Source: Muribaculaceae bacterium
GTDB taxonomy: Bacteria; Bacteroidota; Bacteroidia; Bacteroidales; Muribaculaceae
Length of the DNA stretch: 64,000 nucleotides
NCBI GenBank assembly: GCA_022510405.1
Contig: JAFLTP010000003.1
Coordinates: 62,001-126,000 of the forward strand
Direction of reading: 5' to 3'
Position numbers and translations under genes: made by a program. The notes beneath the pieces were generated by a model. The model ran no database searches. It worked only from the letters and a program-made list of their open reading frames with translations, and had not been told where the DNA came from. Below, piece after piece: positions 1 through 64,000 of the stretch (position 1 is the stretch's first letter; each line of letters begins with the position of its first letter).

Positions 1-239
1 GTATCATCCAGACTATGATTTTGAGAGGCGAACATAACGGAAAACGAATCGACAACACAACTCCGAAAGAAATAGATGCCCTCATAAAGGCTTATAAGGA
101 AATCAAGCCGAAAGAGATTATGATCTACAGTCTTGACCGCTCCACCCCTGAAGAAAAGTTGATTAAGGTTGAGAAGGATGAGTTGGAAGAAATAGCTAAA
201 AGGATTGAAAGGGAAACCGGGATAGAGGTGAGGGTTTAA
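1..239 (+). CDS. Radical SAM family protein, C-terminal fragment (5' end outside window)
   Basis: The reading frame is open from the first bases of the window (codons begin at position 3) and ends at TAA 237-239, so this is the 3' end of a gene that starts upstream. The visible ~78 residues contain an NGKRIDNTTPKEIDALI segment and an EIMIYSLDRSTPEEKL segment, which I recognise from the C-terminal part of a Bacteroidales radical SAM protein. The Cys cluster that would prove this lies outside the window. The Met at 15 is internal and is not taken as the start. The stop codon is followed directly by heptamer repeats. Confidence in a real gene is high; confidence in the family is moderate. Confidence 0.6.
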   Translation, partial: IIQTMILRGEHNGKRIDNTTPKEIDALIKAYKEIKPKEIMIYSLDRSTPEEKLIKVEKDELEEIAKRIERETGIEVRV

Positions 240-338
240 AGTTTAAAGTTGAAAGTTGAAAGTTGAAAGTTTAAAGAGGAAAGTGGAAATATAAAGTATA
301 AAGTATAAAGTTTAAAGTTGAAAGTTGAAAGTTTAAAT
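237..338. repeat. Heptamer repeat spacer (AAAGTTK)n
   Basis: Starting in the stop codon of the upstream gene, the spacer is built of 7-bp units AAAGTTT, AAAGTTG and variants (AAAGTGG, AAGTATA), about 14 in a row. The same unit recurs at 17934-18131, 46758-46778 and 56747-56840. No coding potential or regulatory element is visible in it. Confidence 0.75.
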
Positions 339-374
339 ATTAATAATAAATAATTTAACAAGAAGATTGGGAAC

Positions 375-1322
375 ATGAGCGAGATGTTTTTCCCGGCACC
401 TTTGAAAGAGGGCGACAAGATAGCTATCGTATCCCCGGCCTCTATGGTAAAAGATGAATACGTCTATGGGGCAATGTCAAGAATGCTGGCGAGAGGTTAT
501 GAACCGGTGTTGATGAAATATGCGTTGGGACATGAAGACGGGAATTTCGCGGCCTCAAAGGGTGACAGACTGATGGATCTTTTTTCGGCCTTGGAGAATC
601 AGGAGTATAAGGCCATATTCTGTTCAAGAGGTGGATATGGATGCGCCCAATTACTTGCAAATTTTTCCAAAGGGATGATAGCAGGGAATCCGAAATGGAT
701 CATAGGATACTCAGATATTTCGGCCTTGCTCGCTCTTTGGTATTCATCCGGGATAGCTTCGATACATGGACCCATGGCGAAACACTTGGCAATAAATCCG
801 GCCGATGATCCCTCTACCGAAGCTCTCTTCAATATACTTGAAACCGGCGGCAGATTCGATTACACCGTAGCTCCACATCAATTTAATCAATTGGGGAAAT
901 CCACAGGGGTGATAAGGGGAGGAAATATGGCGGTGTTGACAGATCTTGCCGGAACTCCCTATGATCTGTTTGATTCAATGAAAAACAGAGATAGCCAGGG
1001 GGTGATTTTATTCTTCGAGGATATAGCGGAACCCATCTATAAGGTGAACCGAATGCTCTGGAGACTGGCCCTCAGTGGCAGCCTCATGATGGTGAAAGGC
1101 ATTATTTTCGGGCAGTTCACAGAATATAAACCCGATAAAAATTTCGACACGATGGAAGATATGATAAAGCATTTTATCGATCAATCCATCGTGCCGAGAA
1201 ATATTCCTATAGTATATAATTTTCCTGTTGGTCACACCGACCTCAATTATCCCATCACTGAGGGAGCCGAAGTGGAATTGGATGTCACAGAAACCCGCGT
1301 AAGGTTACGCACCTTATATTAA
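375..1322 (+). CDS. S66 family LD-carboxypeptidase (muramoyltetrapeptide carboxypeptidase)
   Basis: This 315-residue protein matches the S66 serine peptidase family, which removes the terminal D-Ala from tetrapeptide stems during peptidoglycan recycling. The family's triad is readable: the nucleophile Ser in IGYSDISALL (about residue 118), the Glu in LFFEDIAEPIYKVNRM (about 217) and the His in PVGHTDLNYPI (about 287). An N-terminal KEGDKIAIVSPAS segment and GGYGCAQLL are also typical. There is no signal peptide, so a cytoplasmic recycling role fits. It is convergent with korC, with only 7 nt between the stops and no visible terminator. Length is normal for the family. The ATG at 375 is chosen because the family N-terminus begins within a few residues of it. 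Confidence 0.9.
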   Translation: MSEMFFPAPLKEGDKIAIVSPASMVKDEYVYGAMSRMLARGYEPVLMKYALGHEDGNFAASKGDRLMDLFSALENQEYKAIFCSRGGYGCAQLLANFSKGMIAGNPKWIIGYSDISALLALWYSSGIASIHGPMAKHLAINPADDPSTEALFNILETGGRFDYTVAPHQFNQLGKSTGVIRGGNMAVLTDLAGTPYDLFDSMKNRDSQGVILFFEDIAEPIYKVNRMLWRLALSGSLMMVKGIIFGQFTEYKPDKNFDTMEDMIKHFIDQSIVPRNIPIVYNFPVGHTDLNYPITEGAEVELDVTETRVRLRTLY

Positions 1323-1329
1323 TCCGATC

Positions 1330-1872
1330 TTATTTTCTAAGTATCGTGCGGCCTTTCTCTATAGCCTGCTCATTGAGTGGGATAAGTTTGTGGTGACGTT
1401 CCGGAAGTGATTTCTTCAAACCCTTCACCACATTCTCCATTGGGAGTTTATAAGACATCGCTTCCAACAAAGCACCCATCACAACCATATTATAGGCTTT
1501 GGGATTACCGATTTCCAATGTGGCTTCCATAGCCTCTATGGGGAAAACGGATATGTCGTCACGTGTGGGCGGATTGTGGATACCATTGGTGTCATAAATA
1601 AGGATACCGCCGGGTTTCACTCTTGGTGAGAACTTGTCAAGACTCTGTTGATTCAGGGCTATCACAATGTCGTAGGCATCGAGAATCGGGGAAGAAATTT
1701 TTTCATCCGAAAGGATAACGGTGACATTTGCTGTACCACCACGTTGTTCCGGACCATAAGAGGGGAACCAAGTCACTTCCTTATCGTCCATAAGACCGGA
1801 ATAGGCAAGAATCTTACCCATTGAGAGGACACCTTGGCCGCCGAAACCGGCTATAATTATTTCTTGTTTCAT
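1330..1872 (-). CDS. korC: 2-oxoacid:ferredoxin oxidoreductase, gamma subunit
   Basis: The 180-residue product is the gamma-type subunit of a 2-oxoacid (probably 2-oxoglutarate) ferredoxin oxidoreductase, which converts a 2-oxoacid and CoA to acyl-CoA and reduced ferredoxin. The N-terminus EIIIAGFGGQGVLSMGKILA and the PSYGPEQRGGTANVTVILSDE region are characteristic of the family. It is the last gene of a korD-korA-korB-korC order on the minus strand, but is separated from korB by 347 bp of low-complexity DNA, whereas korA and korB are 4 nt apart. The start ATG at 1872 is preceded by a G-poor CAA/AAC-rich leader. Substrate (2-oxoglutarate rather than branched-chain or pyruvate) is inferred from the four-subunit Bacteroidales arrangement. 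Confidence 0.9.
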   Translation of the reverse strand: MKQEIIIAGFGGQGVLSMGKILAYSGLMDDKEVTWFPSYGPEQRGGTANVTVILSDEKISSPILDAYDIVIALNQQSLDKFSPRVKPGGILIYDTNGIHNPPTRDDISVFPIEAMEATLEIGNPKAYNMVVMGALLEAMSYKLPMENVVKGLKKSLPERHHKLIPLNEQAIEKGRTILRK

Positions 1873-2219
1873 TGTATGCTTGGTTATTGTTGTCGTTGTT
1901 AATGTTTTTTGATGTTGCGGTTTTATTGTTTTTGTTGATTTTGTTGTTGTTGGTATTGTTGTTATTGATTTTGTTGATTTTATAGATGTTATTGATTTTG
2001 TTGTTGTGGCTGTTGTTGTTGTTGTTGCTGTTGTTATTGTTATTGCTGTTGTTATTGTTGTTGCTTTTGTAACTGCTTTTGGTCACATTAAAAACAATAA
2101 AAACACCAAAAACAATAATAACATTATCTACATTAAATCATTAAAAACACCAAACACACCAAAAACAATAAAAACTTTATTTTTACTAAAACATTAAAAA
2201 CTTTAATTACATTAAAACA
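1873..2219. repeat. Low-complexity CAA/AAC-rich spacer between korB and korC
   Basis: On the transcribed (minus) strand this 347-bp spacer is almost free of G near korC: about 200 nt (1880-2080) of imperfect AAC/CAA/AAT triplets, followed toward korB by U-rich sequence with repeated TTTTTGGTGTTTT and TTTTTATTG words. It opens spurious ORFs, including a poly-Asn frame overlapping korC. No hairpin terminator or TAnnTTTG promoter stands out. It probably acts as an unstructured leader for korC or is an expanded microsatellite. Confidence 0.75.
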
Positions 2220-2981
2220 TTAAATATTTTTCAGGTCGCCGAGAGGATACTTCACGAACATATTTTCCACCATCCACTCGTTAGCTTTCTCAGGACTCAT
2301 TTTCCAACCGGAATTACATGTAGAAACAATTTCCACAACGGAAGTTCCTTTCTTTGCGAGTTGATTTTCGAATGCCTTCTTGAGAGCTGCCTTAGTTTTA
2401 CGTACAGCCGCGGGTGTATGTACCGACTGACGGGTGACATAGCAAGTACCGTCGAGCACCTTCATAAGTTCAGTGATCTCCAGAGGATGACCGTTAAGGT
2501 CCACACGGCGTCCATATGGAGTTGTGGCGGTCTTCTGACCGATCAGGGTAGTCGGAGCCATCTGTCCACCGGTCATACCATAGATAGCATTGTTTACAAA
2601 AATCATCACGATATTCTCTCCACGATTGGCGGCATGGATAGATTCTGCGGTACCGATTGCTGCCATATCGCCGTCGCCTTGATAAGTAAACACCACATCA
2701 TCGGGCCAAAGACGTTTCACAGCTGTTGCAACTGCCGGGGCACGTCCATGTGCCGCCTCCACCCAGTCGACATCTATATAATTGTAAGCGAATACGGCAC
2801 AACCCACCGGCGATACACCGACAGTTTTTTCAGTCAATCCCATTTCATGGATCACCTCGGCCACGAGTTTATGAACCACGCCGTGGCTGCACCCCGGACA
2901 ATAGTGCATATCAACCTCGTCAAGCAGTTGAGGAGTGGAATAAACCTTATTTTCTTCCTTGATTATTTCTTTGATTTCCAT
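2220..2981 (-). CDS. korB: 2-oxoacid:ferredoxin oxidoreductase, beta (TPP-binding) subunit
   Basis: The product carries the thiamine-diphosphate site of the KOR complex. CPGCSHGVVHKLV lies near residue 28, and the TPP/Mg motif TYQGDGDMAAIGTAE followed by VNNAIYGMTGGQ is at about 90-135. The C-terminal part VEIVSTCNSGWKMSP is typical of 2-oxoglutarate-type beta subunits. I start it at ATG 2979-2981, giving 253 residues and a 4-nt gap after the korA stop. An in-frame upstream start would overlap korA by about 35 nt and add 13 residues absent from family members. It is co-transcribed with korD and korA. Confidence 0.92.
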   Translation of the reverse strand: MEIKEIIKEENKVYSTPQLLDEVDMHYCPGCSHGVVHKLVAEVIHEMGLTEKTVGVSPVGCAVFAYNYIDVDWVEAAHGRAPAVATAVKRLWPDDVVFTYQGDGDMAAIGTAESIHAANRGENIVMIFVNNAIYGMTGGQMAPTTLIGQKTATTPYGRRVDLNGHPLEITELMKVLDGTCYVTRQSVHTPAAVRKTKAALKKAFENQLAKKGTSVVEIVSTCNSGWKMSPEKANEWMVENMFVKYPLGDLKNI

Positions 2982-2985
2982 GGCT

Positions 2986-4080
2986 TCATGCTTTAGTTGG
3001 ATTGACAATCTTTTCTTCAAGAGCGTTAACTACCTCTGTAGGACTTGGAATGATTCCACCAAGACGGCCAAAGTGTTCTACAGGGAGACGGTCGTGGATT
3101 GAAAGACGCACATCCTCAATCATCTGGCCGGCGTTAAGTTCCACAACGAGTATACCTTTCTTACCCTCCGCAGCTTTATCGAGAGCCTCTTTTGGGAAAG
3201 GCCAGAGAGTGATAGGGCGAACGATACCTACCTTGATACCTTTTTCGGCAGCCAATTCACGGGCCTTGTCGCATATACGAGCGATAGATCCGAAAGCCAC
3301 CATAAGATAGTCGGCACCTTCCACTCCTATTTCTTCCCAACGGGTTTCATTTTCTTCTATTTCCTTATAGACAGCCTGAAGGCGATGGTTGTTCACCTCC
3401 ATTTTGGCCGGTTCCATTTCGAGGGATGTAATCACATTCCTTTTTCTAATGCCTGTGCGGCCGTTAGCTGCCCAGGGGCATTGTTTCTTCACCTCTTCAT
3501 CTGTGCGACGGGGACGTTGCTCGGGGAGCACCACCTTCTCCATCATCTGGCCGACTATACCGTCGGCAAGAATCATAGCCGGAGTGAGATATTTGAAAGA
3601 GAGGTCGAAACCGAGAGCCACGAAATCAACCATTTCCTGCACTGACGATGGTGCGAGCACGATGAGATGGTAGTCGCCATGACCTCCACCCTTGGTGGCC
3701 TGGAAATAGTCGGCCTGTGACGGTTGGATTGTACCGAGACCCGGTCCACCTCTCATCACATTGAGAATCAATGCCGGCAACTGTGCCGCGGCTATATATG
3801 AAATTCCTTCCTGTTTAAGACTTATACCCGGTGATGATGATGAAGTCATTACAGCCTTTCCGGTGGCCGCACCTCCATACACCATGTTAATTGCTGCGAC
3901 TTCAGATTCAGCCTGAAGGACCACCATACCGGTTGTTTCCCATGGCATAAGGGCTTCAAGAGTCTCGAGCACCTCGCTTTGTGGCGTGATGGGATATCCG
4001 AAATAACCGTCACAACCGTAGCGGATGGCAGCGTGAGCCACAGCCTCGTTGCCTTTCATTAAAGTTACTTCTCCTTTCAT
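2986..4080 (-). CDS. korA: 2-oxoacid:ferredoxin oxidoreductase, alpha subunit
   Basis: The 364-residue alpha subunit of the KOR complex binds the 2-oxoacid and CoA. Family landmarks are LMKGNEAVAHAAIRYGCDGYFGYPITPQSE at the N-terminus, AAINMVYGGAATGKAVMTSSSSPG near 70-90, and the C-terminal transketolase-like part GIVRPITLWPFPKEAL. A second Met at residue 8 is an alternative start. It follows korD after 46 nt and abuts korB. KOR supplies reduced ferredoxin in anaerobic Bacteroidales and can also run reductively to 2-oxoglutarate; which direction applies cannot be read here. Confidence 0.93.
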   Translation of the reverse strand: MKGEVTLMKGNEAVAHAAIRYGCDGYFGYPITPQSEVLETLEALMPWETTGMVVLQAESEVAAINMVYGGAATGKAVMTSSSSPGISLKQEGISYIAAAQLPALILNVMRGGPGLGTIQPSQADYFQATKGGGHGDYHLIVLAPSSVQEMVDFVALGFDLSFKYLTPAMILADGIVGQMMEKVVLPEQRPRRTDEEVKKQCPWAANGRTGIRKRNVITSLEMEPAKMEVNNHRLQAVYKEIEENETRWEEIGVEGADYLMVAFGSIARICDKARELAAEKGIKVGIVRPITLWPFPKEALDKAAEGKKGILVVELNAGQMIEDVRLSIHDRLPVEHFGRLGGIIPSPTEVVNALEEKIVNPTKA

Positions 4081-4126
4081 TTCAGTTGTTGATACTTTTA
4101 AAGGTATTAGAAAAAAGGTTGAGAGG

Positions 4127-4357
4127 TCAATCCACTTTTACGCGATAAACCTCGATACATGCGTCGGGACAAACCCAGGCGCAAGAGCAACAACCGGTGC
4201 AATTGTCGGGATGCTCCATGAATGCGTAGTGGTAGCCGCGGTCGTTCACCTCGTTAGGTTGAAGGGCCAAAGTGTCGGTGGGACAAGCCACAACACAGAG
4301 ATTGCAACCTTTGCAGCGGGCGATATTGACCGTGACTGCTCCTTTTACTTTTGCCAT
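4127..4357 (-). CDS. korD: 2-oxoacid:ferredoxin oxidoreductase, delta subunit (2[4Fe-4S] ferredoxin)
   Basis: A 76-residue ferredoxin-like protein with two classical cluster motifs: CKGCNLCVVACP (residues ~17-28) and CTGCCSCAWVCP (~54-65). It ferries electrons from the TPP-bearing subunits to free ferredoxin. It is the first gene of the kor operon on the minus strand. Its start ATG at 4357 is preceded by the A-rich G-free stretch AAAAACACAAAA, and no Shine-Dalgarno sequence is visible, as is common in Bacteroidetes. The upstream Sir2 gene lies 95 bp away on the same strand, separated by heptamer-like AGTTGAAAG words. Confidence 0.93.
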   Translation of the reverse strand: MAKVKGAVTVNIARCKGCNLCVVACPTDTLALQPNEVNDRGYHYAFMEHPDNCTGCCSCAWVCPDACIEVYRVKVD

Positions 4358-4452
4358 TTTTGTGTTTTTATGTTAGATTTAGGTTGTTATAAAGTTGAAA
4401 GTTGAAAATATATAGTTGAAAGCAGATAATGATTCCTTTCTGTTTCCACTTT

Positions 4453-5157
4453 CTATTTTCTATTTTCCAGTATTTCCTTTAGGCGACGCATCCCTTCGGT
4501 CGCCGTGGCCTTGATGACATGGATCTGAGGACTGTCGATACTGATATTCGCTGGATTCGGATCAATATAGTAAATAGGGATACCGGGACGCACATAATGC
4601 AGAAGCCCCGCAGCCGGATAGACGTTGAGAGAAGTGCCAATCACCACAAAAATATCCGCTTCATGCACCCAATCCACAGCCAATTCCATGTTTGGAACGG
4701 GTTCCTGGAAAAATACGATATGGGGACGCATTGGGTGTCCGTTCTTGCCGCGTGTTTCCGGAGTTGTCTCCAAATGCTCCATGTCCAGACTTTCGATGTA
4801 ATTGGGTTCGATGACGGATCTCATCTTCATCAATTCTCCATGAAGGTGGAGAATTTTTGATGAACCGGCCCGTTCATGAAGGTCATCGACATTCTGGGTG
4901 ATCACATACACGTCATAATCCGTTTCGAGTTCGGCAAGGATTTTATGAGCATCGTTGGGTTGCTTGCCTATCAAGTCTTTACGACGGGCATTGTAGAATT
5001 GGTGAACCAATGCCGGATTCCTGCAGAAGCCGTCGGCGGAACAAACCTCCATTACGGGATAGTTTTCCCAAAGACCGCCCGCGTCACGGAATGTAGATAT
5101 ACCACTTTCGGCACTGATGCCGGCTCCGGAAGAGATTACTAATTTGGGTTTTGACAT
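4453..5157 (-). CDS. Sir2-family NAD-dependent protein deacylase, zinc-less type
   Basis: The 234-residue protein has the sirtuin NAD fold: SSGAGISAESGISTFRDAGGLW (from residue 10), TQNVDDLHERAG (~88-99) with the catalytic His in ILHLHGELMK, and IGTSLNVYPAAGLLHYV in the second NAD-binding half. The two CxxC pairs that bind structural zinc in E. coli CobB and most sirtuins are absent: the segment after HLHGE has no Cys. I recall other Bacteroidales Sir2 proteins sharing this lack, so it is probably a lineage trait rather than decay. Expected activity is NAD-dependent lysine deacylation. It sits upstream of korD on the same strand and may be co-transcribed with it, suggesting but not proving a link to central metabolism. 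Confidence 0.88.
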   Translation of the reverse strand: MSKPKLVISSGAGISAESGISTFRDAGGLWENYPVMEVCSADGFCRNPALVHQFYNARRKDLIGKQPNDAHKILAELETDYDVYVITQNVDDLHERAGSSKILHLHGELMKMRSVIEPNYIESLDMEHLETTPETRGKNGHPMRPHIVFFQEPVPNMELAVDWVHEADIFVVIGTSLNVYPAAGLLHYVRPGIPIYYIDPNPANISIDSPQIHVIKATATEGMRRLKEILENRK

Positions 5158-5231
5158 TACGATTCCTTTTGTGCGAATATACCTATATTTTTCAACACTA
5201 AGAAATAATATGTTTTTAAATTATAAAAACA

Positions 5232-5299
5232 ATACACCCCAAAGCTTACTAACCGAGCTTCGGGGTGTATCGCTTGCAGAGGGGCCTCACGGCCCCTGC
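5232..5299 (-). terminator. Double hairpin terminator of the secreted Ig-like gene
   Basis: Two adjacent hairpins lie just downstream of the 5322-7763 gene. The first pairs GGGGCC with GGCCCC inside a GCAG/CTGC stem (5276-5299). The second pairs ATACACCCC with GGGGTGTAT (arms 5232-5240 and 5262-5270). Reading on the minus strand, the second stem is followed by TTGTTTTTATAA, a good U-rich tail for intrinsic termination. Confidence 0.8.
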
Positions 5300-5321
5300 T
5301 GAAGCTTATGAGATAATTAAT

Positions 5322-7763
5322 TTACTTTCTAACAAGTACTTTCTTACCGTTGATGATGTAGAGACCCGGAGCGAGGCTGTTGAGGTCTTTGTTCATCTTC
5401 ACACCTTGGAGGTTGTAAACACCTTCTACAACACCGTTGGCGCTTTCGATAGCGTTGATACCGGTAGAACCATAAATGAATTCAAATTCCACTACATCGT
5501 TGTAGTAAGCCTTATCTTTACCAATATAGAAGGCTCCTTCTCCAATGGTTACAGTGTATTTGCCACCGGTTGTGAGGTCAAGACCTTCAAGGTTGACTGT
5601 CACGTTATTTTCGTTAACTTTTACGCCATCGCCGATTGACAATCTTTCTTCGAATTCAGCATCAGTCGGACTAAGGATGAGCACTTCAGCTGCAACATCC
5701 ATGAGGCTTACGGCTTCATTATTCCAGGAGATTACCAAAGTGTTCACTTCTTCATAAGTCAAAGTGGCTTCCACTTCAGTTACTTGTGGCAATGCTTCAA
5801 CTGTGAATGATTCTTCAAACGGCATGTTGAGAGCGCCTTCGCTGTTTCTTACAACTGTACCTATTGAGAGGGTGTATTCACCTTCGCCATATTCAGCGAT
5901 GTATTCACTCATATTAAGGATAAGGGCGTTGCTGCCGCTTGTGAAGTCAGAAGCTTCGGTCGGTGCTGCTTCATTTCCGGAAGTACCATAAACTGTGAGG
6001 CCAAGTTCAACAGCAACCACGAGATTTTCACCCTCTTCGTCTTTGGCAGGAACGGTAAGGTTACCAAGTACACTATTATTGTCGGTTAAAGTGTCTACAT
6101 CTTCTGACCAGTATACATATACAACCGGCATCATCGGATCAGCATCGTAATACAATGTCGGTTCAGCTGTCATATAAGCAGGTTCTTCGTCTGGAGTAAC
6201 AGCTGAGATTTCACCGTCAGTAACATTGAATTCAAAAGTAACCTCAGCATTTAGATAATTTTGATAATTCGCACCTGACAATGGTATACTCTCGGAAGGT
6301 ATTATCAATGTATATTCCCCTTCAAGATCTAAATCTTCGAGATTTATTACAAATTGTTCATAATTTACAATTGTTATTTCTCCAGGTACAAAATTGCCAA
6401 ATAGGTCTGTATCCTCATAATTCAATGTGATTTTTTCACCTTCGGCATTTTCAATATAAATTGGACAAGGGTTGGGGGCAGATAAGCTATACCCTTCCCA
6501 ATAAACTAAGATATTATTATCTTCAATAAGGATTGTGGCATCTTCTTCCGCCAATGGCATAATATTGACCTGGATTTCTTGAGAAGGATTAATAAGACCT
6601 TCTTCATTAGCCACAATTCCTTCAGGTATGATAACCGTTATGAATCCGGAAATGCCTTCAAGTAATGATTCAACATTAATAATCACGATATTACCAGCAA
6701 GCTCATCAGCCTGAGGATCAATTCCTCCAGTTTCTTCATTATTAACAGTTATAAAATTGAAGGCAGAGGCAGGAACTTGTATAGTTTGAGTATTCCATTC
6801 CTCATCGTTATATTGGATAGTTGCAGAAAGACCTTTTTCTGTAGGATAAACTGTTTCATAATTCCATGTCAAGTCTACACTATTTAAAACAGTTACTTGA
6901 TCATTTTCGGGTGAAAGCACTGTGGCACTGGAAAGACCGTTAAATATGACATAATTCATTTGCACCGAGCTGCTCACAGTATATTCATCAAAAGCCACAT
7001 ATCCTGAAGGAATTTCAACATGCCATGTACCTTCTCCAAGTCCACTAAGGTCGAGAACGATTGTTCCTTCTTCCTCGTTTACTGTTACAAGTTCCGGATT
7101 CAAAACTCCATCAGTTACAGGTTCTGCAACCGCACGTCCGCCAGGACCAAAATCATCTCCTCCTGTAGCTCCTTCTTTTTCACATATAATTTCCAATTCT
7201 TTATTATATGAAATAAACGGAGTATTTTTCCAGGTAACGGTTACATTTGACAATGCAGAGGAGCCATATACATTGTCCACAGGATTTGGATCAATAGTAT
7301 AATCACCCCAGGCACCCACGTAGGTGTATTCAAGTACTATTTCATCGTTTACATCTGCAGTATTCTCTGCATCTTGAACAAACCCTGCAGGTATAGTTAT
7401 AGTATATTTTCCTGTTTTAATACCATCCTCCGAATCAGTATAAGAACTCCAACTAATTACTAAAACATATGGAGGAGCGGGTACATAAGCATCTAATTCT
7501 TCATCAAAGTCTCCTCCGATGTCATAAAAATCAACTGCATAAATAGCTTCAGGTTCTCCTCCATTGTAGGAAATCATAATCTGCTTGGAGTAATCAATTT
7601 GCACATCTTGTTCCTCACCCCATGTGATCATGATATCTTCTGCCCATCCGTTAATAACCTCTCCACTTTCCGGAGTAATTTCGGACGGGGTTAAGGTGGC
7701 GTTTGCGGAGAAGCCGAAGCCTCCGAGCAACAGTGCCGCACCAATTGTTGTAAATTTTTTCAT
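5322..7763 (-). CDS. Large secreted Ig-like-repeat protein with T9SS-type C-terminal sorting tail
   Basis: This 813-residue protein starts with a signal peptide (MKKFTTIGAALLLGGFGFSA, cleavage near ANA). A long acidic body follows, built of repeated beta-sandwich-like segments that end in phrases such as GEYTLIIPS, GKYTITIPAGFV and GEYTLSIGTVV (at least six), each with WxxE/WNN-type cores (ITWGEE, VTWKNT, LTWNYE, VYWSED, ISWNNE). The last 35 residues have the form EGVYNLQGVKMNK...LAPGLYIINGKKVLVRK, which matches the type A C-terminal domain recognised by the type IX secretion system. It is predicted to be exported and attached to the surface. Function is unknown; adhesion or glycan contact is only a guess. 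It stands alone, with its own terminator and a promoter holding a G9 tract. The first two-thirds of the gene use visibly more A/T-ending codons than the last third. Confidence 0.85.
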   Translation of the reverse strand: MKKFTTIGAALLLGGFGFSANATLTPSEITPESGEVINGWAEDIMITWGEEQDVQIDYSKQIMISYNGGEPEAIYAVDFYDIGGDFDEELDAYVPAPPYVLVISWSSYTDSEDGIKTGKYTITIPAGFVQDAENTADVNDEIVLEYTYVGAWGDYTIDPNPVDNVYGSSALSNVTVTWKNTPFISYNKELEIICEKEGATGGDDFGPGGRAVAEPVTDGVLNPELVTVNEEEGTIVLDLSGLGEGTWHVEIPSGYVAFDEYTVSSSVQMNYVIFNGLSSATVLSPENDQVTVLNSVDLTWNYETVYPTEKGLSATIQYNDEEWNTQTIQVPASAFNFITVNNEETGGIDPQADELAGNIVIINVESLLEGISGFITVIIPEGIVANEEGLINPSQEIQVNIMPLAEEDATILIEDNNILVYWEGYSLSAPNPCPIYIENAEGEKITLNYEDTDLFGNFVPGEITIVNYEQFVINLEDLDLEGEYTLIIPSESIPLSGANYQNYLNAEVTFEFNVTDGEISAVTPDEEPAYMTAEPTLYYDADPMMPVVYVYWSEDVDTLTDNNSVLGNLTVPAKDEEGENLVVAVELGLTVYGTSGNEAAPTEASDFTSGSNALILNMSEYIAEYGEGEYTLSIGTVVRNSEGALNMPFEESFTVEALPQVTEVEATLTYEEVNTLVISWNNEAVSLMDVAAEVLILSPTDAEFEERLSIGDGVKVNENNVTVNLEGLDLTTGGKYTVTIGEGAFYIGKDKAYYNDVVEFEFIYGSTGINAIESANGVVEGVYNLQGVKMNKDLNSLAPGLYIINGKKVLVRK

Positions 7764-7907
7764 AAAAAGAAAAATTTGGTTAATAAAAAATTTGATTAAT
7801 TCTCAATGTTTGATTTCTTCAAAAACCCTTTTCGCATCTTGATTTCATCGAAATTGATGTATATATTTTCAAGACCAAAAACGTAATGTTTTTGTAATTA
7901 ATTGGCA

Positions 7908-7938
7908 CAAAGCTACTTACCCCCCCCCATTTTTGCAA
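7908..7938 (-). promoter_or_regulatory. Promoter of the secreted protein gene, with G9 tract in the spacer
   Basis: On the minus strand a -33 TTG (7938-7936) is followed by exactly 20 nt and then a -7 box TAGCTTTG (7915-7908), matching the Bacteroidetes pattern. Nine consecutive G (plus-strand C at 7920-7928) fill the middle of the spacer. A start near 7900 would give a leader of about 135 nt. One-base slippage of the tract would move the spacer off the 20 nt shared by the other promoters in this window. The rest of 7764-7907 holds no gene. Confidence 0.7.
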
Positions 7939-8035
7939 GTTAAAAATTCTTAAAAATTAAAAATGTGGTGTTTATCTAAAATAAATCACCGATAGAAGAC
8001 AGGGTCACAAAAACAACAAATCCGGCTTCATAAAC

Positions 8036-8360
8036 CACCCTGAAGGGGTCGAAGAGAGGTAGCCGGGGGTTGAGGAGGAACGACGAAACCCTCCGGAAAA
8101 TTAAAATGGATTCTACCCTCTACCCCCATCCCACCCGTTCGGGTGAGATGGGGACAATTGGTTGGTGTGATTGTGTCCCAATTTTTTAATCCGGAGGGTT
8201 TCCGCTACGCTCCAACCCCCGGCTAACACTCTTTGGGCCTTTCAGGGCCCTTGTTCTTGAAGCTAAACATTCTCCCTCTACCCTTCTTTAACCCTTTCAC
8301 AGCCATTATTCTTGAACATAAACATTCTCCCCCACCCTTCTTTAACCCCTTTCAGGGAGA
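8036..8360. repeat. REPIN-like palindromic element, copy A
   Basis: A long imperfect palindrome. A left arm at 8059-8097 (AGCCGGGGGTTG ... AAACCCTCCGGA) faces a right arm at 8190-8226 (TCCGGAGGGTTT ... CAACCCCCGGCT). The centre at 8125-8153 is itself a hairpin (CCCATCCCACCC/GGGTGAGATGGG). A small REP-type hairpin ACCCTGAAGGGGT precedes it (8037-8049). A tail of about two and a half ~54-bp units follows to 8357, each with a CCCTTTCAGGG-type core. It lies 3' of the DUF4143 ATPase gene and may also end its transcript. A near-identical full copy is at 10670-11115 and a right half at 9815-10050, all in the same orientation. Confidence 0.85.
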
Positions 8361-8372
8361 TTTGAGTATATT

Positions 8373-9725
8373 CTAAAATATAAATTGTTTTATTTCTTGC
8401 AATCCCAAGAACATGGAGTAATACACCGGCATATAAATTATATTCCCTTTTGTTTCTACCTCTCTATTGTTTGACAAAACTATCCCATATTTAATATTAT
8501 ATTCCTTATTTTGGAGCAGATTGGAGATTGCGACATGTCTTTTGTAATCTTTTCCTGATTTTACCTCCAATGGAAGAATTGAAAGATTTTCATAATCGTT
8601 TATCATGAAATCCACCTCTCCTTTTTTCCTATTGTCATAATAAAATAACTTTAGGTCATGGGCAGCCAATTCCTCTGCCACAGCGTTTTCATAAACCGAT
8701 CCTAAATTGATGCCTGCATGGCTTTCTATTATGGGTTGAATATTGGTGGAATACAATTGAGAAGTAAGCAAACCCACATCATTCATATATAACTTAAACA
8801 AATTCTTATGCATCGACTCTTCAAGAGGAAAAATTGGATTGCTGATGGCCTTTACATTCAGTGAGATTCCCGAAGCAACCAAATATTCAAATTCATTTTC
8901 ATATCTTGAATACCTATCTTTCTCCAAACCTTGAATATCTTTGAATACAAATCTCTTTTTTACATTCTCCATTCGGGATGGTATAAGATTGTAAATGGTT
9001 CTTATGAGTAATTTTTTAGAAAATTCTTTTTCATATCTCGAGGCATCAACTCCATATAGGTTGTGGATCTCGTTTTGCACTTTTCTTACATTCACTATAT
9101 TATGAGACTCCAGGTAAGAATTCACAGGTTCGGGCAATCCTCCCACTAAAAGATATCTCTTGAAATGATTCAACGTTAAATCATGCATTTCCTGCGGCAG
9201 GCTCTCTTGTGCATAAAATTTTTCTTTCAAAAAAGCAATAAAGTCCTTTCCCACATTATTAGCCATTAAATATTCTTCAAAATCCAAGGGATACATCTTT
9301 TCTCTAATTATGCTGCCAATAGGAATGGAAATAGTTTGATGAAGCGCTACCCCTAAAAGACTTCCACTTGCAATAAAATGATATTTTTTATCTTCCCTAA
9401 GAAATTTCAAAAGAGTTAGATATTGCGGATATGTTTGGATTTCATCCAGGAAAACAAGCGTGTTGTCATAATTTTGCAGTTTGTCACCGGCTATACTGCT
9501 TAATGCCAGATAGATTTCTTCAGTTGTCTTAAGATTCTTAAATAATTGTGGACCCTCTTCATCTTTTACAAAATTTATTTCAACAAAATTTTTAAAAACC
9601 TTTGTGCCGACATACCTGATGATAAATGATTTGCCTACTTGTCGAGCTCCTTCTACCACCATAATTTTGTCGGAACCAGATTTTAAATGAGACTCTATTT
9701 TATGGCTTATCTTTCTATACAACAT
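8373..9725 (-). CDS. AAA ATPase with DUF4143 / PD-(D/E)XK-like C-terminus
   Basis: This 450-residue protein has a P-loop ATPase domain: Walker A GARQVGKSF (about residues 25-33), Walker B LVFLDEIQTYP (about 90-100) and a sensor-like FIASGSLLGV. The C-terminal DUF4143 part ends in a nuclease-like signature GEVDFMINDYENLSILPLEVKSGK (D...ExK, about 375-400). Such solo ATPases are widespread and multicopy in Bacteroidetes; their role is unsettled, with DNA-related, mobile or toxin-like roles proposed. The gene sits between palindromic copies A and B, and its start is preceded directly by three 33-bp repeats whose last copy ends a few nt before the ATG. It is not obviously in an operon. Its A/T-rich codon use differs from the efflux genes nearby, which fits acquisition with the island. 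Confidence 0.85.
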   Translation of the reverse strand: MLYRKISHKIESHLKSGSDKIMVVEGARQVGKSFIIRYVGTKVFKNFVEINFVKDEEGPQLFKNLKTTEEIYLALSSIAGDKLQNYDNTLVFLDEIQTYPQYLTLLKFLREDKKYHFIASGSLLGVALHQTISIPIGSIIREKMYPLDFEEYLMANNVGKDFIAFLKEKFYAQESLPQEMHDLTLNHFKRYLLVGGLPEPVNSYLESHNIVNVRKVQNEIHNLYGVDASRYEKEFSKKLLIRTIYNLIPSRMENVKKRFVFKDIQGLEKDRYSRYENEFEYLVASGISLNVKAISNPIFPLEESMHKNLFKLYMNDVGLLTSQLYSTNIQPIIESHAGINLGSVYENAVAEELAAHDLKLFYYDNRKKGEVDFMINDYENLSILPLEVKSGKDYKRHVAISNLLQNKEYNIKYGIVLSNNREVETKGNIIYMPVYYSMFLGLQEIKQFIF

Positions 9726-9730
9726 AATGC

Positions 9731-9816
9731 AATTACACTTTTCAATCCTTTTTTAGGCAATAAAATTACACTTTTCAATCCTTTTACGCAACAATTTCTT
9801 ACACTTTTCAATCCTA
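9731..9816. repeat. Three 33-bp direct repeats immediately upstream of the DUF4143 ATPase gene
   Basis: The core TTACACTTTTCAATCCT occurs three times, starting at 9733, 9766 and 9799, an exact 33-bp period. The 16-bp stretches between are partly conserved (TTTTAGGCAATAAAA and TTTTACGCAACAATTTC). On the gene's sense strand the core is AGGATTGAAAAGTGTAA and the array ends 6 nt before the ATG at 9725. No TAnnTTTG box is seen within it. Operator, attenuator or replication-type iteron are all possible roles. Confidence 0.8.
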
Positions 9817-10050
9817 TGGATGCCACCCTACTTCCGTGACGGGGTAATTGTATCCCAATTTTTTTAATCCGGAGGGTTTTCGCTATGCTCCAACCCCCGG
9901 CTAACACTCTTTGGCCCTTTCAGGGCCATTTCTCCCGAACATAAACATTCCCCCTACCCTTCTTTAACCCTTTCAGGGCCATTGTTCTTGAACCTAAACA
10001 TTCTTCACTATCCTACTTTGGCTCCTTTCAGAGCCATCTCTCCGGAACAA
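9815..10050. repeat. REPIN-like element, copy B (right half only)
   Basis: This copy keeps the right arm (9868-9905, TCCGGAGGGTTTT ... CAACCCCCGGCTAAC) and the 54-bp-unit tail with GGCCCTTTCAGGGCC and CCCTTTCAGGGCC cores. The left arm is missing; only a degenerate remnant of the central region (9815-9866) remains, fused to the end of the 33-bp repeats. It reads as a truncated or recombined copy lying between the ATPase gene and the transposase gene. From 10050 to 10190 the DNA is AT-rich and holds a -7-like TATCTTTG (10148-10155) for the transposase gene. Confidence 0.8.
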
Positions 10051-10189
10051 TTATATTCCAATGTCAATAATATTCTATAGCCTTGAAACGACATTTTAAA
10101 TATTAATGCATTTTTTTGTTGATATAAATCATCCATGAAATATTTATTATCTTTGGGAACCCAAGGATTCTAAATTAAACCAAAGTCTT

Positions 10190-10645
10190 ATGCCCCATAC
10201 CTCATTATTGATTCATATTGTGTTTGCCACCTACAATCGTGATAACACAATCAATCTACAACAACGGAAAGATCTATATTCATATACCGGTGGTGTTATT
10301 AAAAATTTGAAATGTAAACCATTGGCAATTGATGGCATGTCGGATCACATTCACATATTCGTTGATCTTCGTCCTTCTCTTTCTGTGTCGGATTTTGTGA
10401 AAACTATCAAGCAATCAACCGGGAAATGGATTAGAGACACCCATAGATTATTGGATTTCAAAGGATGGCAAGAGGGATATTTTGCGGGGACAGTGGGTCC
10501 GGACGGTAAACAACGATGTATCAATTATATCGAAAATCAGGGTGTTCATCATAAAGGCCAAGCATTCCTGGCAGAAATGGAATGGTTGAAACTGAAATAC
10601 GAGATAGAAGATTTTGTAAAAAACGGAACTCCCATAGAGGACTGA
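10190..10645 (+). CDS. REP-associated tyrosine transposase (Y1/HUH, IS200-like RAYT)
   Basis: The 151-residue protein is a single-domain Y1 transposase. It has the HUH metal motif in SDHIHIFVDLRP (His-Ile-His, about residues 47-49), an upstream KCKPLAIDGM strand, and the helix YIENQGVHH near residue 122, whose Tyr is the expected nucleophile for single-strand cleavage. SVSDFVKTIKQSTGKWI is also typical. No IS200/IS605 tnpB partner is present. It is flanked on both sides by copies of the same palindromic element (B upstream, C starting ~30 bp after the stop), the arrangement expected of a RAYT that mobilises or maintains REP/REPIN sequences. Length is normal and no frameshift is seen. A TATCTTTG -7 box at 10148-10155 lacks a clear -33 partner. 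Confidence 0.9.
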   Translation: MPHTSLLIHIVFATYNRDNTINLQQRKDLYSYTGGVIKNLKCKPLAIDGMSDHIHIFVDLRPSLSVSDFVKTIKQSTGKWIRDTHRLLDFKGWQEGYFAGTVGPDGKQRCINYIENQGVHHKGQAFLAEMEWLKLKYEIEDFVKNGTPIED

Positions 10646-10669
10646 ATCCCAAAATCTACAAATCCGGCC

Positions 10670-11115
10670 TCATAAACCACCCTTTCAGGGTCGCATAGAG
10701 TTAGGGCGAACCAAGGATTAGTTTTGGATTGATAGACGACCCTGAAAGGGTCGCAGAGTGTTAGCCGGGGGTTGAGGAGGAACGACGAAACCCTCCGGAA
10801 AAATTAAAATGGATTCTACCCTCTACCACCCATCCCACCCGAACGGGTGGGATGGGGTTGTATGGTGTGTGATTGTGTCCGAATTTTTAATCCGGAGGGT
10901 TTCCGCTACGCTCCAACCCCCGGCTAACACTCTTTGGCCCCTTCAGGGCCATTTCTCATGAACATAAACATTCTCCACTACCCTTCTTTGGCTCCTTTCA
11001 GGGCCATTGTTCTTGAACATAAACATTCCCCTCTACCCTTCTTTAACCCCTTTCAGGGCCATTTCTCCGGAAAAATAAATATTCTTCCTTTACCCTTCTT
11101 GGCACCTTTCAGAGC
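10670..11115. repeat. REPIN-like palindromic element, copy C (longest)
   Basis: Two REP hairpins come first: CACCCTTTCAGGGTCG near 10678 and CGACCCTGAAAGGGTCG at 10738-10754. Then follow a left arm (10758-10799), a perfect 12-bp central stem CCCATCCCACCC/GGGTGGGATGGG with loop GAAC (10829-10856), and a right arm (10891-10930). The outer 17 bp (GTGTTAGCCGGGGGTTG) and inner 12 bp (AAACCCTCCGGA) of the arms are perfect inverted repeats. A tail of about three ~54-bp units with CTTTCAGGGCC cores runs to about 11115. The -7 box of the efflux operon lies 70 bp further on. Confidence 0.85.
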
Positions 11116-11215
11116 ACTTTTTCGATCAATAATTAAAGGCCATGGAATTATTTTATGCGGGAATTAATTTTTACAAAAATTAAATCTAAATTTGCACATT
11201 AAAACCACTATAAAC

Positions 11216-12277
11216 ATGAGGAGAAATTCAAATATTGGTTATTTATTGCTAATCAGCATTTTATTTGGTTTTATAGTAATATCTTGTAAGGATAAGAGGA
11301 AGGATAGGCCCACTGAAGCACCGCCGGTAAAAGTGACGGTGATGGATGTTTCGGAAGGAATGGCTAACAACAGCCGTGAATATTCCGGCACCGTTTCTTC
11401 AGCGGAAACAACCACGCTGAGTTTTTCAGTGCCGGGAACCATTACCGAACTTTACGGCAAAGAGGGACAGAAAGTTTCAAAAGGTCAGTTGCTGGGAAAG
11501 GTAAGAAACGGTGAATATCTCAATGCCTACAACATTGCCAAGGCTCAGCTTGATGAAGCTCAAGACGGATATGACCGACTCAAAAAACTTTATGACGCCA
11601 ATGCCCTTCCCGACATAAAATGGGTGGAAATCCAACAGAAATTGAAACAGGCCCAAAATGTGGAAGAAATGGCTCAACGCACTCTTGACGATGCCAATCT
11701 TCATTCCCCGGTTTCAGGTACAATCACCCAAAAATTTGCCGACATAGGTCAAACGGTAATACCCGCTCAGCCTATATATGAAATAATATCAACAGGAGAT
11801 CTCACAATAGACATTCCGGTTTCGGAAAATGAAATCGGGAATTTCCAGTTAGGAGAAACCGCTAAAATTTCTTTTGAAATTGAAAGCAAGAATATCATTG
11901 AAGGCAAGGTGACTCAAAAATCGGTTTCTGCCGATCCCCTTACCCGTTCCTTCACCGTCAAAATATCCATTCCAAACCAAGACGGCAAAATATTGCCGGG
12001 GATGATAGGAAAAGTTATCTTCCCAAAATCCGAGGCAGATACAGAAGGACAAAAAGCAGTGATATTGCCCTCGCAGGCTGTGTTGCTTAATGAAGACAAC
12101 CGTTGGTTTGTTTGGGTAGTCAACGACAGTATGGCGGAACGTAGGTTTGTCACTACCGGCGAGCTGGTTTCCAATGGTGTGGAAATTATTTCAGGACTTA
12201 ATCCCCACGATAGCGTTATTGTGGCAGGTATGCAGAAAGTAGGAAGCGGTTCAAAAGTTATAAGCATCAAACATTAG
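11216..12277 (+). CDS. RND efflux periplasmic adaptor (membrane fusion) lipoprotein
   Basis: An AcrA/MexA-type adaptor that bridges the inner-membrane pump and the outer-membrane channel. A lipoprotein signal ends in the lipobox VISC (Cys about residue 23). It is followed by EYSGTVSSAETTTLSFSVPGTI, a lipoyl half KEGQKVSKGQLLGKV, an alpha-helical hairpin (about 85-140) and the second lipoyl half NLHSPVSGTITQKFADIGQTV. Beta-barrel and membrane-proximal parts follow. I start at ATG 11216 (353 residues) rather than the TTG at 11192, because a -7 box TAAATTTG (11186-11193) overlaps that TTG and would start transcription near 11200. It is the first gene of a three-gene efflux operon, 7 nt before the pump gene. 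Confidence 0.92.
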   Translation: MRRNSNIGYLLLISILFGFIVISCKDKRKDRPTEAPPVKVTVMDVSEGMANNSREYSGTVSSAETTTLSFSVPGTITELYGKEGQKVSKGQLLGKVRNGEYLNAYNIAKAQLDEAQDGYDRLKKLYDANALPDIKWVEIQQKLKQAQNVEEMAQRTLDDANLHSPVSGTITQKFADIGQTVIPAQPIYEIISTGDLTIDIPVSENEIGNFQLGETAKISFEIESKNIIEGKVTQKSVSADPLTRSFTVKISIPNQDGKILPGMIGKVIFPKSEADTEGQKAVILPSQAVLLNEDNRWFVWVVNDSMAERRFVTTGELVSNGVEIISGLNPHDSVIVAGMQKVGSGSKVISIKH

Positions 12278-12284
12278 TCAACAA

Positions 12285-15200
12285 GTGGGAACAGTCAATA
12301 ACTTCACACCACAGGCTCCCAAGCCAAATCCCATCGTAGTGATGGGTATGAAGTACAGTAAAGAGATAATACTGATATTGTCTCTTGTGATGGCTTTCGG
12401 CATATATGCCCTGGAGGTGATGAATAAACAAGAATTCCCGACATTTACAGTTAGGGAAGGAGTGATAGCGGCAGTTTATCCCGGGGCATCCACCACACAA
12501 ATTGAGGACGAGGTGTTAAAACCTCTGGAAGACTATGTTTTCTCCTTCAAGGAAGTGAACAAAAAGAAAACACACTCTCAGGTGACAGCCGGAATGATGA
12601 TAATATTCGTGGAACTGGATGACAATGCAAAAAATACCGACAGCTTCTGGAATGAGTTCAAAATCGGCATGGAGCAGGAAAAGCTAAAACTACCTGCAGG
12701 GGTCTTGGCTGTGGAAACCATCAGTGACTTTGGCGCAACCTCCTCGCTTCTTATCACCATGCAAAGTTCCGACAAGACTTATCGGGAACTTGGGGAATAT
12801 ATGGACGGATTGAAAGATGCTATAAGACCTGTGGAAAGCGTGGGGTCGATGACGGTGTTCGGAAAACAGAACGAGCAGATCGCAGTGTATCTCGATCCAC
12901 AAAAACTTCAACATTATGCTCTAAGGGAAGAGACTCTCGGCGCCACCTTGCTTGCCCAAGGATTCAAAACCACAGGAGGGAGACTGAAACAGGAAGACTA
13001 TACGAGACCAATTTATGTGGAGAGGGCAGTTAATTCCATTGAGGATGTGGCCGAGATGATTGTGATGAGCACTCCCGAAGGTTCCATCGTGAGACTGAAA
13101 GATGTGGCTGAAATAAAAAAGGAATATCCGGAATTCGAAAGCTATATCACCAACAATTTCGAGAAATGTATACTCCTAAGCATAGGCATGAAGGAGGGAT
13201 ACAATGTGGTGGAGATGGGCAAAGAGGTGCAGAAACGCATCGATAAATTTAAAGAGACCATTCCCGAGAGCGTCACTCTTTTCAATATTACCGATCAACC
13301 TGTGGTGGTGAACAGTTCCGTCAATTATTTCCTTGTGGAATTGCTGATAGCTGTAGTGGCGGTATTGGTGGTCATTATGATCTTGTTGCCATTCAAAGTT
13401 GCATTGATTGCCGCAATGACGATTCCAATCTCCATTTTTATTTCCATAGGCCTTTTCTATGCGTTCGGTATAGAGCTGAACACGGTTACTCTTGCCTGCC
13501 TCATTCTCTCATTAGGTATGATTGTAGACAACTCGGTAGTGATTATCGACGACTATGTTGAGTTGATTTCGGAGGGAATCGACCATTACACCGCAACCTT
13601 GCGGGCAGGCACGGAGTTCTTCAAAGCAATTTTCTCCGCAACATTGGCGATTTCCATCACCTTCTTCCCCTTCCTGATGACTGTGAAAGGAATGTTCAGA
13701 GATTTCATCACCGATTTCCCATGGGGGCTCACCATAATATTGTTCGTATCACTTATTATAGCGGAACTTCTGGTACCTTTCCTGCAGTATAAGTTGATAA
13801 AGAAACCCATCTATAAACTCCAGGAAGATGCATTAAAGAGCGGCAAAAAGAAATTCACTATTTTCTCTTTGATGCAGAAAGGATACGACTGGCTTGTAAC
13901 CATTTGTTTTAAATGGCGTAAATCCACAATCATCGTGGGAGTTCTTTTTGTAGGATTGGGTGTTTTTCTGATTATCACCACCCCTTTGGAATTGATGCCA
14001 ATTGCGGAACGCAACCAGTTTGCCGTGGAAATCTTTATGCCTTCCGGCACCACAGTGGAACGCACCTCCGAAGTGGCCGATTCACTGGAAAGAATGTTGT
14101 CAAAAGATCCGAGGGTGGTTTCCATAGCCTCTTTCCATGGATGTTCCTCTCCACGTTTTCAAGCAACTTATGCCCCACAGATCGGAGGTCCCGATTATGC
14201 CCAATTCATAGTGAACACAAAAAGCAACGAAGCCACAATCGAGATTTTGAACGAATGTACACCTAAGTATGAAGGTTGGTTTCCCGACGCATTGATAAGA
14301 TTCAAGCAATTGAATTATTCCAACGCCGAGAACCCGGTTGCATTAAGATTTTCCGGTCAGGATCAAGGATTGTTGCAAAGTGTTTCAGATACTGTGTTGC
14401 AGATAGCAAGGAAAGTGCCCGGGTTGAGAAACGTTCATTCTTCCTTGGGTAACCCTCAGATGGCGGTGATGGTGAAACCGGATCCGACTCGGTCCCAAAG
14501 ACTGGGAGTGAACAGCATAATGCTTGAAAGCACCTTGGGTATGCGATATAGTCCCGGAATTCCCGTGGCTACAATGTGGGAAGGCAATTACGGCATCCCG
14601 GTTGTATTGAAAACCTCAGGAGCAAAGGCAGGTACGCCATCAGAACTTCTGAATGAGCCGATACCGGCCATGGGTTTCGGGAATGTACCGCTAAGTCAGA
14701 TCGCTTCAATTAAACCGGAATTGAATCCGGGCAAGCTTGTACATTACAATGGCGTGCCGACTGTAGAAGTGATTGCTGATTTGCAGAGAAATATGAATGC
14801 AGTGAACCGCACGGAAGCATTGCTGGATAGTGTAAAGAAAATCCAGTTGCCGGAAGGAGTAGAGATGTCGGTAGGTGGTGAATATGATGTCAATTTGTCA
14901 ACATTGCCTGAAATTTTATTAGGACTCGCGATTTCAGTGCTGATTATATTCTTTATAATATTACTCCATTATGCACAGGTAGGCACAGCAATCATCTTAC
15001 TGTTGAGTCTTTTACTTGCACTTCCGGGCGCAGGTATCGGCATGAAGATACAACCTGTTGATCTATCCATCACAGGTGTTTTGGGTTTGGTTTCGCTTAT
15101 GGGTATTTTAGTGAGGAATGCAATAGTATTGATAGACTACGCCGAGGAATTGAGGAATCAGGGTCAACCGGTAAAAGATGCTGTCTTTAATGCTTCCAAA

Positions 15201-15434
15201 CGAAGGATGCGTCCCATTTTCCTTACTTCAGCTGCAGCGACAATGGGTGTTTTGCCCATGATTATCGGGCAGAACGCTCTCTGGAAACCTATGGGAGTTG
15301 TGATTTTCTGGGGAACTCCAATAACCATGGTGTTCATTCTCACGGTTATCCCTGTGGCTTATTGCATGATAAAGGACAAGGGACCTCAAGCCAATCAACC
15401 CTTGAAAGAACCCTTGGAAACGCATCTGGTGTAG
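12285..15434 (+). CDS. RND efflux permease (AcrB/MexB-like)
   Basis: A 1049-residue inner-membrane proton-driven pump of the hydrophobe/amphiphile RND type. It has an N-terminal TM helix (IILILSLVMAFGIYAL), a first large periplasmic loop with porter segments (EFPTFTVREGVIAAVYPGAS), a TM2-6 bundle, a second loop (ELMPIAERNQFAVEIFMPSGTTVE) and TM8-12, ending in PVAYCMIKDK. In the TM4 proton-relay region the usual Asp-Asp pair reads Asp-Asn (GMIVDNSVVIIDDYVE), with another Asp pair five residues later. The start is GTG 12285, 7 nt after the adaptor stop; an internal ATG about 18 codons in is an alternative. Substrate cannot be told from sequence. Confidence 0.93.
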   Translation: MGTVNNFTPQAPKPNPIVVMGMKYSKEIILILSLVMAFGIYALEVMNKQEFPTFTVREGVIAAVYPGASTTQIEDEVLKPLEDYVFSFKEVNKKKTHSQVTAGMMIIFVELDDNAKNTDSFWNEFKIGMEQEKLKLPAGVLAVETISDFGATSSLLITMQSSDKTYRELGEYMDGLKDAIRPVESVGSMTVFGKQNEQIAVYLDPQKLQHYALREETLGATLLAQGFKTTGGRLKQEDYTRPIYVERAVNSIEDVAEMIVMSTPEGSIVRLKDVAEIKKEYPEFESYITNNFEKCILLSIGMKEGYNVVEMGKEVQKRIDKFKETIPESVTLFNITDQPVVVNSSVNYFLVELLIAVVAVLVVIMILLPFKVALIAAMTIPISIFISIGLFYAFGIELNTVTLACLILSLGMIVDNSVVIIDDYVELISEGIDHYTATLRAGTEFFKAIFSATLAISITFFPFLMTVKGMFRDFITDFPWGLTIILFVSLIIAELLVPFLQYKLIKKPIYKLQEDALKSGKKKFTIFSLMQKGYDWLVTICFKWRKSTIIVGVLFVGLGVFLIITTPLELMPIAERNQFAVEIFMPSGTTVERTSEVADSLERMLSKDPRVVSIASFHGCSSPRFQATYAPQIGGPDYAQFIVNTKSNEATIEILNECTPKYEGWFPDALIRFKQLNYSNAENPVALRFSGQDQGLLQSVSDTVLQIARKVPGLRNVHSSLGNPQMAVMVKPDPTRSQRLGVNSIMLESTLGMRYSPGIPVATMWEGNYGIPVVLKTSGAKAGTPSELLNEPIPAMGFGNVPLSQIASIKPELNPGKLVHYNGVPTVEVIADLQRNMNAVNRTEALLDSVKKIQLPEGVEMSVGGEYDVNLSTLPEILLGLAISVLIIFFIILLHYAQVGTAIILLLSLLLALPGAGIGMKIQPVDLSITGVLGLVSLMGILVRNAIVLIDYAEELRNQGQPVKDAVFNASKRRMRPIFLTSAAATMGVLPMIIGQNALWKPMGVVIFWGTPITMVFILTVIPVAYCMIKDKGPQANQPLKEPLETHLV

Positions 15435-15501
15435 CCGCCTCTTGCTTGGGTTTGGAGTTTGTCATCTGGTAGTTTGAGACGAGTTATTAACGTGAATTGA
15501 A

Positions 15502-16794
15502 ATGAAAAAGAGGATATATATCGTATTGGCAACACTGCTTGGAATAGCTTTTGGAATGAATGGGGGCGAGCGTAAAGATTCTTTGCTTACCTTGGAGCAA
15601 TGTGTGAGCATGGCTTTGGAGAATAACCGCAAATCCATCAATTCAAGGAACAATGTGGAGGCAGCAGTATATTTGAAAAGAGAGGCTTTTACGAAGTATT
15701 TTCCTGAAATAGCCGCAATGGGCATGGCATTTTGGGCCAATCATGACATATTGCAATATAATCTTCTTGATATTGTGGAATTGGGATTGATCAAGAAAGG
15801 GAAAGTCGCAGGAGTACAGGCTTTACAACCCATTTTCACAGGGGGATTGATTGTAAATGGGAACAAGCTTGCCGAAGTGGGAGAAGAAGTGGCAAGACTC
15901 AGGCACCAACAAACTGAAAATGAATTGAGATTGACCACAGAAACTTTGTTCTGGAAACTTAACACACTTGAATCCGCTATGAATGTATTGAATACTGCGG
16001 TTGCTTTCCTTGATACCCTCGAAAATGAGGTGAAAGTGATGGTGGATGCAGGTTTGATCACCCGAAATGATTTGCTTAAAGTGCAACTTAAACGCAATAA
16101 TTATCTGGCCGAAAAGGTAGACCTTGAAAACGGTATCCTTTTGGTTAAGATGCTTTTGGGACAATATGTAGGTTTGGGTGTAACCGGGAATATTCAGATT
16201 TCGGCAGAGGTTCCGGAAGTACCACCAGCCTGTCCTTACGATCTTTATACTCCTACAGTCAACGCATTACCATTGACTGCAGATTACCAGCTTCTTCAGA
16301 AAAATGTGGAAGCAAAGAAACTTGAGAAGCGGATGGAAATCGGGAGCAACCTTCCGTCGGTGGCTTTAGGTGCCGGGTGGTATTATCATGATCTCTTGGA
16401 ACAAAACCATAATTTTGGGTCGATACAGTTGGCTGTAAATGTTCCTTTGACAGGATGGTGGAGCGGAGCTTATGGAATCAAGCGCAGGAATCTTGAGCTT
16501 ACCAATGCTAAAAATGAACTTGATGATTTGGGAGAACAGTTGCAGATTGAAATGCAGGACAAGTGGAACAATCTCACCGCGGCACACCGGAAAATGCAAA
16601 TCGAGAAGGATGGTATCGCCCAGAGCGAGGAAAACTTATACTTGAACAAAATGTATTATGAAGCCGGGATGTGTACGCTTTCCGACCTTTTGGAGGCTGA
16701 AACGAGCCGTAAGGAATCCGGTGACAGATACGTGGCGGCTTATGGAAATTTCTGTACTGCGAAGTCAGCGTATCTAATAGCCACCGGCCGCTAA
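15502..16794 (+). CDS. TolC-family outer membrane efflux channel
   Basis: This 430-residue protein begins with a signal peptide (MKKRIYIVLATLLGIAFG). It has the duplicated OEP architecture: DSLLTLEQCVSMALENNRKS at the start, a long helical part with ARLRHQQTENELRLTTETLFWKL, a central beta segment, and a second half FGSIQLAVNVPLTGWWSGAYGIKR followed by helices with MYYEAGMCTLSDLLEAE near the end. It completes the tripartite pump with the adaptor and RND permease upstream (67-nt gap). It would form the trimeric outer-membrane duct. No terminator is obvious after it. Confidence 0.92.
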   Translation: MKKRIYIVLATLLGIAFGMNGGERKDSLLTLEQCVSMALENNRKSINSRNNVEAAVYLKREAFTKYFPEIAAMGMAFWANHDILQYNLLDIVELGLIKKGKVAGVQALQPIFTGGLIVNGNKLAEVGEEVARLRHQQTENELRLTTETLFWKLNTLESAMNVLNTAVAFLDTLENEVKVMVDAGLITRNDLLKVQLKRNNYLAEKVDLENGILLVKMLLGQYVGLGVTGNIQISAEVPEVPPACPYDLYTPTVNALPLTADYQLLQKNVEAKKLEKRMEIGSNLPSVALGAGWYYHDLLEQNHNFGSIQLAVNVPLTGWWSGAYGIKRRNLELTNAKNELDDLGEQLQIEMQDKWNNLTAAHRKMQIEKDGIAQSEENLYLNKMYYEAGMCTLSDLLEAETSRKESGDRYVAAYGNFCTAKSAYLIATGR

Positions 16795-16835
16795 CATATA
16801 TCGTTTCAACATACTTATGTAACCCTTTCCTGTAT

Positions 16836-16866
16836 TTGCAAATTTTTTTATAATATCTTAATTTTG
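16836..16866 (+). promoter_or_regulatory. Promoter of the toxin-antitoxin pair
   Basis: A -33 TTG (16836-16838), exactly 20 nt, then -7 TAATTTTG (16859-16866). A transcript starting near 16873 would have a leader of about 75 nt before the antitoxin ATG at 16948. Confidence 0.7.
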
Positions 16867-16947
16867 TAATATCAATAATAAGAGGGATGGGTTCTAAACA
16901 AATAACTTTCTTATAAAAACCGGGAATAAGTTAAAGAGAACTAAGTT

Positions 16948-17139
16948 ATGACGCAGGTAGTTTTATCAATTCCTAATGAAGAAGTCAATTTTATAAAGAT
17001 GTTGGCTAAAAAGATGGGATGGAAATTTGAAAAAAAAGAGGATATTTTAAATAAGTTCATTTCTTCTGTACCAAATGACCTTGATATTTCAGAAGATGAG
17101 ATTCAAGACGCTGTAAATGAGATAAGATACAGCAAATGA
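16948..17139 (+). CDS. Putative antitoxin of a PIN-type toxin-antitoxin pair
   Basis: A 63-residue acidic protein (MTQVVLSIPNEEVNFIKMLAKKMGW...). Its short beta-strand plus helix layout and C-terminal tail EDEIQDAVNEIRYSK resemble the small DNA-binding or toxin-covering antitoxins that precede PIN toxins in Bacteroidetes. Its stop overlaps the toxin start in an ATGA arrangement (17136-17139), implying translational coupling. It has its own promoter. The family is inferred from size and position rather than a strong motif; it would be expected to block the toxin and autoregulate the operon. Confidence 0.75.
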   Translation: MTQVVLSIPNEEVNFIKMLAKKMGWKFEKKEDILNKFISSVPNDLDISEDEIQDAVNEIRYSK

Positions 17140-17543
17140 AAGTAATTCTTGATACAAATATTTGGATTTCTTTTCTTTTGGGAAAAAGATTATCACTGTT
17201 AATTGAAATTTTTAACAGGAATGATATCAAAATCTTTGTATCCCGGCATTTAATCGGAGAGATTGAAGATGTGGTGTCAAGATCCAAGATCTCAAAATAT
17301 GTATCGTTTGAAGCATTGACATATTTGAAAGAACTTATCAGTGTCAGGTGTGAAATGGTAAGTTCAGAAGTTGACTTAAAAGTATCACTCAGAGATGTTA
17401 AGGACCTATTCATTCTTGGAATGGCAAAAAATGCAAATGCTGATTATATTGTAACCGGTGATAAAGATTTATTAGTTTTAGAGTATTTCGAGGATACTAA
17501 GATTATTACTTTCATAGAATTCAAAGGAAAATTTTTGGAATGA
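17136..17543 (+). CDS. PIN-domain toxin (VapC-like / COG1569 type)
   Basis: A 135-residue PIN-domain protein. The acidic catalytic residues are visible: Asp6 in VILDTNIWISFLL, the Glu in HLIGEIEDVV (about residue 41), and two Asp in RDVKDLFILGMA and VTGDKDLLVL (about 87-110). Expected activity is Mg-dependent ribonuclease cleavage that slows growth when free of antitoxin. All key residues are present, so it looks functional. It is translationally coupled to the 63-residue protein upstream. Confidence 0.85.
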   Translation: MKVILDTNIWISFLLGKRLSLLIEIFNRNDIKIFVSRHLIGEIEDVVSRSKISKYVSFEALTYLKELISVRCEMVSSEVDLKVSLRDVKDLFILGMAKNANADYIVTGDKDLLVLEYFEDTKIITFIEFKGKFLE

Positions 17544-17675
17544 AATTAAAGATTTTAAAAATTTTGTTTAATTTTGTAAGCTAATAAGATATCGGAAACA
17601 AGTATATAACCTTAGCCTCCGTATCCATTGAAACACTCATTTGGGAAAGACAATTAACAAAAACCTTAAAATACA

Positions 17676-17933
17676 ATGGCTGACAATATGAATCAGGATC
17701 CGAATCAGGACCCGTTTGCACACCCGATCAAAAAGAACAACTGGTGGCTTTACATTATCGGCGGTTTGGTGATTGCCGGTATCATTATCTGGTTCTTCAT
17801 CGACTGGAGCTACAAAGACCGCACCAGAGAACCAGCACCGGTAGAGGAAATCCAGGAAGCACCGCTCCAGGATCAGACACCTCAGGAAACCTTGCCTACC
17901 GTGACTGTTGACGGAGAAGAAGGTGGAAAGTAA
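17676..17933 (+). CDS. Small single-pass membrane protein, function unknown
   Basis: An 85-residue protein with a hydrophilic N-terminus rich in Asn, Gln, Asp and Pro (MADNMNQDPNQDPFAHPIK). One TM helix follows (WWLYIIGGLVIAGIIIWFFI, about 23-42), then an acidic Pro/Glu/Gln-rich tail ending in EEGGK. A Pro/Glu tail on one TM suggests a linker or an interaction module facing one side of the membrane. I do not recognise a family. A -7-like TAATTTTG at 17569-17576 could drive it, but no -33 TTG lies at the expected spacing. Confidence 0.7.
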   Translation: MADNMNQDPNQDPFAHPIKKNNWWLYIIGGLVIAGIIIWFFIDWSYKDRTREPAPVEEIQEAPLQDQTPQETLPTVTVDGEEGGK

Positions 17934-18131
17934 AGTTTAAAGTTTAGAGTTTAAAGTTTAGAGAAAGATACTAAATTAGAGAAAGATACTTTAGACTATG
18001 ATAGAAAAATGCCGAGTGGAAAAAATTCCAGTCGGCATTATTTATATTTTATTTATTCTTTCAACTTTAAACTTTACACTTTCAACTTTAAACTTTACAC
18101 TTTCAACTTTAAACTTTACACTTTTTACTTT
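17934..18131. repeat. Heptamer repeats flanking a bidirectional terminator
   Basis: Between two convergent genes. The plus-strand gene's stop is followed by AAAGTTT/AGAGTTT units (17934-17970). The minus-strand gene's stop is followed, on its own sense strand, by the same kind of units (18060-18125, seen here as CTTTAAACTTTACAC with a 21-bp higher period). The hairpin AATGCCGA/TCGGCATT lies between them. Confidence 0.75.
18009..18039. terminator. Bidirectional intrinsic terminator
   Basis: Stem ATGCCGA (18009-18015) pairs with TCGGCAT (18032-18038), with extra inner pairing TGG/CCA around an A/T-rich loop. T-rich sequence follows on the plus strand. Placed between the convergent 17676-17933 and 18132-18782 genes, it can end both. 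Confidence 0.75.
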
Positions 18132-18782
18132 TTATAACGCTCCTTGTTCTATAAGGGTGGCGATGCGTTCTATGATCGCGTCTTCGTCATTTTTGTCGGG
18201 TTTGAAACCGGATTTCATATTCATGCCGAAGAAACGTCCGAAAGTCTGCCAAAATCCGGCTCTGAAAGTGCCTAAAAAGGCTTTTACAATACTATATGAA
18301 CTTTGGTCGGTCTCACGGTTTATCAGTTTGAGAAGAATTTTTCCCTGACCTTTGGTCATGTTCTTCACCACCGGCTTGTATTGATTGAAAATATCGCTTT
18401 CGAGCTGTTTGAGATGTTGCTCTCTTTGTTTCTGATTGGGGATGGTCTGGATATATTCGTAGGTCTCGCAAAGGGTAGAAAAAGCGAGCTTGGCATATGG
18501 TAAAGTCTTTCTTACATCCCTAACGGTGCGCCAATAAAATTCTTCCTGCTTTTTATTCTTGAATTTCATCGGAGGATATATCACCACATCGTTGATCATA
18601 GTCATCCTCACCGTGTCGCCATATTCATCCACAAAGCGATAAAAACTCTTGTATGCCTTTACTTTTACAGTAGGATTCTGGGGCAGAGAGGCAATGTCAA
18701 CTTTCTCGGCATTAGCATATTGCGTCACACCGAGCATCACCATAACCATGGCAAGCCATATAACCCTCACGAATCGTTTCAT
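18132..18782 (-). CDS. DUF4294 family exported protein
   Basis: A 216-residue protein with a signal peptide (FVRVIWLAMVMVMLGVTQYANA, cleavage near residue 26). A conserved Bacteroidetes domain follows: VDEYGDTVRMTMINDVVIYPPMKFKNKKQEEFYWRTVRDVRKTLPYAKLA, then KGQGKILLKLINRETDQSSYSIVK and GFWQTFGRFFGMNMKSGF. I recognise this as DUF4294; its biochemical role is not established. Length is typical. A -7-like TAATTTTG lies at 18810-18803 on the minus strand without a good -33 partner. It lies just downstream of wbqC on the same strand. Confidence 0.85.
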   Translation of the reverse strand: MKRFVRVIWLAMVMVMLGVTQYANAEKVDIASLPQNPTVKVKAYKSFYRFVDEYGDTVRMTMINDVVIYPPMKFKNKKQEEFYWRTVRDVRKTLPYAKLAFSTLCETYEYIQTIPNQKQREQHLKQLESDIFNQYKPVVKNMTKGQGKILLKLINRETDQSSYSIVKAFLGTFRAGFWQTFGRFFGMNMKSGFKPDKNDEDAIIERIATLIEQGAL

Positions 18783-18831
18783 TAAATAGACCTAACTCGA
18801 AGCAAAATTAATAAAAAGTGATGAAATATCG

Positions 18832-19413
18832 TCATTTCATAGCCAGAAATCCAATCAAAGATTCTTTCCCAAAGTTGGAAATCACTTCGAAAATGGATAT
18901 CTCAGGGTTTATATCGGATGAGACTTCTTGGCCTCTTTTCCCCAGGATTTCATTATTATAAAAACGTGAAATTTCTGAATTATTTATATTTCCAAGGATG
19001 AATTTGAACAAAAATTTGAATATTTCATTATTGAAATCTTGAAGTGTCTGTAAATTTTTATCCAAATATATCCCCGACAAATAGGGGAAAATATACGGAA
19101 AATAGGGTTTTCTTCCGAGACAAGCCTCCATAGCTTTCAGATGATTCTTTCGCCAGTCTCCATGTTCGGAGAGTTTTAACTCCATGATTTTATCCGGATA
19201 TCTCAATTGTCGCCCCCCTCCTTCCACAGCCACAGAAAGAGTAACAGGAGAGCATTGAGAACCTAATATTAAGAATCTGCCGAAATCTCGAGAAGATGAT
19301 AAATCCGAGTTGGCAAATATTATTGAATCCGATACGGTCATTCCTTTAGCATATGCTTGCAAGAAGGTGGCAAACCATCTTGCCGAAGGCATCAAAGGAG
19401 GGAACTCTACCAT
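18832..19413 (-). CDS. WbqC-like family protein
   Basis: I start this at ATG 19413 (193 residues), which overlaps the lepB stop by 7 nt; an in-frame start 42 nt further upstream would add 14 residues inside lepB. The body resembles WbqC-type proteins: FPPLMPSARWFATFLQAY near the start, the core SVAVEGGG, WRKNHLKAMEACLGRKPYFPYIFPYL and an FNNEIFKFLFKFI segment. WbqC proteins are linked to surface polysaccharide or glycolipid assembly, but in Bacteroidales the gene commonly follows lepB as here. No signal peptide. The product is probably cytoplasmic; the reaction is unknown. Confidence 0.8.
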   Translation of the reverse strand: MVEFPPLMPSARWFATFLQAYAKGMTVSDSIIFANSDLSSSRDFGRFLILGSQCSPVTLSVAVEGGGRQLRYPDKIMELKLSEHGDWRKNHLKAMEACLGRKPYFPYIFPYLSGIYLDKNLQTLQDFNNEIFKFLFKFILGNINNSEISRFYNNEILGKRGQEVSSDINPEISIFEVISNFGKESLIGFLAMK

Positions 19414-20858
19414 TTTCCGGAGTCCGGATTTGCCGGCATAAATATACGTTCCCAACGGATTTTACCGTCAAGAAGACTCTTGTCTTTATCGAAACTTGCG
19501 AAAACGAACATGGGGGTTCCAACAATATGATCTTCGGGGACAAAACCCCAATAACGAGAATCGGCACTGCGGTCGCGGTTGTCGCCCATCATCCAATAAT
19601 AATCATATTTAAATGTGTAATAGTCGGAAGGAGCGCCATTAATATAGATTTTACCTTCTTTCACTTCGAGATCATTATTTTCATAAACTCTGATGGCCCT
19701 TTCATACACAGGCAGATTATCCAAAGTGAGGTGAAGAGTTGCACCTCGTTGAGGAATCCAGAACTCACCCATATCAGGGCGTGACCATCCATATTCATTG
19801 CCAAGTGGGAAAATACCTTGAGAGAGATCGTATCTGCCGGTTTGTGCTTCCGTGAGAATGGGCCCTGAAACCTCGGGCCATGTCTCCACCTTCTTTTTCA
19901 TCTCATAGGTGAGAGGAAGATTATAATAGTATGTTCCCGCATATTCATCCAGACTTGCACCGGAAGCATAGTCATCATGACTGACACCTATTTCTTCCCA
20001 ACGTGCATTTGGAATCATGGATTTTACCGGTATGATGTAGTTGAACTGCACGTGAGTCGGTTCCGGTATGGGTTCACCGTTTATAAATACTGTATCGTTT
20101 TGTATTTTTAGTCTCTCCCCCGGAAGTCCGATGGCTCTTTTCACATAATTCTCCCGGCGGTCGACCGGACGGTAAACAATTTCACCGAATATTTCAGGAT
20201 TTGCTTCTATGTAAGCCTTGGGATTCGCGATGCCGCTTTGCTTGAGGTTATCCATTATCTGGTAGTAGTCCGGATTCTGAATCTTGAGAGTCACGGTGTC
20301 GCCTTGAGGATAATTGAAAACTACGATATCACCTCTTTTAATACTACGTAGGCCTGGCAAACGATGATAGGGAAGCTGGGGATTTTCTATATAACTCTTT
20401 GTATTGACAATAGGAAGAGTATGTTGTTCCAATGGGAAATGCAGAGGAGTCTGAGGCACACGAGGTCCATACAGAGCTTTGTTCACCCACAGATAATCGC
20501 CCACGAGCAAAGATTTCTCAAGACTCGAGGAAGGAATCATATAGTTTTGTCCGATAAAGGCAAAGATAAAATAGACAAGTATAAGGGCATAGATAATTGC
20601 GTCTACCCATCCCATCACGACACGTGTAGGACCTTTTGTACTTTTCCACCATGTCCATGGAATAAAATTGGTGATGTAGATATCAATCAAAAGTAACCAT
20701 AGGAGGAGCAACCAAGGATTACCCATCCAGATCACCCATAGGAAAAAAATCAACGAAACAATACCGAAGCGAATCCATCGGGTGGTCTTTACATTCGCAA
20801 TCCTTTCCTTAAAAGAGTAATCTGTTTTTTTATTTTGTCTATTATTTTGTCGCGGCAT
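19407..20858 (-). CDS. lepB: Signal peptidase I
   Basis: A 483-residue leader peptidase. After three hydrophobic N-terminal helices (FGIVSLIFFLWVIWM, LLLLWLLLIDIYI, AIIYALILVYFIFAFIG) come the catalytic Ser box MIPSSSLEKSLLVGDYLWVNK (Ser about residue 112) and the Lys box RRENYVKRAIGLPGERLKI (Lys about 240). Box E is GDNRDRSADSRYWGFVPEDHIVG near the C-terminus. It is longer than the E. coli enzyme because of a large insertion between boxes, as usual in Bacteroidetes. It removes signal peptides at the inner membrane and is surely essential. It lies between dapB and wbqC on the minus strand. Confidence 0.95.
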   Translation of the reverse strand: MPRQNNRQNKKTDYSFKERIANVKTTRWIRFGIVSLIFFLWVIWMGNPWLLLLWLLLIDIYITNFIPWTWWKSTKGPTRVVMGWVDAIIYALILVYFIFAFIGQNYMIPSSSLEKSLLVGDYLWVNKALYGPRVPQTPLHFPLEQHTLPIVNTKSYIENPQLPYHRLPGLRSIKRGDIVVFNYPQGDTVTLKIQNPDYYQIMDNLKQSGIANPKAYIEANPEIFGEIVYRPVDRRENYVKRAIGLPGERLKIQNDTVFINGEPIPEPTHVQFNYIIPVKSMIPNARWEEIGVSHDDYASGASLDEYAGTYYYNLPLTYEMKKKVETWPEVSGPILTEAQTGRYDLSQGIFPLGNEYGWSRPDMGEFWIPQRGATLHLTLDNLPVYERAIRVYENNDLEVKEGKIYINGAPSDYYTFKYDYYWMMGDNRDRSADSRYWGFVPEDHIVGTPMFVFASFDKDKSLLDGKIRWERIFMPANPDSGKW

Positions 20859-20921
20859 TTCAAATATTATTTATATCCCCTCTTCCCTTACTCCTTGTCC
20901 CTTTTACCTTTTACCTTATCC

Positions 20922-21674
20922 TTAATCAAAAATCCCTTTGGTATTGGTCACATCGGATAGGAAATCCCCGATTGTAAAGAAACCATTCTTACCTGCGAGC
21001 CATTGAGCGGCACTTACGGCACCACGGGCGAAACCGAGACGGTTTTTAGCGTCATGAGTCATAACAATAGAATCGCAGTCTGATTCCCAAGTGATGGAAT
21101 GTATTCCGGGTACTTCCCCTTCTCGTTTATGATAAACGGGTAAGAATCCTTTTTCCGGTTTTTCGCCCAGTTCCTTCTCTATCCATTTTTTAATACGGGT
21201 GGATATGGAAGTCAATTCATTGGCAAGTGTAATGGCAGTGCCTGATGGATGGTCGAGTTTATGAACATGATGTATCTCCAACAATGAGGGATCATATGAC
21301 TCAAAGCTGTTCATTATATTAGTGACATAACGGTTCATCCCCATGAAGATATTCATACCGATAGAGAAATTCGAGGCATAAAGCACGGTGCCTTGACCTT
21401 TGTCACACATTTCTTTAATCGTTGACAATTCACTGTCCCAGCCTGTTGTTCCTACCACCACGGGCACTTTGGCCGCAAAGCATGAAAGTATACCCTCTAC
21501 GGCTGTTGAAGGTGTGGAGAACTCAATGGCAACATCCGATTTGCGGAATTCGTCGCTTGAAAATTTATGAATATCGTTTACATCAATGACACAACTGATG
21601 TGAAGGCCTCTGTTTTTAGCCACCTCTTCGATCAGATGACCCATTCTGCCGTAACCTATTATCGCTATTTTCAT
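20922..21674 (-). CDS. dapB: 4-hydroxy-tetrahydrodipicolinate reductase
   Basis: This 250-residue enzyme of the diaminopimelate/lysine pathway reduces hydroxy-tetrahydrodipicolinate with NAD(P)H. The N-terminal nucleotide fold is IAIIGYGRMGHLIEEVA; PVVVGTTGWDSEL and ASNFSIGMNIFMGMN follow. The substrate motif LEIHHVHKLDHPSGTAITLANEL contains the catalytic His and Lys. Length is normal. The start ATG at 21674 is preceded by a G-poor leader of CAATAACAA-type words. It is followed by lepB, a common Bacteroidales order. Confidence 0.95.
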   Translation of the reverse strand: MKIAIIGYGRMGHLIEEVAKNRGLHISCVIDVNDIHKFSSDEFRKSDVAIEFSTPSTAVEGILSCFAAKVPVVVGTTGWDSELSTIKEMCDKGQGTVLYASNFSIGMNIFMGMNRYVTNIMNSFESYDPSLLEIHHVHKLDHPSGTAITLANELTSISTRIKKWIEKELGEKPEKGFLPVYHKREGEVPGIHSITWESDCDSIVMTHDAKNRLGFARGAVSAAQWLAGKNGFFTIGDFLSDVTNTKGIFD

Positions 21675-21790
21675 AATCTTGTTTCTGTTGTTATTGTTGG
21701 TTTTGCCGTTATTGTGATTGTTATTGCATCTTCTAAAACACTAAAAACACTAAAACCAATTATTAAACGCTAAATTTAATCTGTTTATTT
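21675..21790. repeat. CAA/AAT-rich low-complexity leader of dapB
   Basis: On the dapB sense strand the roughly 70 nt before the start consist of AACAATAAC and CAATAACAATCAC words with very few G. It resembles the spacers upstream of korC, of the 38282-39478 gene and of the 58441-58761 gene. No promoter box is clear. Confidence 0.6.
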
Positions 21791-22753
21791 CTACTCGAAA
21801 CCGAAAGCCACATTGTCTACGTAGAGAGTTAGGCCTTCCGTACCCACAAAGGGTTCTCCACAAGAAGAAGACAACATCACGAGCACATGAGTGGGTGTGG
21901 CATCGGCCGGTGCCCATTCCACCTCATTTACAGGTACCAATTTGCCCTTGGAATTCTTGGCATAATAAGCCTTCTCTCCATTGAGGAGTCCCATCCAAGG
22001 TTTGTAAAAGGATTCCCCGGTAATATCTCCATAATGAATCGGCAGTACATGGCCTTGGGTCCATGGTATGGATTTAGAGTATCTTTCTCTACCTGTTCCC
22101 ACTCTTTGGGCATAAAGATTTCCTTTCTCATCTTCCCATCTCTTTTGAAGCAAGACATACACCTCTGCATTGTCACGTCCTTGCAATGTCTTCTTTGGAG
22201 AGAAGCCGGTGGATTTGGTTCTGGTGTTGTCAGCCGGCATATCCACTTGATAATCAAAAACAAGAGCGGCAGGTCGTTTAGTGTATGGTATTCCCATTTC
22301 CATCTTGGAAAAAGGTCCTTTGGGAGAAGTGATAGGTTCGTAAATCTGACCCAAAAATACAGTGCCTGCCACCATCACGTCCATGTTGACAAGACCGAGC
22401 ACCTTCACTTCCTCCATTTTTGCTTGCATTTTGGCACATCTGTTGCCATTATGGACCGCAGGATTGACAGTGTTTGATCCTTTTACGACTCCCGCCACTT
22501 TTGCATACACATTACTTGTAGCCCAGGGTGAACCCCCTTCATTAGTGTAGGGAATGTTGCCTTCGCTGCTTCCTTCCGGGGCTATTTCATAAATGGTTTT
22601 GTGATTGCCGCCAATCAATTTTGATTCCGTGATGCCCCTTGTCTTCCAATTGGAGAAATCTCCATAAGGGATGGGTTCCAATCTCAATGCCCATGAATGA
22701 ACGGAGAAACCTACCAAGGTGAACAACAGTATATTTTTATGTATCAATTTCAT
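21791..22753 (-). CDS. PCMD-domain (putative carbohydrate metabolism) exported protein
   Basis: A 320-residue protein with an N-terminal signal peptide (MKLIHKNILLFTLVGFSVHSWA). The C-terminal segment APADATPTHVLVMLSSSCGEPFVGTEGLTLYVDNVAF is the hallmark of the PCMD beta-sandwich domain found in many Bacteroidetes surface proteins. FGNIP-type and PWATSNVYAKVAG segments in the N-terminal half fit the same family. It lacks a lipobox, so it is probably periplasmic or secreted. Its start is 3 nt after the tatD-like stop, so it is likely co-transcribed with the rnpA-yidD-tatD genes. Ligand or enzyme activity is unknown. Confidence 0.8.
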   Translation of the reverse strand: MKLIHKNILLFTLVGFSVHSWALRLEPIPYGDFSNWKTRGITESKLIGGNHKTIYEIAPEGSSEGNIPYTNEGGSPWATSNVYAKVAGVVKGSNTVNPAVHNGNRCAKMQAKMEEVKVLGLVNMDVMVAGTVFLGQIYEPITSPKGPFSKMEMGIPYTKRPAALVFDYQVDMPADNTRTKSTGFSPKKTLQGRDNAEVYVLLQKRWEDEKGNLYAQRVGTGRERYSKSIPWTQGHVLPIHYGDITGESFYKPWMGLLNGEKAYYAKNSKGKLVPVNEVEWAPADATPTHVLVMLSSSCGEPFVGTEGLTLYVDNVAFGFE

Positions 22754-22756
22754 TTT

Positions 22757-23389
22757 TCAATCTTTAGACAATAAGAAGTCTTGTGTATTTTGAGCGATAA
22801 GCTCGGTGATATCATATCCAAAGGAAGCAGACAAATTGGCTATAATCTCCTCTATTGTGAGGGATGATTCGTCGGTTTCCGCCAGAAGCATATTTTTAGG
22901 CACCAAAGGGAGAGATTCCGGATTGAATTTTTCACCAAACGAAAGGTATATACCTGCATCCGTCAACATTTTGACAACCGTAGGTTTACCCCTGAATCCA
23001 TGCACAAGCCATTTCTGTGAGGGGTTAAGGTCACGTTTCAATCCCACAATCACATCATGTGCTTTGACATCGTGAATAATCAAAGGTTTATGAAGTTTTT
23101 CCGAAATTTCAATCTGTTTGTTCATCACAATTAATTGCTTGAACATAGGTCCGCCTTTCAGCTTGTCGACGCCACACTCGCCTATGGCCACAACTTCGGG
23201 GAGTTGGGCCAATCTTTCAAATGTTTCCCAATCTTCTTTCGAAGGCATAGGTCCGGTTGTGGTCCATGGATGGATGCCTATTGAGTAGAGCTGACCATCC
23301 ATAGGCTGGAAGTCTTGGAATGATACAGCTACCACAGCCTGGGGCTGAGGTGCCGGATGATGGGTGTGAATGTCAAGGCACAGGGTCAT
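22757..23389 (-). CDS. TatD-family metal-dependent hydrolase
   Basis: A 210-residue member of the TatD DNase family. Metal-binding landmarks are DIHTHH (residues 6-11), GIHPW (about 38), [12 protein letters not shown] (about 73), [12 protein letters not shown] (about 100), VHGFRG and LAETDES (about 171). It is shorter than E. coli TatD (260 residues) because several loops are trimmed, as I recall for the Bacteroidales version next to yidD. Expected activity is metal-dependent 3'-5' nuclease or related hydrolysis in the cytoplasm. Its start lies 17 nt inside yidD, implying translational coupling. Confidence 0.88.
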
Positions 23390-23582
23390 AACCGCTTCCT
23401 CCCCAGGGATGACAACGTGCGATTCGTTTCATGGCCAGCCAACTCCCCTTTATGGCGCCATGTTTCTTCAACGCTTCCACAGCATAGGCGCTACATGTGG
23501 GAGTGTAGCGGCACGCTGCCGGGAAATGCGGGGAAATCGCATATTGATAAAACTTAACTAAATATATAAGCAAATGCCTCAT
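23373..23582 (-). CDS. yidD: Membrane protein insertion efficiency factor
   Basis: The 69-residue protein is a clear Yid[36 protein letters not shown] followed by [24 protein letters not shown], with the three conserved Cys. It assists YidC-dependent membrane insertion. Its ATG overlaps the rnpA stop by one base (TAATG). Confidence 0.95.
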
Positions 23583-24037
23583 TAGACCTCTATCTTTTTA
23601 CCCACTTTCTCCAGAATCAATTTCATTTTGTCTTCAATGGTGGAGTAGGGTAAGTTTTGGTTGTGAATGTACACTATTCCGATACCTAAGGTACGGATGG
23701 TGGGGTTTTCCTCTACTTTTTTTCGAAGATTAAGTCGGTTCAAACGGTAAGCTTCCCTTACTCTTCGCCGCAACACAACCCTGTCAACCGCATGACGACG
23801 CTTTTTCTTGGGAACAGACACCATCATTTGGAGAAATCCGATGCCTTCCGGAATATGGTTGCAGAAATTTTTCTGCAAATCCTCTTCATTCATAGCACGC
23901 CAGGTCACACGGAAAGGAAATTCGTAGAAAGATTTTCCTGTGCGGAAAAGTCCCTCCACCAGACTGCGGTGGTGAAGCCTTTCCTCCTTAGGGAATTTAA
24001 ATTCTCCTCTTTGATTCACTTCGAAATCTTTCTCCAA
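23582..24037 (-). CDS. rnpA: Ribonuclease P protein component
   Basis: The protein subunit of RNase P (tRNA 5'-end maturation), 151 residues. The basic core [27 protein letters not shown] (about residues 78-104) contains the RNR-type motif, and [13 protein letters not shown] matches the family N-terminal strand. The N-terminal extension is usual in Bacteroidetes. A -7 box TAACTTTG on the minus strand (24065-24058) would start transcription near 24051, about 14 nt before the ATG at 24037, supporting this start. rpmH and dnaA are not adjacent; instead rnpA is followed by yidD and tatD. Confidence 0.95.
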
Positions 24038-24103
24038 AACCTCCTGTTTAACGAGTGCAAAGTTAATGATTTTTGAGGTCTTATTGAAAAATAAGAAACA
24101 GGA

Positions 24104-24979
24104 TCAGTCGGAGATGTCATTTAGGTCATATTGATGGAAATATTCATCTTGAAGCTGCCTCACGGGTCCTGACGCCCTTCCCCTACCCTTCTTCTCAATG
24201 AATTCTTCATAGCTTCTCACGGCATAATGGTTTATTTTGATTCTATCATGTTGAGGCGTCCTGTCTCTCCAACTGATTTTCACCCGGTTGCCGTTGCTGT
24301 CTACCGCTTTTCCATTAATTCTGGCGGCCTCATGGCATCCGATCATGCCGTAAATTCTACTTGGATTCAAAATGCTTTTCACATGCTTGTTCAAAGGATG
24401 TTGAGGCAAGGAATGGCGTTTGAATCTTTCCATCACGCCACCCGGACGTTTAGTTTTCTCACCGGAACTTCCATAACACAACCAGTTTATTTCAACTACC
24501 GGAGCCTCCTCCAAAGGTTTCAGGTAATCGGGAATGGAATTATCTTTGAGGGGAATAATAAATTCATCCATATCGATAACAGCCAGCCAACGGGTGGCGA
24601 ACCTGTGTTTTTTAAGACAATCGTCATAAGCGGCAAGTTGCACTCTATAACCCGGGAAATAAGTGTAGTCAACAATTCCTTTATCGATATAAGGTTGGAG
24701 TATTTCGCGTGTGCCATCAGTGCTTTCATTGTCATAGACATAGAATTTCTCAACCCCTTTAGAGATATGCCAATCGAGCCATTCCTGAAAATATGGACCC
24801 TCGTTTTTGGCTATCACCACCACGGCAAGATAATGCTCCGGCTTCTTTTGATTTCTCTTGATTTCTCTTTTCAGTTTCAGCGCATTAATCGGACCGAATC
24901 TCAGGATTCCCCTCCAACGGTTCCTTGTCATCTTGTGAGGAATCACTCCGGCAATTATTTCAGCTATTACCTTATTCAT
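24104..24979 (-). CDS. GT92-like (Glyco_transf_92/DUF23) glycosyltransferase
   Basis: A 291-residue GT-A transferase. It has YLAVVVIAKNEGPYFQEWLDWHISKGVEKFYVYDNESTDGT (about 49-90), the metal motif AVIDMDEFIIP (Asp-x-Asp, about 132-142), CYGSSGEKTKRPGGVMERF, and near the end INHYAVRSYEEFIEKKGRGRA. These are the features of family 92-like enzymes that add hexoses to surface glycans in bacteria. The donor sugar is unknown. Its start lies 6 nt after the stop of the upstream ATPase gene, so it depends on transcription through that gene. It is the most distal member of the glycan cluster. Confidence 0.85.
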   Translation of the reverse strand: MNKVIAEIIAGVIPHKMTRNRWRGILRFGPINALKLKREIKRNQKKPEHYLAVVVIAKNEGPYFQEWLDWHISKGVEKFYVYDNESTDGTREILQPYIDKGIVDYTYFPGYRVQLAAYDDCLKKHRFATRWLAVIDMDEFIIPLKDNSIPDYLKPLEEAPVVEINWLCYGSSGEKTKRPGGVMERFKRHSLPQHPLNKHVKSILNPSRIYGMIGCHEAARINGKAVDSNGNRVKISWRDRTPQHDRIKINHYAVRSYEEFIEKKGRGRASGPVRQLQDEYFHQYDLNDISD

Positions 24980-24985
24980 GCCGAC

Positions 24986-26446
24986 TCAATATTTAAAAAG
25001 TTGTTGGAGTTCAATCTGTTTCTGAACGAGACTGGAATAAGCATTGGCTTTAACACCGTTGGTGGTTATAAATGTGATAACAGGTGTCTTTCGATTATGA
25101 GTAGCCTCTAAAAAAATATTGAGTTTATGTTCAAATTCTTCTGCATATTTTTTAGTGATTACATACTTATCAGCGGAGTATTTCATTTCACATATGTTCA
25201 TTACATTATCTTTCCGCTCAATTATTAAATCAATTTGTGCTTTTTCTCCATCAAACTTCCCAATCCAAGAGCACACCCTAACGTCTACACCGGCGATTCC
25301 TAAAGCTTCTTTGATTTGAGGAATGTGCCAAAGGCATACTTTTTCAAAGGAAATACCACGCCATGTATTAAGTGAGGGAGTACGGAAATTAACTGACCAA
25401 AAGTTTTCATTATAATACTTATGTTCATTGAAAAATCTCAAATAAAAGAGTGAATATAAATCTATAAGTTGATAAAGAGTGTATTGACTGTTTTTTGAGG
25501 TCTTTTTTCTTGTGCTGATTTCAAAAGGAAGATAGGCTCGGATAAACCCACACTCTTCGAGTTCTCTTAATACGTTAGAGAACCCTCCATTACCATTGAT
25601 ATTTAAATTTTTAATTAATTCTTGCCTTGTCATTCCCTTACCGACGCTTGCCAGTTGTTTCACAACATCCAAGTATATAGCCGGCTTTTTATAAATTGAA
25701 GAATATAGGTAATTAAATTCTTTGACCAATGGAGCATTCGCGGCAAAAAATAGATAATCTATGTTTTGCACCACACTTAATTCTGTTTTCATTAATGAAA
25801 AATAGTATGGTATACCTCCTGTGACCATATAAATGTCTGCAATATCTTTTTTAGAATACTTAAACCCCCTCTCTTTAAAATATAATGATGATTCATATAA
25901 ATTAAAAGGTTCTATCTTGAATTGATGAGTAATACGTCCATATAGCCCACCTCGGTTCCCAATTATTTTATTTAAAATCCAAAAGGTTGCGGATCCGCAC
26001 ACCACAAGTTTAATATCATTATGAAAAGCACATCTTGTATTCCATAAGTTCTCCAATGCTTGAAGGAAGTAAGATTTAGGGGTGTCAGCCCATGGTATCT
26101 CATCCAAGAAAATAATCTTGTTTTGGTCTTCAGGCAATGATTCAAGAAGTTCTCCTAATTGAAAGAATGCCTCAAACCATGTTTTGAAAGAGAATTGGGA
26201 GGCTGTGTTAAATTGTTTTGATAGCTGGGAGGCAAAATTGGCTAATTGTTGCAACTTAGTTATGTTGTCAGCTGCTGTAAATGCAAACGTGAATTCATTT
26301 TTTGCCGCTTCCTTAATCAAAAGTGTCTTTCCCACACGTCTTCTTCCATACACAACCACAAACTCCGGATTATCAGAATTTAACACCTTCCTTAATTCTG
26401 TGAGTTGAGTTTCTCTTCCAACGAATAAAAATTTTTTAGACACCAT
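24986..26446 (-). CDS. AAA ATPase with DUF234-like PD-(D/E)XK C-terminus
   Basis: A 486-residue solo ATPase-nuclease. Its N-terminus FVGRETQLTELRKVL and Walker A VYGRRRVGKTLLI (about 33-45) are followed by Walker B KIIFLDEIPWAD (about 110-121) and the sensor VVCGSATFWI. A winged-helix-like segment QLASVGKGMTRQELIKNLNINGNGGFSNVLRELEECGFI spans about 265-303. The C-terminal nuclease-like signature is AQIDLIIERKDNVMNICEMKYS (D...ExK). It differs from the DUF4143 gene at 8373. It is inserted between glycan-synthesis genes and stands directly downstream of a 52-bp repeat array. A -7 box TATCTTTG (26491-26484 minus) lies 37 nt before the ATG, with CTG rather than TTG at the -33 spacing, inside the first repeat. 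Confidence 0.85.
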   Translation of the reverse strand: MVSKKFLFVGRETQLTELRKVLNSDNPEFVVVYGRRRVGKTLLIKEAAKNEFTFAFTAADNITKLQQLANFASQLSKQFNTASQFSFKTWFEAFFQLGELLESLPEDQNKIIFLDEIPWADTPKSYFLQALENLWNTRCAFHNDIKLVVCGSATFWILNKIIGNRGGLYGRITHQFKIEPFNLYESSLYFKERGFKYSKKDIADIYMVTGGIPYYFSLMKTELSVVQNIDYLFFAANAPLVKEFNYLYSSIYKKPAIYLDVVKQLASVGKGMTRQELIKNLNINGNGGFSNVLRELEECGFIRAYLPFEISTRKKTSKNSQYTLYQLIDLYSLFYLRFFNEHKYYNENFWSVNFRTPSLNTWRGISFEKVCLWHIPQIKEALGIAGVDVRVCSWIGKFDGEKAQIDLIIERKDNVMNICEMKYSADKYVITKKYAEEFEHKLNIFLEATHNRKTPVITFITTNGVKANAYSSLVQKQIELQQLFKY

Positions 26447-26495
26447 GTAGATAAGGATAATTCTAATAACATTTGTTTATGTGCAAAGATAAAAA

Positions 26496-26690
26496 AAAAT
26501 ATGCAATTGGGCAGATTATTGAAGAATAACTCGCCTAATTGTAGGTAAAAATATGCAATTGGGCAGATTATTGAGGAATAAATCGCCTAACTGTAGGTAA
26601 AAATATGCAATTGGGCAGATTATTGAGGAATAAATCGCCTAACTGTAGATAAAAATATGCAATTGGGCAGATTATTGAAGGAATCATTCC
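26496..26690. repeat. 52-bp tandem repeat array upstream of the DUF234-like ATPase gene
   Basis: The core ATGCAATTGGGCAGATTATT starts at 26501, 26553, 26605 and 26657, an exact 52-bp period, giving 3.6 copies. Each full unit also carries CGCCTAACTGTAG, and CAATTGGGCA and the reverse complement of CGCCTAACTG (CAGTTAGGCG) make an imperfect inverted repeat of 8 of 10 matches within the unit. The array touches the ATPase promoter: its first unit overlaps the -33 position. A run of nine A (26491-26499) sits between the array and the -7 box. Confidence 0.85.
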
Positions 26691-26693
26691 AAA

Positions 26694-26784
26694 GTTTCCA
26701 ATATGATGGAAACTTTTACATAAATTATTTCCGTTATATTGGAAAGATTCCTCCCAAATCTTTCCAATATGATGGAAACTTTAG
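26694..26784. repeat. 66-bp-spaced repeat with inverted copy at the 3' end of the Stealth gene
   Basis: TTTCCAATATGATGGAAACT occurs at 26695 and again at 26761. Each copy is itself nearly palindromic (TTTCCA/TGGAAA), and a partial inverted copy ATATTGGAAA lies between them near 26737. The second copy runs into the stop codon of the Stealth gene (ending at 26781). It could fold into a transcription-ending hairpin for the glycan operon, though no U tract follows. Confidence 0.7.
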
Positions 26785-27785
26785 AGTTCGAAGGAGGATT
26801 TGTCGGGAAGGATGGATTCGAAAGCAGATTGTATTTCCGACATCAATTTGTCATAATTCTTTATATGCTTGTTGTCGTTAAGGCACACCAAAGAATACTC
26901 CTGGTTACGGATAGCCTTGACAGCCTGCTTCGGTTTCACCATCAACGGAAACATCTTCGTATCCTTATAGGTGTTGTAAGGTATGAAATTCCCCTTGCAG
27001 ATTTGCCATGTCCGGAACAACTCATGGGTATAATCTGTTTTATCCCGAAAACGGTTTTTAGAAGTTTCGGTCAAAGGAGCCTTTGCAAACTCCCAGGCTT
27101 CTTCAAATGATTCTTTTAAATAAGGTTGAGCATTATGATGCACCCTCAGGGTAATAAATTTAGTATACCATTGGAAGAAACGGTTCATCCTTCCCTTGGA
27201 ACCATATTCAGGTGTGAACCATTTATCATGGTCACGTTTCAAGATCTTTCTCTTATTGAATTTCGAGTTGATAATCTTGATATTGTTTTTTAGCATCACA
27301 TAATAAGGCGACCAGGAGGGATTGTATTGGAAAACCGCTATGTCACAAGGGAGTCCATTTTGAAAGAAACGTTCAGGCGAGGTGGGTCGGATAATGTAAA
27401 AATCATCGTTGAAATAAACGAAATGATCAGCCAATCCGGGAATGCGGTGGATATATCTCTCGATTACTCCGGAATTAAAAGTTGGCAAAAATTCTGCAGG
27501 GATAATATCTTTATGATCCACGAGATGTAATTTGGGATTGGAGTTGTCAAGCCAGTCAGGGCGTTGACCACAGGTCACAAAATGTATTTTATTCACCCAT
27601 GGAGTGAATTTTTCCACACCTCGAAACCAATATTTCAAGAACCCATAATCACGGAAACGCTCCATACCCGTGTTATAGGAATTGGTTTCCTCAATTCCTT
27701 TACATCTCAAGAAATCTTCTTTCCATTTGGGATCATTCATGTCTACCCAAACCACAACAAAGTCTATAGGAAATTCTGTTTTCAT
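26781..27785 (-). CDS. Stealth-family sugar-phosphate transferase (copy 1)
   Basis: A 334-residue Stealth protein of the kind that transfers hexose-1-phosphate in capsule synthesis. Conserved regions appear in order: CR1 IDFVVVWVDMNDPKW (about 6-20), CR2 from RFRDYGFLKYWFRGVEKFTPWVNKIHFVTCGQ through VYFNDDFYIIRP (about 43-145), CR3 HHNAQPYLKESFEEAWEFA (about 215-235), and CR4 near the C-terminus (YSLVCLNDNKHIKNYDKL). The Asp-Asp in FNDDFYI fits metal binding. Its start overlaps the GT4 stop. It is the last gene of a tightly packed five-gene run. Copy 2 at 29894 is a divergent paralogue. Confidence 0.88.
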   Translation of the reverse strand: MKTEFPIDFVVVWVDMNDPKWKEDFLRCKGIEETNSYNTGMERFRDYGFLKYWFRGVEKFTPWVNKIHFVTCGQRPDWLDNSNPKLHLVDHKDIIPAEFLPTFNSGVIERYIHRIPGLADHFVYFNDDFYIIRPTSPERFFQNGLPCDIAVFQYNPSWSPYYVMLKNNIKIINSKFNKRKILKRDHDKWFTPEYGSKGRMNRFFQWYTKFITLRVHHNAQPYLKESFEEAWEFAKAPLTETSKNRFRDKTDYTHELFRTWQICKGNFIPYNTYKDTKMFPLMVKPKQAVKAIRNQEYSLVCLNDNKHIKNYDKLMSEIQSAFESILPDKSSFEL

Positions 27786-28969
27786 AATTTCTCAAGCATT
27801 TCCAACCATTGATTGCCAATCTTTTCTGAAGAGAACTTTCCGGAAGAATTAACTGCATTTTGGGCCAATTGCAGTCTTTTCTTCTCATCCTTCATTAAAT
27901 TGGCCAATTTTTTTGCAAAAGTATCACAATCTCCGAAATGTTCTATAACAACTCCGTTGAAACCATCTTCAATAACATCTCTAATGGAAGCATAGGAATC
28001 AAAAGCAATCGGAACAACTCCATAAGCCTGAGCCTCCAGAATTGCCAGAGGAAGTCCTTCATATTCCGATGTAGACATAAGTATGGATGACTTCTGAAGG
28101 AAATCTTCTCTTGGTTGCCATCCGTGATAAGTTATATTTTTGAGTTTTAATTTTCTAATCAGCCTTTTCACAATATCCTCGTTATGGCCAGACCCCACTA
28201 TGTCTAATTGCCAATCTTTTAGGTCGGGATCTTTTTCTATCATAGCCCATATTTGAAGAGCGAGAGACATCCGTTTTTGAATTTCATCCATCCGGCTTAA
28301 AATCAGAACACGTTTCTCCTTCCTTTGTACTTGACTTTTTGCATTCGACTCCACTTCAAATATATTAGGGATGGCCAAAAATTTTGATTTATCACTGATT
28401 TTACCAATTTTGCAATAATCGTCCTTATAACCCCCGGATAGTAAAATCACCTTATCGCTGTCTTGATAGGTAGACTTATAAATATTGCTAAATTTAAATC
28501 TTCGTGGTAATTTTAAAATTGGATATATCGAAGAACGCAACCAATAAAGGGGATTGTATGGATTTAACTTCAAAAGATGAAATCCTGAATTGAAAGTGGG
28601 TTTCTTCATCTCGCTTCCCGGTGCGAAATGCTGCATGAAAATTATTTTTACATTTCTCCCGGATTCCTTTACAACCTTTACTATATGGGGATGCCGATAG
28701 AAACGGCTCATATTCACCACTACATCTATTTCATTATCCGATATAAATTTTGCCAATTCCTTTCTAAATTTGAAATCTGCTTTACCCAATTTAATCACAT
28801 CAGAATAAATGGATTTCTCTTTGCCGTCGGATTTGCTTCTGAATACATTGTAAACTTCCCAGTCTCCTGAGTCTTTCAATGCTTTGGCTATCCTGAAAGT
28901 AGCCACCTCCAAGCCACCTTTTATTTTATCTCCACAAAAATTTTCCGAATAAAACAAAATCCGTTTCAT
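27782..28969 (-). CDS. GT4 family glycosyltransferase
   Basis: A 395-residue GT-B transferase. The N-terminal GGLEVATFRIAKALKDSG glycine-rich acceptor loop (about 18-35) is followed by the donor-domain segments KRVLILSRMDEIQKR (about 222), DIVGSGHNEDIVKRL, ITYHGWQPREDFLQKSSILMSTSEYEGLPLAILEAQAYGVVPIAFD (about 283-330), with the E-x7-E motif typical of retaining family 4. Donor and acceptor are unknown. Four-base overlaps with both neighbours show it is translated within the glycan operon. Its A/T-rich codon use matches the other cluster genes. Confidence 0.9.
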   Translation of the reverse strand: MKRILFYSENFCGDKIKGGLEVATFRIAKALKDSGDWEVYNVFRSKSDGKEKSIYSDVIKLGKADFKFRKELAKFISDNEIDVVVNMSRFYRHPHIVKVVKESGRNVKIIFMQHFAPGSEMKKPTFNSGFHLLKLNPYNPLYWLRSSIYPILKLPRRFKFSNIYKSTYQDSDKVILLSGGYKDDYCKIGKISDKSKFLAIPNIFEVESNAKSQVQRKEKRVLILSRMDEIQKRMSLALQIWAMIEKDPDLKDWQLDIVGSGHNEDIVKRLIRKLKLKNITYHGWQPREDFLQKSSILMSTSEYEGLPLAILEAQAYGVVPIAFDSYASIRDVIEDGFNGVVIEHFGDCDTFAKKLANLMKDEKKRLQLAQNAVNSSGKFSSEKIGNQWLEMLEKL

Positions 28970-29886
28970 ACCTCCACTTTATCATTCAAGACATAATCTG
29001 CCATACTTCCTTCTATAATTTCATGGAGCAATTCTTTCCGCATTTTATAACTGCATTTTTGAAAGAAAGATTCTTCACACATTTTCCTATAAAGTTCTTC
29101 ATTATAGGGGACATTGCCTATTTCTCGCCATAATATCTGCGACTTATCGATAGATACCTTCGGCATCTTATCATATAAGTATTTTGCATATTCATTATTT
29201 TCAACCAACAATCTGAATAGATATTGAGACACATAATAATCCTTGGCTTCATTTTCTTTTGACCAATATTCTGTCAATAAATCTTTCCACATTTTCAAAA
29301 GGGGATCTCCTTTCTTGGCTCTAATAAAATAATTCTGCACCAATGTATGTCCAAGCAATTTAGGACTTGTGCTTAACATAAAGAAATCAGAATTTATTAT
29401 TTCATGATTGATAGGTCCAGTGAAAAAGAGAGTAGCGTCAAGCCAATAACCCCCATATTTATAGAGCAATTCTAACCGTACTATATCGGAATAATGAGCG
29501 GCCGACATTATACCGTTTTCCCATTTTTCCTTAATATCTTGGCTTTTATCTATATAATTATCAAGATTGGAATTATCCAGTACTATCAATTTGTCACCCA
29601 ATAATCTTCTTTGTGATTTCAAACATTTCTTTATGATCTCCGGCGCTTCGGTTTCTCCTTGAAGCCAAGAGGTAAAAAAATATTCTTCTGAAGATTCCAT
29701 TTTTTTTAATGAAGGATCCGGAACCATTTTATGAATAAAAGGTAAATATCCGGATAAGGATTTCAGTATCATTTCTGCGTATGCGGAGTTTCTAATTCTT
29801 CTACGCTGCAACTTGTCTTTCCAAAACCAATTAGTGATATGACCTTTGTAAAAATATAGTAAACGATGAGATAATTTAAAACTCAT
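28966..29886 (-). CDS. Caps_synth (capsular polysaccharide synthesis) transferase, copy 1
   Basis: I start at ATG 29886 (306 residues), 7 nt after the Stealth copy-2 stop; an ATG 48 nt further upstream would overlap that gene and does not align with the paralogue. The protein matches Caps_synth/GT32-like transferases: YFFTSWLQGETEAPEIIKKCLKSQRR, then SDIVRLELLYKYGGYWLDATLFF (about 135-157), where the acidic motif of GT32 enzymes reads D-A-T rather than D-x-D. The N-terminus HITNWFWKDKLQRRRIRNSAYAEM is shared with copy 2 (30834-31781), so the two genes are clearly paralogous. Role: adding a sugar to a surface polysaccharide. Confidence 0.85.
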   Translation of the reverse strand: MSFKLSHRLLYFYKGHITNWFWKDKLQRRRIRNSAYAEMILKSLSGYLPFIHKMVPDPSLKKMESSEEYFFTSWLQGETEAPEIIKKCLKSQRRLLGDKLIVLDNSNLDNYIDKSQDIKEKWENGIMSAAHYSDIVRLELLYKYGGYWLDATLFFTGPINHEIINSDFFMLSTSPKLLGHTLVQNYFIRAKKGDPLLKMWKDLLTEYWSKENEAKDYYVSQYLFRLLVENNEYAKYLYDKMPKVSIDKSQILWREIGNVPYNEELYRKMCEESFFQKCSYKMRKELLHEIIEGSMADYVLNDKVEV

Positions 29887-29893
29887 AGTCTTA

Positions 29894-30847
29894 TCATTTT
29901 TCAAATTGTGATTTATCGGGGAACTTATTTTCAAGAAGCTCTTTTACATTTTTCCGGTCATTATCAGTGGCATAATGAGAATCATTCACACAAAAGAATT
30001 TGGGATTTTTTCTTATCAAATCTTTTAGATAATGTTGCTTCTCGATATGACATCTAAATGAAGTTTTGTCTCCCACAAATTTTATTTTAGCCTTGTTTTG
30101 CACAATAGGTGTTAAACTATAGATAATTCTCTGTATATCAGAATCATTTCTTAAATGATTACTCAAGGTCGCCTCTATATCATTCTTAAATAAATTATAT
30201 GTTTCCTCATAATAGCTTTTCCTATAAGAATCAACATTGTGATGAGGTTTATGGCCTATATATTTTCCCAATTTTTGTTCCACTAAAGTTGCAGCTCTAT
30301 GCATTGTAAGATTATAATTGTCAAGATGTTGTTTTTTGACTTTCACTCTATAATTCAACCAGAGTTTCCTAAACCATCTTCGGTTGAGCCTCACAATCGG
30401 TTTTCCATCCTGTGTGAAAAAATCTTCCAAAGTGACAGCTCGGTTTATAAACATGTCATCATTGGCATAAATAAAATATTCTGATAAATCAGGTATTAAA
30501 TGAAGGTGGTGTTCTATCACCACCGAATTGAAGCATGGAAGAATCTGTGAAGGAAGAATTTCTTTATGATCTATAATTTTTATTTTTGGATTATCTGTAT
30601 TTAACCAATTGGGAATTTGATTGTCAGTTACGATAAATATTTTTCTAAGCCAAGGGGCGTTTTTCTCAATGGCTCTCAGACTATGGCGTAATTCATCGTT
30701 ATCAATATATCTTGCCTTACAGTCCATAGCATTATTTTCCGGTGCCTCACCGGTGAAACTCTCCTTTTTCTTTAGCCATTCAGGATCGTTTCCATTCACC
30801 CAAAGATATACTAAGTCTACATCGGGTAATTCTTTATTTATCTTCAT
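29894..30847 (-). CDS. Stealth-family sugar-phosphate transferase (copy 2)
   Basis: A 317-residue Stealth protein. CR1 is VDLVYLWVNGNDPEW (about 9-23), CR2 is KARYIDNDELRHSLRAIEKNAPWLRKIFIVTDNQIPNWL through YFIYANDDMFINRAV, CR3 is GHKPHHNVDSYRKSYYEETYNLF (about 197-219), and CR4 is KFFCVNDSHYATDNDRKNV near the end. It is closer to the classical Stealth pattern than copy 1 (RYIDNDEL, NDDMF). It overlaps the upstream Caps_synth gene by 14 nt and is followed 7 nt later by the other Caps_synth gene, forming a Caps_synth-Stealth-Caps_synth block. Confidence 0.9.
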   Translation of the reverse strand: MKINKELPDVDLVYLWVNGNDPEWLKKKESFTGEAPENNAMDCKARYIDNDELRHSLRAIEKNAPWLRKIFIVTDNQIPNWLNTDNPKIKIIDHKEILPSQILPCFNSVVIEHHLHLIPDLSEYFIYANDDMFINRAVTLEDFFTQDGKPIVRLNRRWFRKLWLNYRVKVKKQHLDNYNLTMHRAATLVEQKLGKYIGHKPHHNVDSYRKSYYEETYNLFKNDIEATLSNHLRNDSDIQRIIYSLTPIVQNKAKIKFVGDKTSFRCHIEKQHYLKDLIRKNPKFFCVNDSHYATDNDRKNVKELLENKFPDKSQFEK

Positions 30848-31781
30848 TTAATTTTTTGTTTATAATATAATCTTTTGTGGTTCCCGGTTGTATCTCAGTC
30901 TTAGCGAACTTTAGTTTTCTATAACTTAGTTTTTGTATGAAAATCTCATTCTTGATTTCATCATAATAATGAGATTCAAAGGGTTTGTCACCATATTTAA
31001 ACCAAAGTAAATGCAAAGCATCCTGTTGAATTTTAGGCATCTTTTCAAAAAGTGCTTTAGCCTCAGGATTGTAAGTCACCAATAACCTCAGTAGATAATG
31101 CACCAAAAAATAATCTACATTTTTATGTTCATTTTTCCAATATTCTAAAACAAGGTCCCTCCACATCTTCAATAAAGGATCCCCTTTTTTTGCCCTAATA
31201 AAACAATTTGCAACAAACATATGAGGATTCAATGTCTCACTACTCACATACATAAAGAAGTCAGAGTCCTTGATTATGTCCGGAACAGGCCGCATCATAA
31301 AATCTGTGGCGTCAAACCAATATCCGCCATATTTATACAAGAGTTCAAGTCTCACAATATCAGAGAAATTAGCCGGACCCATTATCTTTTTGTTTCTTTT
31401 CTCAATCACATATTCCGGCAGGGATATATAATCCCATACTGAAGAATCATCAAGTATAACAAGTCGTTCTCCATAAAATTCCTTGATACTTTCAACGCAT
31501 TGTTTCACCACATGAGGGGCAGTTTCTATCCCCTGAAACCATAGGGTGAACATTTTCTCTTCATCTAAATTCTCATGGTAATTTATCTTGTTTTCAGCCT
31601 TTAGGCTTTGGATATAAGGTACATATTTTCTTAAATAAGACAATTTCATTTCTAAAAAATAATTTTGTCTTATAAGCCTACGTTTCAAACGGTCTCTCCA
31701 AAACCAGTTTGTTAAATGAGCTTTCCACAAAAACTTCAACCAAGGTTTGTATCCCACTAAATATGCATCCTTAAACAACAT
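30834..31781 (-). CDS. Caps_synth (capsular polysaccharide synthesis) transferase, copy 2
   Basis: This 315-residue paralogue of the 28966-29886 product shares the N-terminus HLTNWFWRDRLKRRLIRQNYFLEM, FTLWFQGIETAPHVVKQCVESI, and SDIVRLELLYKYGGYWFDATDFM with the same D-A-T variant. It is the first gene of the glycan operon on the minus strand; 465 bp separate it from the divergent acyltransferase gene. No TAnnTTTG promoter is evident upstream. Donor sugar unknown; it probably acts in series with the neighbouring transferases on one oligosaccharide repeat. Confidence 0.85.
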   Translation of the reverse strand: MLFKDAYLVGYKPWLKFLWKAHLTNWFWRDRLKRRLIRQNYFLEMKLSYLRKYVPYIQSLKAENKINYHENLDEEKMFTLWFQGIETAPHVVKQCVESIKEFYGERLVILDDSSVWDYISLPEYVIEKRNKKIMGPANFSDIVRLELLYKYGGYWFDATDFMMRPVPDIIKDSDFFMYVSSETLNPHMFVANCFIRAKKGDPLLKMWRDLVLEYWKNEHKNVDYFLVHYLLRLLVTYNPEAKALFEKMPKIQQDALHLLWFKYGDKPFESHYYDEIKNEIFIQKLSYRKLKFAKTEIQPGTTKDYIINKKLNEDK

Positions 31782-32246
31782 AATTGAATCTTATTCTTTT
31801 CTCAATTTCTATCAATCTATCTTAGATGTTTCTTTTCATTGGATTGAAGGGAAAGTTTCAGCCTACAAAAAGCAATTCCTCCTTTCAAGACAGAGATAAT
31901 GTTGCTTTTTGCTTCCATGTTATAAAATTATATAATTTTAGGATAATCAATTTAAACATCCCGAATATTTCCCATTGTTTGTCCATAATAGATCACTTAT
32001 CAACCGGTGGTCTCCTAAGTCAAATTTTTCACTCCATTGATGTGCTCATTTTCTTCCTACTCAAAGAATTTAATTGAGAAAGGTAATAATAATTTGGGAA
32101 AATCCCAAGTACAACTTTGGAATTTCACAAGTACAACTTTGGAAATTCACAAGTATAACCTTGGAATTTCACAAGGGCAACCTTGGAATTTCACAACTTT
32201 ACATCCGTTGTGTATCTTTTCCCTGTTTTTTCATTAATTTTATACC
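31782..32246. other. Divergent intergenic region between glycan operon and acyltransferase gene
   Basis: 465 bp without a gene. The part near the glycan operon (31782-32090) is AT-rich with no clear TAnnTTTG box. The part near the acyltransferase gene carries the 22-bp tandem array at 32093-32200. Short ORFs here have no recognisable features. Confidence 0.6.
32093..32200. repeat. 22-bp tandem repeat array, about 4.8 copies
   Basis: Units built on TTGGAATTTCACAAG plus a variable TACAACT/TATAACC/GGCAACC part repeat with a 22-bp period (first unit 23 bp: TTTGGGAAAATCCCAAG). TTGGAATTTCACAA is a rough dyad. The last unit ends about 47 bp before the acyltransferase ATG. It resembles in style the arrays that precede the ATPase genes at 8373 and 24986, but no ATPase gene is next to it. 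Confidence 0.85.
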
Positions 32247-33110
32247 ATGAATAAGTTTCTGTTTTCACTCCTCGATGCATTGGCCCGATTGCCCTTGGGT
32301 ATCTTGTATCTCTTTTCCGACTTAATCACCCCTGTGCTTTATCATATCGTGAAATATCGGAGGAAGGTAGTGAGAGATAATCTAACATCTTCTTTCCCTG
32401 ATAAAAATCTAAAGGAAATTAAAAAGATTGAGAGGTCTTACTACCGTTATCTGGGGGATCAGATCGTGGAAACCCTGAAACTTCTGCATATATCCGACAA
32501 GGAGTTGATTAGAAGAGTGAAAGTTACCAACTATGAGGCCGTGAATGAAACTTTGAGTTCCGGAAAAAACGCTGTTTTGATGATGGGCCATTATAACAAT
32601 TGGGAATGGGCTCAGGAGATAACAAGATATTTTATTCCCGAAGCATTTATGGCCTCTATCTATCATCCCCTTGATAATAAAGACTGGGATGAAATATTCA
32701 AAAAGCTGCGCAACCGATGGAACGCCCACATCGTGCCGATGGCTAAAGCCCCGAGAGTATTGCTCAACAAACAGAACATGCCATGGGTTTGTGGTTTCAT
32801 TGCAGACGCATACACATGGCATAAAAATGATAATAACTGGATTGATTTCCTGAACCACAAGACATGGTTTATCTACGGTCCTGAAGAGATTGGAGATAAA
32901 GTCGGAGCAGAATTTTTCTATTTGGAAATGAATAGGCTTAAAAGAGGACATTACGAAATAATATTCCATCCCCTCTCCTCAATTCACAAACCCTCATCCC
33001 CACACCCCAATCCCTCCTTCCCACTCACTCGCCTATTCTGGCAAGAATTCGAGGCCACTATCAAAAGAAATCCAGCCTATTGGCTCTGGAGCCACAAACG
33101 CTGGAAATAA
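32247..33110 (+). CDS. LpxL/HtrB-type lysophospholipid (lipid A) acyltransferase
   Basis: A 287-residue membrane-associated acyltransferase. A hydrophobic N-terminus (FSLLDALARLPLGILYLFSDLI) is followed by VRDNLTSSFPDKNLKEI and the catalytic motif NAVLMMGHYNNWEWAQEI (H-x4-E type, about 109-126). PWVCGFIADAYTWHKNDNNWIDFLNHKTWFIYGPEEIG follows at about 172-210. These features match enzymes that add secondary acyl chains to lipid A. The C-terminus NPAYWLWSHKRWK is typical. It is a single-gene unit, divergent from the glycan operon; the neighbouring lpxB strengthens the lipid A context. Confidence 0.92.
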   Translation: MNKFLFSLLDALARLPLGILYLFSDLITPVLYHIVKYRRKVVRDNLTSSFPDKNLKEIKKIERSYYRYLGDQIVETLKLLHISDKELIRRVKVTNYEAVNETLSSGKNAVLMMGHYNNWEWAQEITRYFIPEAFMASIYHPLDNKDWDEIFKKLRNRWNAHIVPMAKAPRVLLNKQNMPWVCGFIADAYTWHKNDNNWIDFLNHKTWFIYGPEEIGDKVGAEFFYLEMNRLKRGHYEIIFHPLSSIHKPSSPHPNPSFPLTRLFWQEFEATIKRNPAYWLWSHKRWK

Positions 33111-33146
33111 CAAAACTATAATAAGAATGGGCTGTTGTGATATGGT

Positions 33147-34583
33147 TTATTCGGCATAGGCGCCGAGGGCCGGTGCACCGGAGGCCAGTCGGTAGATGCC
33201 ATCCATATCGTAGAGACATTCAGGGGTGACGTAAGCCGGATTGCCCGCTCCAAGTGCCGGAGAGTCGGGTTGCAGCCTATAGTCGAAGTAATAGTCCTCC
33301 CTTATTGTATAGAAAAGCGGATCCTCATTCCAAATACAGTTGATGAAATTCTCATCGTCTGTACCGTTGGCTTTAAAGAGCATGTTAAGCATATAGACGT
33401 TACTTTCTATAAGGTCGCCCGGTTCTATCGGACTTCCAATTTCACCCCAAACTATTCCGTTTTCGAAATTTGCTGACATCAATGGATTTGGATTCTCAGG
33501 ATCATTCTCAGATTCTTGGGGCAGACAATGACCCAAATATAAATTTGGCAGATACAAGGAGGAGAAAAGATATGAGTTGGCAATGGTGCATTGCACGAAA
33601 TTATGGTTCCCCCCTATAAGTCTCACCACATTTCCTGCTGCTTCAGAGAAACAACAACCATAGGCATCAACGGCGGCATATTCAGAACTCAACACACTTC
33701 CCTGTGAATTGTGAAGCCAGGAATTTACGAGGGTAAGTTTATTTTTTGAAAGATCACCGCAGGAATCAACACGTAAACCGGACACGGTGCTCCGCATGTT
33801 TACGAATTCGAAACGGTTGCCGAAAGATTCAGGTGCGATATCCACTCCTCCCCATTGACCCGCAAGTTGGTCGTAAGGAACATCGGGCAGGATATCATCA
33901 AGGCGGTCGCCGCTCATCCTTATGAAATTGTCGGTTTCTCCCAAAGCCAACACGGTTCCCTTTACATTCATGGCAGCCTTGTCGTGGAAAAGAAGCCAGG
34001 CTCCCGGATCTATTTTGAGTGTCACATTGGGTTGAACCGTCAATGTATCGAATATGACATATGGTCGCTCGGCGGTCAGTGTCATATTTTCCTCCACGGA
34101 AAACGAATAAAGACGATTCACATTCCAAGCCCATGCCTCCACCTCTACATCCTGGGTCACTCCGTTGGTCACAAATTGCAGCTGGTCGGCATATCTTTGT
34201 GGTTCTCGTGAATCGTCGGCATCGATAAAACATTCCATAAACACATATATGGAATCGTTACCACGGATTTCAACATCGGAAAAAGACGAACCGCTCACGC
34301 CGTCTACGTTCAAACGGAATGGAGTGTCGGGATCTTTGAATCTAATGGAGGAAATTACCACCCCCTTGCTGTTGCGGTTGAACACCTGCAATCGGGCTGT
34401 AGGGGTATTGAGGTCAGTGAAGATGACACCGAAACTCACGGTATCTGTTGAAAACTCGAGGGTCGCTGATGGAGAATCGGTGATATCATCGCTTATGCAG
34501 GAAGATACCCCGATGCACAAAATCAACGATAGAATGAGCAAAATATGCCCGTTCCTAATAAAAATATTCCTCAAAGCGTTCAT
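33147..34583 (-). CDS. Surface lipoprotein with Ig-like and beta-helix-like domains
   Basis: A 478-residue protein with a lipoprotein signal (HILLILSLILCIGVSSC, Cys about 29). An N-terminal Ig-like part (TVSFGVIFTDLNTPTARLQVFNRNSKGVVISSI) is followed by a turn-rich region with right-handed beta-helix character (GGVDIAPESFGNRFEFVNMRSTVSGLRVDSCGDLSKNKLTLVNSWLHNSQGSVL; NVVRLIGGNHNFVQCTIANSYLF). The ending DYRLQPDSPALGAGNPA resembles the tail common to Bacteroidetes parallel-beta-helix proteins. Function unknown. It is divergent from lpxB, with only 37 bp between the starts, so promoters must overlap or lie within coding sequence. Confidence 0.85.
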   Translation of the reverse strand: MNALRNIFIRNGHILLILSLILCIGVSSCISDDITDSPSATLEFSTDTVSFGVIFTDLNTPTARLQVFNRNSKGVVISSIRFKDPDTPFRLNVDGVSGSSFSDVEIRGNDSIYVFMECFIDADDSREPQRYADQLQFVTNGVTQDVEVEAWAWNVNRLYSFSVEENMTLTAERPYVIFDTLTVQPNVTLKIDPGAWLLFHDKAAMNVKGTVLALGETDNFIRMSGDRLDDILPDVPYDQLAGQWGGVDIAPESFGNRFEFVNMRSTVSGLRVDSCGDLSKNKLTLVNSWLHNSQGSVLSSEYAAVDAYGCCFSEAAGNVVRLIGGNHNFVQCTIANSYLFSSLYLPNLYLGHCLPQESENDPENPNPLMSANFENGIVWGEIGSPIEPGDLIESNVYMLNMLFKANGTDDENFINCIWNEDPLFYTIREDYYFDYRLQPDSPALGAGNPAYVTPECLYDMDGIYRLASGAPALGAYAE

Positions 34584-34620
34584 ATATTAGAAACGATAGA
34601 AGAAAGGGCAATATTGCACC

Positions 34621-35772
34621 ATGAAATACATGCTTGTGGCCGGGGAGGCATCCGGTGATCTTCATGCCTCGAATGTGATAGAATCAATCAAGAAACTTGA
34701 TCCCGATGCGGAATTCAGGTTTATCGGTGGCGACCTTATGAGTAAGGCTGCCCGAAAGTCTCCCGATATCCATTATGACAAACTCAATGTGATGGGATTT
34801 TCGGAAGTGATACGGAAATTACCCGCAATTCTCTCCAACCTTAAGTCGGCTAAGAAGTTTGTGAAGGAATTCTTGCCGGATGTCTTGATATTGGTGGATT
34901 ACCCGGGATTCAATCTCAAACTCGCGAAATATGCCCATAAATTGGGTGTGAGAGTGGATTATTTCATATCTCCCAAAATATGGGCATGGAAGGAATGGAG
35001 GGTAAAGAGCATTAAGAAGTATGTCGACAATTTGTATTCAATCCTTCCTTTCGAGGAGAATTTTTATTCCAAACATAAATACAAAGTTAAGTATGTAGGC
35101 AACCCATCTGTGCAGGAGATCGACCACGCTTTGGGACATTTGCCTCCCAAAAAACATTTCATGGAGAGGCAGGGACTCCCGGATTTGGAAAAACCTATTA
35201 TCGCCTTGCTGCCAGGTAGCCGCAAGGGTGAGATTAGAAACAATCTCCCCATAATGATTGAGGCAGTGAAGAAATTTCCGGGGTATCAGTTCATAGTGGC
35301 TGCCGCGCCGGCAATTCCGGAGAAGTTTTATCGTGAGGTGGCCCAGGATCCCGGATTGCAGTTGGTGTTTGGCGCCACACCTTCTTTATTGAAATATTCC
35401 ACTGCAGCATTGGTGACTTCGGGCACCGCCACTCTTGAGACAGCTTTGATTGGCACTCCGCAGGTGGTATGTTATCGCGCCAACGGATTGAAAATCTCCT
35501 ATAAAATTATGGAGAAACTTTTGAAGGTGAAATATGTATCCCTCCCTAATCTAATTGTAAACAATAGTATAGTTCCGGAGATGTTGGTGCATAATTGCAC
35601 GGTAGAAAAAGTAGCTCGTGAGCTCTCTCCGCTTCTTCAACATTCGCCCAAGCGGGAATGGCAGATCAACGGCTACCGAAATATGCGGCGCCGTCTCGGC
35701 AATAGTGTCGCATCCGACTATGTGGCCGAACTGATCGTGGAATCTTTAGATCCCATTAAAAAAGCTCCCTGA
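34621..35772 (+). CDS. lpxB: Lipid-A-disaccharide synthase
   Basis: A 383-residue GT19 enzyme that joins UDP-2,3-diacylglucosamine and lipid X in lipid A synthesis. VAGEASGDLHASNVI at the N-terminus, VLILVDYPGFNLKLAKYAH, YFISPKIWAWKEWRVKSIKKYVD, and the donor-site LPGSRKGEIRNNLPIMIEA followed by VTSGTATLETALIGTPQVVCYR are all canonical. Length normal. The stop codon TGA (35770-35772) lies in the loop of the terminator hairpin. It is monocistronic by appearance. Confidence 0.96.
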   Translation: MKYMLVAGEASGDLHASNVIESIKKLDPDAEFRFIGGDLMSKAARKSPDIHYDKLNVMGFSEVIRKLPAILSNLKSAKKFVKEFLPDVLILVDYPGFNLKLAKYAHKLGVRVDYFISPKIWAWKEWRVKSIKKYVDNLYSILPFEENFYSKHKYKVKYVGNPSVQEIDHALGHLPPKKHFMERQGLPDLEKPIIALLPGSRKGEIRNNLPIMIEAVKKFPGYQFIVAAAPAIPEKFYREVAQDPGLQLVFGATPSLLKYSTAALVTSGTATLETALIGTPQVVCYRANGLKISYKIMEKLLKVKYVSLPNLIVNNSIVPEMLVHNCTVEKVARELSPLLQHSPKREWQINGYRNMRRRLGNSVASDYVAELIVESLDPIKKAP

Positions 35773-35781
35773 GGAGCTTTT
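35760..35781. terminator. Bidirectional terminator overlapping the end of lpxB
   Basis: AAAAGCTCC (35760-35768) pairs with GGAGCTTTT (35773-35781) around a CTGA loop that contains the lpxB stop TGA. A/T runs on both sides let it work for lpxB and for the convergent GH31 gene, whose stop is at 35783. Confidence 0.85.
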
Positions 35782-35782
35782 C

Positions 35783-38230
35783 TTATAAGGTGTTGGGTAT
35801 TTGAGCCGTCACTGTGAGCGGTTTGTAATTCCAGGCGAACTTGATGGTGAGAGTACGTGTCTCGGAGTCATAGCAATAGCCGTATTGCCTGATTTCCTTT
35901 GGAGATGTGAATCTCTCCATTACGGTTTTGCTGGATAAAACCACATCCGAAGGATTGTCAACATCCATCACTTCCAAAGTAAGCTGCCTCATATCGGGCA
36001 TGCCGGTGTATTTGCCGGTGGCCTGGAGACTTACGGTTACTCCACTGAATGTCTTTTCACCTGTGAAATCTATTAATTGATATTGGTTGTCCTTCAAGGA
36101 TGTGGGCGACATCTTGTTGTCGTCAAACAACTGATAGGATGTATTTCTTCTTGATGGATAATATCTCACGGTGAGGAATGTGGGGTCATATTGGCTCACA
36201 TTCTCTATAGGAAGATCGTATTGGGGAATGAATGCACCTTCACGCACAAAGAGAGGTAATTCTTCAAGCGGGGCCAATACATTTATTTTCTCAAGTGTGC
36301 CACCCTCAAATTTCTTTGTAGGATCCCACCAGCTGACCCATGTGCCTTCAGGGAAAAGCACCTCACGGGAAAGCGCGCCCTGTTCCATCACGGGGGCTAC
36401 GAGCACATTGTTACCCCAAAGATACTCATCTTCCTGCCAATAGTACTTGTAGCTCTTATTGTCGCCCATGAAATTCAAAGGACGGGCAAGTGGCCAACCC
36501 TTGGTGGCATTTTCATAAGCGAGAGTATAGTTATAAGGCAACCATTTATAGCGCATCTTTACGTATTCCTTAAGAATATCCTCGCTGTCCGGATAATGAT
36601 AGGGTTCCGGTTTCAATTGTGCATGTGTACGCATTGTGGGAGTGAAAGCTCCCATTTGCACCCAGCGGACATATAACTCCTCATCGATAGGATTTTCGGG
36701 ATCAACCGCAAACCCACCAAGGTCGGAACTCATATATCCCAAACCCGACATACCTGAACTGAGCATAAGTTTCACTTGAGGTTGGAAACCTCCCCAAGAA
36801 CGGGAAACATCAGTGGTCCATGGGAAAACGCTATAATTCTGCAGACCGGTGGTGCCTCCTCGCATCATAAGCAATGGACGCATTGAAGGGAAATCCTTAC
36901 GCAATCCGTCATAGATTATTTTCGACCAGGTGTTGCCGTAATTATTATGGAATTCTGTAGCTGTTTCTCCATTTGCATGCACGATTGTTTCAGGATGCAC
37001 TTCGGGTTCGCCGAGGTCGCCCCACCAACCGGCCACGCCTTCTTCGGTCAGAGGTTTGAGTCGGTTCCACAACCATTGCTGGGTGGCGGGATTGCTGACA
37101 TCGAACATACCGGCCTCTCCCACCCACGTTGTGACATCATGAGTTTGACCGTCAGCTCCTTTTGTAAGCATACCTTGGGAGGCCAACATATTGTAATTGT
37201 CGATGGCTCCGATTTTATTGATATAAGGTTGGGTGATAAGCACCGTATTTACCCCCTGGTTTTTCAAATCAGAAAGCATCTTCTTATGGTCGGGCCATTG
37301 CTGTGGGTTCCATTCGAGGCGCCCCATATCGGTTTCCTGACCATACCAATAGAGATCAAGAACGATACCATCTACGGGATAGCCATGGTTCTTGAGTGTA
37401 TCGATCACTCCAAGAGCCTCATCCTGAGTGCGGTAACCATATTTTGAGGTTATATATCCCAATGCCCAGAAAGGAGGCAGATCCTGACGACCCACAAGTT
37501 CGGTATATCTTTCCGTTGCGTTGGCAAGTGTCTTATGTCCATTGATGAAATAATATGATAGCGGACGGGGAGTGGCTGAAGTATAGGTTATAGTGTCTCC
37601 CAAGATTATGTTTGCTTTATTGTAGTCATCAAACAGAATGGCATAGCCGTAATCTGATACGAAATAAGGTATGGATATGCCCATCTGGGAAATACGGATG
37701 TCGCCTTCGGTGTAGCCGTAGTTCTGTCGGTTGTAGAATGTCAAAGTGTCCTCGCGATGGTTGAGATTCAGTTTATGCCCTCTCTCACCCCCACCATAAT
37801 GGGCCTCGTATCGGGTTCCAACAAATGTGGCTTTCTTAACCGGTCCGGAATTGTCAACCCCGTCGAGTTCCTCCAACATAGGCTTACCTTCCGCATCATA
37901 GAATGTCACCTTACCATTGTGAAGTTCTATTCTTACAGTGGTGGTTTGTGAGCATACCAGGAATGCAGAAGGAGTGGAGTTGGTACATACGCCCACCTTA
38001 TCCGGATGTTTCATTATTGCAACACGAGATTCCGGAAACTCCGGTTTCATTCCCTGTGGAAAAGTCGTGACACGGAATATATCGCCGGAGAGGGCTTCAA
38101 TAGCAACTGTGCCTTTGGGGGTAGGAACTGCATAGAACCCATTGTCTACTATAATACCGTTCCCTGTTGTTACGGCTTGTGAACAAAACGCCCCAAATGC
38201 CGCTACTAACGCTATAATATATTTTTTCAT
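35783..38230 (-). CDS. GH31 family alpha-glycosidase (alpha-glucosidase/transglucosylase type)
   Basis: An 815-residue exported enzyme with a signal peptide MKKYIIALVAAFGAFCSQA. An N-terminal beta domain precedes the GH31 barrel, which starts at FWALGYITSKYGYRTQDEAL (about 255). It contains DGIVLDLYWYGQ (about 285), the nucleophile region GVAGWWGDLGEPEVHP (about 397-412) and the acid/base region PWTTDVSRSWGGFQPQ (about 470-485). MSSDLGGF and the C-terminal beta domains follow. Sequence around the nucleophile (GDLGEPE) is close to the Cellvibrio Agd31B transglucosylase type rather than to classic alpha-glucosidases (DMNE). Predicted substrate: alpha-1,4-gluco-oligosaccharides in the periplasm. 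No SusC/D genes are adjacent. Confidence 0.9.
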   Translation of the reverse strand: MKKYIIALVAAFGAFCSQAVTTGNGIIVDNGFYAVPTPKGTVAIEALSGDIFRVTTFPQGMKPEFPESRVAIMKHPDKVGVCTNSTPSAFLVCSQTTTVRIELHNGKVTFYDAEGKPMLEELDGVDNSGPVKKATFVGTRYEAHYGGGERGHKLNLNHREDTLTFYNRQNYGYTEGDIRISQMGISIPYFVSDYGYAILFDDYNKANIILGDTITYTSATPRPLSYYFINGHKTLANATERYTELVGRQDLPPFWALGYITSKYGYRTQDEALGVIDTLKNHGYPVDGIVLDLYWYGQETDMGRLEWNPQQWPDHKKMLSDLKNQGVNTVLITQPYINKIGAIDNYNMLASQGMLTKGADGQTHDVTTWVGEAGMFDVSNPATQQWLWNRLKPLTEEGVAGWWGDLGEPEVHPETIVHANGETATEFHNNYGNTWSKIIYDGLRKDFPSMRPLLMMRGGTTGLQNYSVFPWTTDVSRSWGGFQPQVKLMLSSGMSGLGYMSSDLGGFAVDPENPIDEELYVRWVQMGAFTPTMRTHAQLKPEPYHYPDSEDILKEYVKMRYKWLPYNYTLAYENATKGWPLARPLNFMGDNKSYKYYWQEDEYLWGNNVLVAPVMEQGALSREVLFPEGTWVSWWDPTKKFEGGTLEKINVLAPLEELPLFVREGAFIPQYDLPIENVSQYDPTFLTVRYYPSRRNTSYQLFDDNKMSPTSLKDNQYQLIDFTGEKTFSGVTVSLQATGKYTGMPDMRQLTLEVMDVDNPSDVVLSSKTVMERFTSPKEIRQYGYCYDSETRTLTIKFAWNYKPLTVTAQIPNTL

Positions 38231-38238
38231 TTTTATTT

Positions 38239-38281
38239 TACTTCCAAACTACAAGACTTCAAGACTACGAGACTATAAAAC
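38239..38281. repeat. Octamer repeat spacer (ACTACAAG-like)
   Basis: Between the GH31 start and the 38282-39478 stop, units ACTACAAG, ACTTCAAG, ACTACGAG and ACTATAAA follow one another with an 8-bp period. The same octamer recurs at 63585-63673. Confidence 0.65.
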
Positions 38282-39478
38282 TCACACCTCCAAATCGCCG
38301 TCGACAATCACATGCCAAGGCAAGCCAGAAAGCGCAAGTTTTTCAAGGAATGGATCAGGATTGAACTCTTCAACGTTATGAACACCGGGATTTACCCATT
38401 GACCCGTCAGGAACATGTAGGCGCCTACCATAGCCGGAACACCGGTAGTGTAACTTACAGCCTGGGCACCGGTTTCTTTATAGGCCTCCTGATGCGAGCA
38501 GTTGTTGTAGATATAATAGGTGGATTCTTTTCCTTGCTTGTCGAGACCGCTGATTCTGCAACCGATTGATGTTTCTCCGGTGTAGTTTTCACCGAGACTT
38601 CCCGGATCAGGCAACACAGCCTTCAAAAATTGGATTGGTATGATTTCCTTGCCCTCATACATAACAGGATCTATGCGAGCCATTCCAATGTTTTGGATCA
38701 CTCGCAGATGGGTGAGATACTCCTGACCGAATGTCATCCAGAAACGTGCCCTGCGGATTGAGGGATAATTCTGTACCAGACTTTCCAACTCTTCATGGTA
38801 GAGAAGGTAGGATTCGCGCTCACCGATATTCGGATATGTGAGTGGTCGATGTATTTCAAGGTTCTCGGTTTCAACCCATTTCCCATCTTCCCAGTATTTA
38901 CCCTTCTGGGTTATCTCTCGGATATTGATTTCGGGATTGAAGTTGGTGGCGAAGGCTTTGCCGTGGTTACCGGCGTTGCAATCCACTATATCGAGGTATC
39001 TCATTTCGGAGAAATGATGCTTCGCTGCATAAGCCACAAACACGCCGGACACACCCGGATCGAAACCACAACCCAGAATAGCGGTGAGACCGGCTTTCTC
39101 GAATCTTTCACGGAATGCCCATTGCCAGCTGTATTCGAAATGAGCCTCGTCTTCGGGTTCGTAGTTAGCTGTGTCAAGGTAGTTTACTCCACATTGCAGA
39201 CAAGCCTCCATGATTGTGAGGTCTTGGTAAGGGAGGGCCACATTGATACAGATATCGGGTTTATGTTTGCGGAAAAGTTCGCAAAGTTGCTCCACGGAGT
39301 TTGCGTCTACCTGATCGGTGCTTATATTTTTGGCACCAATTCTTTCGGCGATTTTGTCACATTTTGACTTAGTGCGCGATGCGAGCACTATTTCATTGAA
39401 AACGTCAGGATTTTGGGCACACTTTGTTGCCACTACGGTGCCGACTCCACCGGCTCCGATAATGAGGACTTTTCCCAT
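38282..39478 (-). CDS. Carboxynorspermidine/saccharopine dehydrogenase family protein
   Basis: A 398-residue NAD(P)-dependent enzyme with the dinucleotide motif VLIIGAGGVGTVVATKCAQ at the N-terminus. INVALPYQDLTIMEACLQCGVNYLDTANYEPEDEAHFEY (about 76-115) and GLTAILGCGFDPGVSGVFVAYAAKHHF (about 129-155) follow, as does GVPAMVGAYMFLTGQW near the end. This pattern fits carboxynorspermidine (carboxyspermidine) dehydrogenase, which condenses aspartate semialdehyde with a diamine in the alternative spermidine pathway, rather than lysine-catabolic saccharopine dehydrogenase. The decarboxylase partner is not in the window. The start is preceded by a CAACA-rich G-poor leader. Confidence 0.85.
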   Translation of the reverse strand: MGKVLIIGAGGVGTVVATKCAQNPDVFNEIVLASRTKSKCDKIAERIGAKNISTDQVDANSVEQLCELFRKHKPDICINVALPYQDLTIMEACLQCGVNYLDTANYEPEDEAHFEYSWQWAFRERFEKAGLTAILGCGFDPGVSGVFVAYAAKHHFSEMRYLDIVDCNAGNHGKAFATNFNPEINIREITQKGKYWEDGKWVETENLEIHRPLTYPNIGERESYLLYHEELESLVQNYPSIRRARFWMTFGQEYLTHLRVIQNIGMARIDPVMYEGKEIIPIQFLKAVLPDPGSLGENYTGETSIGCRISGLDKQGKESTYYIYNNCSHQEAYKETGAQAVSYTTGVPAMVGAYMFLTGQWVNPGVHNVEEFNPDPFLEKLALSGLPWHVIVDGDLEV

Positions 39479-39559
39479 TGTTTCGGTGTTGTTAATGTTG
39501 GTGTTGGGGTTAGTGTTGTTGTCTAATCACTAACTCACTTATTGTTTAATGTTTAATTA

Positions 39560-39937
39560 TTACTGTTGGGAAGTGACGAGAATCTCTTTTGTAAGTTTCT
39601 CTATTTCCAATCTTTGTGTGCCGGTCATGTTTTTTTCCAGTTCACGATAGCCGTTAAGGAGGTCACCAAACTGATGCATATCCACCTGTGCCTCGAAATC
39701 GGCGGAATACATTCCATGATATGTAAGATACCCAAGCACGGCTCCCAATTTGGCAGCCTCTTCGGAAGTGAGGGTACTGCATTTTATATCACCGTTGCAT
39801 AATGTTGTGGCGATTTTTTCTGCGGGAGCCGCTTCGCAGGCTTGTTCATAGGCTTTGTCGATAGCTGCCGCACCTTGGCTACATGATGCCATTACAAAAA
39901 GGAGAGCACATGCGATGAAAGATAGAATTTTTTTCAT
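39560..39937 (-). CDS. Small lipoprotein, function unknown
   Basis: A 125-residue protein whose signal ends in the lipobox MASC (Cys about 19). The mature part is helical: AAIDKAYEQACEAAPAEKIATTLCNGDIKCSTLTSEEAAKLGAVLGYLTYHG and a C-terminal coiled-coil-like stretch YRELEKNMTGTQRLEIEKLTKEIL. Two Cys in the mature part (CNGDIKC) could form a disulfide. I do not recognise a family. It has a good promoter of its own (40005-40035) and may be co-transcribed with the dehydrogenase gene 81 bp downstream. Confidence 0.75.
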   Translation of the reverse strand: MKKILSFIACALLFVMASCSQGAAAIDKAYEQACEAAPAEKIATTLCNGDIKCSTLTSEEAAKLGAVLGYLTYHGMYSADFEAQVDMHQFGDLLNGYRELEKNMTGTQRLEIEKLTKEILVTSQQ

Positions 39938-40004
39938 GATTTTTTGGTGTTTAGTTCCCTCCCTCCCGCAATGATGTAGAAAGTAGGGCGTTTTGTTAGA
40001 ATTA

Positions 40005-40035
40005 CAAAGTTAGAAGAATTTGTGTAATCTCGCAA
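40005..40035 (-). promoter_or_regulatory. Promoter of the 125-residue lipoprotein gene
   Basis: Minus strand: -33 TTG (40035-40033), exactly 20 nt, -7 TAACTTTG (40012-40005). Transcription near 39998 gives a ~60-nt leader. A second TAGATTTG (40040-40033) overlaps the -33 but has no partner. The remaining part of 39938-40270 contains only this promoter and the divergent one at 40205. Confidence 0.7.
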
Positions 40036-40204
40036 ATCTAATTGTGTTCGAGGTAAAAATCCGGTTAATACTCCGATATAGTCCAACCACACAAACTCCT
40101 TGACCGGCTTTTCCTTTAATGAAAAAGCACTCAAGTAAATCTCCAAGTATTTCAATTTAGAAATGAAACGGGTATAGAAATAGCGGCTTGAATAAGGGGG
40201 TTTA

Positions 40205-40235
40205 TTGTTTATTATTCCTTTTATTTTTATATTTG
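40205..40235 (+). promoter_or_regulatory. Promoter of the nitroreductase-flavodoxin operon
   Basis: -33 TTG (40205-40207), exactly 20 nt, -7 TATATTTG (40228-40235). The predicted start near 40242 leaves a ~29-nt leader to the ATG at 40271. Confidence 0.75.
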
Positions 40236-40270
40236 CATATTCTATTTAATATGTTTAACTATTTGGTATT

Positions 40271-40897
40271 ATGAAACTTTCTAAAATTTTACCTCTAATG
40301 ATTCTTGGTGCAGGGCTACTCTCAGCCTGTGGAGAGACAAAAAGTGAAAAGGAAGATGCAGCTTCCTCTTGTACAGCGTCGGAAGCTGTGATTGAAAACA
40401 TCATGACCAGAACAAGTATCCGTCAATTCACTTCACAACCGATTTCAAAAGATACTCTCGACATAATTGTCAAAGCCGGTATGGCTGCCCCTTCAGCCAT
40501 GAACAAACAGCCTTGGGCTTTTGTAGTGGTGACAGAAAAAGAGGTCTTGGACTCTCTCAACGCAAAACACCCCTATGCAAATTTAAAGACTGCCACGGCC
40601 GCTATCATAGTTTGCGGAAACATGGAAAAGACAATCGAAGGGGCAGGCAGAGAATATTGGGTGCAAGACTGCTCCGCCGCTACTGAAAACATCCTTTTGG
40701 CTGCCCATGGTCTGGGACTCGGTGCCGTATGGTGTGGCGTTTATCCCGTTGAAGAAAGAGTCGCTGACGTTAGCGGTGTTCTCCAGTTGCCAGAAAACAT
40801 CATACCTTTGAATATTGTCACAATGGGATATCCTGCTGAAAATCCAGAACCCAAGGATAAATTCAACGCCGGCAATATTCATTATCAAAAGTGGTAA
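40271..40897 (+). CDS. Nitroreductase-family flavoprotein with lipoprotein signal
   Basis: A 208-residue protein. The nitroreductase fold is clear: IMTRTSIRQFTSQPISKDTLDIIVKAGMAAPSAMNKQPWAFVVV (about 44-87) with the FMN-binding RxSxR-type and SAMNxQPW motifs, then DCSAATENILLAAHGLGLGAVWCGVYP (about 137-163). Unusually it begins with a lipoprotein signal, MILGAGLLSAC (Cys about 20), and a Ser/Glu/Lys linker, so it should be anchored in a membrane facing the periplasm. FMN loading would then need folding after export or Tat-independent insertion. It is followed 18 nt later by a flavodoxin-like oxidoreductase gene. Confidence 0.88.
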   Translation: MKLSKILPLMILGAGLLSACGETKSEKEDAASSCTASEAVIENIMTRTSIRQFTSQPISKDTLDIIVKAGMAAPSAMNKQPWAFVVVTEKEVLDSLNAKHPYANLKTATAAIIVCGNMEKTIEGAGREYWVQDCSAATENILLAAHGLGLGAVWCGVYPVEERVADVSGVLQLPENIIPLNIVTMGYPAENPEPKDKFNAGNIHYQKW

Positions 40898-40915
40898 TCC
40901 GCAAAAATCAATATT

Positions 40916-41542
40916 ATGAAGGCTTTGTTAATCAACGGCAGTGCTCATGTGAACGGATGCACCAAAAGAGCCCTTTTGGAAGTTGAGAAAGTGTTGAAAG
41001 AAAAAGGCATTGAAACCGACTGGATTGAAGCAGGCACAAAAGATGTGCGAGGATGCATCGGATGCTATTATTGCATGGAACATCATAAATGCGTTTTTAA
41101 TGACCTTGTGAATGAGTCGGCTCCTAAATTGGCTGAAGCTGATGCTGTGATAGTGGGTACTCCCGTTTATTATGCCGGGCCCAACGGTCAGCTGCACTCA
41201 TTCCTCGACCGACTTTTCTTCAGCACATGGACCACCATTGACAAAACCATGAAAGTAGGGGCCACAGTGATTTCTTCCCGCAGATCCGGTTCCACAAGCG
41301 CGTTCGATGATATCAACAAATACTTCACGATTTCGTCAATGCCGGTAGCTTCCAGCACATATTGGAACGAAGTGCACGGACAAACCAAAGAGGAGGTTGA
41401 ACAAGACCTTGAAGGGCTTCAGACGATGAGAAACCTGGGCACCAATATAGCCTTCTTGTTGAAAGCCATTGATGCACAAAAAGAGAAAGAAGGAGGGACC
41501 CCTCCTCAAGAACGTCTGTCACGAACCAACTTCATCAGATAA
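40916..41542 (+). CDS. Flavodoxin-like NAD(P)H-dependent (FMN) oxidoreductase
   Basis: A 208-residue protein of the NADPH-dependent FMN reductase/iron-sulfur flavoprotein-like group. The phosphate-binding loop is LINGSAHVNGCTKRALLEVE (about 4-23), then DVRGCIGCYYCMEHHKCVFND (about 43-63) with a CxxCxxC-like set, and AVIVGTPVYYAGPNGQLHSFLDRLF (about 79-103). The Cys set may bind a cluster or form a redox disulfide. There is no signal peptide, so it is cytoplasmic, unlike its upstream partner. A terminator follows at 41558. Confidence 0.88.
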   Translation: MKALLINGSAHVNGCTKRALLEVEKVLKEKGIETDWIEAGTKDVRGCIGCYYCMEHHKCVFNDLVNESAPKLAEADAVIVGTPVYYAGPNGQLHSFLDRLFFSTWTTIDKTMKVGATVISSRRSGSTSAFDDINKYFTISSMPVASSTYWNEVHGQTKEEVEQDLEGLQTMRNLGTNIAFLLKAIDAQKEKEGGTPPQERLSRTNFIR

Positions 41543-41557
41543 AATCCATCCTATATA

Positions 41558-41589
41558 AAATCGGGGTCCTCCTCAAAGGGTCCCGATTT
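41558..41589 (+). terminator. Terminator after the oxidoreductase operon
   Basis: AAATCGGG (41558-41565) pairs with CCCGATTT (41582-41589), with T-rich sequence following. Between here and 41892 the DNA is AT-rich and shows no gene or further motif. Confidence 0.7.
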
Positions 41590-41892
41590 ATTTTCTAATC
41601 CCTTCCGAAATTTTTTAATCACCCTTTATAGAAATTCTTTAAAATTTAATATCCTTATTAATAACAAACAGTGGTATATTAAGAAAACCAAAATTTGGAA
41701 ATTACTAATAATATATAATCGACTTTAAAAATTGGCAAGGCTCTAAGATCTGATTGAAAAAGCTAAAAATATTGGGGAAACAGATTGATACTATAAGGAA
41801 TATCGATAGGCTTTTACACGGCAAAGTGACGGCTATTGAATAGTTTCGTAAAATTTACATTTTATTTTATCATTTTTAATTATAGCATATTT

Positions 41893-41923
41893 TTGTTAAA
41901 ATGAGATAATATTTATAAATTTG
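41893..41923 (+). promoter_or_regulatory. Promoter of asnA
   Basis: -33 TTG (41893-41895), exactly 20 nt, -7 TAAATTTG (41916-41923). The predicted start near 41930 leaves a ~22-nt leader to the asnA ATG. Confidence 0.75.
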
Positions 41924-41951
41924 CAAGCAATTTAAATCATACAATATAAAT

Positions 41952-42986
41952 ATGTCACTGATTATCCCTAAAAACTATCATAAAAAATTATTACCTGAAA
42001 CAACCGAAGTAGCCATCAAAATGGTAAAGGACGCTTTTCAGAAACGCCTGTCGGAGTCCTTGAATCTCAGAAGAGTCACTGCGCCACTATTTGTCCTTAA
42101 GGGGACAGGCATAAATGACGATCTAAACGGAGTGGAAAGTCCCGTGTCTTTCAAAATAAAAGATATGGGTGGCAAATCCGCGGAAGTTGTGCATTCTCTT
42201 GCCAAATGGAAAAGAATGAAACTTGGATCCTATGGAATCGCACCTGGTTACGGTCTCTACACAGACATGAATGCCATCCGCAGTGACGAGGAACTTGACA
42301 ATCTTCATTCCCTTTATGTAGACCAATGGGATTGGGAAAAAACCATTAACAAGGAAGACAGAAACCTTGAGTATCTTAAACAAACTGTCAAAAAAATTTA
42401 CCAAGCAATACGTCAAACAGAAAATGATGTCTACGTTCAATTCCCACATATCACTCCTCGACTTCCCGAAGAAATAAAGTTTATCCACGCTCAGGAGTTG
42501 CTCGATCGATACCCGGATTTACCTCCAAAAGAAAGGGAACTTGAAGCTTTAAAAGAATATGGAGCGATCTTTCTAATAGGTATAGGCGCTCCCCTTTCCA
42601 ACGGTGAACCTCATGACGGAAGGGCTCCGGATTATGACGACTGGATCTCCGAAAATTCCGACGGTTTCAAAGGTCTCAACGGAGACATTTTAGTATATGA
42701 TTCAGTTCTTGAAACCGCTTTTGAACTCTCATCGATGGGTATAAGGGTCAGTCCTGAAAGTCTAAACGAACAATTGAACGTTCGAAACGAAGAAAAGAGA
42801 AAAGAACTTCCCTTCCACAAAAAGCTTCTTGACGGATATCTCCCCTATTCTATCGGTGGAGGTATCGGACAAAGCCGGCTTTGTATGTTTCTACTCCAGA
42901 AAGCCCATATTGGAGAAGTTCAGGCAAGCATCTGGCCGGAATCCCAAATGGAAGAATGCAAAAAAGCAGGTATCGATCTCCTTTAA
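41952..42986 (+). CDS. asnA: Aspartate--ammonia ligase
   Basis: The 344-residue asparagine synthetase A makes asparagine from aspartate, ammonia and ATP. Landmarks are PLFVLKGTGINDDLNGVESPVSFKIKD (about 46-72), EVVHSLAKWKRMKLGSYGIAPGYGLYTDMNAIR (about 78-110), HSLYVDQWDWEKTI and the class II synthetase motif GGGIGQSRLCMFLLQKAHIGEVQASIWPE at the C-terminus. It is slightly longer than the E. coli enzyme, with the extra part in the middle. It is single-gene by appearance. The 198 bp after it (42987-43184) contain no convincing gene. Confidence 0.95.
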   Translation: MSLIIPKNYHKKLLPETTEVAIKMVKDAFQKRLSESLNLRRVTAPLFVLKGTGINDDLNGVESPVSFKIKDMGGKSAEVVHSLAKWKRMKLGSYGIAPGYGLYTDMNAIRSDEELDNLHSLYVDQWDWEKTINKEDRNLEYLKQTVKKIYQAIRQTENDVYVQFPHITPRLPEEIKFIHAQELLDRYPDLPPKERELEALKEYGAIFLIGIGAPLSNGEPHDGRAPDYDDWISENSDGFKGLNGDILVYDSVLETAFELSSMGIRVSPESLNEQLNVRNEEKRKELPFHKKLLDGYLPYSIGGGIGQSRLCMFLLQKAHIGEVQASIWPESQMEECKKAGIDLL

Positions 42987-43184
42987 AAGTTTATACCGGT
43001 AAATTTATTCCCTATCAACTTATTTATTCCTCCAAAGCAGCCTCCGGGGCAATGCCACTCTACCATAAAACCGGGGCTGTATCTATAGGGGAAGAATTCC
43101 AAGGTTAAACAGTAAGCCAAGTTTTCCCTTATGGTATTCAATTATCCATAATAAAGAATTTTTATGCAAATTTGTAAGCTGAAA

Positions 43185-44534
43185 ATGGATAAATTGAACC
43201 GCGAAATACTTAGGCTGAGTTTGCCCACAATCGTGAGCAATGTCACGATTCCTCTTCTGGGGATTTGTGACACGACCATTTCCGGTCATTTGGGATCAGA
43301 ACTTTTTCTGTCGGCCATTGCTGTGGGTAGTGTCATGATGAATGTGGTGTTCTGGATTTTCGGTTTCTTGAGAGGAGGCACTACAGGATTGACAGCTACG
43401 GCCTTAGGTGCGGGCAATAAATCAGAAATTTCTAAAGTTTTATATCGGGCACTCACAATTGCTTTTGTGGCCGGAATACTGTTAATAATTTTTCAAGACC
43501 TTATCTTTAAAGGCTTATGGTATGTGGCCGGGGGAAGCGAAGAGATAAAAGTTTTTGTAAAAGATTATTTCACCATAAGAATATGGGGTAGCCCGGCTCT
43601 TCTCGCTGTTATAGCCATAAGCGGATGGTTTGTGGGTATGCAGACCACCTTCTATCCAATGCTCATAGCCATACTCACCAATGTCATTAATATTATAGTG
43701 AGTTATTCATTGGCCTTTCCATTAGGCTACGGTTTCAATGGCGTCGCAATCGGCACCTTTATTTCAAACTGGCTGGGATTTGCTGTGGCTATTGGTTGTA
43801 TGTTATGGTTCTTGAAAGGAAAACTTCTGAAATGCACGTTCACAAATCTTATAAAAGGAAACTGGTGGAAATACTTTTCGGTCAACGGCAACCTGTTCCT
43901 ACGGTCCTTGTTTATAATATGTGTCACAATGGGAGTAACAGCCGCGGGAGCGAGAATCGGAAATCTTACGTTGGCGGTCAATATAATTGTGATGCAATAC
44001 TTCCAATTCTTCTCCTTCTTCATCGACGGGTTCGCTTATAGCGGCGAGGCATTGGTGGGACTCAGGTTCGGAGAAAGGAACTTTGAGATGCTCAAAAAAA
44101 GTGTGACAAGACTTTTACAATGGACAGTAGGAATGGCTATCTTATTCTCATTCGGTTATTTCATCGGCTTGGAATCCATAACTTCATTGTTGACCGACAG
44201 CGACAATGTCATAACAGGTGTGCTGGAACTCACCCTTTGTGTGGCCTTAATTCCTTTGATTTCCTGTTGGAGCTTTATCTTCGACGGATTTTATGTAGGC
44301 ATCACGGATACTTTTAAAATGATGATTTCCACTTTATTGGGTGGAATTATATTTTTCGCTGTAATAGGAATTGATTATTTGGGCATGGTTTTGCCTTTCG
44401 ATGGTAATAAAGTTATTTGGACTGCTTTCCTAAGTTACCTTGCGATAAGAGGACTCTATCTCGCCTTGATGTGGAAACCCACCATCAATAGGGCCGGGAG
44501 AAGTTTTGAAAATATCACAGAAAAGGGGATATAA
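43185..44534 (+). CDS. MATE family efflux transporter
   Basis: A 449-residue multidrug and toxin extrusion transporter with twelve hydrophobic segments in two six-helix halves. It opens with LNREILRLSLPTIVSNVTIPLLGICDTTISGHLG. GVAIGTFISNWLGFAVAIG closes the first half, and the second includes QYFQFFSFFIDGFAYSGEALVGLRFGERNFEML. I prefer ATG 43185 over ATG 43164, because a CAAATTTG sequence resembling a -7 box (43167-43174) overlaps the earlier start and the family N-terminus begins at LNREIL. Substrate unknown (drugs or metabolites exchanged for Na+ or H+). Confidence 0.9.
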   Translation: MDKLNREILRLSLPTIVSNVTIPLLGICDTTISGHLGSELFLSAIAVGSVMMNVVFWIFGFLRGGTTGLTATALGAGNKSEISKVLYRALTIAFVAGILLIIFQDLIFKGLWYVAGGSEEIKVFVKDYFTIRIWGSPALLAVIAISGWFVGMQTTFYPMLIAILTNVINIIVSYSLAFPLGYGFNGVAIGTFISNWLGFAVAIGCMLWFLKGKLLKCTFTNLIKGNWWKYFSVNGNLFLRSLFIICVTMGVTAAGARIGNLTLAVNIIVMQYFQFFSFFIDGFAYSGEALVGLRFGERNFEMLKKSVTRLLQWTVGMAILFSFGYFIGLESITSLLTDSDNVITGVLELTLCVALIPLISCWSFIFDGFYVGITDTFKMMISTLLGGIIFFAVIGIDYLGMVLPFDGNKVIWTAFLSYLAIRGLYLALMWKPTINRAGRSFENITEKGI

Positions 44535-44540
44535 TAAAGA

Positions 44541-44570
44541 GGAGGCCACATAGAAATTAATGTGGCCTCC
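44541..44570. terminator. Bidirectional terminator between MATE and fructokinase genes
   Basis: A perfect 11-bp stem, GGAGGCCACAT (44541-44551) with ATGTGGCCTCC (44560-44570), around an 8-nt loop. It stands between convergent stops at 44534 and 44591. The U tract is weak on both sides. Confidence 0.75.
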
Positions 44571-44590
44571 GGAACACTTCTATGTTTCGT

Positions 44591-45472
44591 TTAATCAACT
44601 ATTCTTTTAGGAAGGATTGGCATAGCGCCTGGTTGTGTACATACGAAAGCTGATGTTTCAACAGCTTTGCGATGAGCTTCCGGCACACTTAACCCTTTAA
44701 GGATGCTGGCAATGAATGCAGCCGTGAAAGAGTCGCCTGCACCTACGGTATCGGCCACCTCTACTTTAGGAGTAGGAAGGAAAGACACATTACCGGGAGT
44801 GAATACATAACTTCCGTTGATACCACAAGTGAGGATTAGCATCTTGAGATTGTATTTACCGAGAAGAATCCAACACTTGTCCTGGAGATCGATGCCGGGA
44901 TAACCGAACATACGGCTTACAGTCACCAATTCTTCATCATTTATTTTCAAGATATTGCATTTCTCCATAGAGTTGCAAAGGATGTCTTTTGTATAGAAAC
45001 CTTGACGGAGATTTACGTCAAACACCACCAAAGTATCATCATCCTGCGGCATTGCGTCCAAGAAATCGTTGATGGTCTCACGTGACACTATATTACGTTG
45101 AGCAAGAGAACCGAAACAGAATGCACGGGTGTTTTTAGCCAAAGTTTCAAGATTTTCAGTAAAAGGGATGTTGTCCCAAGCTACATTTTCCTTGATATCA
45201 TACTGAGGTATACCTGCTTGGTCAATCTCTACCTGAACTGTTCCTGTGGGATAAGGAACCTCTGCCAGACTGAAATTAAGACCTTTTGCTGTGAAGTTAT
45301 CGATTATTTCTTTGCCGAGAGGGTCATTACCAACTGCACTTACGGCACAACTTGGAAGACCGAATTGAGAAACATGGTATGCGAAGTTAGCGGGGGCACC
45401 GCCGATTTTCTTACCTTCGGGGAGCACATCCCAGAGTGCTTCGCCCATTCCGACTACTATTTTTTTATCCAT
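44591..45472 (-). CDS. Fructokinase (PfkB family)
   Basis: A 293-residue ribokinase-type sugar kinase: GMGEALWDVLPEGKKIGGAPANFAYHVSQFG (about 8-38) with the substrate-binding GGAPANFA, VEIDQAGIPQYDI, and the PfkB signature DTVGAGDSFTAAFIASIL (about 243-260) carrying the catalytic Asp. It phosphorylates fructose released by the GH32 enzyme and imported by the MFS permease encoded upstream. It is the last gene in the GH32-permease-kinase operon. Its position and type match the fructokinase of the Bacteroides thetaiotaomicron fructan locus (BT1757). Confidence 0.92.
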   Translation of the reverse strand: MDKKIVVGMGEALWDVLPEGKKIGGAPANFAYHVSQFGLPSCAVSAVGNDPLGKEIIDNFTAKGLNFSLAEVPYPTGTVQVEIDQAGIPQYDIKENVAWDNIPFTENLETLAKNTRAFCFGSLAQRNIVSRETINDFLDAMPQDDDTLVVFDVNLRQGFYTKDILCNSMEKCNILKINDEELVTVSRMFGYPGIDLQDKCWILLGKYNLKMLILTCGINGSYVFTPGNVSFLPTPKVEVADTVGAGDSFTAAFIASILKGLSVPEAHRKAVETSAFVCTQPGAMPILPKRIVD

Positions 45473-45496
45473 TTGATTTTAATTGGAGCCTCCTCC

Positions 45497-45519
45497 AATC
45501 TCCCCTCAAGGGGGAGATT
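45497..45519. other. Intra-operon hairpin between permease and fructokinase genes
   Basis: AATCTCCCC (45497-45505) pairs with GGGGAGATT (45511-45519) around a 5-nt loop, in the 82-bp gap between the permease stop and the kinase start. On the sense strand U-rich sequence does not follow, so it is more likely an mRNA-stabilising or attenuating hairpin, or a dispersed repeat, than a terminator. Confidence 0.55.
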
Positions 45520-45554
45520 TTAGAACTTTGAGGCTGTAATGGTTAATATTAAAT

Positions 45555-46757
45555 TTATGCTTCCTGAGGTTTACGGATCTTGGTGGTGAAGAAAAGGAGA
45601 TAAAGAACTCCGAGTGTCATAACAGCCACAGCTGCTGCTATACCTCCGAAGAAGTCTGTGCAATAACTCATGATTACCGGGAAGACAGCGCCACCGAAAA
45701 GACCCATGATCATCAAACCGGATACTTCGTTGCGTTCTTTCGGACGGTTGTTTAAAGCCTGAGAGAAAACCACCGCGAAAATGTTGGAGTTACCGAAACC
45801 TACAAGGGCTATACCTGTGTAGAGAGCGCCGAGTGAATCGCATGTGAAAAGAATCACCATTGATGCAATCATCATGCAAACACTGATGAGGAAAAATATC
45901 TTTTGACTCATCATTCTCAAGAAGAAGGAACCTATGAAGGTACCGCCGGTACGGAAAATGAAGTATAGACTTGTAGCGAAAGTAGCTTCTTCCAAAGGCA
46001 CCTGAAGACGTTCCATAATGATCTTTGGAGCGTATGTGTTGACACCCACGTCGATACCTACATGACAGAAGATACCCATGAAGCAAAGGAATACAAACGG
46101 ATACCCGAGCAATTTAACGCTTTCCCAGATACCACTGGCCTTGTCAGGTTTCTCTTCCTTGATTGGCGTGCCGCCGAGAACTGCTATGGAGAGGAAACTG
46201 ATGATTGCATAGAGAGCGAAAAGACCTCTCCAACCGAGTCCGAATGTCGGAAATACTTCCATGTATCCCCATGTCATAACTATCGGGGCAAGGAAAGAAG
46301 CTATCGCTTTCACGAATTGTCCGAAAGTAAGGGTTGAAGCAAGTTTGTCATCTGAAATCAAGTTACTTACCAAGGGGTTGAGAGATGTCTGCATGATTGC
46401 GTTACCGATACCCAAAAGTGAGAAACCTATCACAAACATAGCAAGACCGTCACCACAGATAGGTATCACCAATGCAAGCGTGGTAACTATCAGAGAAAGC
46501 AAAACTGTCTTCTTACGTCCGATCTTATTCATCAAAAGACCGGTTGGAACTGATATTATTAGGAACCAGAAGAATACAAGCAAAGGAAGATAACCTGCCT
46601 CACTCTCGGTGAGGGAATGTTGATCTTTCACATAGTTGGATGCCGTGCCGATCAAGTCTACGAAGCCCATCGCAAAGAAGCAGAGCATCACGGGCACAAG
46701 TTGCATCAATGAGGTTTTCTTGCTCATAGGAACTGAATTATTCAAAGAAGCTTCCAT
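45555..46757 (-). CDS. MFS sugar permease (FucP/glucose-galactose type), probably fructose
   Basis: A 400-residue twelve-helix major facilitator. VMLCFFAMGFVDLIGTASNYVKDQHSLTESEAGYLPLLVFFWFLIISVPTGLLMNKIGRKKTVL at the N-terminus contains the loop 2-3 motif, LLGIGNAIMQTSLNPLVSNLI matches FucP-like permeases, and NSNIFAVVFSQALNNRPKERNEVSGLMIMGLFGGAVFP is in the second half. It carries the monosaccharide freed by GH32 across the inner membrane. Position matches BT1758 of the B. thetaiotaomicron fructan locus. It is 21 nt downstream of GH32; the gap is made of heptamer repeats. Confidence 0.9.
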   Translation of the reverse strand: MEASLNNSVPMSKKTSLMQLVPVMLCFFAMGFVDLIGTASNYVKDQHSLTESEAGYLPLLVFFWFLIISVPTGLLMNKIGRKKTVLLSLIVTTLALVIPICGDGLAMFVIGFSLLGIGNAIMQTSLNPLVSNLISDDKLASTLTFGQFVKAIASFLAPIVMTWGYMEVFPTFGLGWRGLFALYAIISFLSIAVLGGTPIKEEKPDKASGIWESVKLLGYPFVFLCFMGIFCHVGIDVGVNTYAPKIIMERLQVPLEEATFATSLYFIFRTGGTFIGSFFLRMMSQKIFFLISVCMMIASMVILFTCDSLGALYTGIALVGFGNSNIFAVVFSQALNNRPKERNEVSGLMIMGLFGGAVFPVIMSYCTDFFGGIAAAVAVMTLGVLYLLFFTTKIRKPQEA

Positions 46758-46778
46758 TTTAAAGTTTAAAGTTTGAGG

Positions 46779-48620
46779 TTAGAGTTTGATTGAATAAACC
46801 TTCAAGTCATCGAGACGTGCATCTCCATTTTTGGATTCCATTGATAGAGTGGTGTAAGGATTATTCGGGAAAACAAGGTTGGTCATTACGAATTCACCAT
46901 TGTTGCCGAAAAGTTCCATACTTGAACGGTCGATGAAGAGTCGAAGATTGATTTTGCCGTCTTTCTCGAAAGTGGGAGAGGAAGTGACTGCAGGGAACTT
47001 GGTACTGAAATCAACCACACCGCTTTCTCTACGGTCGAACGACATACGGTGATTCTTTGCGTCATACTTCATAACCACCTTTTCACCTTCGGGATTGCTG
47101 ATTGTGAATGTCACCACATCAGATTCCGTAGCCTGGAATGAAAGGTCGATTTCACAAAGTCCATCGGCAGGAAGCTTATAAGTAGATGCTTTCTCTCCAA
47201 TAGTTTTGTTTGCTGCATTGGCCACAACTTTGTCGCGAAGTTTCTCAAGTTCGGGAGATGGTACGGATGCTACATATAATTCACCCTCGTCATCCACAAA
47301 TAGTTCCATTTCTCTCGGGACAGTATTGGCACTGCGGAATTGCATCGTAGGAACATCGGCTGCGTATTGCCAGTTGCTCATCCAGCCCACTGTGGTTCTG
47401 CGGTTGTCAGGTGCGTCGCTCCAGCTCACCAAGGCATAATTGTCTTTACCGTAGTCGAGCCATTTTGTAGTGACTGTTCCGTCAGGGTTGGTATCGCTTG
47501 TGAAAGTTTTGCCGTCGAAATCGCCGATGAAATATTGGATCGCGCTACCACCGAAAGGACCGCCGGGGTTGATGTTGCAGATAAGCACCCATTTTGTCTT
47601 GCCGGTGCCGGGTATTTCAAGTTCAAACAAGTCAGGACATTCCCAGACACCTTCCTGAGCTCCGAGACCTTTACCGAAAGTGCCGCTAAGTGTCCAAGTC
47701 TTCAAGTCGGGAGATGTGAAGAAAAGGTTCTCTTTTTCAAGAGCATGGGCAAGCACGAGGTTCCATTCACCGGTTTTTTCATTCCAGAACATATTCGGGT
47801 CACGAGCCTCGGTATCAAGAGTTATGATGGGGTTTCCTTCGTAAACTTCGAAAGTCTGTCCGTTGTCATTGCTATGGGCCAAACTTTGCATCTGGCTGGT
47901 GCCGGCAGAGGTGAAGAGAGCTATGATGGCATCCTCGCCGTATCCTGCTGTGTTGTTATGGTCGATTACAGCGCTGCCGCTGAATATAGCTCCAAGACCA
48001 TCAGGACGGATGGCATCAGGTTGTGCCTCCCAATTGATTAGGTCGGTGGATGTAGAGTGGCCCCAAGTCATATTCTGCCATTTGCTTCCGTAAGGATTCT
48101 TTTGGTAGTAGAGATGCCACACTCCGTCTTTATAGAACATACCGTTAGGATCATTCATCCATCCATATAGCGGAGTGTGATGGTATGCCGGACGCCATTT
48201 AGTTTCAGTATTAGTAGTATCGAAAGTGTCGGTTATAATCATTTCGTCCCAACAAACATCGTCGGCTGCGTCACGAACGGAATTTCTACCCTGTCCCGTC
48301 ACGATGTCGAATACCACGTTCTTACCTTTAAAACGGCTTAAATCATAAGGCACGTTATAGTCGGTCTTTGTTCTTGCGAGACGCACATAGATGGTTTCCT
48401 CGATCTTACCATCCACCAAAACATTTATTCTTGCGTCATCTTCAAAATGTTCCTGAACGGGAAGAAGCAAATAATTGTCTCCACCTTTCACTCTTACAAG
48501 CGTGTTTGTGGGGCCGAGATGGCTAACCTCCACCCCATCGGCTCCCACAGCTACGCCAGGCATGATTATTCCGCCAACCAACAATGCGGAAAGAAAACAT
48601 CTGTTTATTATCTGTTTCAT
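46779..48620 (-). CDS. GH32 fructan/sucrose hydrolase with N-terminal DUF4980 domain
   Basis: A 613-residue exported enzyme. I start at ATG 48620 because the signal peptide (MKQIINRCFLSALLVGGIIMPGVAVG) begins there; an upstream in-frame ATG adds 16 unneeded residues. After an N-terminal beta domain (about 30-135) comes the five-bladed propeller: the nucleophile in GWMNDPNGMFYKDG (about 153), FSGSAVIDH, the RDP motif in EARDPNMFW (about 273) and the acid/base in GVWECPDLFEL (about 326). A C-terminal beta sandwich (LRLFIDRSSMELFGNNGEFVMT) ends it. It lacks a lipobox, so it is periplasmic or secreted. It releases fructose from beta-fructans or sucrose. It heads the operon with the permease and kinase genes. 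Confidence 0.92.
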   Translation of the reverse strand: MKQIINRCFLSALLVGGIIMPGVAVGADGVEVSHLGPTNTLVRVKGGDNYLLLPVQEHFEDDARINVLVDGKIEETIYVRLARTKTDYNVPYDLSRFKGKNVVFDIVTGQGRNSVRDAADDVCWDEMIITDTFDTTNTETKWRPAYHHTPLYGWMNDPNGMFYKDGVWHLYYQKNPYGSKWQNMTWGHSTSTDLINWEAQPDAIRPDGLGAIFSGSAVIDHNNTAGYGEDAIIALFTSAGTSQMQSLAHSNDNGQTFEVYEGNPIITLDTEARDPNMFWNEKTGEWNLVLAHALEKENLFFTSPDLKTWTLSGTFGKGLGAQEGVWECPDLFELEIPGTGKTKWVLICNINPGGPFGGSAIQYFIGDFDGKTFTSDTNPDGTVTTKWLDYGKDNYALVSWSDAPDNRRTTVGWMSNWQYAADVPTMQFRSANTVPREMELFVDDEGELYVASVPSPELEKLRDKVVANAANKTIGEKASTYKLPADGLCEIDLSFQATESDVVTFTISNPEGEKVVMKYDAKNHRMSFDRRESGVVDFSTKFPAVTSSPTFEKDGKINLRLFIDRSSMELFGNNGEFVMTNLVFPNNPYTTLSMESKNGDARLDDLKVYSIKL

Positions 48621-48691
48621 ATCTGTAATTTTTTTAACTTCAAATTTAAGTTGTGAAAATTCAAACATTTCTGTGCTCGTTTTTCATAACG

Positions 48692-48797
48692 CAAATCTAA
48701 TATAAAGAGGGGTAGAGTGCATATAACAAATGTGGCAAATGATATAACAAATGTTGAATTGCATAAAAATTAATTATTTATGCACAGTTTGTTATAT
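48692..48797 (-). promoter_or_regulatory. GH32 promoter and candidate HTCS operator
   Basis: A minus-strand -7 box TAGATTTG (48699-48692) has no TTG at the 20-nt position (ATG instead), as expected for an activator-dependent promoter. Just upstream lie two direct copies of ATATAACAAATGT, starting at 48721 and 48742 (21 bp apart, two helical turns). A third, inverted copy of ATATAACAAA is at 48788-48797. Between them is a near-palindrome GCATAAA...TTTATGC (48761-48783). These are the best candidates for binding sites of the AraC-type output domain of the divergent hybrid regulator. Confidence 0.65.
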
Positions 48798-48832
48798 ATC
48801 ATGTAATTTTCTTTATGGTTTTAAGGAGTATT

Positions 48833-48863
48833 TTGCTGTTTAAAAATAATTGTCATATATTTG
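48833..48863 (+). promoter_or_regulatory. Promoter of the hybrid two-component regulator
   Basis: -33 TTG (48833-48835), exactly 20 nt, -7 TATATTTG (48856-48863). A start near 48870 leaves a ~58-nt leader. The inverted ATATAACAAA copy lies 36 bp upstream of the -33, so autoregulation is possible. Confidence 0.75.
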
Positions 48864-48927
48864 TAAAGTAAATAGTAAAAACAGGATACAAATTGATTGT
48901 TTAGAATCGTTCTGATACCCTTTTTGA

Positions 48928-51657
48928 ATGAAAAAAATAATTTTTTATACAGCCGTTATATTGGTCCTGATGTTGGCTGGCGCTTGCAAGGAAAAGAAAA
49001 CTTATCGTATAGGCATATCTCAATGCAGCACTGATGACTGGCGTTTAAAACTGAACGATGAAGTGATGCGCGAGGCGATGTTGCATGATGATGTTGAGGT
49101 GGAGATAAGGTCTGCCAACGACGACAGTCGCCAACAAATCTACGACTTGGAATATTTTGCCGTAAATAATTTTGATGTGATTGTGGTGGCTCCTAATGAG
49201 GCTGAAAGCCTCACCCCGGAGGTTAAGAAACTTCATGACAAGGGCTTTCCTATAATAATATTCGACCGAAATATCAATGACACCACTTATACTCAAAGGA
49301 TCGGGGTTGACAATGTGGGTCTTGGTCAATCTGCTGCTCAATATGCCCTGAGCATTATTCCTGATGACTTGAAAATTATTGAAATATATGGTTTACCGGG
49401 TTCCACGCCTGCTATTGATCGAAACAAGGGTTTTCATGAGGTTATAGAGTCGGCCGGGGGTGTGGTATTGGCTACAGTTCCGGGTAATTGGGAACAAAAA
49501 GATGCTTTCGCAGTTACCGATTCCTTATTGAAGATTTATCCCGATGTTAACCTAATTTTTGCTCACAACGACAGAATGGCCTTGGGGGCAAGAGAGGCTC
49601 TTGAAAAAATCGGGAAAGAAGACGATGTAAAAATCATTGGTATAGATGCAGCTCCAACTATAGGGTTAAGGGGTGTGGCTGATGGTAAAATAACCGCTAC
49701 TTTCCTTTATCCTACAGAGGGCCATCTTGTGTTAAGGGAGGCTATAAAATTAGCTAAGGGAGAACCGGTGGAACGAGAAATTTCTTTCCCGACTACTTCA
49801 GCTGTGGATGAATCCAACGTTGATATTTTAATACTCCAAAATGAGAATATAGAGGCCGATACTCAAAAGGTATTGACCCTTAAAGGGCAACTGGATAATT
49901 ATGTAAGCTTGCATAACTCTCAGAGAGCCCTGGTGTATGCGATTATTGCCATTCTTGTCTTGCTCTTCGGAGTTTTATTCCTGGTGTTGAGAACATTCTG
50001 GGCACATAAACGTCATCAGGAAATTCTTCTTCACCAAAATAGATTGCTGGAAGAGGAACGCGACAAGCAAAAGGAACTCAATGAAAAATTGGAGGAGGCA
50101 ACACAATCCAAGCTGGTTTTCTTTACCAATGTGAGCCATGACCTTCGTACCCCCTTGACACTTATCGCAGAACCTGTGGCTCAATTAAACGGGGCTCAAA
50201 ACCTTGAACCCCAACAAAAAACTTTAGTTAAAATAGCCGATAAGAACGTCAAGATACTTCAACGTCTTATAAATCAAATTTTGGATTTCCGTAAATTTGA
50301 AAACAACAAACTTGGTCTTTCCCTAACCGAAATAGATTTCAATAAGGTTATAAATGATTGGATGGAATCTTTCTATGCTGTGGCAAGGAAAAGGGATATC
50401 AAACTTGTTTTGAATGAACCGCCCGAAACCATCAAACTGGCTATTGACGTAGAGAAGATTGAACGTGTTTTCTTCAATCTGATCTCTAACGCCATGAAAT
50501 ATAGTCCCGACAATTCCACCATCAGCGTGAGCTACTCTGTGGAAGGGGATAAACTTGTATTGAAAGTTTCGGATACCGGTGAAGGTATCAGCAAGCAGGA
50601 TATTGCACATATTTTTGATAGATTCTTCCAGGTCGACAGGGTTAGGCCAAGAGGTTCGGGTATAGGTCTTTCTCTTGCAAAGGCTTTCGTGGAACTTCAT
50701 GGAGGCACCATCACTGTTGAAAGTGAATTGAAAAAGGGTTCTGTATTTACTGTGACTATACCTATAACTCATATTTCCGACGAAGTAACCGAAGTTTCCA
50801 AGTCTATCACTCAACAGGATGTAGACTCGGAATTGGAAGTTGTCGAAACTGACAAGCCTTTCGAAGATGACAAACCTTTGCTTCTGGTAATTGACGACAA
50901 CAAAGACATTCGGGAGCTGGTAGGAGAACTGATGAAGGAGGATTATAATATACTGACGGCCCCCAACGGAAAAGAAGGTATTAGGAAAGCTTCCAAATAT
51001 GTTCCGGATCTTATTATATGTGATGTGATGATGCCTGGCATAGACGGTATGGAAACCTGCACTCGGTTAAAATCGGAGACGGTCACATCTCACATTCCGG
51101 TGCTTATGCTCACTGCTTGCTCTTTGGATGAACAAAGGGTGCAAGGTTTTGATAGCGGCGCTGACGGCTATCTTTCCAAACCATTTTCTTCTGCAGTGCT
51201 AAAATCCCAATCGGCTTCTTTGATAGCCAACAGAAAAAGAATAAAGGATGTGTTAGGCTCCTCTGTTTCTGAAGCTAAGCCCAAACAGTCTCCCCCTTCA
51301 GATTCTCAAAAAACAAAATCTATTGGTCAAGGTGACATTGACAACGATTTTTACAATCGGTTCCTCTCATTGTTTGAGAGCAAGATGAACGAGCCGGATT
51401 TAAGCGTGGAAGGTATCGCCTCCGAATTAGGTTTTGAACGCACTCAGTTATATCGTAAAATCAAGGCTATAACCAACTATTCTCCGGTGGAACTGATGCG
51501 CAACCTGCGATTGAAGAAAGCACGGACTCTTTTAAAGACCACCGACAAAACGATCAGTGAGATTTGCTATGAAGTAGGTTTCTCCACACCGGCATATTTC
51601 ACGAAATGCTATCGCGATCAATATGGAGAGACTCCATCCGAAACACGCTCCCAGTAA
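48928..51657 (+). CDS. Hybrid two-component system with periplasmic sugar-binding domain (BT1754-like)
   Basis: A 909-residue one-protein sensor and regulator. An N-terminal export signal with lipobox-like LAGAC is followed by a type I periplasmic binding domain (about 25-315; YRIGISQCSTDDWRLKLNDE, VVAPNEAES, IFDRNINDT, IFAHNDRMALGAREAL). A TM helix (about 333-356) leads to a coiled coil and the kinase: His in FFTNVSHDLRTPLTLIAEP (about 403), N box SNAMKYSPDNS, GSGIGLSLAKAF. Then comes a receiver (LLLVIDDNKD, Asp in IICDVMMPG about 698) and an AraC-type HTH (VEGIASELGFERTQLYRKI... SEICYEVGFSTPAYFTKCYRDQYG). The layout is that of B. thetaiotaomicron BT1754, which binds fructose. Divergent from the GH32 operon it should activate. 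Confidence 0.94.
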   Translation: MKKIIFYTAVILVLMLAGACKEKKTYRIGISQCSTDDWRLKLNDEVMREAMLHDDVEVEIRSANDDSRQQIYDLEYFAVNNFDVIVVAPNEAESLTPEVKKLHDKGFPIIIFDRNINDTTYTQRIGVDNVGLGQSAAQYALSIIPDDLKIIEIYGLPGSTPAIDRNKGFHEVIESAGGVVLATVPGNWEQKDAFAVTDSLLKIYPDVNLIFAHNDRMALGAREALEKIGKEDDVKIIGIDAAPTIGLRGVADGKITATFLYPTEGHLVLREAIKLAKGEPVEREISFPTTSAVDESNVDILILQNENIEADTQKVLTLKGQLDNYVSLHNSQRALVYAIIAILVLLFGVLFLVLRTFWAHKRHQEILLHQNRLLEEERDKQKELNEKLEEATQSKLVFFTNVSHDLRTPLTLIAEPVAQLNGAQNLEPQQKTLVKIADKNVKILQRLINQILDFRKFENNKLGLSLTEIDFNKVINDWMESFYAVARKRDIKLVLNEPPETIKLAIDVEKIERVFFNLISNAMKYSPDNSTISVSYSVEGDKLVLKVSDTGEGISKQDIAHIFDRFFQVDRVRPRGSGIGLSLAKAFVELHGGTITVESELKKGSVFTVTIPITHISDEVTEVSKSITQQDVDSELEVVETDKPFEDDKPLLLVIDDNKDIRELVGELMKEDYNILTAPNGKEGIRKASKYVPDLIICDVMMPGIDGMETCTRLKSETVTSHIPVLMLTACSLDEQRVQGFDSGADGYLSKPFSSAVLKSQSASLIANRKRIKDVLGSSVSEAKPKQSPPSDSQKTKSIGQGDIDNDFYNRFLSLFESKMNEPDLSVEGIASELGFERTQLYRKIKAITNYSPVELMRNLRLKKARTLLKTTDKTISEICYEVGFSTPAYFTKCYRDQYGETPSETRSQ

Positions 51658-51690
51658 TTTCCCCTAACCTCTAAATCTATACTCCAAAGC

Positions 51691-54600
51691 TTATACCGGA
51701 TCAGTGCTCTCCATCTCCGTCAGGATTTGGAGGGCTCTGCTTATAGAAGGCACGTCTGATATCAGGATTGAATTTTTGCCTTTCATTTCCCTCAATTCGC
51801 ATTTCAAAGGATGAGCCTGCACATATGCGAGCACTCTACCAAAAGCGGCGCTGTTGTAGTATGCCTTGTTGTCGGCACCCACGAAGAATATTCTCATCAC
51901 GCCGTTCTTCAGTACAAGTCTTTCTATACCGAGTCGGCGCGCAGCCATTCTCAGTGCCACCACCTTAATCAATTCCTCGGATATTTCAGGAATAGGACCG
52001 AAGCGGTCACGTAAATTGGCACGGAACAACTCTGTCTGTTCCGGCTTCTCCATATTGTCGAGCTGTTGATAAAGACTTATTCTCTCGCTCTCCTGAGGCA
52101 CATATTCAGGAGGCAATCTCAATTCAAGATCACTTTCTATGGTGCAATCGGATACGAACTCTTCATCTTTACCGGCTGAGAGATCCTCAAATTCTTCAGC
52201 AAATTCCTCGGTCTTTAATTCAAACACCGATTCCTTCAGAATCTTCTGGTAAGCTTCATATCCTAAGTCTGCTATGAAACCGCTCTGTTCCGCTCCAAGT
52301 AAATTACCTGCTCCACGGATATCCAGATCCTGCATGGCGATATGTATGCCGCTACCCAAGTCACTGAAATTTTCTATCGCCTGGAGCCTTCTTCTTGCCA
52401 CCGGGGTCAATGGATTGCCCGGAGGTACCAAAAGATAGCAGAAAGCCTTGCGGTTGCTACGCCCTACCCTACCTCTCAATTGATGAAGTTCACTCAAACC
52501 GAATGTATGGGCATTGTTTATCAGGATGGTGTTTACATTCGGCATATCTATACCGTTTTCTACAATCGTTGTGGAAAGCAACACATCGTAATCATGGGCA
52601 GCGAAATCTAAAATAGCTTTCTCCACTTTCTCCGGAGGCATTTGCCCATGGGCCGTGACAACTCTTACTCCCGGCACGAACCTGCGGATGGTATTTTCTA
52701 TGGTTGACAGATTCTCGATCCTATTTGAAATGAAGAAAACCTGTCCGTTGCGACTCATTTCAAACTCGATGGCTTCCTTTATCACGTCATCATCAAAGGA
52801 AGACACGTTTGTCTCTATGGGCCGACGATTGGCAGGGGGTGTGTTGAGCGCAGATAGGTCCCTGGCTCCCATCAAAGAGAATTGCAATGTCCTCGGTATA
52901 GGTGTGGCGCTCATGGTGAGGGTATCGACGTTCGTTTTCAATTGACGCAATTTCTCTTTGACTGCGACTCCGAATTTCTGCTCCTCGTCTACTATAAGAA
53001 GGCCCAGATCTTTGAATTTAACATCCTTGCCGATAAGTTTATGTGTTCCAACAAGAATGTCAACCTTCCCCGCTTCTAAATCAGCAAGTATCTGCTTCAC
53101 CTCCTTTGGTTTCTTGGCCCTTGATATGAATTCCACCCTAACGGGCAAGTCTTTCAGACGTTCCGAGAAAGTGTGATAATGCTGCATCGCAAGAACGGTA
53201 GTCGGCACCAGCACTGCCGTTTGCTTACTGTCGGCTGCTGCCTTGAATGCAGCCCGGATAGCTATTTCTGTCTTACCGAATCCAACGTCGCCACAAATAA
53301 GGCGGTCCATTGGTCTGTCGCTTTCCATATCGGCCTTGACATCTGTCATTGCCTTTATTTGGTCGGGTGTGTCTTCATATATGAAACTTGCCTCCAGTTC
53401 ATGCTGCAGATAAGAGTCCGGAGCATATTTATAACCTTTTTGCTGACGCCGCTCCGCATAAAGTTTGATGAGGTCCCTTGCTATATCCTTCATCTTGCTC
53501 TTTGTGCGGTCTTTCAGTTTTTCCCAAGCCCCCGAACCAAGTTTACTTATTTTGGGAGGAACACCCTCTTTACCCCTATATTTTGAAAGCTTATGAAGGG
53601 CATGAATGCTCACCAACACCAAGTCATCGTTCTGGAAATAGAGTTTAAGCATTTCCTGCGGTCTGCCGTTCACATCTGTCTTTATTAGGCCACCGAAACG
53701 GGCAATTCCATGGTCTACATGCACTATATAGTCACCGGTCTCGATCTGGCTCAATTCCTTGAGTGAAAGAGCAAGCTTACCGCCTCGTGCCCTATCGCTC
53801 TTAAGATTGTATTTATGGAAACGATCGAATATCTGATGGTCGGTAAAGAAACAGATTTTATTGTCATGGTCGGCAAAACCTTCATGTATGGTTCTGTCTA
53901 CCGGTATGAACGGAATGTTGTCTCCTCTATCTTCAAAGATGGCTTTTAGTCTTTCATTCTGAAAAGGGGTGTCGCTTAATATCAATATCTTATATCCCTT
54001 CTCTATAAAATCTTTGAAGGAAGATGAAATCAGTTCAAAGTTTTTATGATATAAGGCTTGCAGAGAAGTGTCGAAACTGATGGTGGCATCCTGTTTGAAA
54101 GTGACGGCATCGCCGGCTCCGTTACGGAATTCCACCTGTTTCATAACCTCCAGCCGTTTCAAGAAATCTTCGGGATCTACAGTCTTGCTCAAAGCTTTCT
54201 CATCACCCTCTCCTGTTATGGAAACCGCAGTCGACATAGTCTCGCTGCATATGGCCTTTATTCGGTTTTCGAGCCAGTTGAAAGATTGGCCGATAATGAT
54301 TGAATCTTTACCTGCAAATTCCAAAAGACTGATACCTTCTGAATCATCATTCACCAAATCGGGAGGAACGATAGAAACCGAATCTACTTTCTGCTGGGAT
54401 AGTTGTGTCTCTACGTTGAAAATCCTGATCGAATCTATCTCATCGTCAAAAAAGTCTATTCGATAAGGGAGCTCTCCTGAAAACGAATAGACGTCAAGAA
54501 TGGAACCGCGTACCGCAAATTGCCCTGGTTCATATACATAATCTGTTTCCTTGAAACCCAATTCCCTCAGCCTGATTTTCACTTTATCCATATCGGCATT

Positions 54601-55047
54601 TTTACCGGTGGCGAGGGTAAGGGTGCTTTCTGCAAGTTTATCACCTGCCGGCACTTTTTCAGCCAATGCTTCAGGAGATGTCACCACCCATACGGGATGA
54701 TCTTTTTTGTGCCAGGAGTCAAGGGTTTCTGTTCTAAGTATCTGGGAAGGGGGATCAGGCTGACCATATTTTATGTCCCTACGATAGCCGCTTGGGAAAA
54801 TACCCACTTTATCTTCACCGGTTATCTGGCAAAGATCATGATAAATATAACCTGCCGAATCAAAATCATCGGCCACTATTATGTAAGGAGTCTTACGAAC
54901 AGGAAGCGACGCGAATAGCATTGCCGGAGCACTCCCGTAAAGGCCCGTGAGTGCAACTTTCCTGACACTCTTGTCGTCGAGGGTCTTTTTCAGGGATGCA
55001 ACCCTGGCATCCGTTGCAAAGAGTTTCTCCGCTTCTGAAAGTTTCAT
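51691..55047 (-). CDS. mfd: Transcription-repair coupling factor
   Basis: A 1118-residue SF2 translocase that removes stalled RNA polymerase and recruits UvrA. In order: a UvrB-like N-terminal region (GSAPAMLFASL; RGSILDVYSFSGELPYRIDFFDDEIDSIRIF), the CarD-like RNA polymerase-interacting domain (TGDYIVHVDHGIARFGGLIK, about 415-470), and helicase motifs GDVGFGKTEIAIRAAF (Walker A, about 590), VDEEQKFGV (DEEQ, about 690), TMSATPIPRTLQFSLMGARD and QLRGRVGRSNRKAFCYLL. The TRCF domain (LPPEYVPQESERISLYQQL) is near the end. Length is normal. It is the last gene of the 106-aa-nadB-ctpA-mfd run and convergent with the HTCS gene. Confidence 0.96.
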   Translation of the reverse strand: MKLSEAEKLFATDARVASLKKTLDDKSVRKVALTGLYGSAPAMLFASLPVRKTPYIIVADDFDSAGYIYHDLCQITGEDKVGIFPSGYRRDIKYGQPDPPSQILRTETLDSWHKKDHPVWVVTSPEALAEKVPAGDKLAESTLTLATGKNADMDKVKIRLRELGFKETDYVYEPGQFAVRGSILDVYSFSGELPYRIDFFDDEIDSIRIFNVETQLSQQKVDSVSIVPPDLVNDDSEGISLLEFAGKDSIIIGQSFNWLENRIKAICSETMSTAVSITGEGDEKALSKTVDPEDFLKRLEVMKQVEFRNGAGDAVTFKQDATISFDTSLQALYHKNFELISSSFKDFIEKGYKILILSDTPFQNERLKAIFEDRGDNIPFIPVDRTIHEGFADHDNKICFFTDHQIFDRFHKYNLKSDRARGGKLALSLKELSQIETGDYIVHVDHGIARFGGLIKTDVNGRPQEMLKLYFQNDDLVLVSIHALHKLSKYRGKEGVPPKISKLGSGAWEKLKDRTKSKMKDIARDLIKLYAERRQQKGYKYAPDSYLQHELEASFIYEDTPDQIKAMTDVKADMESDRPMDRLICGDVGFGKTEIAIRAAFKAAADSKQTAVLVPTTVLAMQHYHTFSERLKDLPVRVEFISRAKKPKEVKQILADLEAGKVDILVGTHKLIGKDVKFKDLGLLIVDEEQKFGVAVKEKLRQLKTNVDTLTMSATPIPRTLQFSLMGARDLSALNTPPANRRPIETNVSSFDDDVIKEAIEFEMSRNGQVFFISNRIENLSTIENTIRRFVPGVRVVTAHGQMPPEKVEKAILDFAAHDYDVLLSTTIVENGIDMPNVNTILINNAHTFGLSELHQLRGRVGRSNRKAFCYLLVPPGNPLTPVARRRLQAIENFSDLGSGIHIAMQDLDIRGAGNLLGAEQSGFIADLGYEAYQKILKESVFELKTEEFAEEFEDLSAGKDEEFVSDCTIESDLELRLPPEYVPQESERISLYQQLDNMEKPEQTELFRANLRDRFGPIPEISEELIKVVALRMAARRLGIERLVLKNGVMRIFFVGADNKAYYNSAAFGRVLAYVQAHPLKCELREMKGKNSILISDVPSISRALQILTEMESTDPV

Positions 55048-55060
55048 ACCAACATCAAAC

Positions 55061-56725
55061 TCACAACTTCAAAATCTCTTTCAACTTTTCTTTATCCGAC
55101 AAGGTTTCTATCGCTGTTTTCAAAGCCTTGTCGTATTTGAGATTTTGAATTAGCCTTCCATTGTCATAATAATATCTGCTGACAATCTCACCGCCCAGAT
55201 ATTCCGCAATTTCGTCCCGTTTGTTATCGAGGTCCTGATTTACGTCATTGGCCAATAAAGGTGAAAGCTTGTCGATGGCTTCTTGGGCTTCCTCTGTTAG
55301 ATAACCTTCAGCCTTTGCCGTTTCCTGCAACTGAGTAAGAAGCTGATCAAGCACTTTGTCATATTGAAGCGATGCAGGATCGAAACTTCCTTTGAACTGC
55401 TCGTAAATTTCATCCGTTATCTCAAAATCCCAAGGTTGAGGTATAGTGTCATGGGTATTGGCATATTTGGTGGCGAAATCAAATATTTTGTTGTCACCCA
55501 CCAAATTATAAAGCAATGGACTAACTCGGCCCCAATCAATCGGAATGTCCGGAGTGAGACCTCCGCCGTCTCTCACTTCCCTGCCTCTGATGGTTTGATA
55601 GACATTTGTAAGTGAATCCGGTGTACGGGCCACAGAACCATCCGGGTTCCTATGGGAATAATCCAAAGCCTGTATGAGTCTGCCTGACGGGATATAATAT
55701 TTCGCCACGGTCACTTTCAGCAATCCATCAAAAGGTAGAGGTCGTGTGGACTGTACCAATCCTTTTCCGAAACTTCTGGATCCTATGAGGACTGCCCTGT
55801 CAAGATCCTGCAATGCACCTGCAGTGATTTCAGCCGCAGACGCCGAACCGCCATCAATCAATACCGCCAACGGTATATCCGGGAATATGGGTTTCTTGGT
55901 GGTCTTATATACTTTTTCAAGAGCCTTGTCTCTTCCGCGGGTACGCAACACCTCAGTCCCTTTCGGCAAGAAATTTCCTAAAATATCCACGGCCTGTTCC
56001 AAAAGACCTCCTCCGTTGCCCCTTAAATCGAGCACAATCTGTGTCACATCGGGATTTGCCTTGAAAGCCTGCAAGGCCTCATAGACATCCTTGCCGCTGT
56101 CGGCAAGAAATTGAGTCTGGCGGATGTAGCCGGTGTTGCCGTTTATCACTCCCCAATAGGGAACTGAAGGATCTGAAAGTTTTCCCCTTATGATATCAAA
56201 TGTGATTATGGAGTCTGTGACATATGGCCGGTTGACTGTCACAGTCACCGGAGTTCCTGCCAATCCACGAAGAAGTTTGGTGACTTCCGCGGATCCCATC
56301 TTTGAGGTATCCGTGGAGTCAACACGGATAATCTTATCGCCGGAACGAAGACCGGCTTTTGCCGCCGGAGCACCCTCCATTGGTCCGGAAATATAGGAAG
56401 ACCCATCCCTTTGCATAATGTAACTTCCGATACCTCCGTAGTCGTATTGACCGGTGGTCATTTTTGTTAGTTCATTCCTATCCTCGGCACTATAGTATTC
56501 AGTATAGGGATCCACCGTTTCCATAAATGCTTCGATCGCTGCCCCGAAAGCCTCTTTTGGACGTATCGAGTCAACATAATTGAGTTCCAGTTCCTTTACA
56601 ATGGAATTGAATGTTGTGAGATTCCTGCTCACACTCACATCATGACTCGGACTCGGCACTTCCTGCGCTACAGCCCCAAAAGCAACCATTCCTGCCAATA
56701 CTCCTAATCTCAAGCCTTTATTCAT
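55061..56725 (-). CDS. C-terminal processing peptidase, S41 family (CtpA-like)
   Basis: A 554-residue periplasmic protease. I start at ATG 56725 because the signal peptide (MNKGLRLGVLAGMVAFGAVA) begins there rather than at the GTG 21 nt upstream. After a helical N-terminal part comes a PDZ domain (YDYGGIGSYIMQRDGSSYISGPMEGAPAAKAGLRSGDKIIRVDS, about 90-140), then the catalytic core with QIVLDLRGNGGGLLEQAVDI, Ser in DGGSASAAEITAGAL (about 295) and Lys in SRSFGKGLVQS (about 322). A C-terminal helical extension ends the protein. Such enzymes trim exported proteins or regulate peptidoglycan hydrolases. It lies 13 nt upstream of mfd. Confidence 0.93.
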   Translation of the reverse strand: MNKGLRLGVLAGMVAFGAVAQEVPSPSHDVSVSRNLTTFNSIVKELELNYVDSIRPKEAFGAAIEAFMETVDPYTEYYSAEDRNELTKMTTGQYDYGGIGSYIMQRDGSSYISGPMEGAPAAKAGLRSGDKIIRVDSTDTSKMGSAEVTKLLRGLAGTPVTVTVNRPYVTDSIITFDIIRGKLSDPSVPYWGVINGNTGYIRQTQFLADSGKDVYEALQAFKANPDVTQIVLDLRGNGGGLLEQAVDILGNFLPKGTEVLRTRGRDKALEKVYKTTKKPIFPDIPLAVLIDGGSASAAEITAGALQDLDRAVLIGSRSFGKGLVQSTRPLPFDGLLKVTVAKYYIPSGRLIQALDYSHRNPDGSVARTPDSLTNVYQTIRGREVRDGGGLTPDIPIDWGRVSPLLYNLVGDNKIFDFATKYANTHDTIPQPWDFEITDEIYEQFKGSFDPASLQYDKVLDQLLTQLQETAKAEGYLTEEAQEAIDKLSPLLANDVNQDLDNKRDEIAEYLGGEIVSRYYYDNGRLIQNLKYDKALKTAIETLSDKEKLKEILKL

Positions 56726-56746
56726 TGCTAAAATTCTTCTCACCAC

Positions 56747-56845
56747 TCACAACTTAAAACTTACAACTCAAAACTTACAACTCAAAACTTAAAACTTAAA
56801 ACTCACAACTTATAACTTAAAACTTAAAACTTACAACTCACCTCT
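56747..56845. repeat. Heptamer repeat spacer between nadB and ctpA
   Basis: On the sense (minus) strand it is a near-perfect run of 7-bp units RAGTTKT (AAGTTTT, GAGTTGT, AAGTTGT), about twelve in a row from 56840 to 56755, directly after the nadB stop region. No hairpin or promoter box interrupts it. It is the cleanest example of the heptamer family in the window. Confidence 0.8.
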
Positions 56846-58414
56846 CTATTTCCCTTTAGGCGGATAATCAACCGTGTAATGCAATCCCCTGCTCTCTTTT
56901 CGGTCACGAGCCTGTCGCATTATCAGATACGCCACATTTATTATGTTGCGTAATTCACACAATTCCCTTGTAGGTTTGCTTTCCTTATATAATTTTTCTG
57001 TTTCTTCGTAAAGGATGTCGAGACGATTCCATGCCCTGTCAAGTCGAAGGTCGCTTCTCACGATACCCACGTAGTATCCCATTATCTGGTTAACTTCCTT
57101 TTCAGATTGTGTGATAAGCACCATCTCCTCCGGATGCACTGTCCCCTCGTCATTCCAATCCGGCACATCCTCACGGAACTCATAACCTTCGATGTTTTCA
57201 AGAGCATGCTTGGAGGCGGCATCAGCGTAAACCACTGCCTCTATCAAAGAATTGCTTGCAAGGCGGTTACCGCCATGGAGACCTGTGCAACTGCATTCAC
57301 CGATTGCGTAGAGTCTCTTGATAGATGATTCGCCATTCAGGTCTACCTTTATACCTCCGCAAAGATAATGTGCAGCCGGGGCAACAGGTATCATATCCTT
57401 TGTGATGTCTATTCCTAAAGAAAGACACTTCTCATAGATATTGGGAAAATGTTTCTTGGTCTCCTCGGGGTCTTTATGGGTCACGTCAAGATAGACATGG
57501 TCGGTACCTGCCTGCTTCATCTCTGAGTCTATGGCTCTCGCCACAATATCACGCGGGGCCAGAGAAAGACGTGGATCATACTTATGCATGAATTCCTTTC
57601 CTTCGTGATCTTTGAGCACGGCCCCGTAACCTCTCATGGCTTCTGTGATAAGGAAAGAGGGACGGTCGCCGGGATGGTAAAGCGCAGTGGGATGGAATTG
57701 GATGAATTCCATATCCTGCACTGTCCCCTTGGCCCTATACACCATTGCGATACCGTCGCCTGTTGCGATCAACGGGTTGGTAGTGGTGGTATACACAGCT
57801 CCCACTCCACCGGTGGCCATCACTGTGACTTTGGCGAGGAATTTTTCCACCTTGCCGGTATTTTCATCGAGCACATATGCTCCGTAACAAGTGATGTCGG
57901 GAGTGCGGCGGGTTACAATTTTCCCCAAATGGTGTTGGGTTATTATTTCAAGTGCGAAATGATTTTCAAAAATGTGGATGTTTGGGTGTTCCTTTACTTT
58001 CTTCACCAGGCTCTCCTGAATTTCGGCACCGGTGTTGTCGGCATGGTGAAGGATCCGGAATTCAGAATGGCCTCCCTCTCTATGGAGATCGAAACTCCCG
58101 TCTTCCTTCTTATCGAAATCCACACCCCAACCAATCAGTTCCTTTATCTGTTCGGGAGCATTCGTCACAACCTTTTTAACGGCATCGGGATCCGACAACC
58201 AATCCCCGGCCACCATAGTGTCGTGGATATGTTTGTCGAAATCGTCAACCTCAAGATTTGTCACGCTCGCCACCCCTCCCTGTGCAAAGAACGTGTTGGC
58301 TTCGTCAAGTGTTGTCTTGCACACCAGGGCAACACTACCTTTGGAGGCGGCTTTGAGGGCGAAACTCATACCCGCAATGCCACCTCCTATAACGAGGAAA
58401 TCATATCTATGCAT
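56846..58414 (-). CDS. nadB: L-aspartate oxidase
   Basis: A 522-residue FAD enzyme that oxidises aspartate to iminoaspartate, the first step of NAD synthesis; anaerobes use fumarate as acceptor. FAD site DFLVIGGGIAGMSFALKAASKG, FFAQGGVASV, VMATGGVGAVYTTTTNPLIATGDGIAMVYRAKG (about 198-230), QFHPTALYHPG, the active-site Arg region LAPRDIVARAIDSEM, and AAHYLCGGIKVDLNGESSIKRLYAIGECSCTGLHGGNRLASNSL (about 346-390) are all present. Length normal. nadA and nadC are not in the window. Co-directional with the 106-residue gene 26 nt upstream. Confidence 0.95.
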   Translation of the reverse strand: MHRYDFLVIGGGIAGMSFALKAASKGSVALVCKTTLDEANTFFAQGGVASVTNLEVDDFDKHIHDTMVAGDWLSDPDAVKKVVTNAPEQIKELIGWGVDFDKKEDGSFDLHREGGHSEFRILHHADNTGAEIQESLVKKVKEHPNIHIFENHFALEIITQHHLGKIVTRRTPDITCYGAYVLDENTGKVEKFLAKVTVMATGGVGAVYTTTTNPLIATGDGIAMVYRAKGTVQDMEFIQFHPTALYHPGDRPSFLITEAMRGYGAVLKDHEGKEFMHKYDPRLSLAPRDIVARAIDSEMKQAGTDHVYLDVTHKDPEETKKHFPNIYEKCLSLGIDITKDMIPVAPAAHYLCGGIKVDLNGESSIKRLYAIGECSCTGLHGGNRLASNSLIEAVVYADAASKHALENIEGYEFREDVPDWNDEGTVHPEEMVLITQSEKEVNQIMGYYVGIVRSDLRLDRAWNRLDILYEETEKLYKESKPTRELCELRNIINVAYLIMRQARDRKESRGLHYTVDYPPKGK

Positions 58415-58440
58415 TAATCTACTTATAATCGGGAAGCTGC

Positions 58441-58761
58441 TTATAATCCCAGCTTGTCAAATGGTGCGTTAAGATTTAGTTTATCGGTGAATTTTTCCAC
58501 GCCGATCTGTGTAACTGCATTCTTAAGAAGGTCGCTTATTTTTGACATATCAAGTTTCGGATAGTCTTTACCATCGGCCTCTTCGATATTCAATGGCACG
58601 ATATCCTCGAAATTTCCTGCCGGAAATTTCTCCTTCAAGAAAGATGTCACTTTGTCTTTCAATCCCTTAACGATATCTGAATTCTTGAATTCATCGAGTT
58701 TACCCGGGAAATCCACTTCATATTTGTCGGAATCACCGAAACTAACAAGATATTTGCTCAT
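58441..58761 (-). CDS. Conserved small protein of unknown function, first gene of the nadB operon
   Basis: A 106-residue soluble protein (MSKYLVSFGDSDKYEVDFPGKL...), rich in Lys and Asp and mainly helical by appearance (NSDIVKGLKDKVTSFLKEKFP; MSKISDLLKNAVTQIGVEKFTDKL). It has no signal peptide, TM helix, Cys or catalytic motif. I do not recognise a family. It has a strong promoter (58890-58920) and an A/C-rich leader of CAATAACAACAA type immediately before the ATG, and is followed 26 nt later by nadB, so it is probably abundantly expressed with that operon. Confidence 0.8.
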   Translation of the reverse strand: MSKYLVSFGDSDKYEVDFPGKLDEFKNSDIVKGLKDKVTSFLKEKFPAGNFEDIVPLNIEEADGKDYPKLDMSKISDLLKNAVTQIGVEKFTDKLNLNAPFDKLGL

Positions 58762-58889
58762 GGTTGTATGTTTTTTATATTGTTGTTATTGTTTTTTATT
58801 GTTAAAACGTTTTCATGCTTATATTGTTTAACCCTATCCCTTGTCACTCGTCCCTTGGAACTCAGCAGTCGGGACTCATCACTTTACCG

Positions 58890-58920
58890 CAAATTTACTT
58901 TTTTTTTTCATTCTCTACAA
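58890..58920 (-). promoter_or_regulatory. Promoter of the 106-aa/nadB operon, with A10 tract in spacer
   Basis: Minus strand: -33 TTG (58920-58918), exactly 20 nt, -7 TAAATTTG (58897-58890). The spacer contains ten consecutive A (plus-strand T at 58899-58908). Transcription near 58883 gives a ~120-nt leader. Confidence 0.7.
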
Positions 58921-58965
58921 TTTTGCTCTTTTCCTTATAAAGAGAATATTTCTTATCTTTGCCTT

Positions 58966-60534
58966 ATGGAAGTAAAAAGAGTGAAATATCCTATAGGATT
59001 GCAAAGTTTCAAGGCTATTCGGGAAGGTGGTTACGTGTATGTAGACAAAACTGAAATAGCCTACAATCTAACGCAAGACTATAAATATGTTTTCCTCGCG
59101 AGGCCGCGCCGTTTTGGAAAAAGCCTTTTGCTTTCAACCCTGAAATCATATTTTCAAGGAGATCGCGAACTCTTCGATGGATTGGCGATACAACATCTGG
59201 AGAAAGATTGGAAAAAACATCCGGTATTCCTTATTTCTTTCGCCCGACTTGACAACAACGACCCGGAATCTGTTTCATCAATCCTGAAGCAGCAATTTCA
59301 GGTTTGGGAAGAGGAATATGGAATTGTTGATAATGATAAATTAAAGTTAGGACCCCGGTTCTCTAATTTGATAAGGATTGCCCATAAAGTTTCTGGTGAA
59401 AAAGTGGTGGTATTAGTGGATGAATATGATAATCCATTGATCAATACTCTTGATAATGATGATTTTCATGAAATAAATAAGTCTTTATTAAAATCCGTTT
59501 ACACCAATCTCAAAGATCTTGACGAATATATTCAATTCGGAATGCTCACAGGTGTGAGCAGGTTTACCCAATTGAGTCTGTTCAGTGGATTAAACAACCT
59601 TACCGATGTCAGCCTTTTTTCAGACTATTCCACCATTTGCGGGATCACTCAAAAAGAATTCGTTGACAATTTTAAGATCGGAATCTCTAAATTTGCGGAA
59701 AAAGAAAAAATTTCTTTTGAAGAGGCAATTGATATTTTTAAACAAAATTATGACGGCTATCATTTCTCTGAAAATTTAGTAGATATTTATAATCCCTATA
59801 GCCTTTTGAACGCCTTGGCATCTTCGAAAATAGGGAATTTTTGGTTTGAAACGGCCACCCCAACATTTCTCATCAAAAGAATTCATAAAGAAAAAATTGA
59901 TCTTTCATTCTTGTTCAATCAAGAAACCGGCGGTTTGTCATTAACATCCGAGGATGCCAAACATAGTTCTTTATTGGCATTGCTCTTCCAAACCGGTTAC
60001 TTAACAATCAAAGATCATAAGAAAATCGCATTCAGAGATAAATACTTGCTTGGAATTCCCAACCGAGAAGTAAAAGAAGGATTGATGTATGGCCTCGCTA
60101 AGGAATATCAAGATAAAGATTCGTCCAAAATTTTGGTATCTATAGAAAGAATGAAGGATTCATTGGAATCCGGTGAACCTGAAGTATTTCTTAGGGAATT
60201 AAAATCTTATTTCATTGGCATTCCATATAACGTGACCCAAAACGTCACAGAGCTTTTCTTTGAAAACAACACTTACATAATCTTGAATCTCCTCGGAATT
60301 TATTGCAATGCGGAATATGTCACCTCTCATGGAAGAATAGATCTCTTAATACAGACCGATGAGTATGTATATGTGATAGAAATGAAACTCGATGGTTCGC
60401 CAAAAGAGGCGTTAGACCAGATTGAATCAAAAGATTATGCATTGCCGTTCCAATTCGCCGACAAAAAAATATTCAAAATCGGAGTGAATTTTTCATCTGA
60501 AACAAGAAATATAGAAAACTGGATAATAAAGTAA
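58966..60534 (+). CDS. AAA-ATPase-like protein with PD-(D/E)XK nuclease C-terminus (DUF1703 type)
   Basis: A 522-residue protein. I start at ATG 58966 (KYPIGLQSFKAIREGGYVYVDKTEIAYNL); an earlier in-frame start would run through promoter DNA. The ATPase half has a Walker A-like ARPRRFGKSLLLSTL (about 43-57) and Walker B VVVLVDEYDNPL (about 141-152). The middle carries FGMLTGVSRFTQLSLFSGLNNLTDVSLF and YDGYHFS. The C-terminal nuclease-like core is GRIDLLIQTDEYVYVIEMKL (D...ExK, about 452-471). Such proteins are highly duplicated in Bacteroidetes; their role is unknown. A -7-like TATCTTTG at 58954-58961 stands only 4 nt before the ATG, suggesting a leaderless message. The next gene follows after 3 nt. 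Confidence 0.88.
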   Translation: MEVKRVKYPIGLQSFKAIREGGYVYVDKTEIAYNLTQDYKYVFLARPRRFGKSLLLSTLKSYFQGDRELFDGLAIQHLEKDWKKHPVFLISFARLDNNDPESVSSILKQQFQVWEEEYGIVDNDKLKLGPRFSNLIRIAHKVSGEKVVVLVDEYDNPLINTLDNDDFHEINKSLLKSVYTNLKDLDEYIQFGMLTGVSRFTQLSLFSGLNNLTDVSLFSDYSTICGITQKEFVDNFKIGISKFAEKEKISFEEAIDIFKQNYDGYHFSENLVDIYNPYSLLNALASSKIGNFWFETATPTFLIKRIHKEKIDLSFLFNQETGGLSLTSEDAKHSSLLALLFQTGYLTIKDHKKIAFRDKYLLGIPNREVKEGLMYGLAKEYQDKDSSKILVSIERMKDSLESGEPEVFLRELKSYFIGIPYNVTQNVTELFFENNTYIILNLLGIYCNAEYVTSHGRIDLLIQTDEYVYVIEMKLDGSPKEALDQIESKDYALPFQFADKKIFKIGVNFSSETRNIENWIIK

Positions 60535-60537
60535 AAA

Positions 60538-61392
60538 ATGTTTGAAGTAGTAACAAAACGAGAACTGGCACCAAACATCGTGGAGATGAAAGTGAAGGCT
60601 CCGTTGGTGGCAGCCTCGGCAAAACCGGGTCAGTTCATAATAGTGCGGACCGACCGCTACGGAGAGAGAATCCCTCTCACCATCTGTGATTACGACACAA
60701 ATGACGGCACTGTTACGATCGTGACCCAATCAATAGGTATATCAACCCGCAAGATAAATTCTTTGGAAGCGGGAGAATATTTCGATGATTTCGCCGGTCC
60801 GCTTGGTAATCCTTCAGATCTTTTGGAATTGCCGGAAGAAGAACTCAAAAACCATAAAGTGCTTTTCATCGCCGGCGGTGTTGGCACAGCGCCGGTATAT
60901 CCCCAAGTGAAATGGCTCAAGGAACATGGTGTTGACCCGGATGTGATAATAGGTGCCCGCACAAAAGATCTTTTCACGTATGTGAGCGAGATGCAGGAAG
61001 TAGGCAACGTTTATCTATGCACCGACGATGGTTCCGAAGGATTTCATGGCAATGTTACCATGCTCATGAAAGACCTGATCGACAATCAAGGCAAGAAGTA
61101 TGACCGGTGTGTGATAATCGGTCCGATGATCATGATGAAATTCGCGGCAATGACCGCCAAACAATACGGCATACCTTCTGTGGTGTCTTTAAATGCCTTG
61201 ATGGTTGACGGCACCGGAATGTGCGGAGCATGTCGTGTCACAGTGGGAGGTGAAACCAAGTTCACATGTGTCGACGGTCCTGAATTCGATGGCGCGTTGG
61301 TTGACTTCGATGAGGCTATGCGCCGCCAGAATATGTATAAGAACAATCCCAAAACCAATCCTGAAACCCATAAATGTGAATGCCATGGCTAA
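60538..61392 (+). CDS. NfnA-like FAD/NAD-binding [2Fe-2S] subunit (sulfide dehydrogenase/ferredoxin-NADP reductase type)
   Basis: A 284-residue flavoprotein. The FAD-binding part is EMKVKAPLVAASAKPGQFIIVRTDRYGERIPLTICDYD (about 17-55), the NAD part is VLFIAGGVGTAPVYPQVKWLKEHG (about 109-132), and a C-terminal cluster segment has MCGACRVTVGGETKFTCVDGPEFDG (about 224-247). This is the small subunit of NADH-dependent ferredoxin:NADP oxidoreductase (NfnAB) or of the related sulfide dehydrogenase; the sequence cannot separate these. It pairs with the large subunit downstream, with an 8-nt overlap. It starts 3 nt after the unrelated ATPase gene. Confidence 0.9.
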   Translation: MFEVVTKRELAPNIVEMKVKAPLVAASAKPGQFIIVRTDRYGERIPLTICDYDTNDGTVTIVTQSIGISTRKINSLEAGEYFDDFAGPLGNPSDLLELPEEELKNHKVLFIAGGVGTAPVYPQVKWLKEHGVDPDVIIGARTKDLFTYVSEMQEVGNVYLCTDDGSEGFHGNVTMLMKDLIDNQGKKYDRCVIIGPMIMMKFAAMTAKQYGIPSVVSLNALMVDGTGMCGACRVTVGGETKFTCVDGPEFDGALVDFDEAMRRQNMYKNNPKTNPETHKCECHG

Positions 61393-62782
61393 AGCGAACA
61401 AGATACCGAGAGTGCCGGTAAGAGAACAGGACCCTACAGAACGTGCCAAAAATTTTGAAGAGGTAAGCCATGGTTATTCTCCGGAAGAGGCTTACTTGGA
61501 GGCAACGCGTTGCCTCAACTGCTCCAATCCTCGTTGTGTTGCGGCTTGTCCGGTGCATATCCAGATACCGCAGTTTATTTATCATCTCACAGAAAAGGAT
61601 GAGATGGGGGCATATGCCATAATTTCACAAGACAATTCCCTGCCGAGTGTATGTGGCCGTGTTTGTCCCCAGGAAAAACAATGCGAAGGTTCCTGTATCC
61701 TCGGCATTAAGGGTCAACCCGTGGCTTGCGGTAGTCTTGAAAGATATGTGGGAGACTGGGCGATTCGTCATCAGAGCGAACTTCCGAAACCACAGATTAC
61801 TAAAAACGGTAAGAAAGTGGCTCTCGTAGGTTCGGGTCCGGCCTCATTGGCTTGCGCAACCGACTTGGCCAAATTTGGTTACAAGGTGAAAGTTTTCGAG
61901 GCTCTCCACCAATTAGGAGGCGTTTTGGTCTATGGAATTCCGGAATTCCGTCTGCCCAAAGAGGGAGTTGTGGAGAAGGAAGTGCAATGGGTTAAAGGCC
62001 TCGGAGTGGAATTCGAGAACGACGTTGTGGTGGGACGCACATTCACAATAGACGATCTTCTCGACAAGATGGGATATGATGCCGTGTTCATCGGTTCCGG
62101 AGCCGGTCTGCCAAAATTTATGGGTATAGAAGGAGAAAATCTCAACGGAGTCTTTTCCGCGAATGAATATCTTACACGTGCGAATCTTATGCACGCTTAC
62201 GATTGCGAATACGACACACCGATCTACTTAGGTAAGAAAGTTGTGGTGGTTGGCGGTGGTAATGTGGCCATGGATGCTGTCCGCACTGCCAAGCGACTTG
62301 GCGCGGAAGCTATCATTGTCTACCGTAGAAGCGAGGCTGAACTTCCTGCAAGAGCCGAGGAAGTGCATCATGCAAAACAGGAAGGTATCATTTTCAAGAT
62401 GCTCACGAATCCTATAAAGGTACTTGGAGATGAGAACGGTGCCGTGAAAGGCATTGAATGCGTAGAAATGGAACTCGGAGAACCGGATGCAAGCGGAAGA
62501 CGCAGACCGGTAGTGAAACCTGACAGCAACTTTGTGATAGATTGCGACGTGGTGATAATGGCGTTGGGTACGAGCCCCAATCCTCTCATCAAACAAACCA
62601 CCAAGGGCCTTGAGGTAAATAAACATGGCTGCGTGGTGGCTGATGAAGATGGAGCAACCACCCGTCCGGGTGTTTTTGCCGGAGGTGACACCGTGACCGG
62701 CGCGGCAACCGTAATCCTCGCCATGGGAGCAGGCCGAAAAGCCGCCAAAGCAATCCATGAGTATCTGAGCCATGAAAGTTAG
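61385..62782 (+). CDS. NfnB/GltA-like NADPH oxidoreductase large subunit
   Basis: A 465-residue FAD/iron-sulfur protein often labelled glutamate synthase (NADPH). I start at ATG 61385 (MAKANKIPRVPVREQDPTERAKNFEEV), which overlaps the NfnA stop by 8 nt; earlier in-frame codons lie inside NfnA. Cluster motifs CLNCSNPRCVAACPVHIQIPQFI (about 41-63) and CGRVCPQEKQCEGSCILG (about 86-103) are followed by the FAD site VALVGSGPASLACATDLAKFGYKVKVFEALHQLGGVLVYGIPEFRLPK and the NADPH site VVVVGGGNVAMDAVRTAKRLG. With NfnA it would couple NADH, NADPH and ferredoxin pools; reduced ferredoxin could come from the KOR encoded at 1.3-4.4 kb. No glutamate synthase large subunit is adjacent. Confidence 0.92.
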   Translation: MAKANKIPRVPVREQDPTERAKNFEEVSHGYSPEEAYLEATRCLNCSNPRCVAACPVHIQIPQFIYHLTEKDEMGAYAIISQDNSLPSVCGRVCPQEKQCEGSCILGIKGQPVACGSLERYVGDWAIRHQSELPKPQITKNGKKVALVGSGPASLACATDLAKFGYKVKVFEALHQLGGVLVYGIPEFRLPKEGVVEKEVQWVKGLGVEFENDVVVGRTFTIDDLLDKMGYDAVFIGSGAGLPKFMGIEGENLNGVFSANEYLTRANLMHAYDCEYDTPIYLGKKVVVVGGGNVAMDAVRTAKRLGAEAIIVYRRSEAELPARAEEVHHAKQEGIIFKMLTNPIKVLGDENGAVKGIECVEMELGEPDASGRRRPVVKPDSNFVIDCDVVIMALGTSPNPLIKQTTKGLEVNKHGCVVADEDGATTRPGVFAGGDTVTGAATVILAMGAGRKAAKAIHEYLSHES

Positions 62783-63563
62783 AGCAAAGAAAGAGTTGGG
62801 GCAACATTTTCTCAACGATCTCAATATAGCTAAGAAAATTGCGGAAACAATCGAGACACCGCAACTCCCTGAAAATGCCAAACAATGGGGCAACCTTCCT
62901 ATTGTGGAGGTGGGCCCCGGTATGGGGGTGCTTTCCCAATTCCTGATACAATCGGGCAGAGAGGTGAAGGCCATCGAACTGGATACCGAAAGTGTTGAGT
63001 TCCTGAAGAAAGTGTTTCCGGATTTGAAGGTTGTGCAAGGTGATTTCCTGAAGATGAATCTTGATGACATCTTCCCCGGCGAATTGGCCCTCATAGGAAA
63101 TTATCCCTATAATATATCAAGCCAGATTTTCTTTAAGGTGCTCGACTACAAGGAAAAAATCCCCGTTGTGGCAGGTATGCTACAAAAGGAGGTGGCCCAA
63201 AGAATCTGTTCCAAGCCCGGTTCCAAGGTGTATGGCATACTGTCAGTATTGCTTCAGGCATGGTATGATTGCGATTATCTGTTTGATGTACCGCCAGGAG
63301 TGTTCTCCCCTCCCCCGAAGGTGACAAGTGGTGTTATAAGGTTGACCCGAAATTCAAGAACAGAATTAGGTTGCGATGAAAAGATGTTTAGGACAGTAAT
63401 CAAGACATCGTTCGGGCAACGTCGGAAGACATTGCGTAATTCGTTGGCAAGTCTCATACCCGTGAATTCCACGATATGGCAGGATCCTATTCTGGCCCGT
63501 CGTCCTGAGACCCTCTCCGTTGAAGAATTCATCTCCTTGACACAAAACCTTGCGAATCCCTAA
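62772..63563 (+). CDS. rsmA: 16S rRNA (adenine(1518)-N(6)/adenine(1519)-N(6))-dimethyltransferase
   Basis: A 263-residue KsgA enzyme that dimethylates two adenines in helix 45 of 16S rRNA late in 30S assembly. VRAKKELGQHFLNDLNIAKKIAETI, the SAM site IVEVGPGMGVLSQFLIQSG (about 38-56), AIELDTESVEFLKKVFPDLKVVQGDFLKM, the catalytic motif IGNYPYNISSQIFFKVLDYK (N-x-P-Y, about 111-130) and PGVFSPPPKVTSGVIRLT are all canonical. Its start lies 11 nt inside the NfnB gene, so it is translationally coupled to it. Confidence 0.96.
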   Translation: MKVRAKKELGQHFLNDLNIAKKIAETIETPQLPENAKQWGNLPIVEVGPGMGVLSQFLIQSGREVKAIELDTESVEFLKKVFPDLKVVQGDFLKMNLDDIFPGELALIGNYPYNISSQIFFKVLDYKEKIPVVAGMLQKEVAQRICSKPGSKVYGILSVLLQAWYDCDYLFDVPPGVFSPPPKVTSGVIRLTRNSRTELGCDEKMFRTVIKTSFGQRRKTLRNSLASLIPVNSTIWQDPILARRPETLSVEEFISLTQNLANP

Positions 63564-63677
63564 CCCCTAGACTACTAGACCACTAGACAACTAGACAAAT
63601 AGACTACAAGACTACTAGACTACAAGACTACAAGACTACAAGACTACAAGACTACTAGACCACTAGACTACAAAACC
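63564..63677. repeat. Octamer repeat spacer (ACTACAAG/ACTACTAG)n
   Basis: From just after the rsmA stop to the next start, units ACTAGACA, ACTACAAG and ACTACTAG follow with an 8-bp period (five near-identical ACTACAAG-type units around 63600-63650). On the sense strand it is G-poor. The same octamer family is at 38239-38281. Confidence 0.75.
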
Positions 63678-64000
63678 ATGAAAATCACAGTTCTTGATGG
63701 ACACGGACTCAATCCCGGTGATCTCTCCTGGGAAGATTTGGGAAAATTAGGCGAATTGACCGTCTATGACCGTACCTCCACTTCCGAATTAATGGACAGG
63801 GCAAAAGACAGCGAGATCCTTATTACCAATAAAACGGTATTGGATGCCGACACCATCGCTTCTTTACCGAAACTTAAATATATAGGAGTATTGGCTACAG
63901 GCTACAATGTGGTGGATATAGAAGAGGCACATAAAAGGGGAATAGTGGTCACCAACATTCCTTCATATAGCACAATGTCGGTGGCACAAAGGGTTTTCGC
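63678..64000 (+). CDS. D-2-hydroxyacid dehydrogenase, N-terminal fragment (3' end outside window)
   Basis: The first 107 residues of a D-isomer-specific 2-hydroxyacid dehydrogenase: MKITVLDGHGLNPGDLSWEDLGKLGELTVYDRT, then ILITNKTVLDADTIASLPKLKYIGVLATGYNVVDIEEAHKRGIVVTNIPSYSTMSVAQ. The GTGYNVVD-type and TNIPxYSxxSVAQ segments are those of glycerate/hydroxypyruvate reductase-like members. The NAD-binding and catalytic Arg/Glu/His parts lie beyond the window. It starts 114 nt after rsmA, following octamer repeats. Confidence 0.88.
   Translation, partial: MKITVLDGHGLNPGDLSWEDLGKLGELTVYDRTSTSELMDRAKDSEILITNKTVLDADTIASLPKLKYIGVLATGYNVVDIEEAHKRGIVVTNIPSYSTMSVAQRVF

Follow-up and report, generated by a model that had tools for sequence, protein, structure and literature searches.

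G tracts in surface-protein promoters of Muribaculaceae as probable length-variable tuners, and a divergent candidate member upstream of an 813-aa exported protein

Does a pure run of nine G in a promoter spacer mark a switch, a fixed regulatory element or an accident of composition? The question is raised by a site 145 nt upstream of a gene for an 813-aa protein, in a 64-kb window (the whole stretch of DNA analysed here) of a Muribaculaceae genome, for which a preliminary description had proposed a phase-variable promoter. The motif given there is present as described: positions 7938-7908 (-) read TTGCAAAAATGGGGGGGGGTAAGTAGCTTTG, i.e. TTG, 20 nucleotides including nine G, and TAGCTTTG (Table 1), with a pure G9 tract in the TTG-N20-TAGCTTTG spacer.

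Table 1. Features of the candidate promoter and its downstream gene, in positions of the window
Feature	Position	Strand	Basis
Pure G9 tract, promoter spacer	7920..7928	-	Sequence
TTG, candidate -33 element, N20 from the -7 element	7936..7938	-	Sequence and motif count
TAGCTTTG, candidate -7 element (TAnnTTTG)	7908..7915	-	Sole such motif on the same strand in 7764-8100
TAAG adjoining the 3' end of the tract	7916..7919	-	Sequence
TTTAAC, degenerate counterpart of a GTTAA box, start 29 nt before the TA of -7	7939..7944	-	Weak, AT-rich region
TTTAAG, second degenerate box, 10 bp upstream of the TTTAAC box	7949..7954	-	Weak
Downstream gene, 813 aa	5322..7763	-	Hydrophobic N-terminus; C-terminal module common to other ORFs of the genus

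The core promoter spacing of this site is common in the window. TTG-N20-TAnnTTTG is present eight times, against 1.23 expected, and none of 100 shuffles reaches eight; six of the matches are intergenic and upstream of ORFs, and those at 9639(+) and 58890(-) are located within ORFs. Six comparison promoters had been named in the preliminary description, of which five are indeed intergenic and upstream of a same-strand ORF and the sixth, 58890(-), lies inside an opposite-strand ORF; the eighth match, 9639(+), was absent from that list. With distances of 8-34 tried, N=20 is the commonest distance between TTG and TAnnTTTG in the window (8 of 74 -7 motifs), which agrees with the earlier suggestion that the tract sets the spacing at an apparent optimum. 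Non-tract motifs in the loci of relatives show a peak at N=19-20 (13 and 19 of 224).

The G9 tract is the sole G/C run of at least seven in the 64 kb. The whole genome (3.02 Mb, 73 contigs) possesses four runs of at least nine, whereas a first-order model built on the window and extrapolated to the genome predicts about 19, so that long G runs per se are not in excess. One of the other three, a G10 on contig 10, resembles it in context (ATG10TAAATGATTTTTG) and precedes a glycosyltransferase family 4 gene by 92 nt. Other long runs have other surroundings: a G10 (C10 on the coding strand) precedes the start codon of an outer-membrane-protein-like gene by about 38 nt (L003, G000:C20:26343-26352), G8-G10 runs are found within repeated tail-fibre-like ORFs (L006, G000:C73:75603-75612, and L254; context ...MGG...), and genome G005 has a G9 within a coding region. 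At the last three, slippage inside the coding sequence of phage-type genes is possible.

Promoters with a G tract form a class in Muribaculaceae, present in a third of the sampled genomes of the family and placed mostly before genes for exported products, fimbriae and outer-membrane receptors among them. Class members carry G7-G11 followed by TA or TG upstream of TAnnTTTG, and upstream of the tract GTTAA boxes with a 10-bp period in phase with the -7 element. The pattern GTTAA-N1-12-G7-N4-26-TAnnTTTG matches in 135 of 397 genomes and 23 of 30 genera, versus 7 genomes for the reversed control (control counts for this and the tandem-box pattern below were read from tables by eye). Its distribution is uneven, with 5 of 84 genomes in the genus of the window, its own genome excluded, versus 130 of 313 in the rest of the family. 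A stricter pattern that requires TA after the tract is found in 3 of 387 genomes of the order outside the family versus 3 of the 6 family genomes sampled with them, and in 1 of 395 genomes of a phylum sample; phylum-wide spread is rejected on this last count. The class is not strictly confined to the family, as one site belongs to Prevotella sp. 885 (L099). Further sites are present in Duncaniella muris DSM 103720 (L144) and Paramuribaculum intestinale DSM 100749 (L094, NZ_PUED01000021.1); the latter site is shared by G245, and a stretch of the former genome recurs at 100% identity in G196, on which the assignment of the sampled family to Muribaculaceae is based. The sites of the family genomes G327 and G330 reappear in records titled Barnesiella and Bacteroides (L125, L156), such titles being a poor taxonomic guide. 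Many single matches in unrelated phyla, obtained in a wider search, were treated as background.

Targets of the class promoters include fimbrial and SusC-like genes. From 132 sites with flanks, 25 without a downstream ORF by the rule used were removed, leaving 107 for an export test by hydrophobicity, a crude rule that overlooks some exported proteins and wrongly flags others in either set: the downstream gene looks exported at 86 of these 107 tract sites versus 9 of 18 plain sites of the same box type (p 0.013). In a random 30 of the 107 downstream proteins, Pfam matches comprise TonB-plug/SusC-like (4) and DUF3575 (3), single occurrences of outer-membrane barrel, fasciclin, leucine-rich, PD40, DUF4595 and CBM77, and three families of cytoplasmic type (AraC, YceD, O-methyltransferase); 14 proteins have no match. 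Two D. muris-like genomes (G196, G261) contain a dispersed repeat of about 100-120 bp just downstream of the L144-type promoter, in about 10 copies per genome.

Judging from their architecture, the G tracts in the surface-protein promoters of this family probably act as length-variable on/off tuners. An activator, probably of the response-regulator type, would bind the tandem GTTAA boxes upstream, and a sigma-ABfr-type RNA polymerase would engage the TTG/TAnnTTTG core. The pure G7-G11 tract would fill the stretch between box and -7 element, often giving the G of the -33 TTG; slipped-strand mispairing at replication would add or drop a G and shift both the -33/-7 and the box/-7 distance, and the shifted distances would raise or lower transcription, heritably and reversibly, separately at each surface-protein operon. 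The main rival takes the tract for a fixed regulatory element in cis, a G-box (about GGGGGGGGTAA) that an activator or the RNA polymerase recognises within an alternative promoter of exported-protein genes, its length drifting slightly without being a switch. We regard a fixed G-box as rather unlikely, although the concentration of the class in one family is as expected of one regulator.

The anatomy of the tract bears on both readings. It was recorded for 140 of the matches listed (88 genomes), after removal of one row with Ns and of repeat-tract rows. Among these 140 sites, G7 occurs 17, G8 59, G9 50, G10 11 and G11 3 times. The predominance of G8 or G9 (109/140) and the bases after the tract (TA in 125 and TG in 9, together 134/140; TAA in 105) speak for a G-box, and the strong conservation of TA(A), not needed by a mere slippery spacer, counts against the slippage reading. 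So does the lack of compensation by the flanks, as correlations between tract length and flank length are near 0 in the same 140 listed sites. The variable distance from the tract to the TA of the -7 element speaks against a fixed box, with modes near 12-13 and 21-24 among these sites and values as short as 4-5. TT precedes the tract in 55 of the 140 listed sites, in which case the first G of the tract completes a TTG, and this TTG lies at N19/N20 from -7 in 34 of the 55.

In the 132 sites with flanks, which include chance sites from other phyla, 81 of 111 gaps between successive GTTAA starts measure 10 bp, and the distances from GTTAA to the TA of -7 peak at 31, 41 and 51 nt. A 10-bp period in phase with -7 is as expected of a putative activator bound on one face of the DNA. 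The tandem-box pattern GTTAA-N5-GTTAA-N23-31-TAnnTTTG, chosen without reference to G, is present in 225 of 397 genomes and 25 of 30 genera (reversed control 10). Its longest G run was determined in 147 of the matches listed, two exact repeats and one multi-N row being removed and one row keeping an N: the run is at most 5 in 120 sites, 6 in none and 7-10 in 27, and shuffles of these sites expect 0.09 with a run of at least 7. The gap in run lengths implies that the tandem-box promoter exists in a plain and in a G-tract form. The absence of G6 also speaks against a drifting G-box, as do the high purity of the tracts (27 pure versus three interrupted among the 147 listed), the G11 reached in the larger set of listed sites and a single C9 version (G126:C11:7710-7758, a tandem-GTTAA promoter with C9 in the place where others have the G tract); the interrupted G-rich forms, e.g. 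GGGGAGGGG before TAA, are nevertheless in its favour and count against the slippage reading. Among the matches listed, the distance from box to -7 is 27-28 nt in 95 of 117 plain sites (longest G run at most 4). The tract sites range from 24 to 29 nt, with 27-28 in 9 of 27 (Fisher p 3e-6). Such a spread is expected if a changing tract length moves the promoter about its working distance and frequently away from it; alternatively, G-rich DNA may have a different optimum.

Tract lengths differ between similar promoters. In 13 groups picked by eye from the matches listed, tract length differs in seven and is equal in six, the latter favouring a G-box and opposing a slippery spacer; the wider flanks are merely 60-80% alike in several groups, and one of the seven differing groups (j) shows an apparent base substitution. 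In the cleanest cases, L269 and L271 have G7 and G8 with 100/100 identical bases downstream, and L097 and L172 (one record titled Alistipes) have G9 and G11 with 38 identical aligned bases upstream and AA after the tract; three promoter copies in one genome possess tracts of 9, 11 and 9. Differences in length between otherwise near-identical promoters are evidence against a fixed G-box; slippage is their presumed cause, and a change of length would be expected to alter expression.

A search of IMG/VR for strain-level copies gave 50 matches, mostly background judging by sequence, with one useful near-identical pair of fimbrial contigs; two further scans returned only the same two. Identity between these contigs is 98% over 1.1 kb and 96.5% over 6.6 kb. 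Both have a fimbrial operon in which a DUF3575 gene is followed by a DUF6562/Mfa2-like one, and the promoters read AAAAC-G8-TA versus AAAACAT-G10-TA, a difference of 4 nt at the tract; no other internal indel exceeds 1 nt within roughly the first 5 kb. This difference fits a hypermutable spot, yet it is not a pure change in the number of G. The promoter region of the pair has no match in the phage and plasmid collections. Six IMG/VR contigs (L200, L204, L217, L228, L234, L236) show TTTAATCA-ATGTTAAG-type flanks followed by G8, G9 or G10, and so represent similar loci that differ in G count. In one contig of the near-identical fimbrial pair (L340), the third gene past the tract, fimbrillin-like, is apparently split into two ORFs near an A run.

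The promoter of the window has a homopolymeric tract between its promoter elements, and its G9 TAAG TAGCTTTG follows the order of tract, TA and TAnnTTTG seen in the class. Its upstream boxes are of the TTTAA type instead of GTTAA, with TTTAAC 29 nt and TTTAAG 39 nt from -7, a spacing of 10 bp, and the strict family pattern GTTAA-N1-12-G7-N4-26-TAnnTTTG finds no match at this promoter; for both reasons it is called divergent. With moderate confidence we place it as a divergent member that would work like the class without belonging to it strictly. That the G9 is a slippage-prone spacer in the promoter of the 813-aa exported protein, and this promoter a divergent member of the family-wide class, appears slightly better than an even chance.

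It is improbable that the G9 arose by chance or is neutral, inside an ordinary sigma-ABfr promoter with no relation to the class. Such an origin would agree with the absence of true GTTAA boxes, the rarity of the class in the genus (5/84), the excess of predicted over present long runs in the genome and the homologues described below, whose promoters have no tract. It agrees poorly with the position of the only G/C run of at least seven in 64 kb, which falls exactly into a spacer of the commonest length, with TAA after it, and with the situation in the genus, where 11 of 111 genomes each have one run of at least eight G within 16 nt upstream of TAnnTTTG and 2 have the reversed pattern. At 10 of these 11 sites the tract continues into TA or TG, GTTAA lies just upstream at 5 and some TTAA box at 9; several precede genes with signal-peptide-like starts, and one precedes a DUF3575 gene. 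A promoter-like site of the same genus (L256) combines TTTAAC repeats with G9TAA in the style of the window and likewise disfavours chance. In the window's own genome, TTAA-N0-18-G7-TA matches only the window promoter and one coding tail-fibre-like site, with one match for the control, a result that counts against placing the site in the class.

The N-terminus of the 813-aa protein is signal-peptide-like as judged by eye, in keeping with an exported product, and Pfam gives only a sub-threshold Ig-like match. Its C-terminal residues (about 60) recur in many other ORFs of the genus. The surface-sorting tail claimed for it earlier does not correspond to a recognised T9SS domain: searches of Pfam and NCBIfam with the whole protein (E up to 1) gave no match to a T9SS sorting model, nor did those with the last 109 residues (E up to 10), where HMMER filters remove most weak matches. 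The models of the type A sorting domain, the C-terminal domain of T9SS type A cargo, are TIGR04183/PF18962, and neither matches the protein at these thresholds; SprA of the type IX secretion system is encoded in the genome, though.

The locus of the window is known from one assembly of the species, and a full-length orthologue of the protein is found neither in 100 relatives of the genus nor in a wider pattern search of contigs. Upstream of the paralogue in the same genome, G runs never exceed 4. The homologue in G008, whose last 39 nt before the start codon are 90% identical, has G runs of at most 5 over the 260 nt upstream, and that in G096 none above 3 in its upstream region; upstream of the homologue in G061 a G7 run lies at about 240 nt, apart from the TAnnTTTG of that gene. 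G025 was left out of the comparison, since the ORF obtained there is a different one from the homologue. The lack of a tract at the promoters of the homologues examined weakens a phase-variable reading of the window site. Of the phase-variable promoter first proposed, there remain the G tract in a core spacer of modal length, its recurrence across the family at promoters of exported proteins and its differing length between similar promoters, and these homologues are set against it; function at the window site itself would be conjectural.

On a broader scale, one activator and tandem GTTAA boxes may govern many surface operons, with independent slippery G tracts at a subset of them, in a distributed contingency system; this extension is tentative, somewhat short of an even chance. 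If true, the tracts would decide in each individual cell which of the operons for fimbriae, SusC-like receptors and lipoproteins can answer, and clonal populations would carry combinatorial surface states without a recombinase.

Homopolymer tracts in promoters are known from other bacteria. The poly-G tract of the Neisseria porA promoter, an analogy already drawn in the preliminary description, is a fair parallel, and the fim promoters of Bordetella, for which BvgA activation and its geometry form the background, appear to be the closest system in working and the better fit. We know of no family-wide activator box shared by Neisseria tract promoters. According to the available part of PMC1891110, a C-stretch adjoins the fim box of fim2, fim3 and fimX, its length (7-22) varies among strains and alters the transcript level, and a sister species has interrupted forms (C6TC3, C9TC8). 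As far as described there, the two systems have in common a homopolymeric G/C tract in surface (fimbrial) promoters, in an element that also holds an upstream box, as well as interrupted tracts (here three sites); they differ in that Bordetella, a betaproteobacterium, has poly-C, whereas the present class has poly-G of 7-11 in a Bacteroidales -33/-7 promoter, with a tandem GTTAA box of 10-bp period and many unrelated operons. Excerpts on Neisseria describe a poly-A tract in the nspA promoter (PMC6389960) and nadA as an example of a promoter tract (PMC2791445). In nspA, nadA and porA, the length of a homopolymer or short repeat in or near the promoter sets the expression of a surface protein; the promoter type is another, and effects were measured there, whereas the present class is known from sequence alone.

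Within Bacteroidales, the core of the class is of the -7/-33 type of the sigma-ABfr promoter of Bacteroides thetaiotaomicron (PMC7366714). The accessible text on that promoter and on PM2 of the same species describes a G tract or a tandem GTTAA box for neither motif, whereas the class has both, and PM2 was set aside as a precedent, as was, on its accessible text, a Bacteroides capsule paper that mentions slippage. An Akkermansia paper, in the part available, concerns mononucleotide repeats in a coding gene. The view that a homopolymer spacer had not been described in Bacteroidales holds for the open-licence literature, mostly at the level of titles and opening lines of abstracts, where no report of such a promoter was recognised.

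In the sources available, DNA inversion is the main form of phase variation described for gut Bacteroidales, with surface structures of Bacteroides under promoters that invert between inverted repeats (PMC10994844, PMC13343947). The class shares with these accounts a candidate phase-variable transcription of surface structures in Bacteroidales, and differs from them at the window promoter, for which an invertible promoter is not indicated and was rejected, since a search of 7764-8372 found no inverted-repeat pair bracketing it. G-tract promoters would represent a second route of phase variation, invisible to searches for invertible DNA and hidden by consensus assemblies. Three inverted pairs are present within 7764-8372, both arms of each upstream of the core promoter, and large inverted repeats occur in 8038-8247 (35 nt at 83% and 25 nt at 80%). 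Upstream of the promoter lies one copy of a dispersed repeat (7989-8062), with a second copy at 10631-10704 (78% identity over 74 nt). An ORF nearby (10190-10645) appears to resemble a REP/IS200-type transposase.
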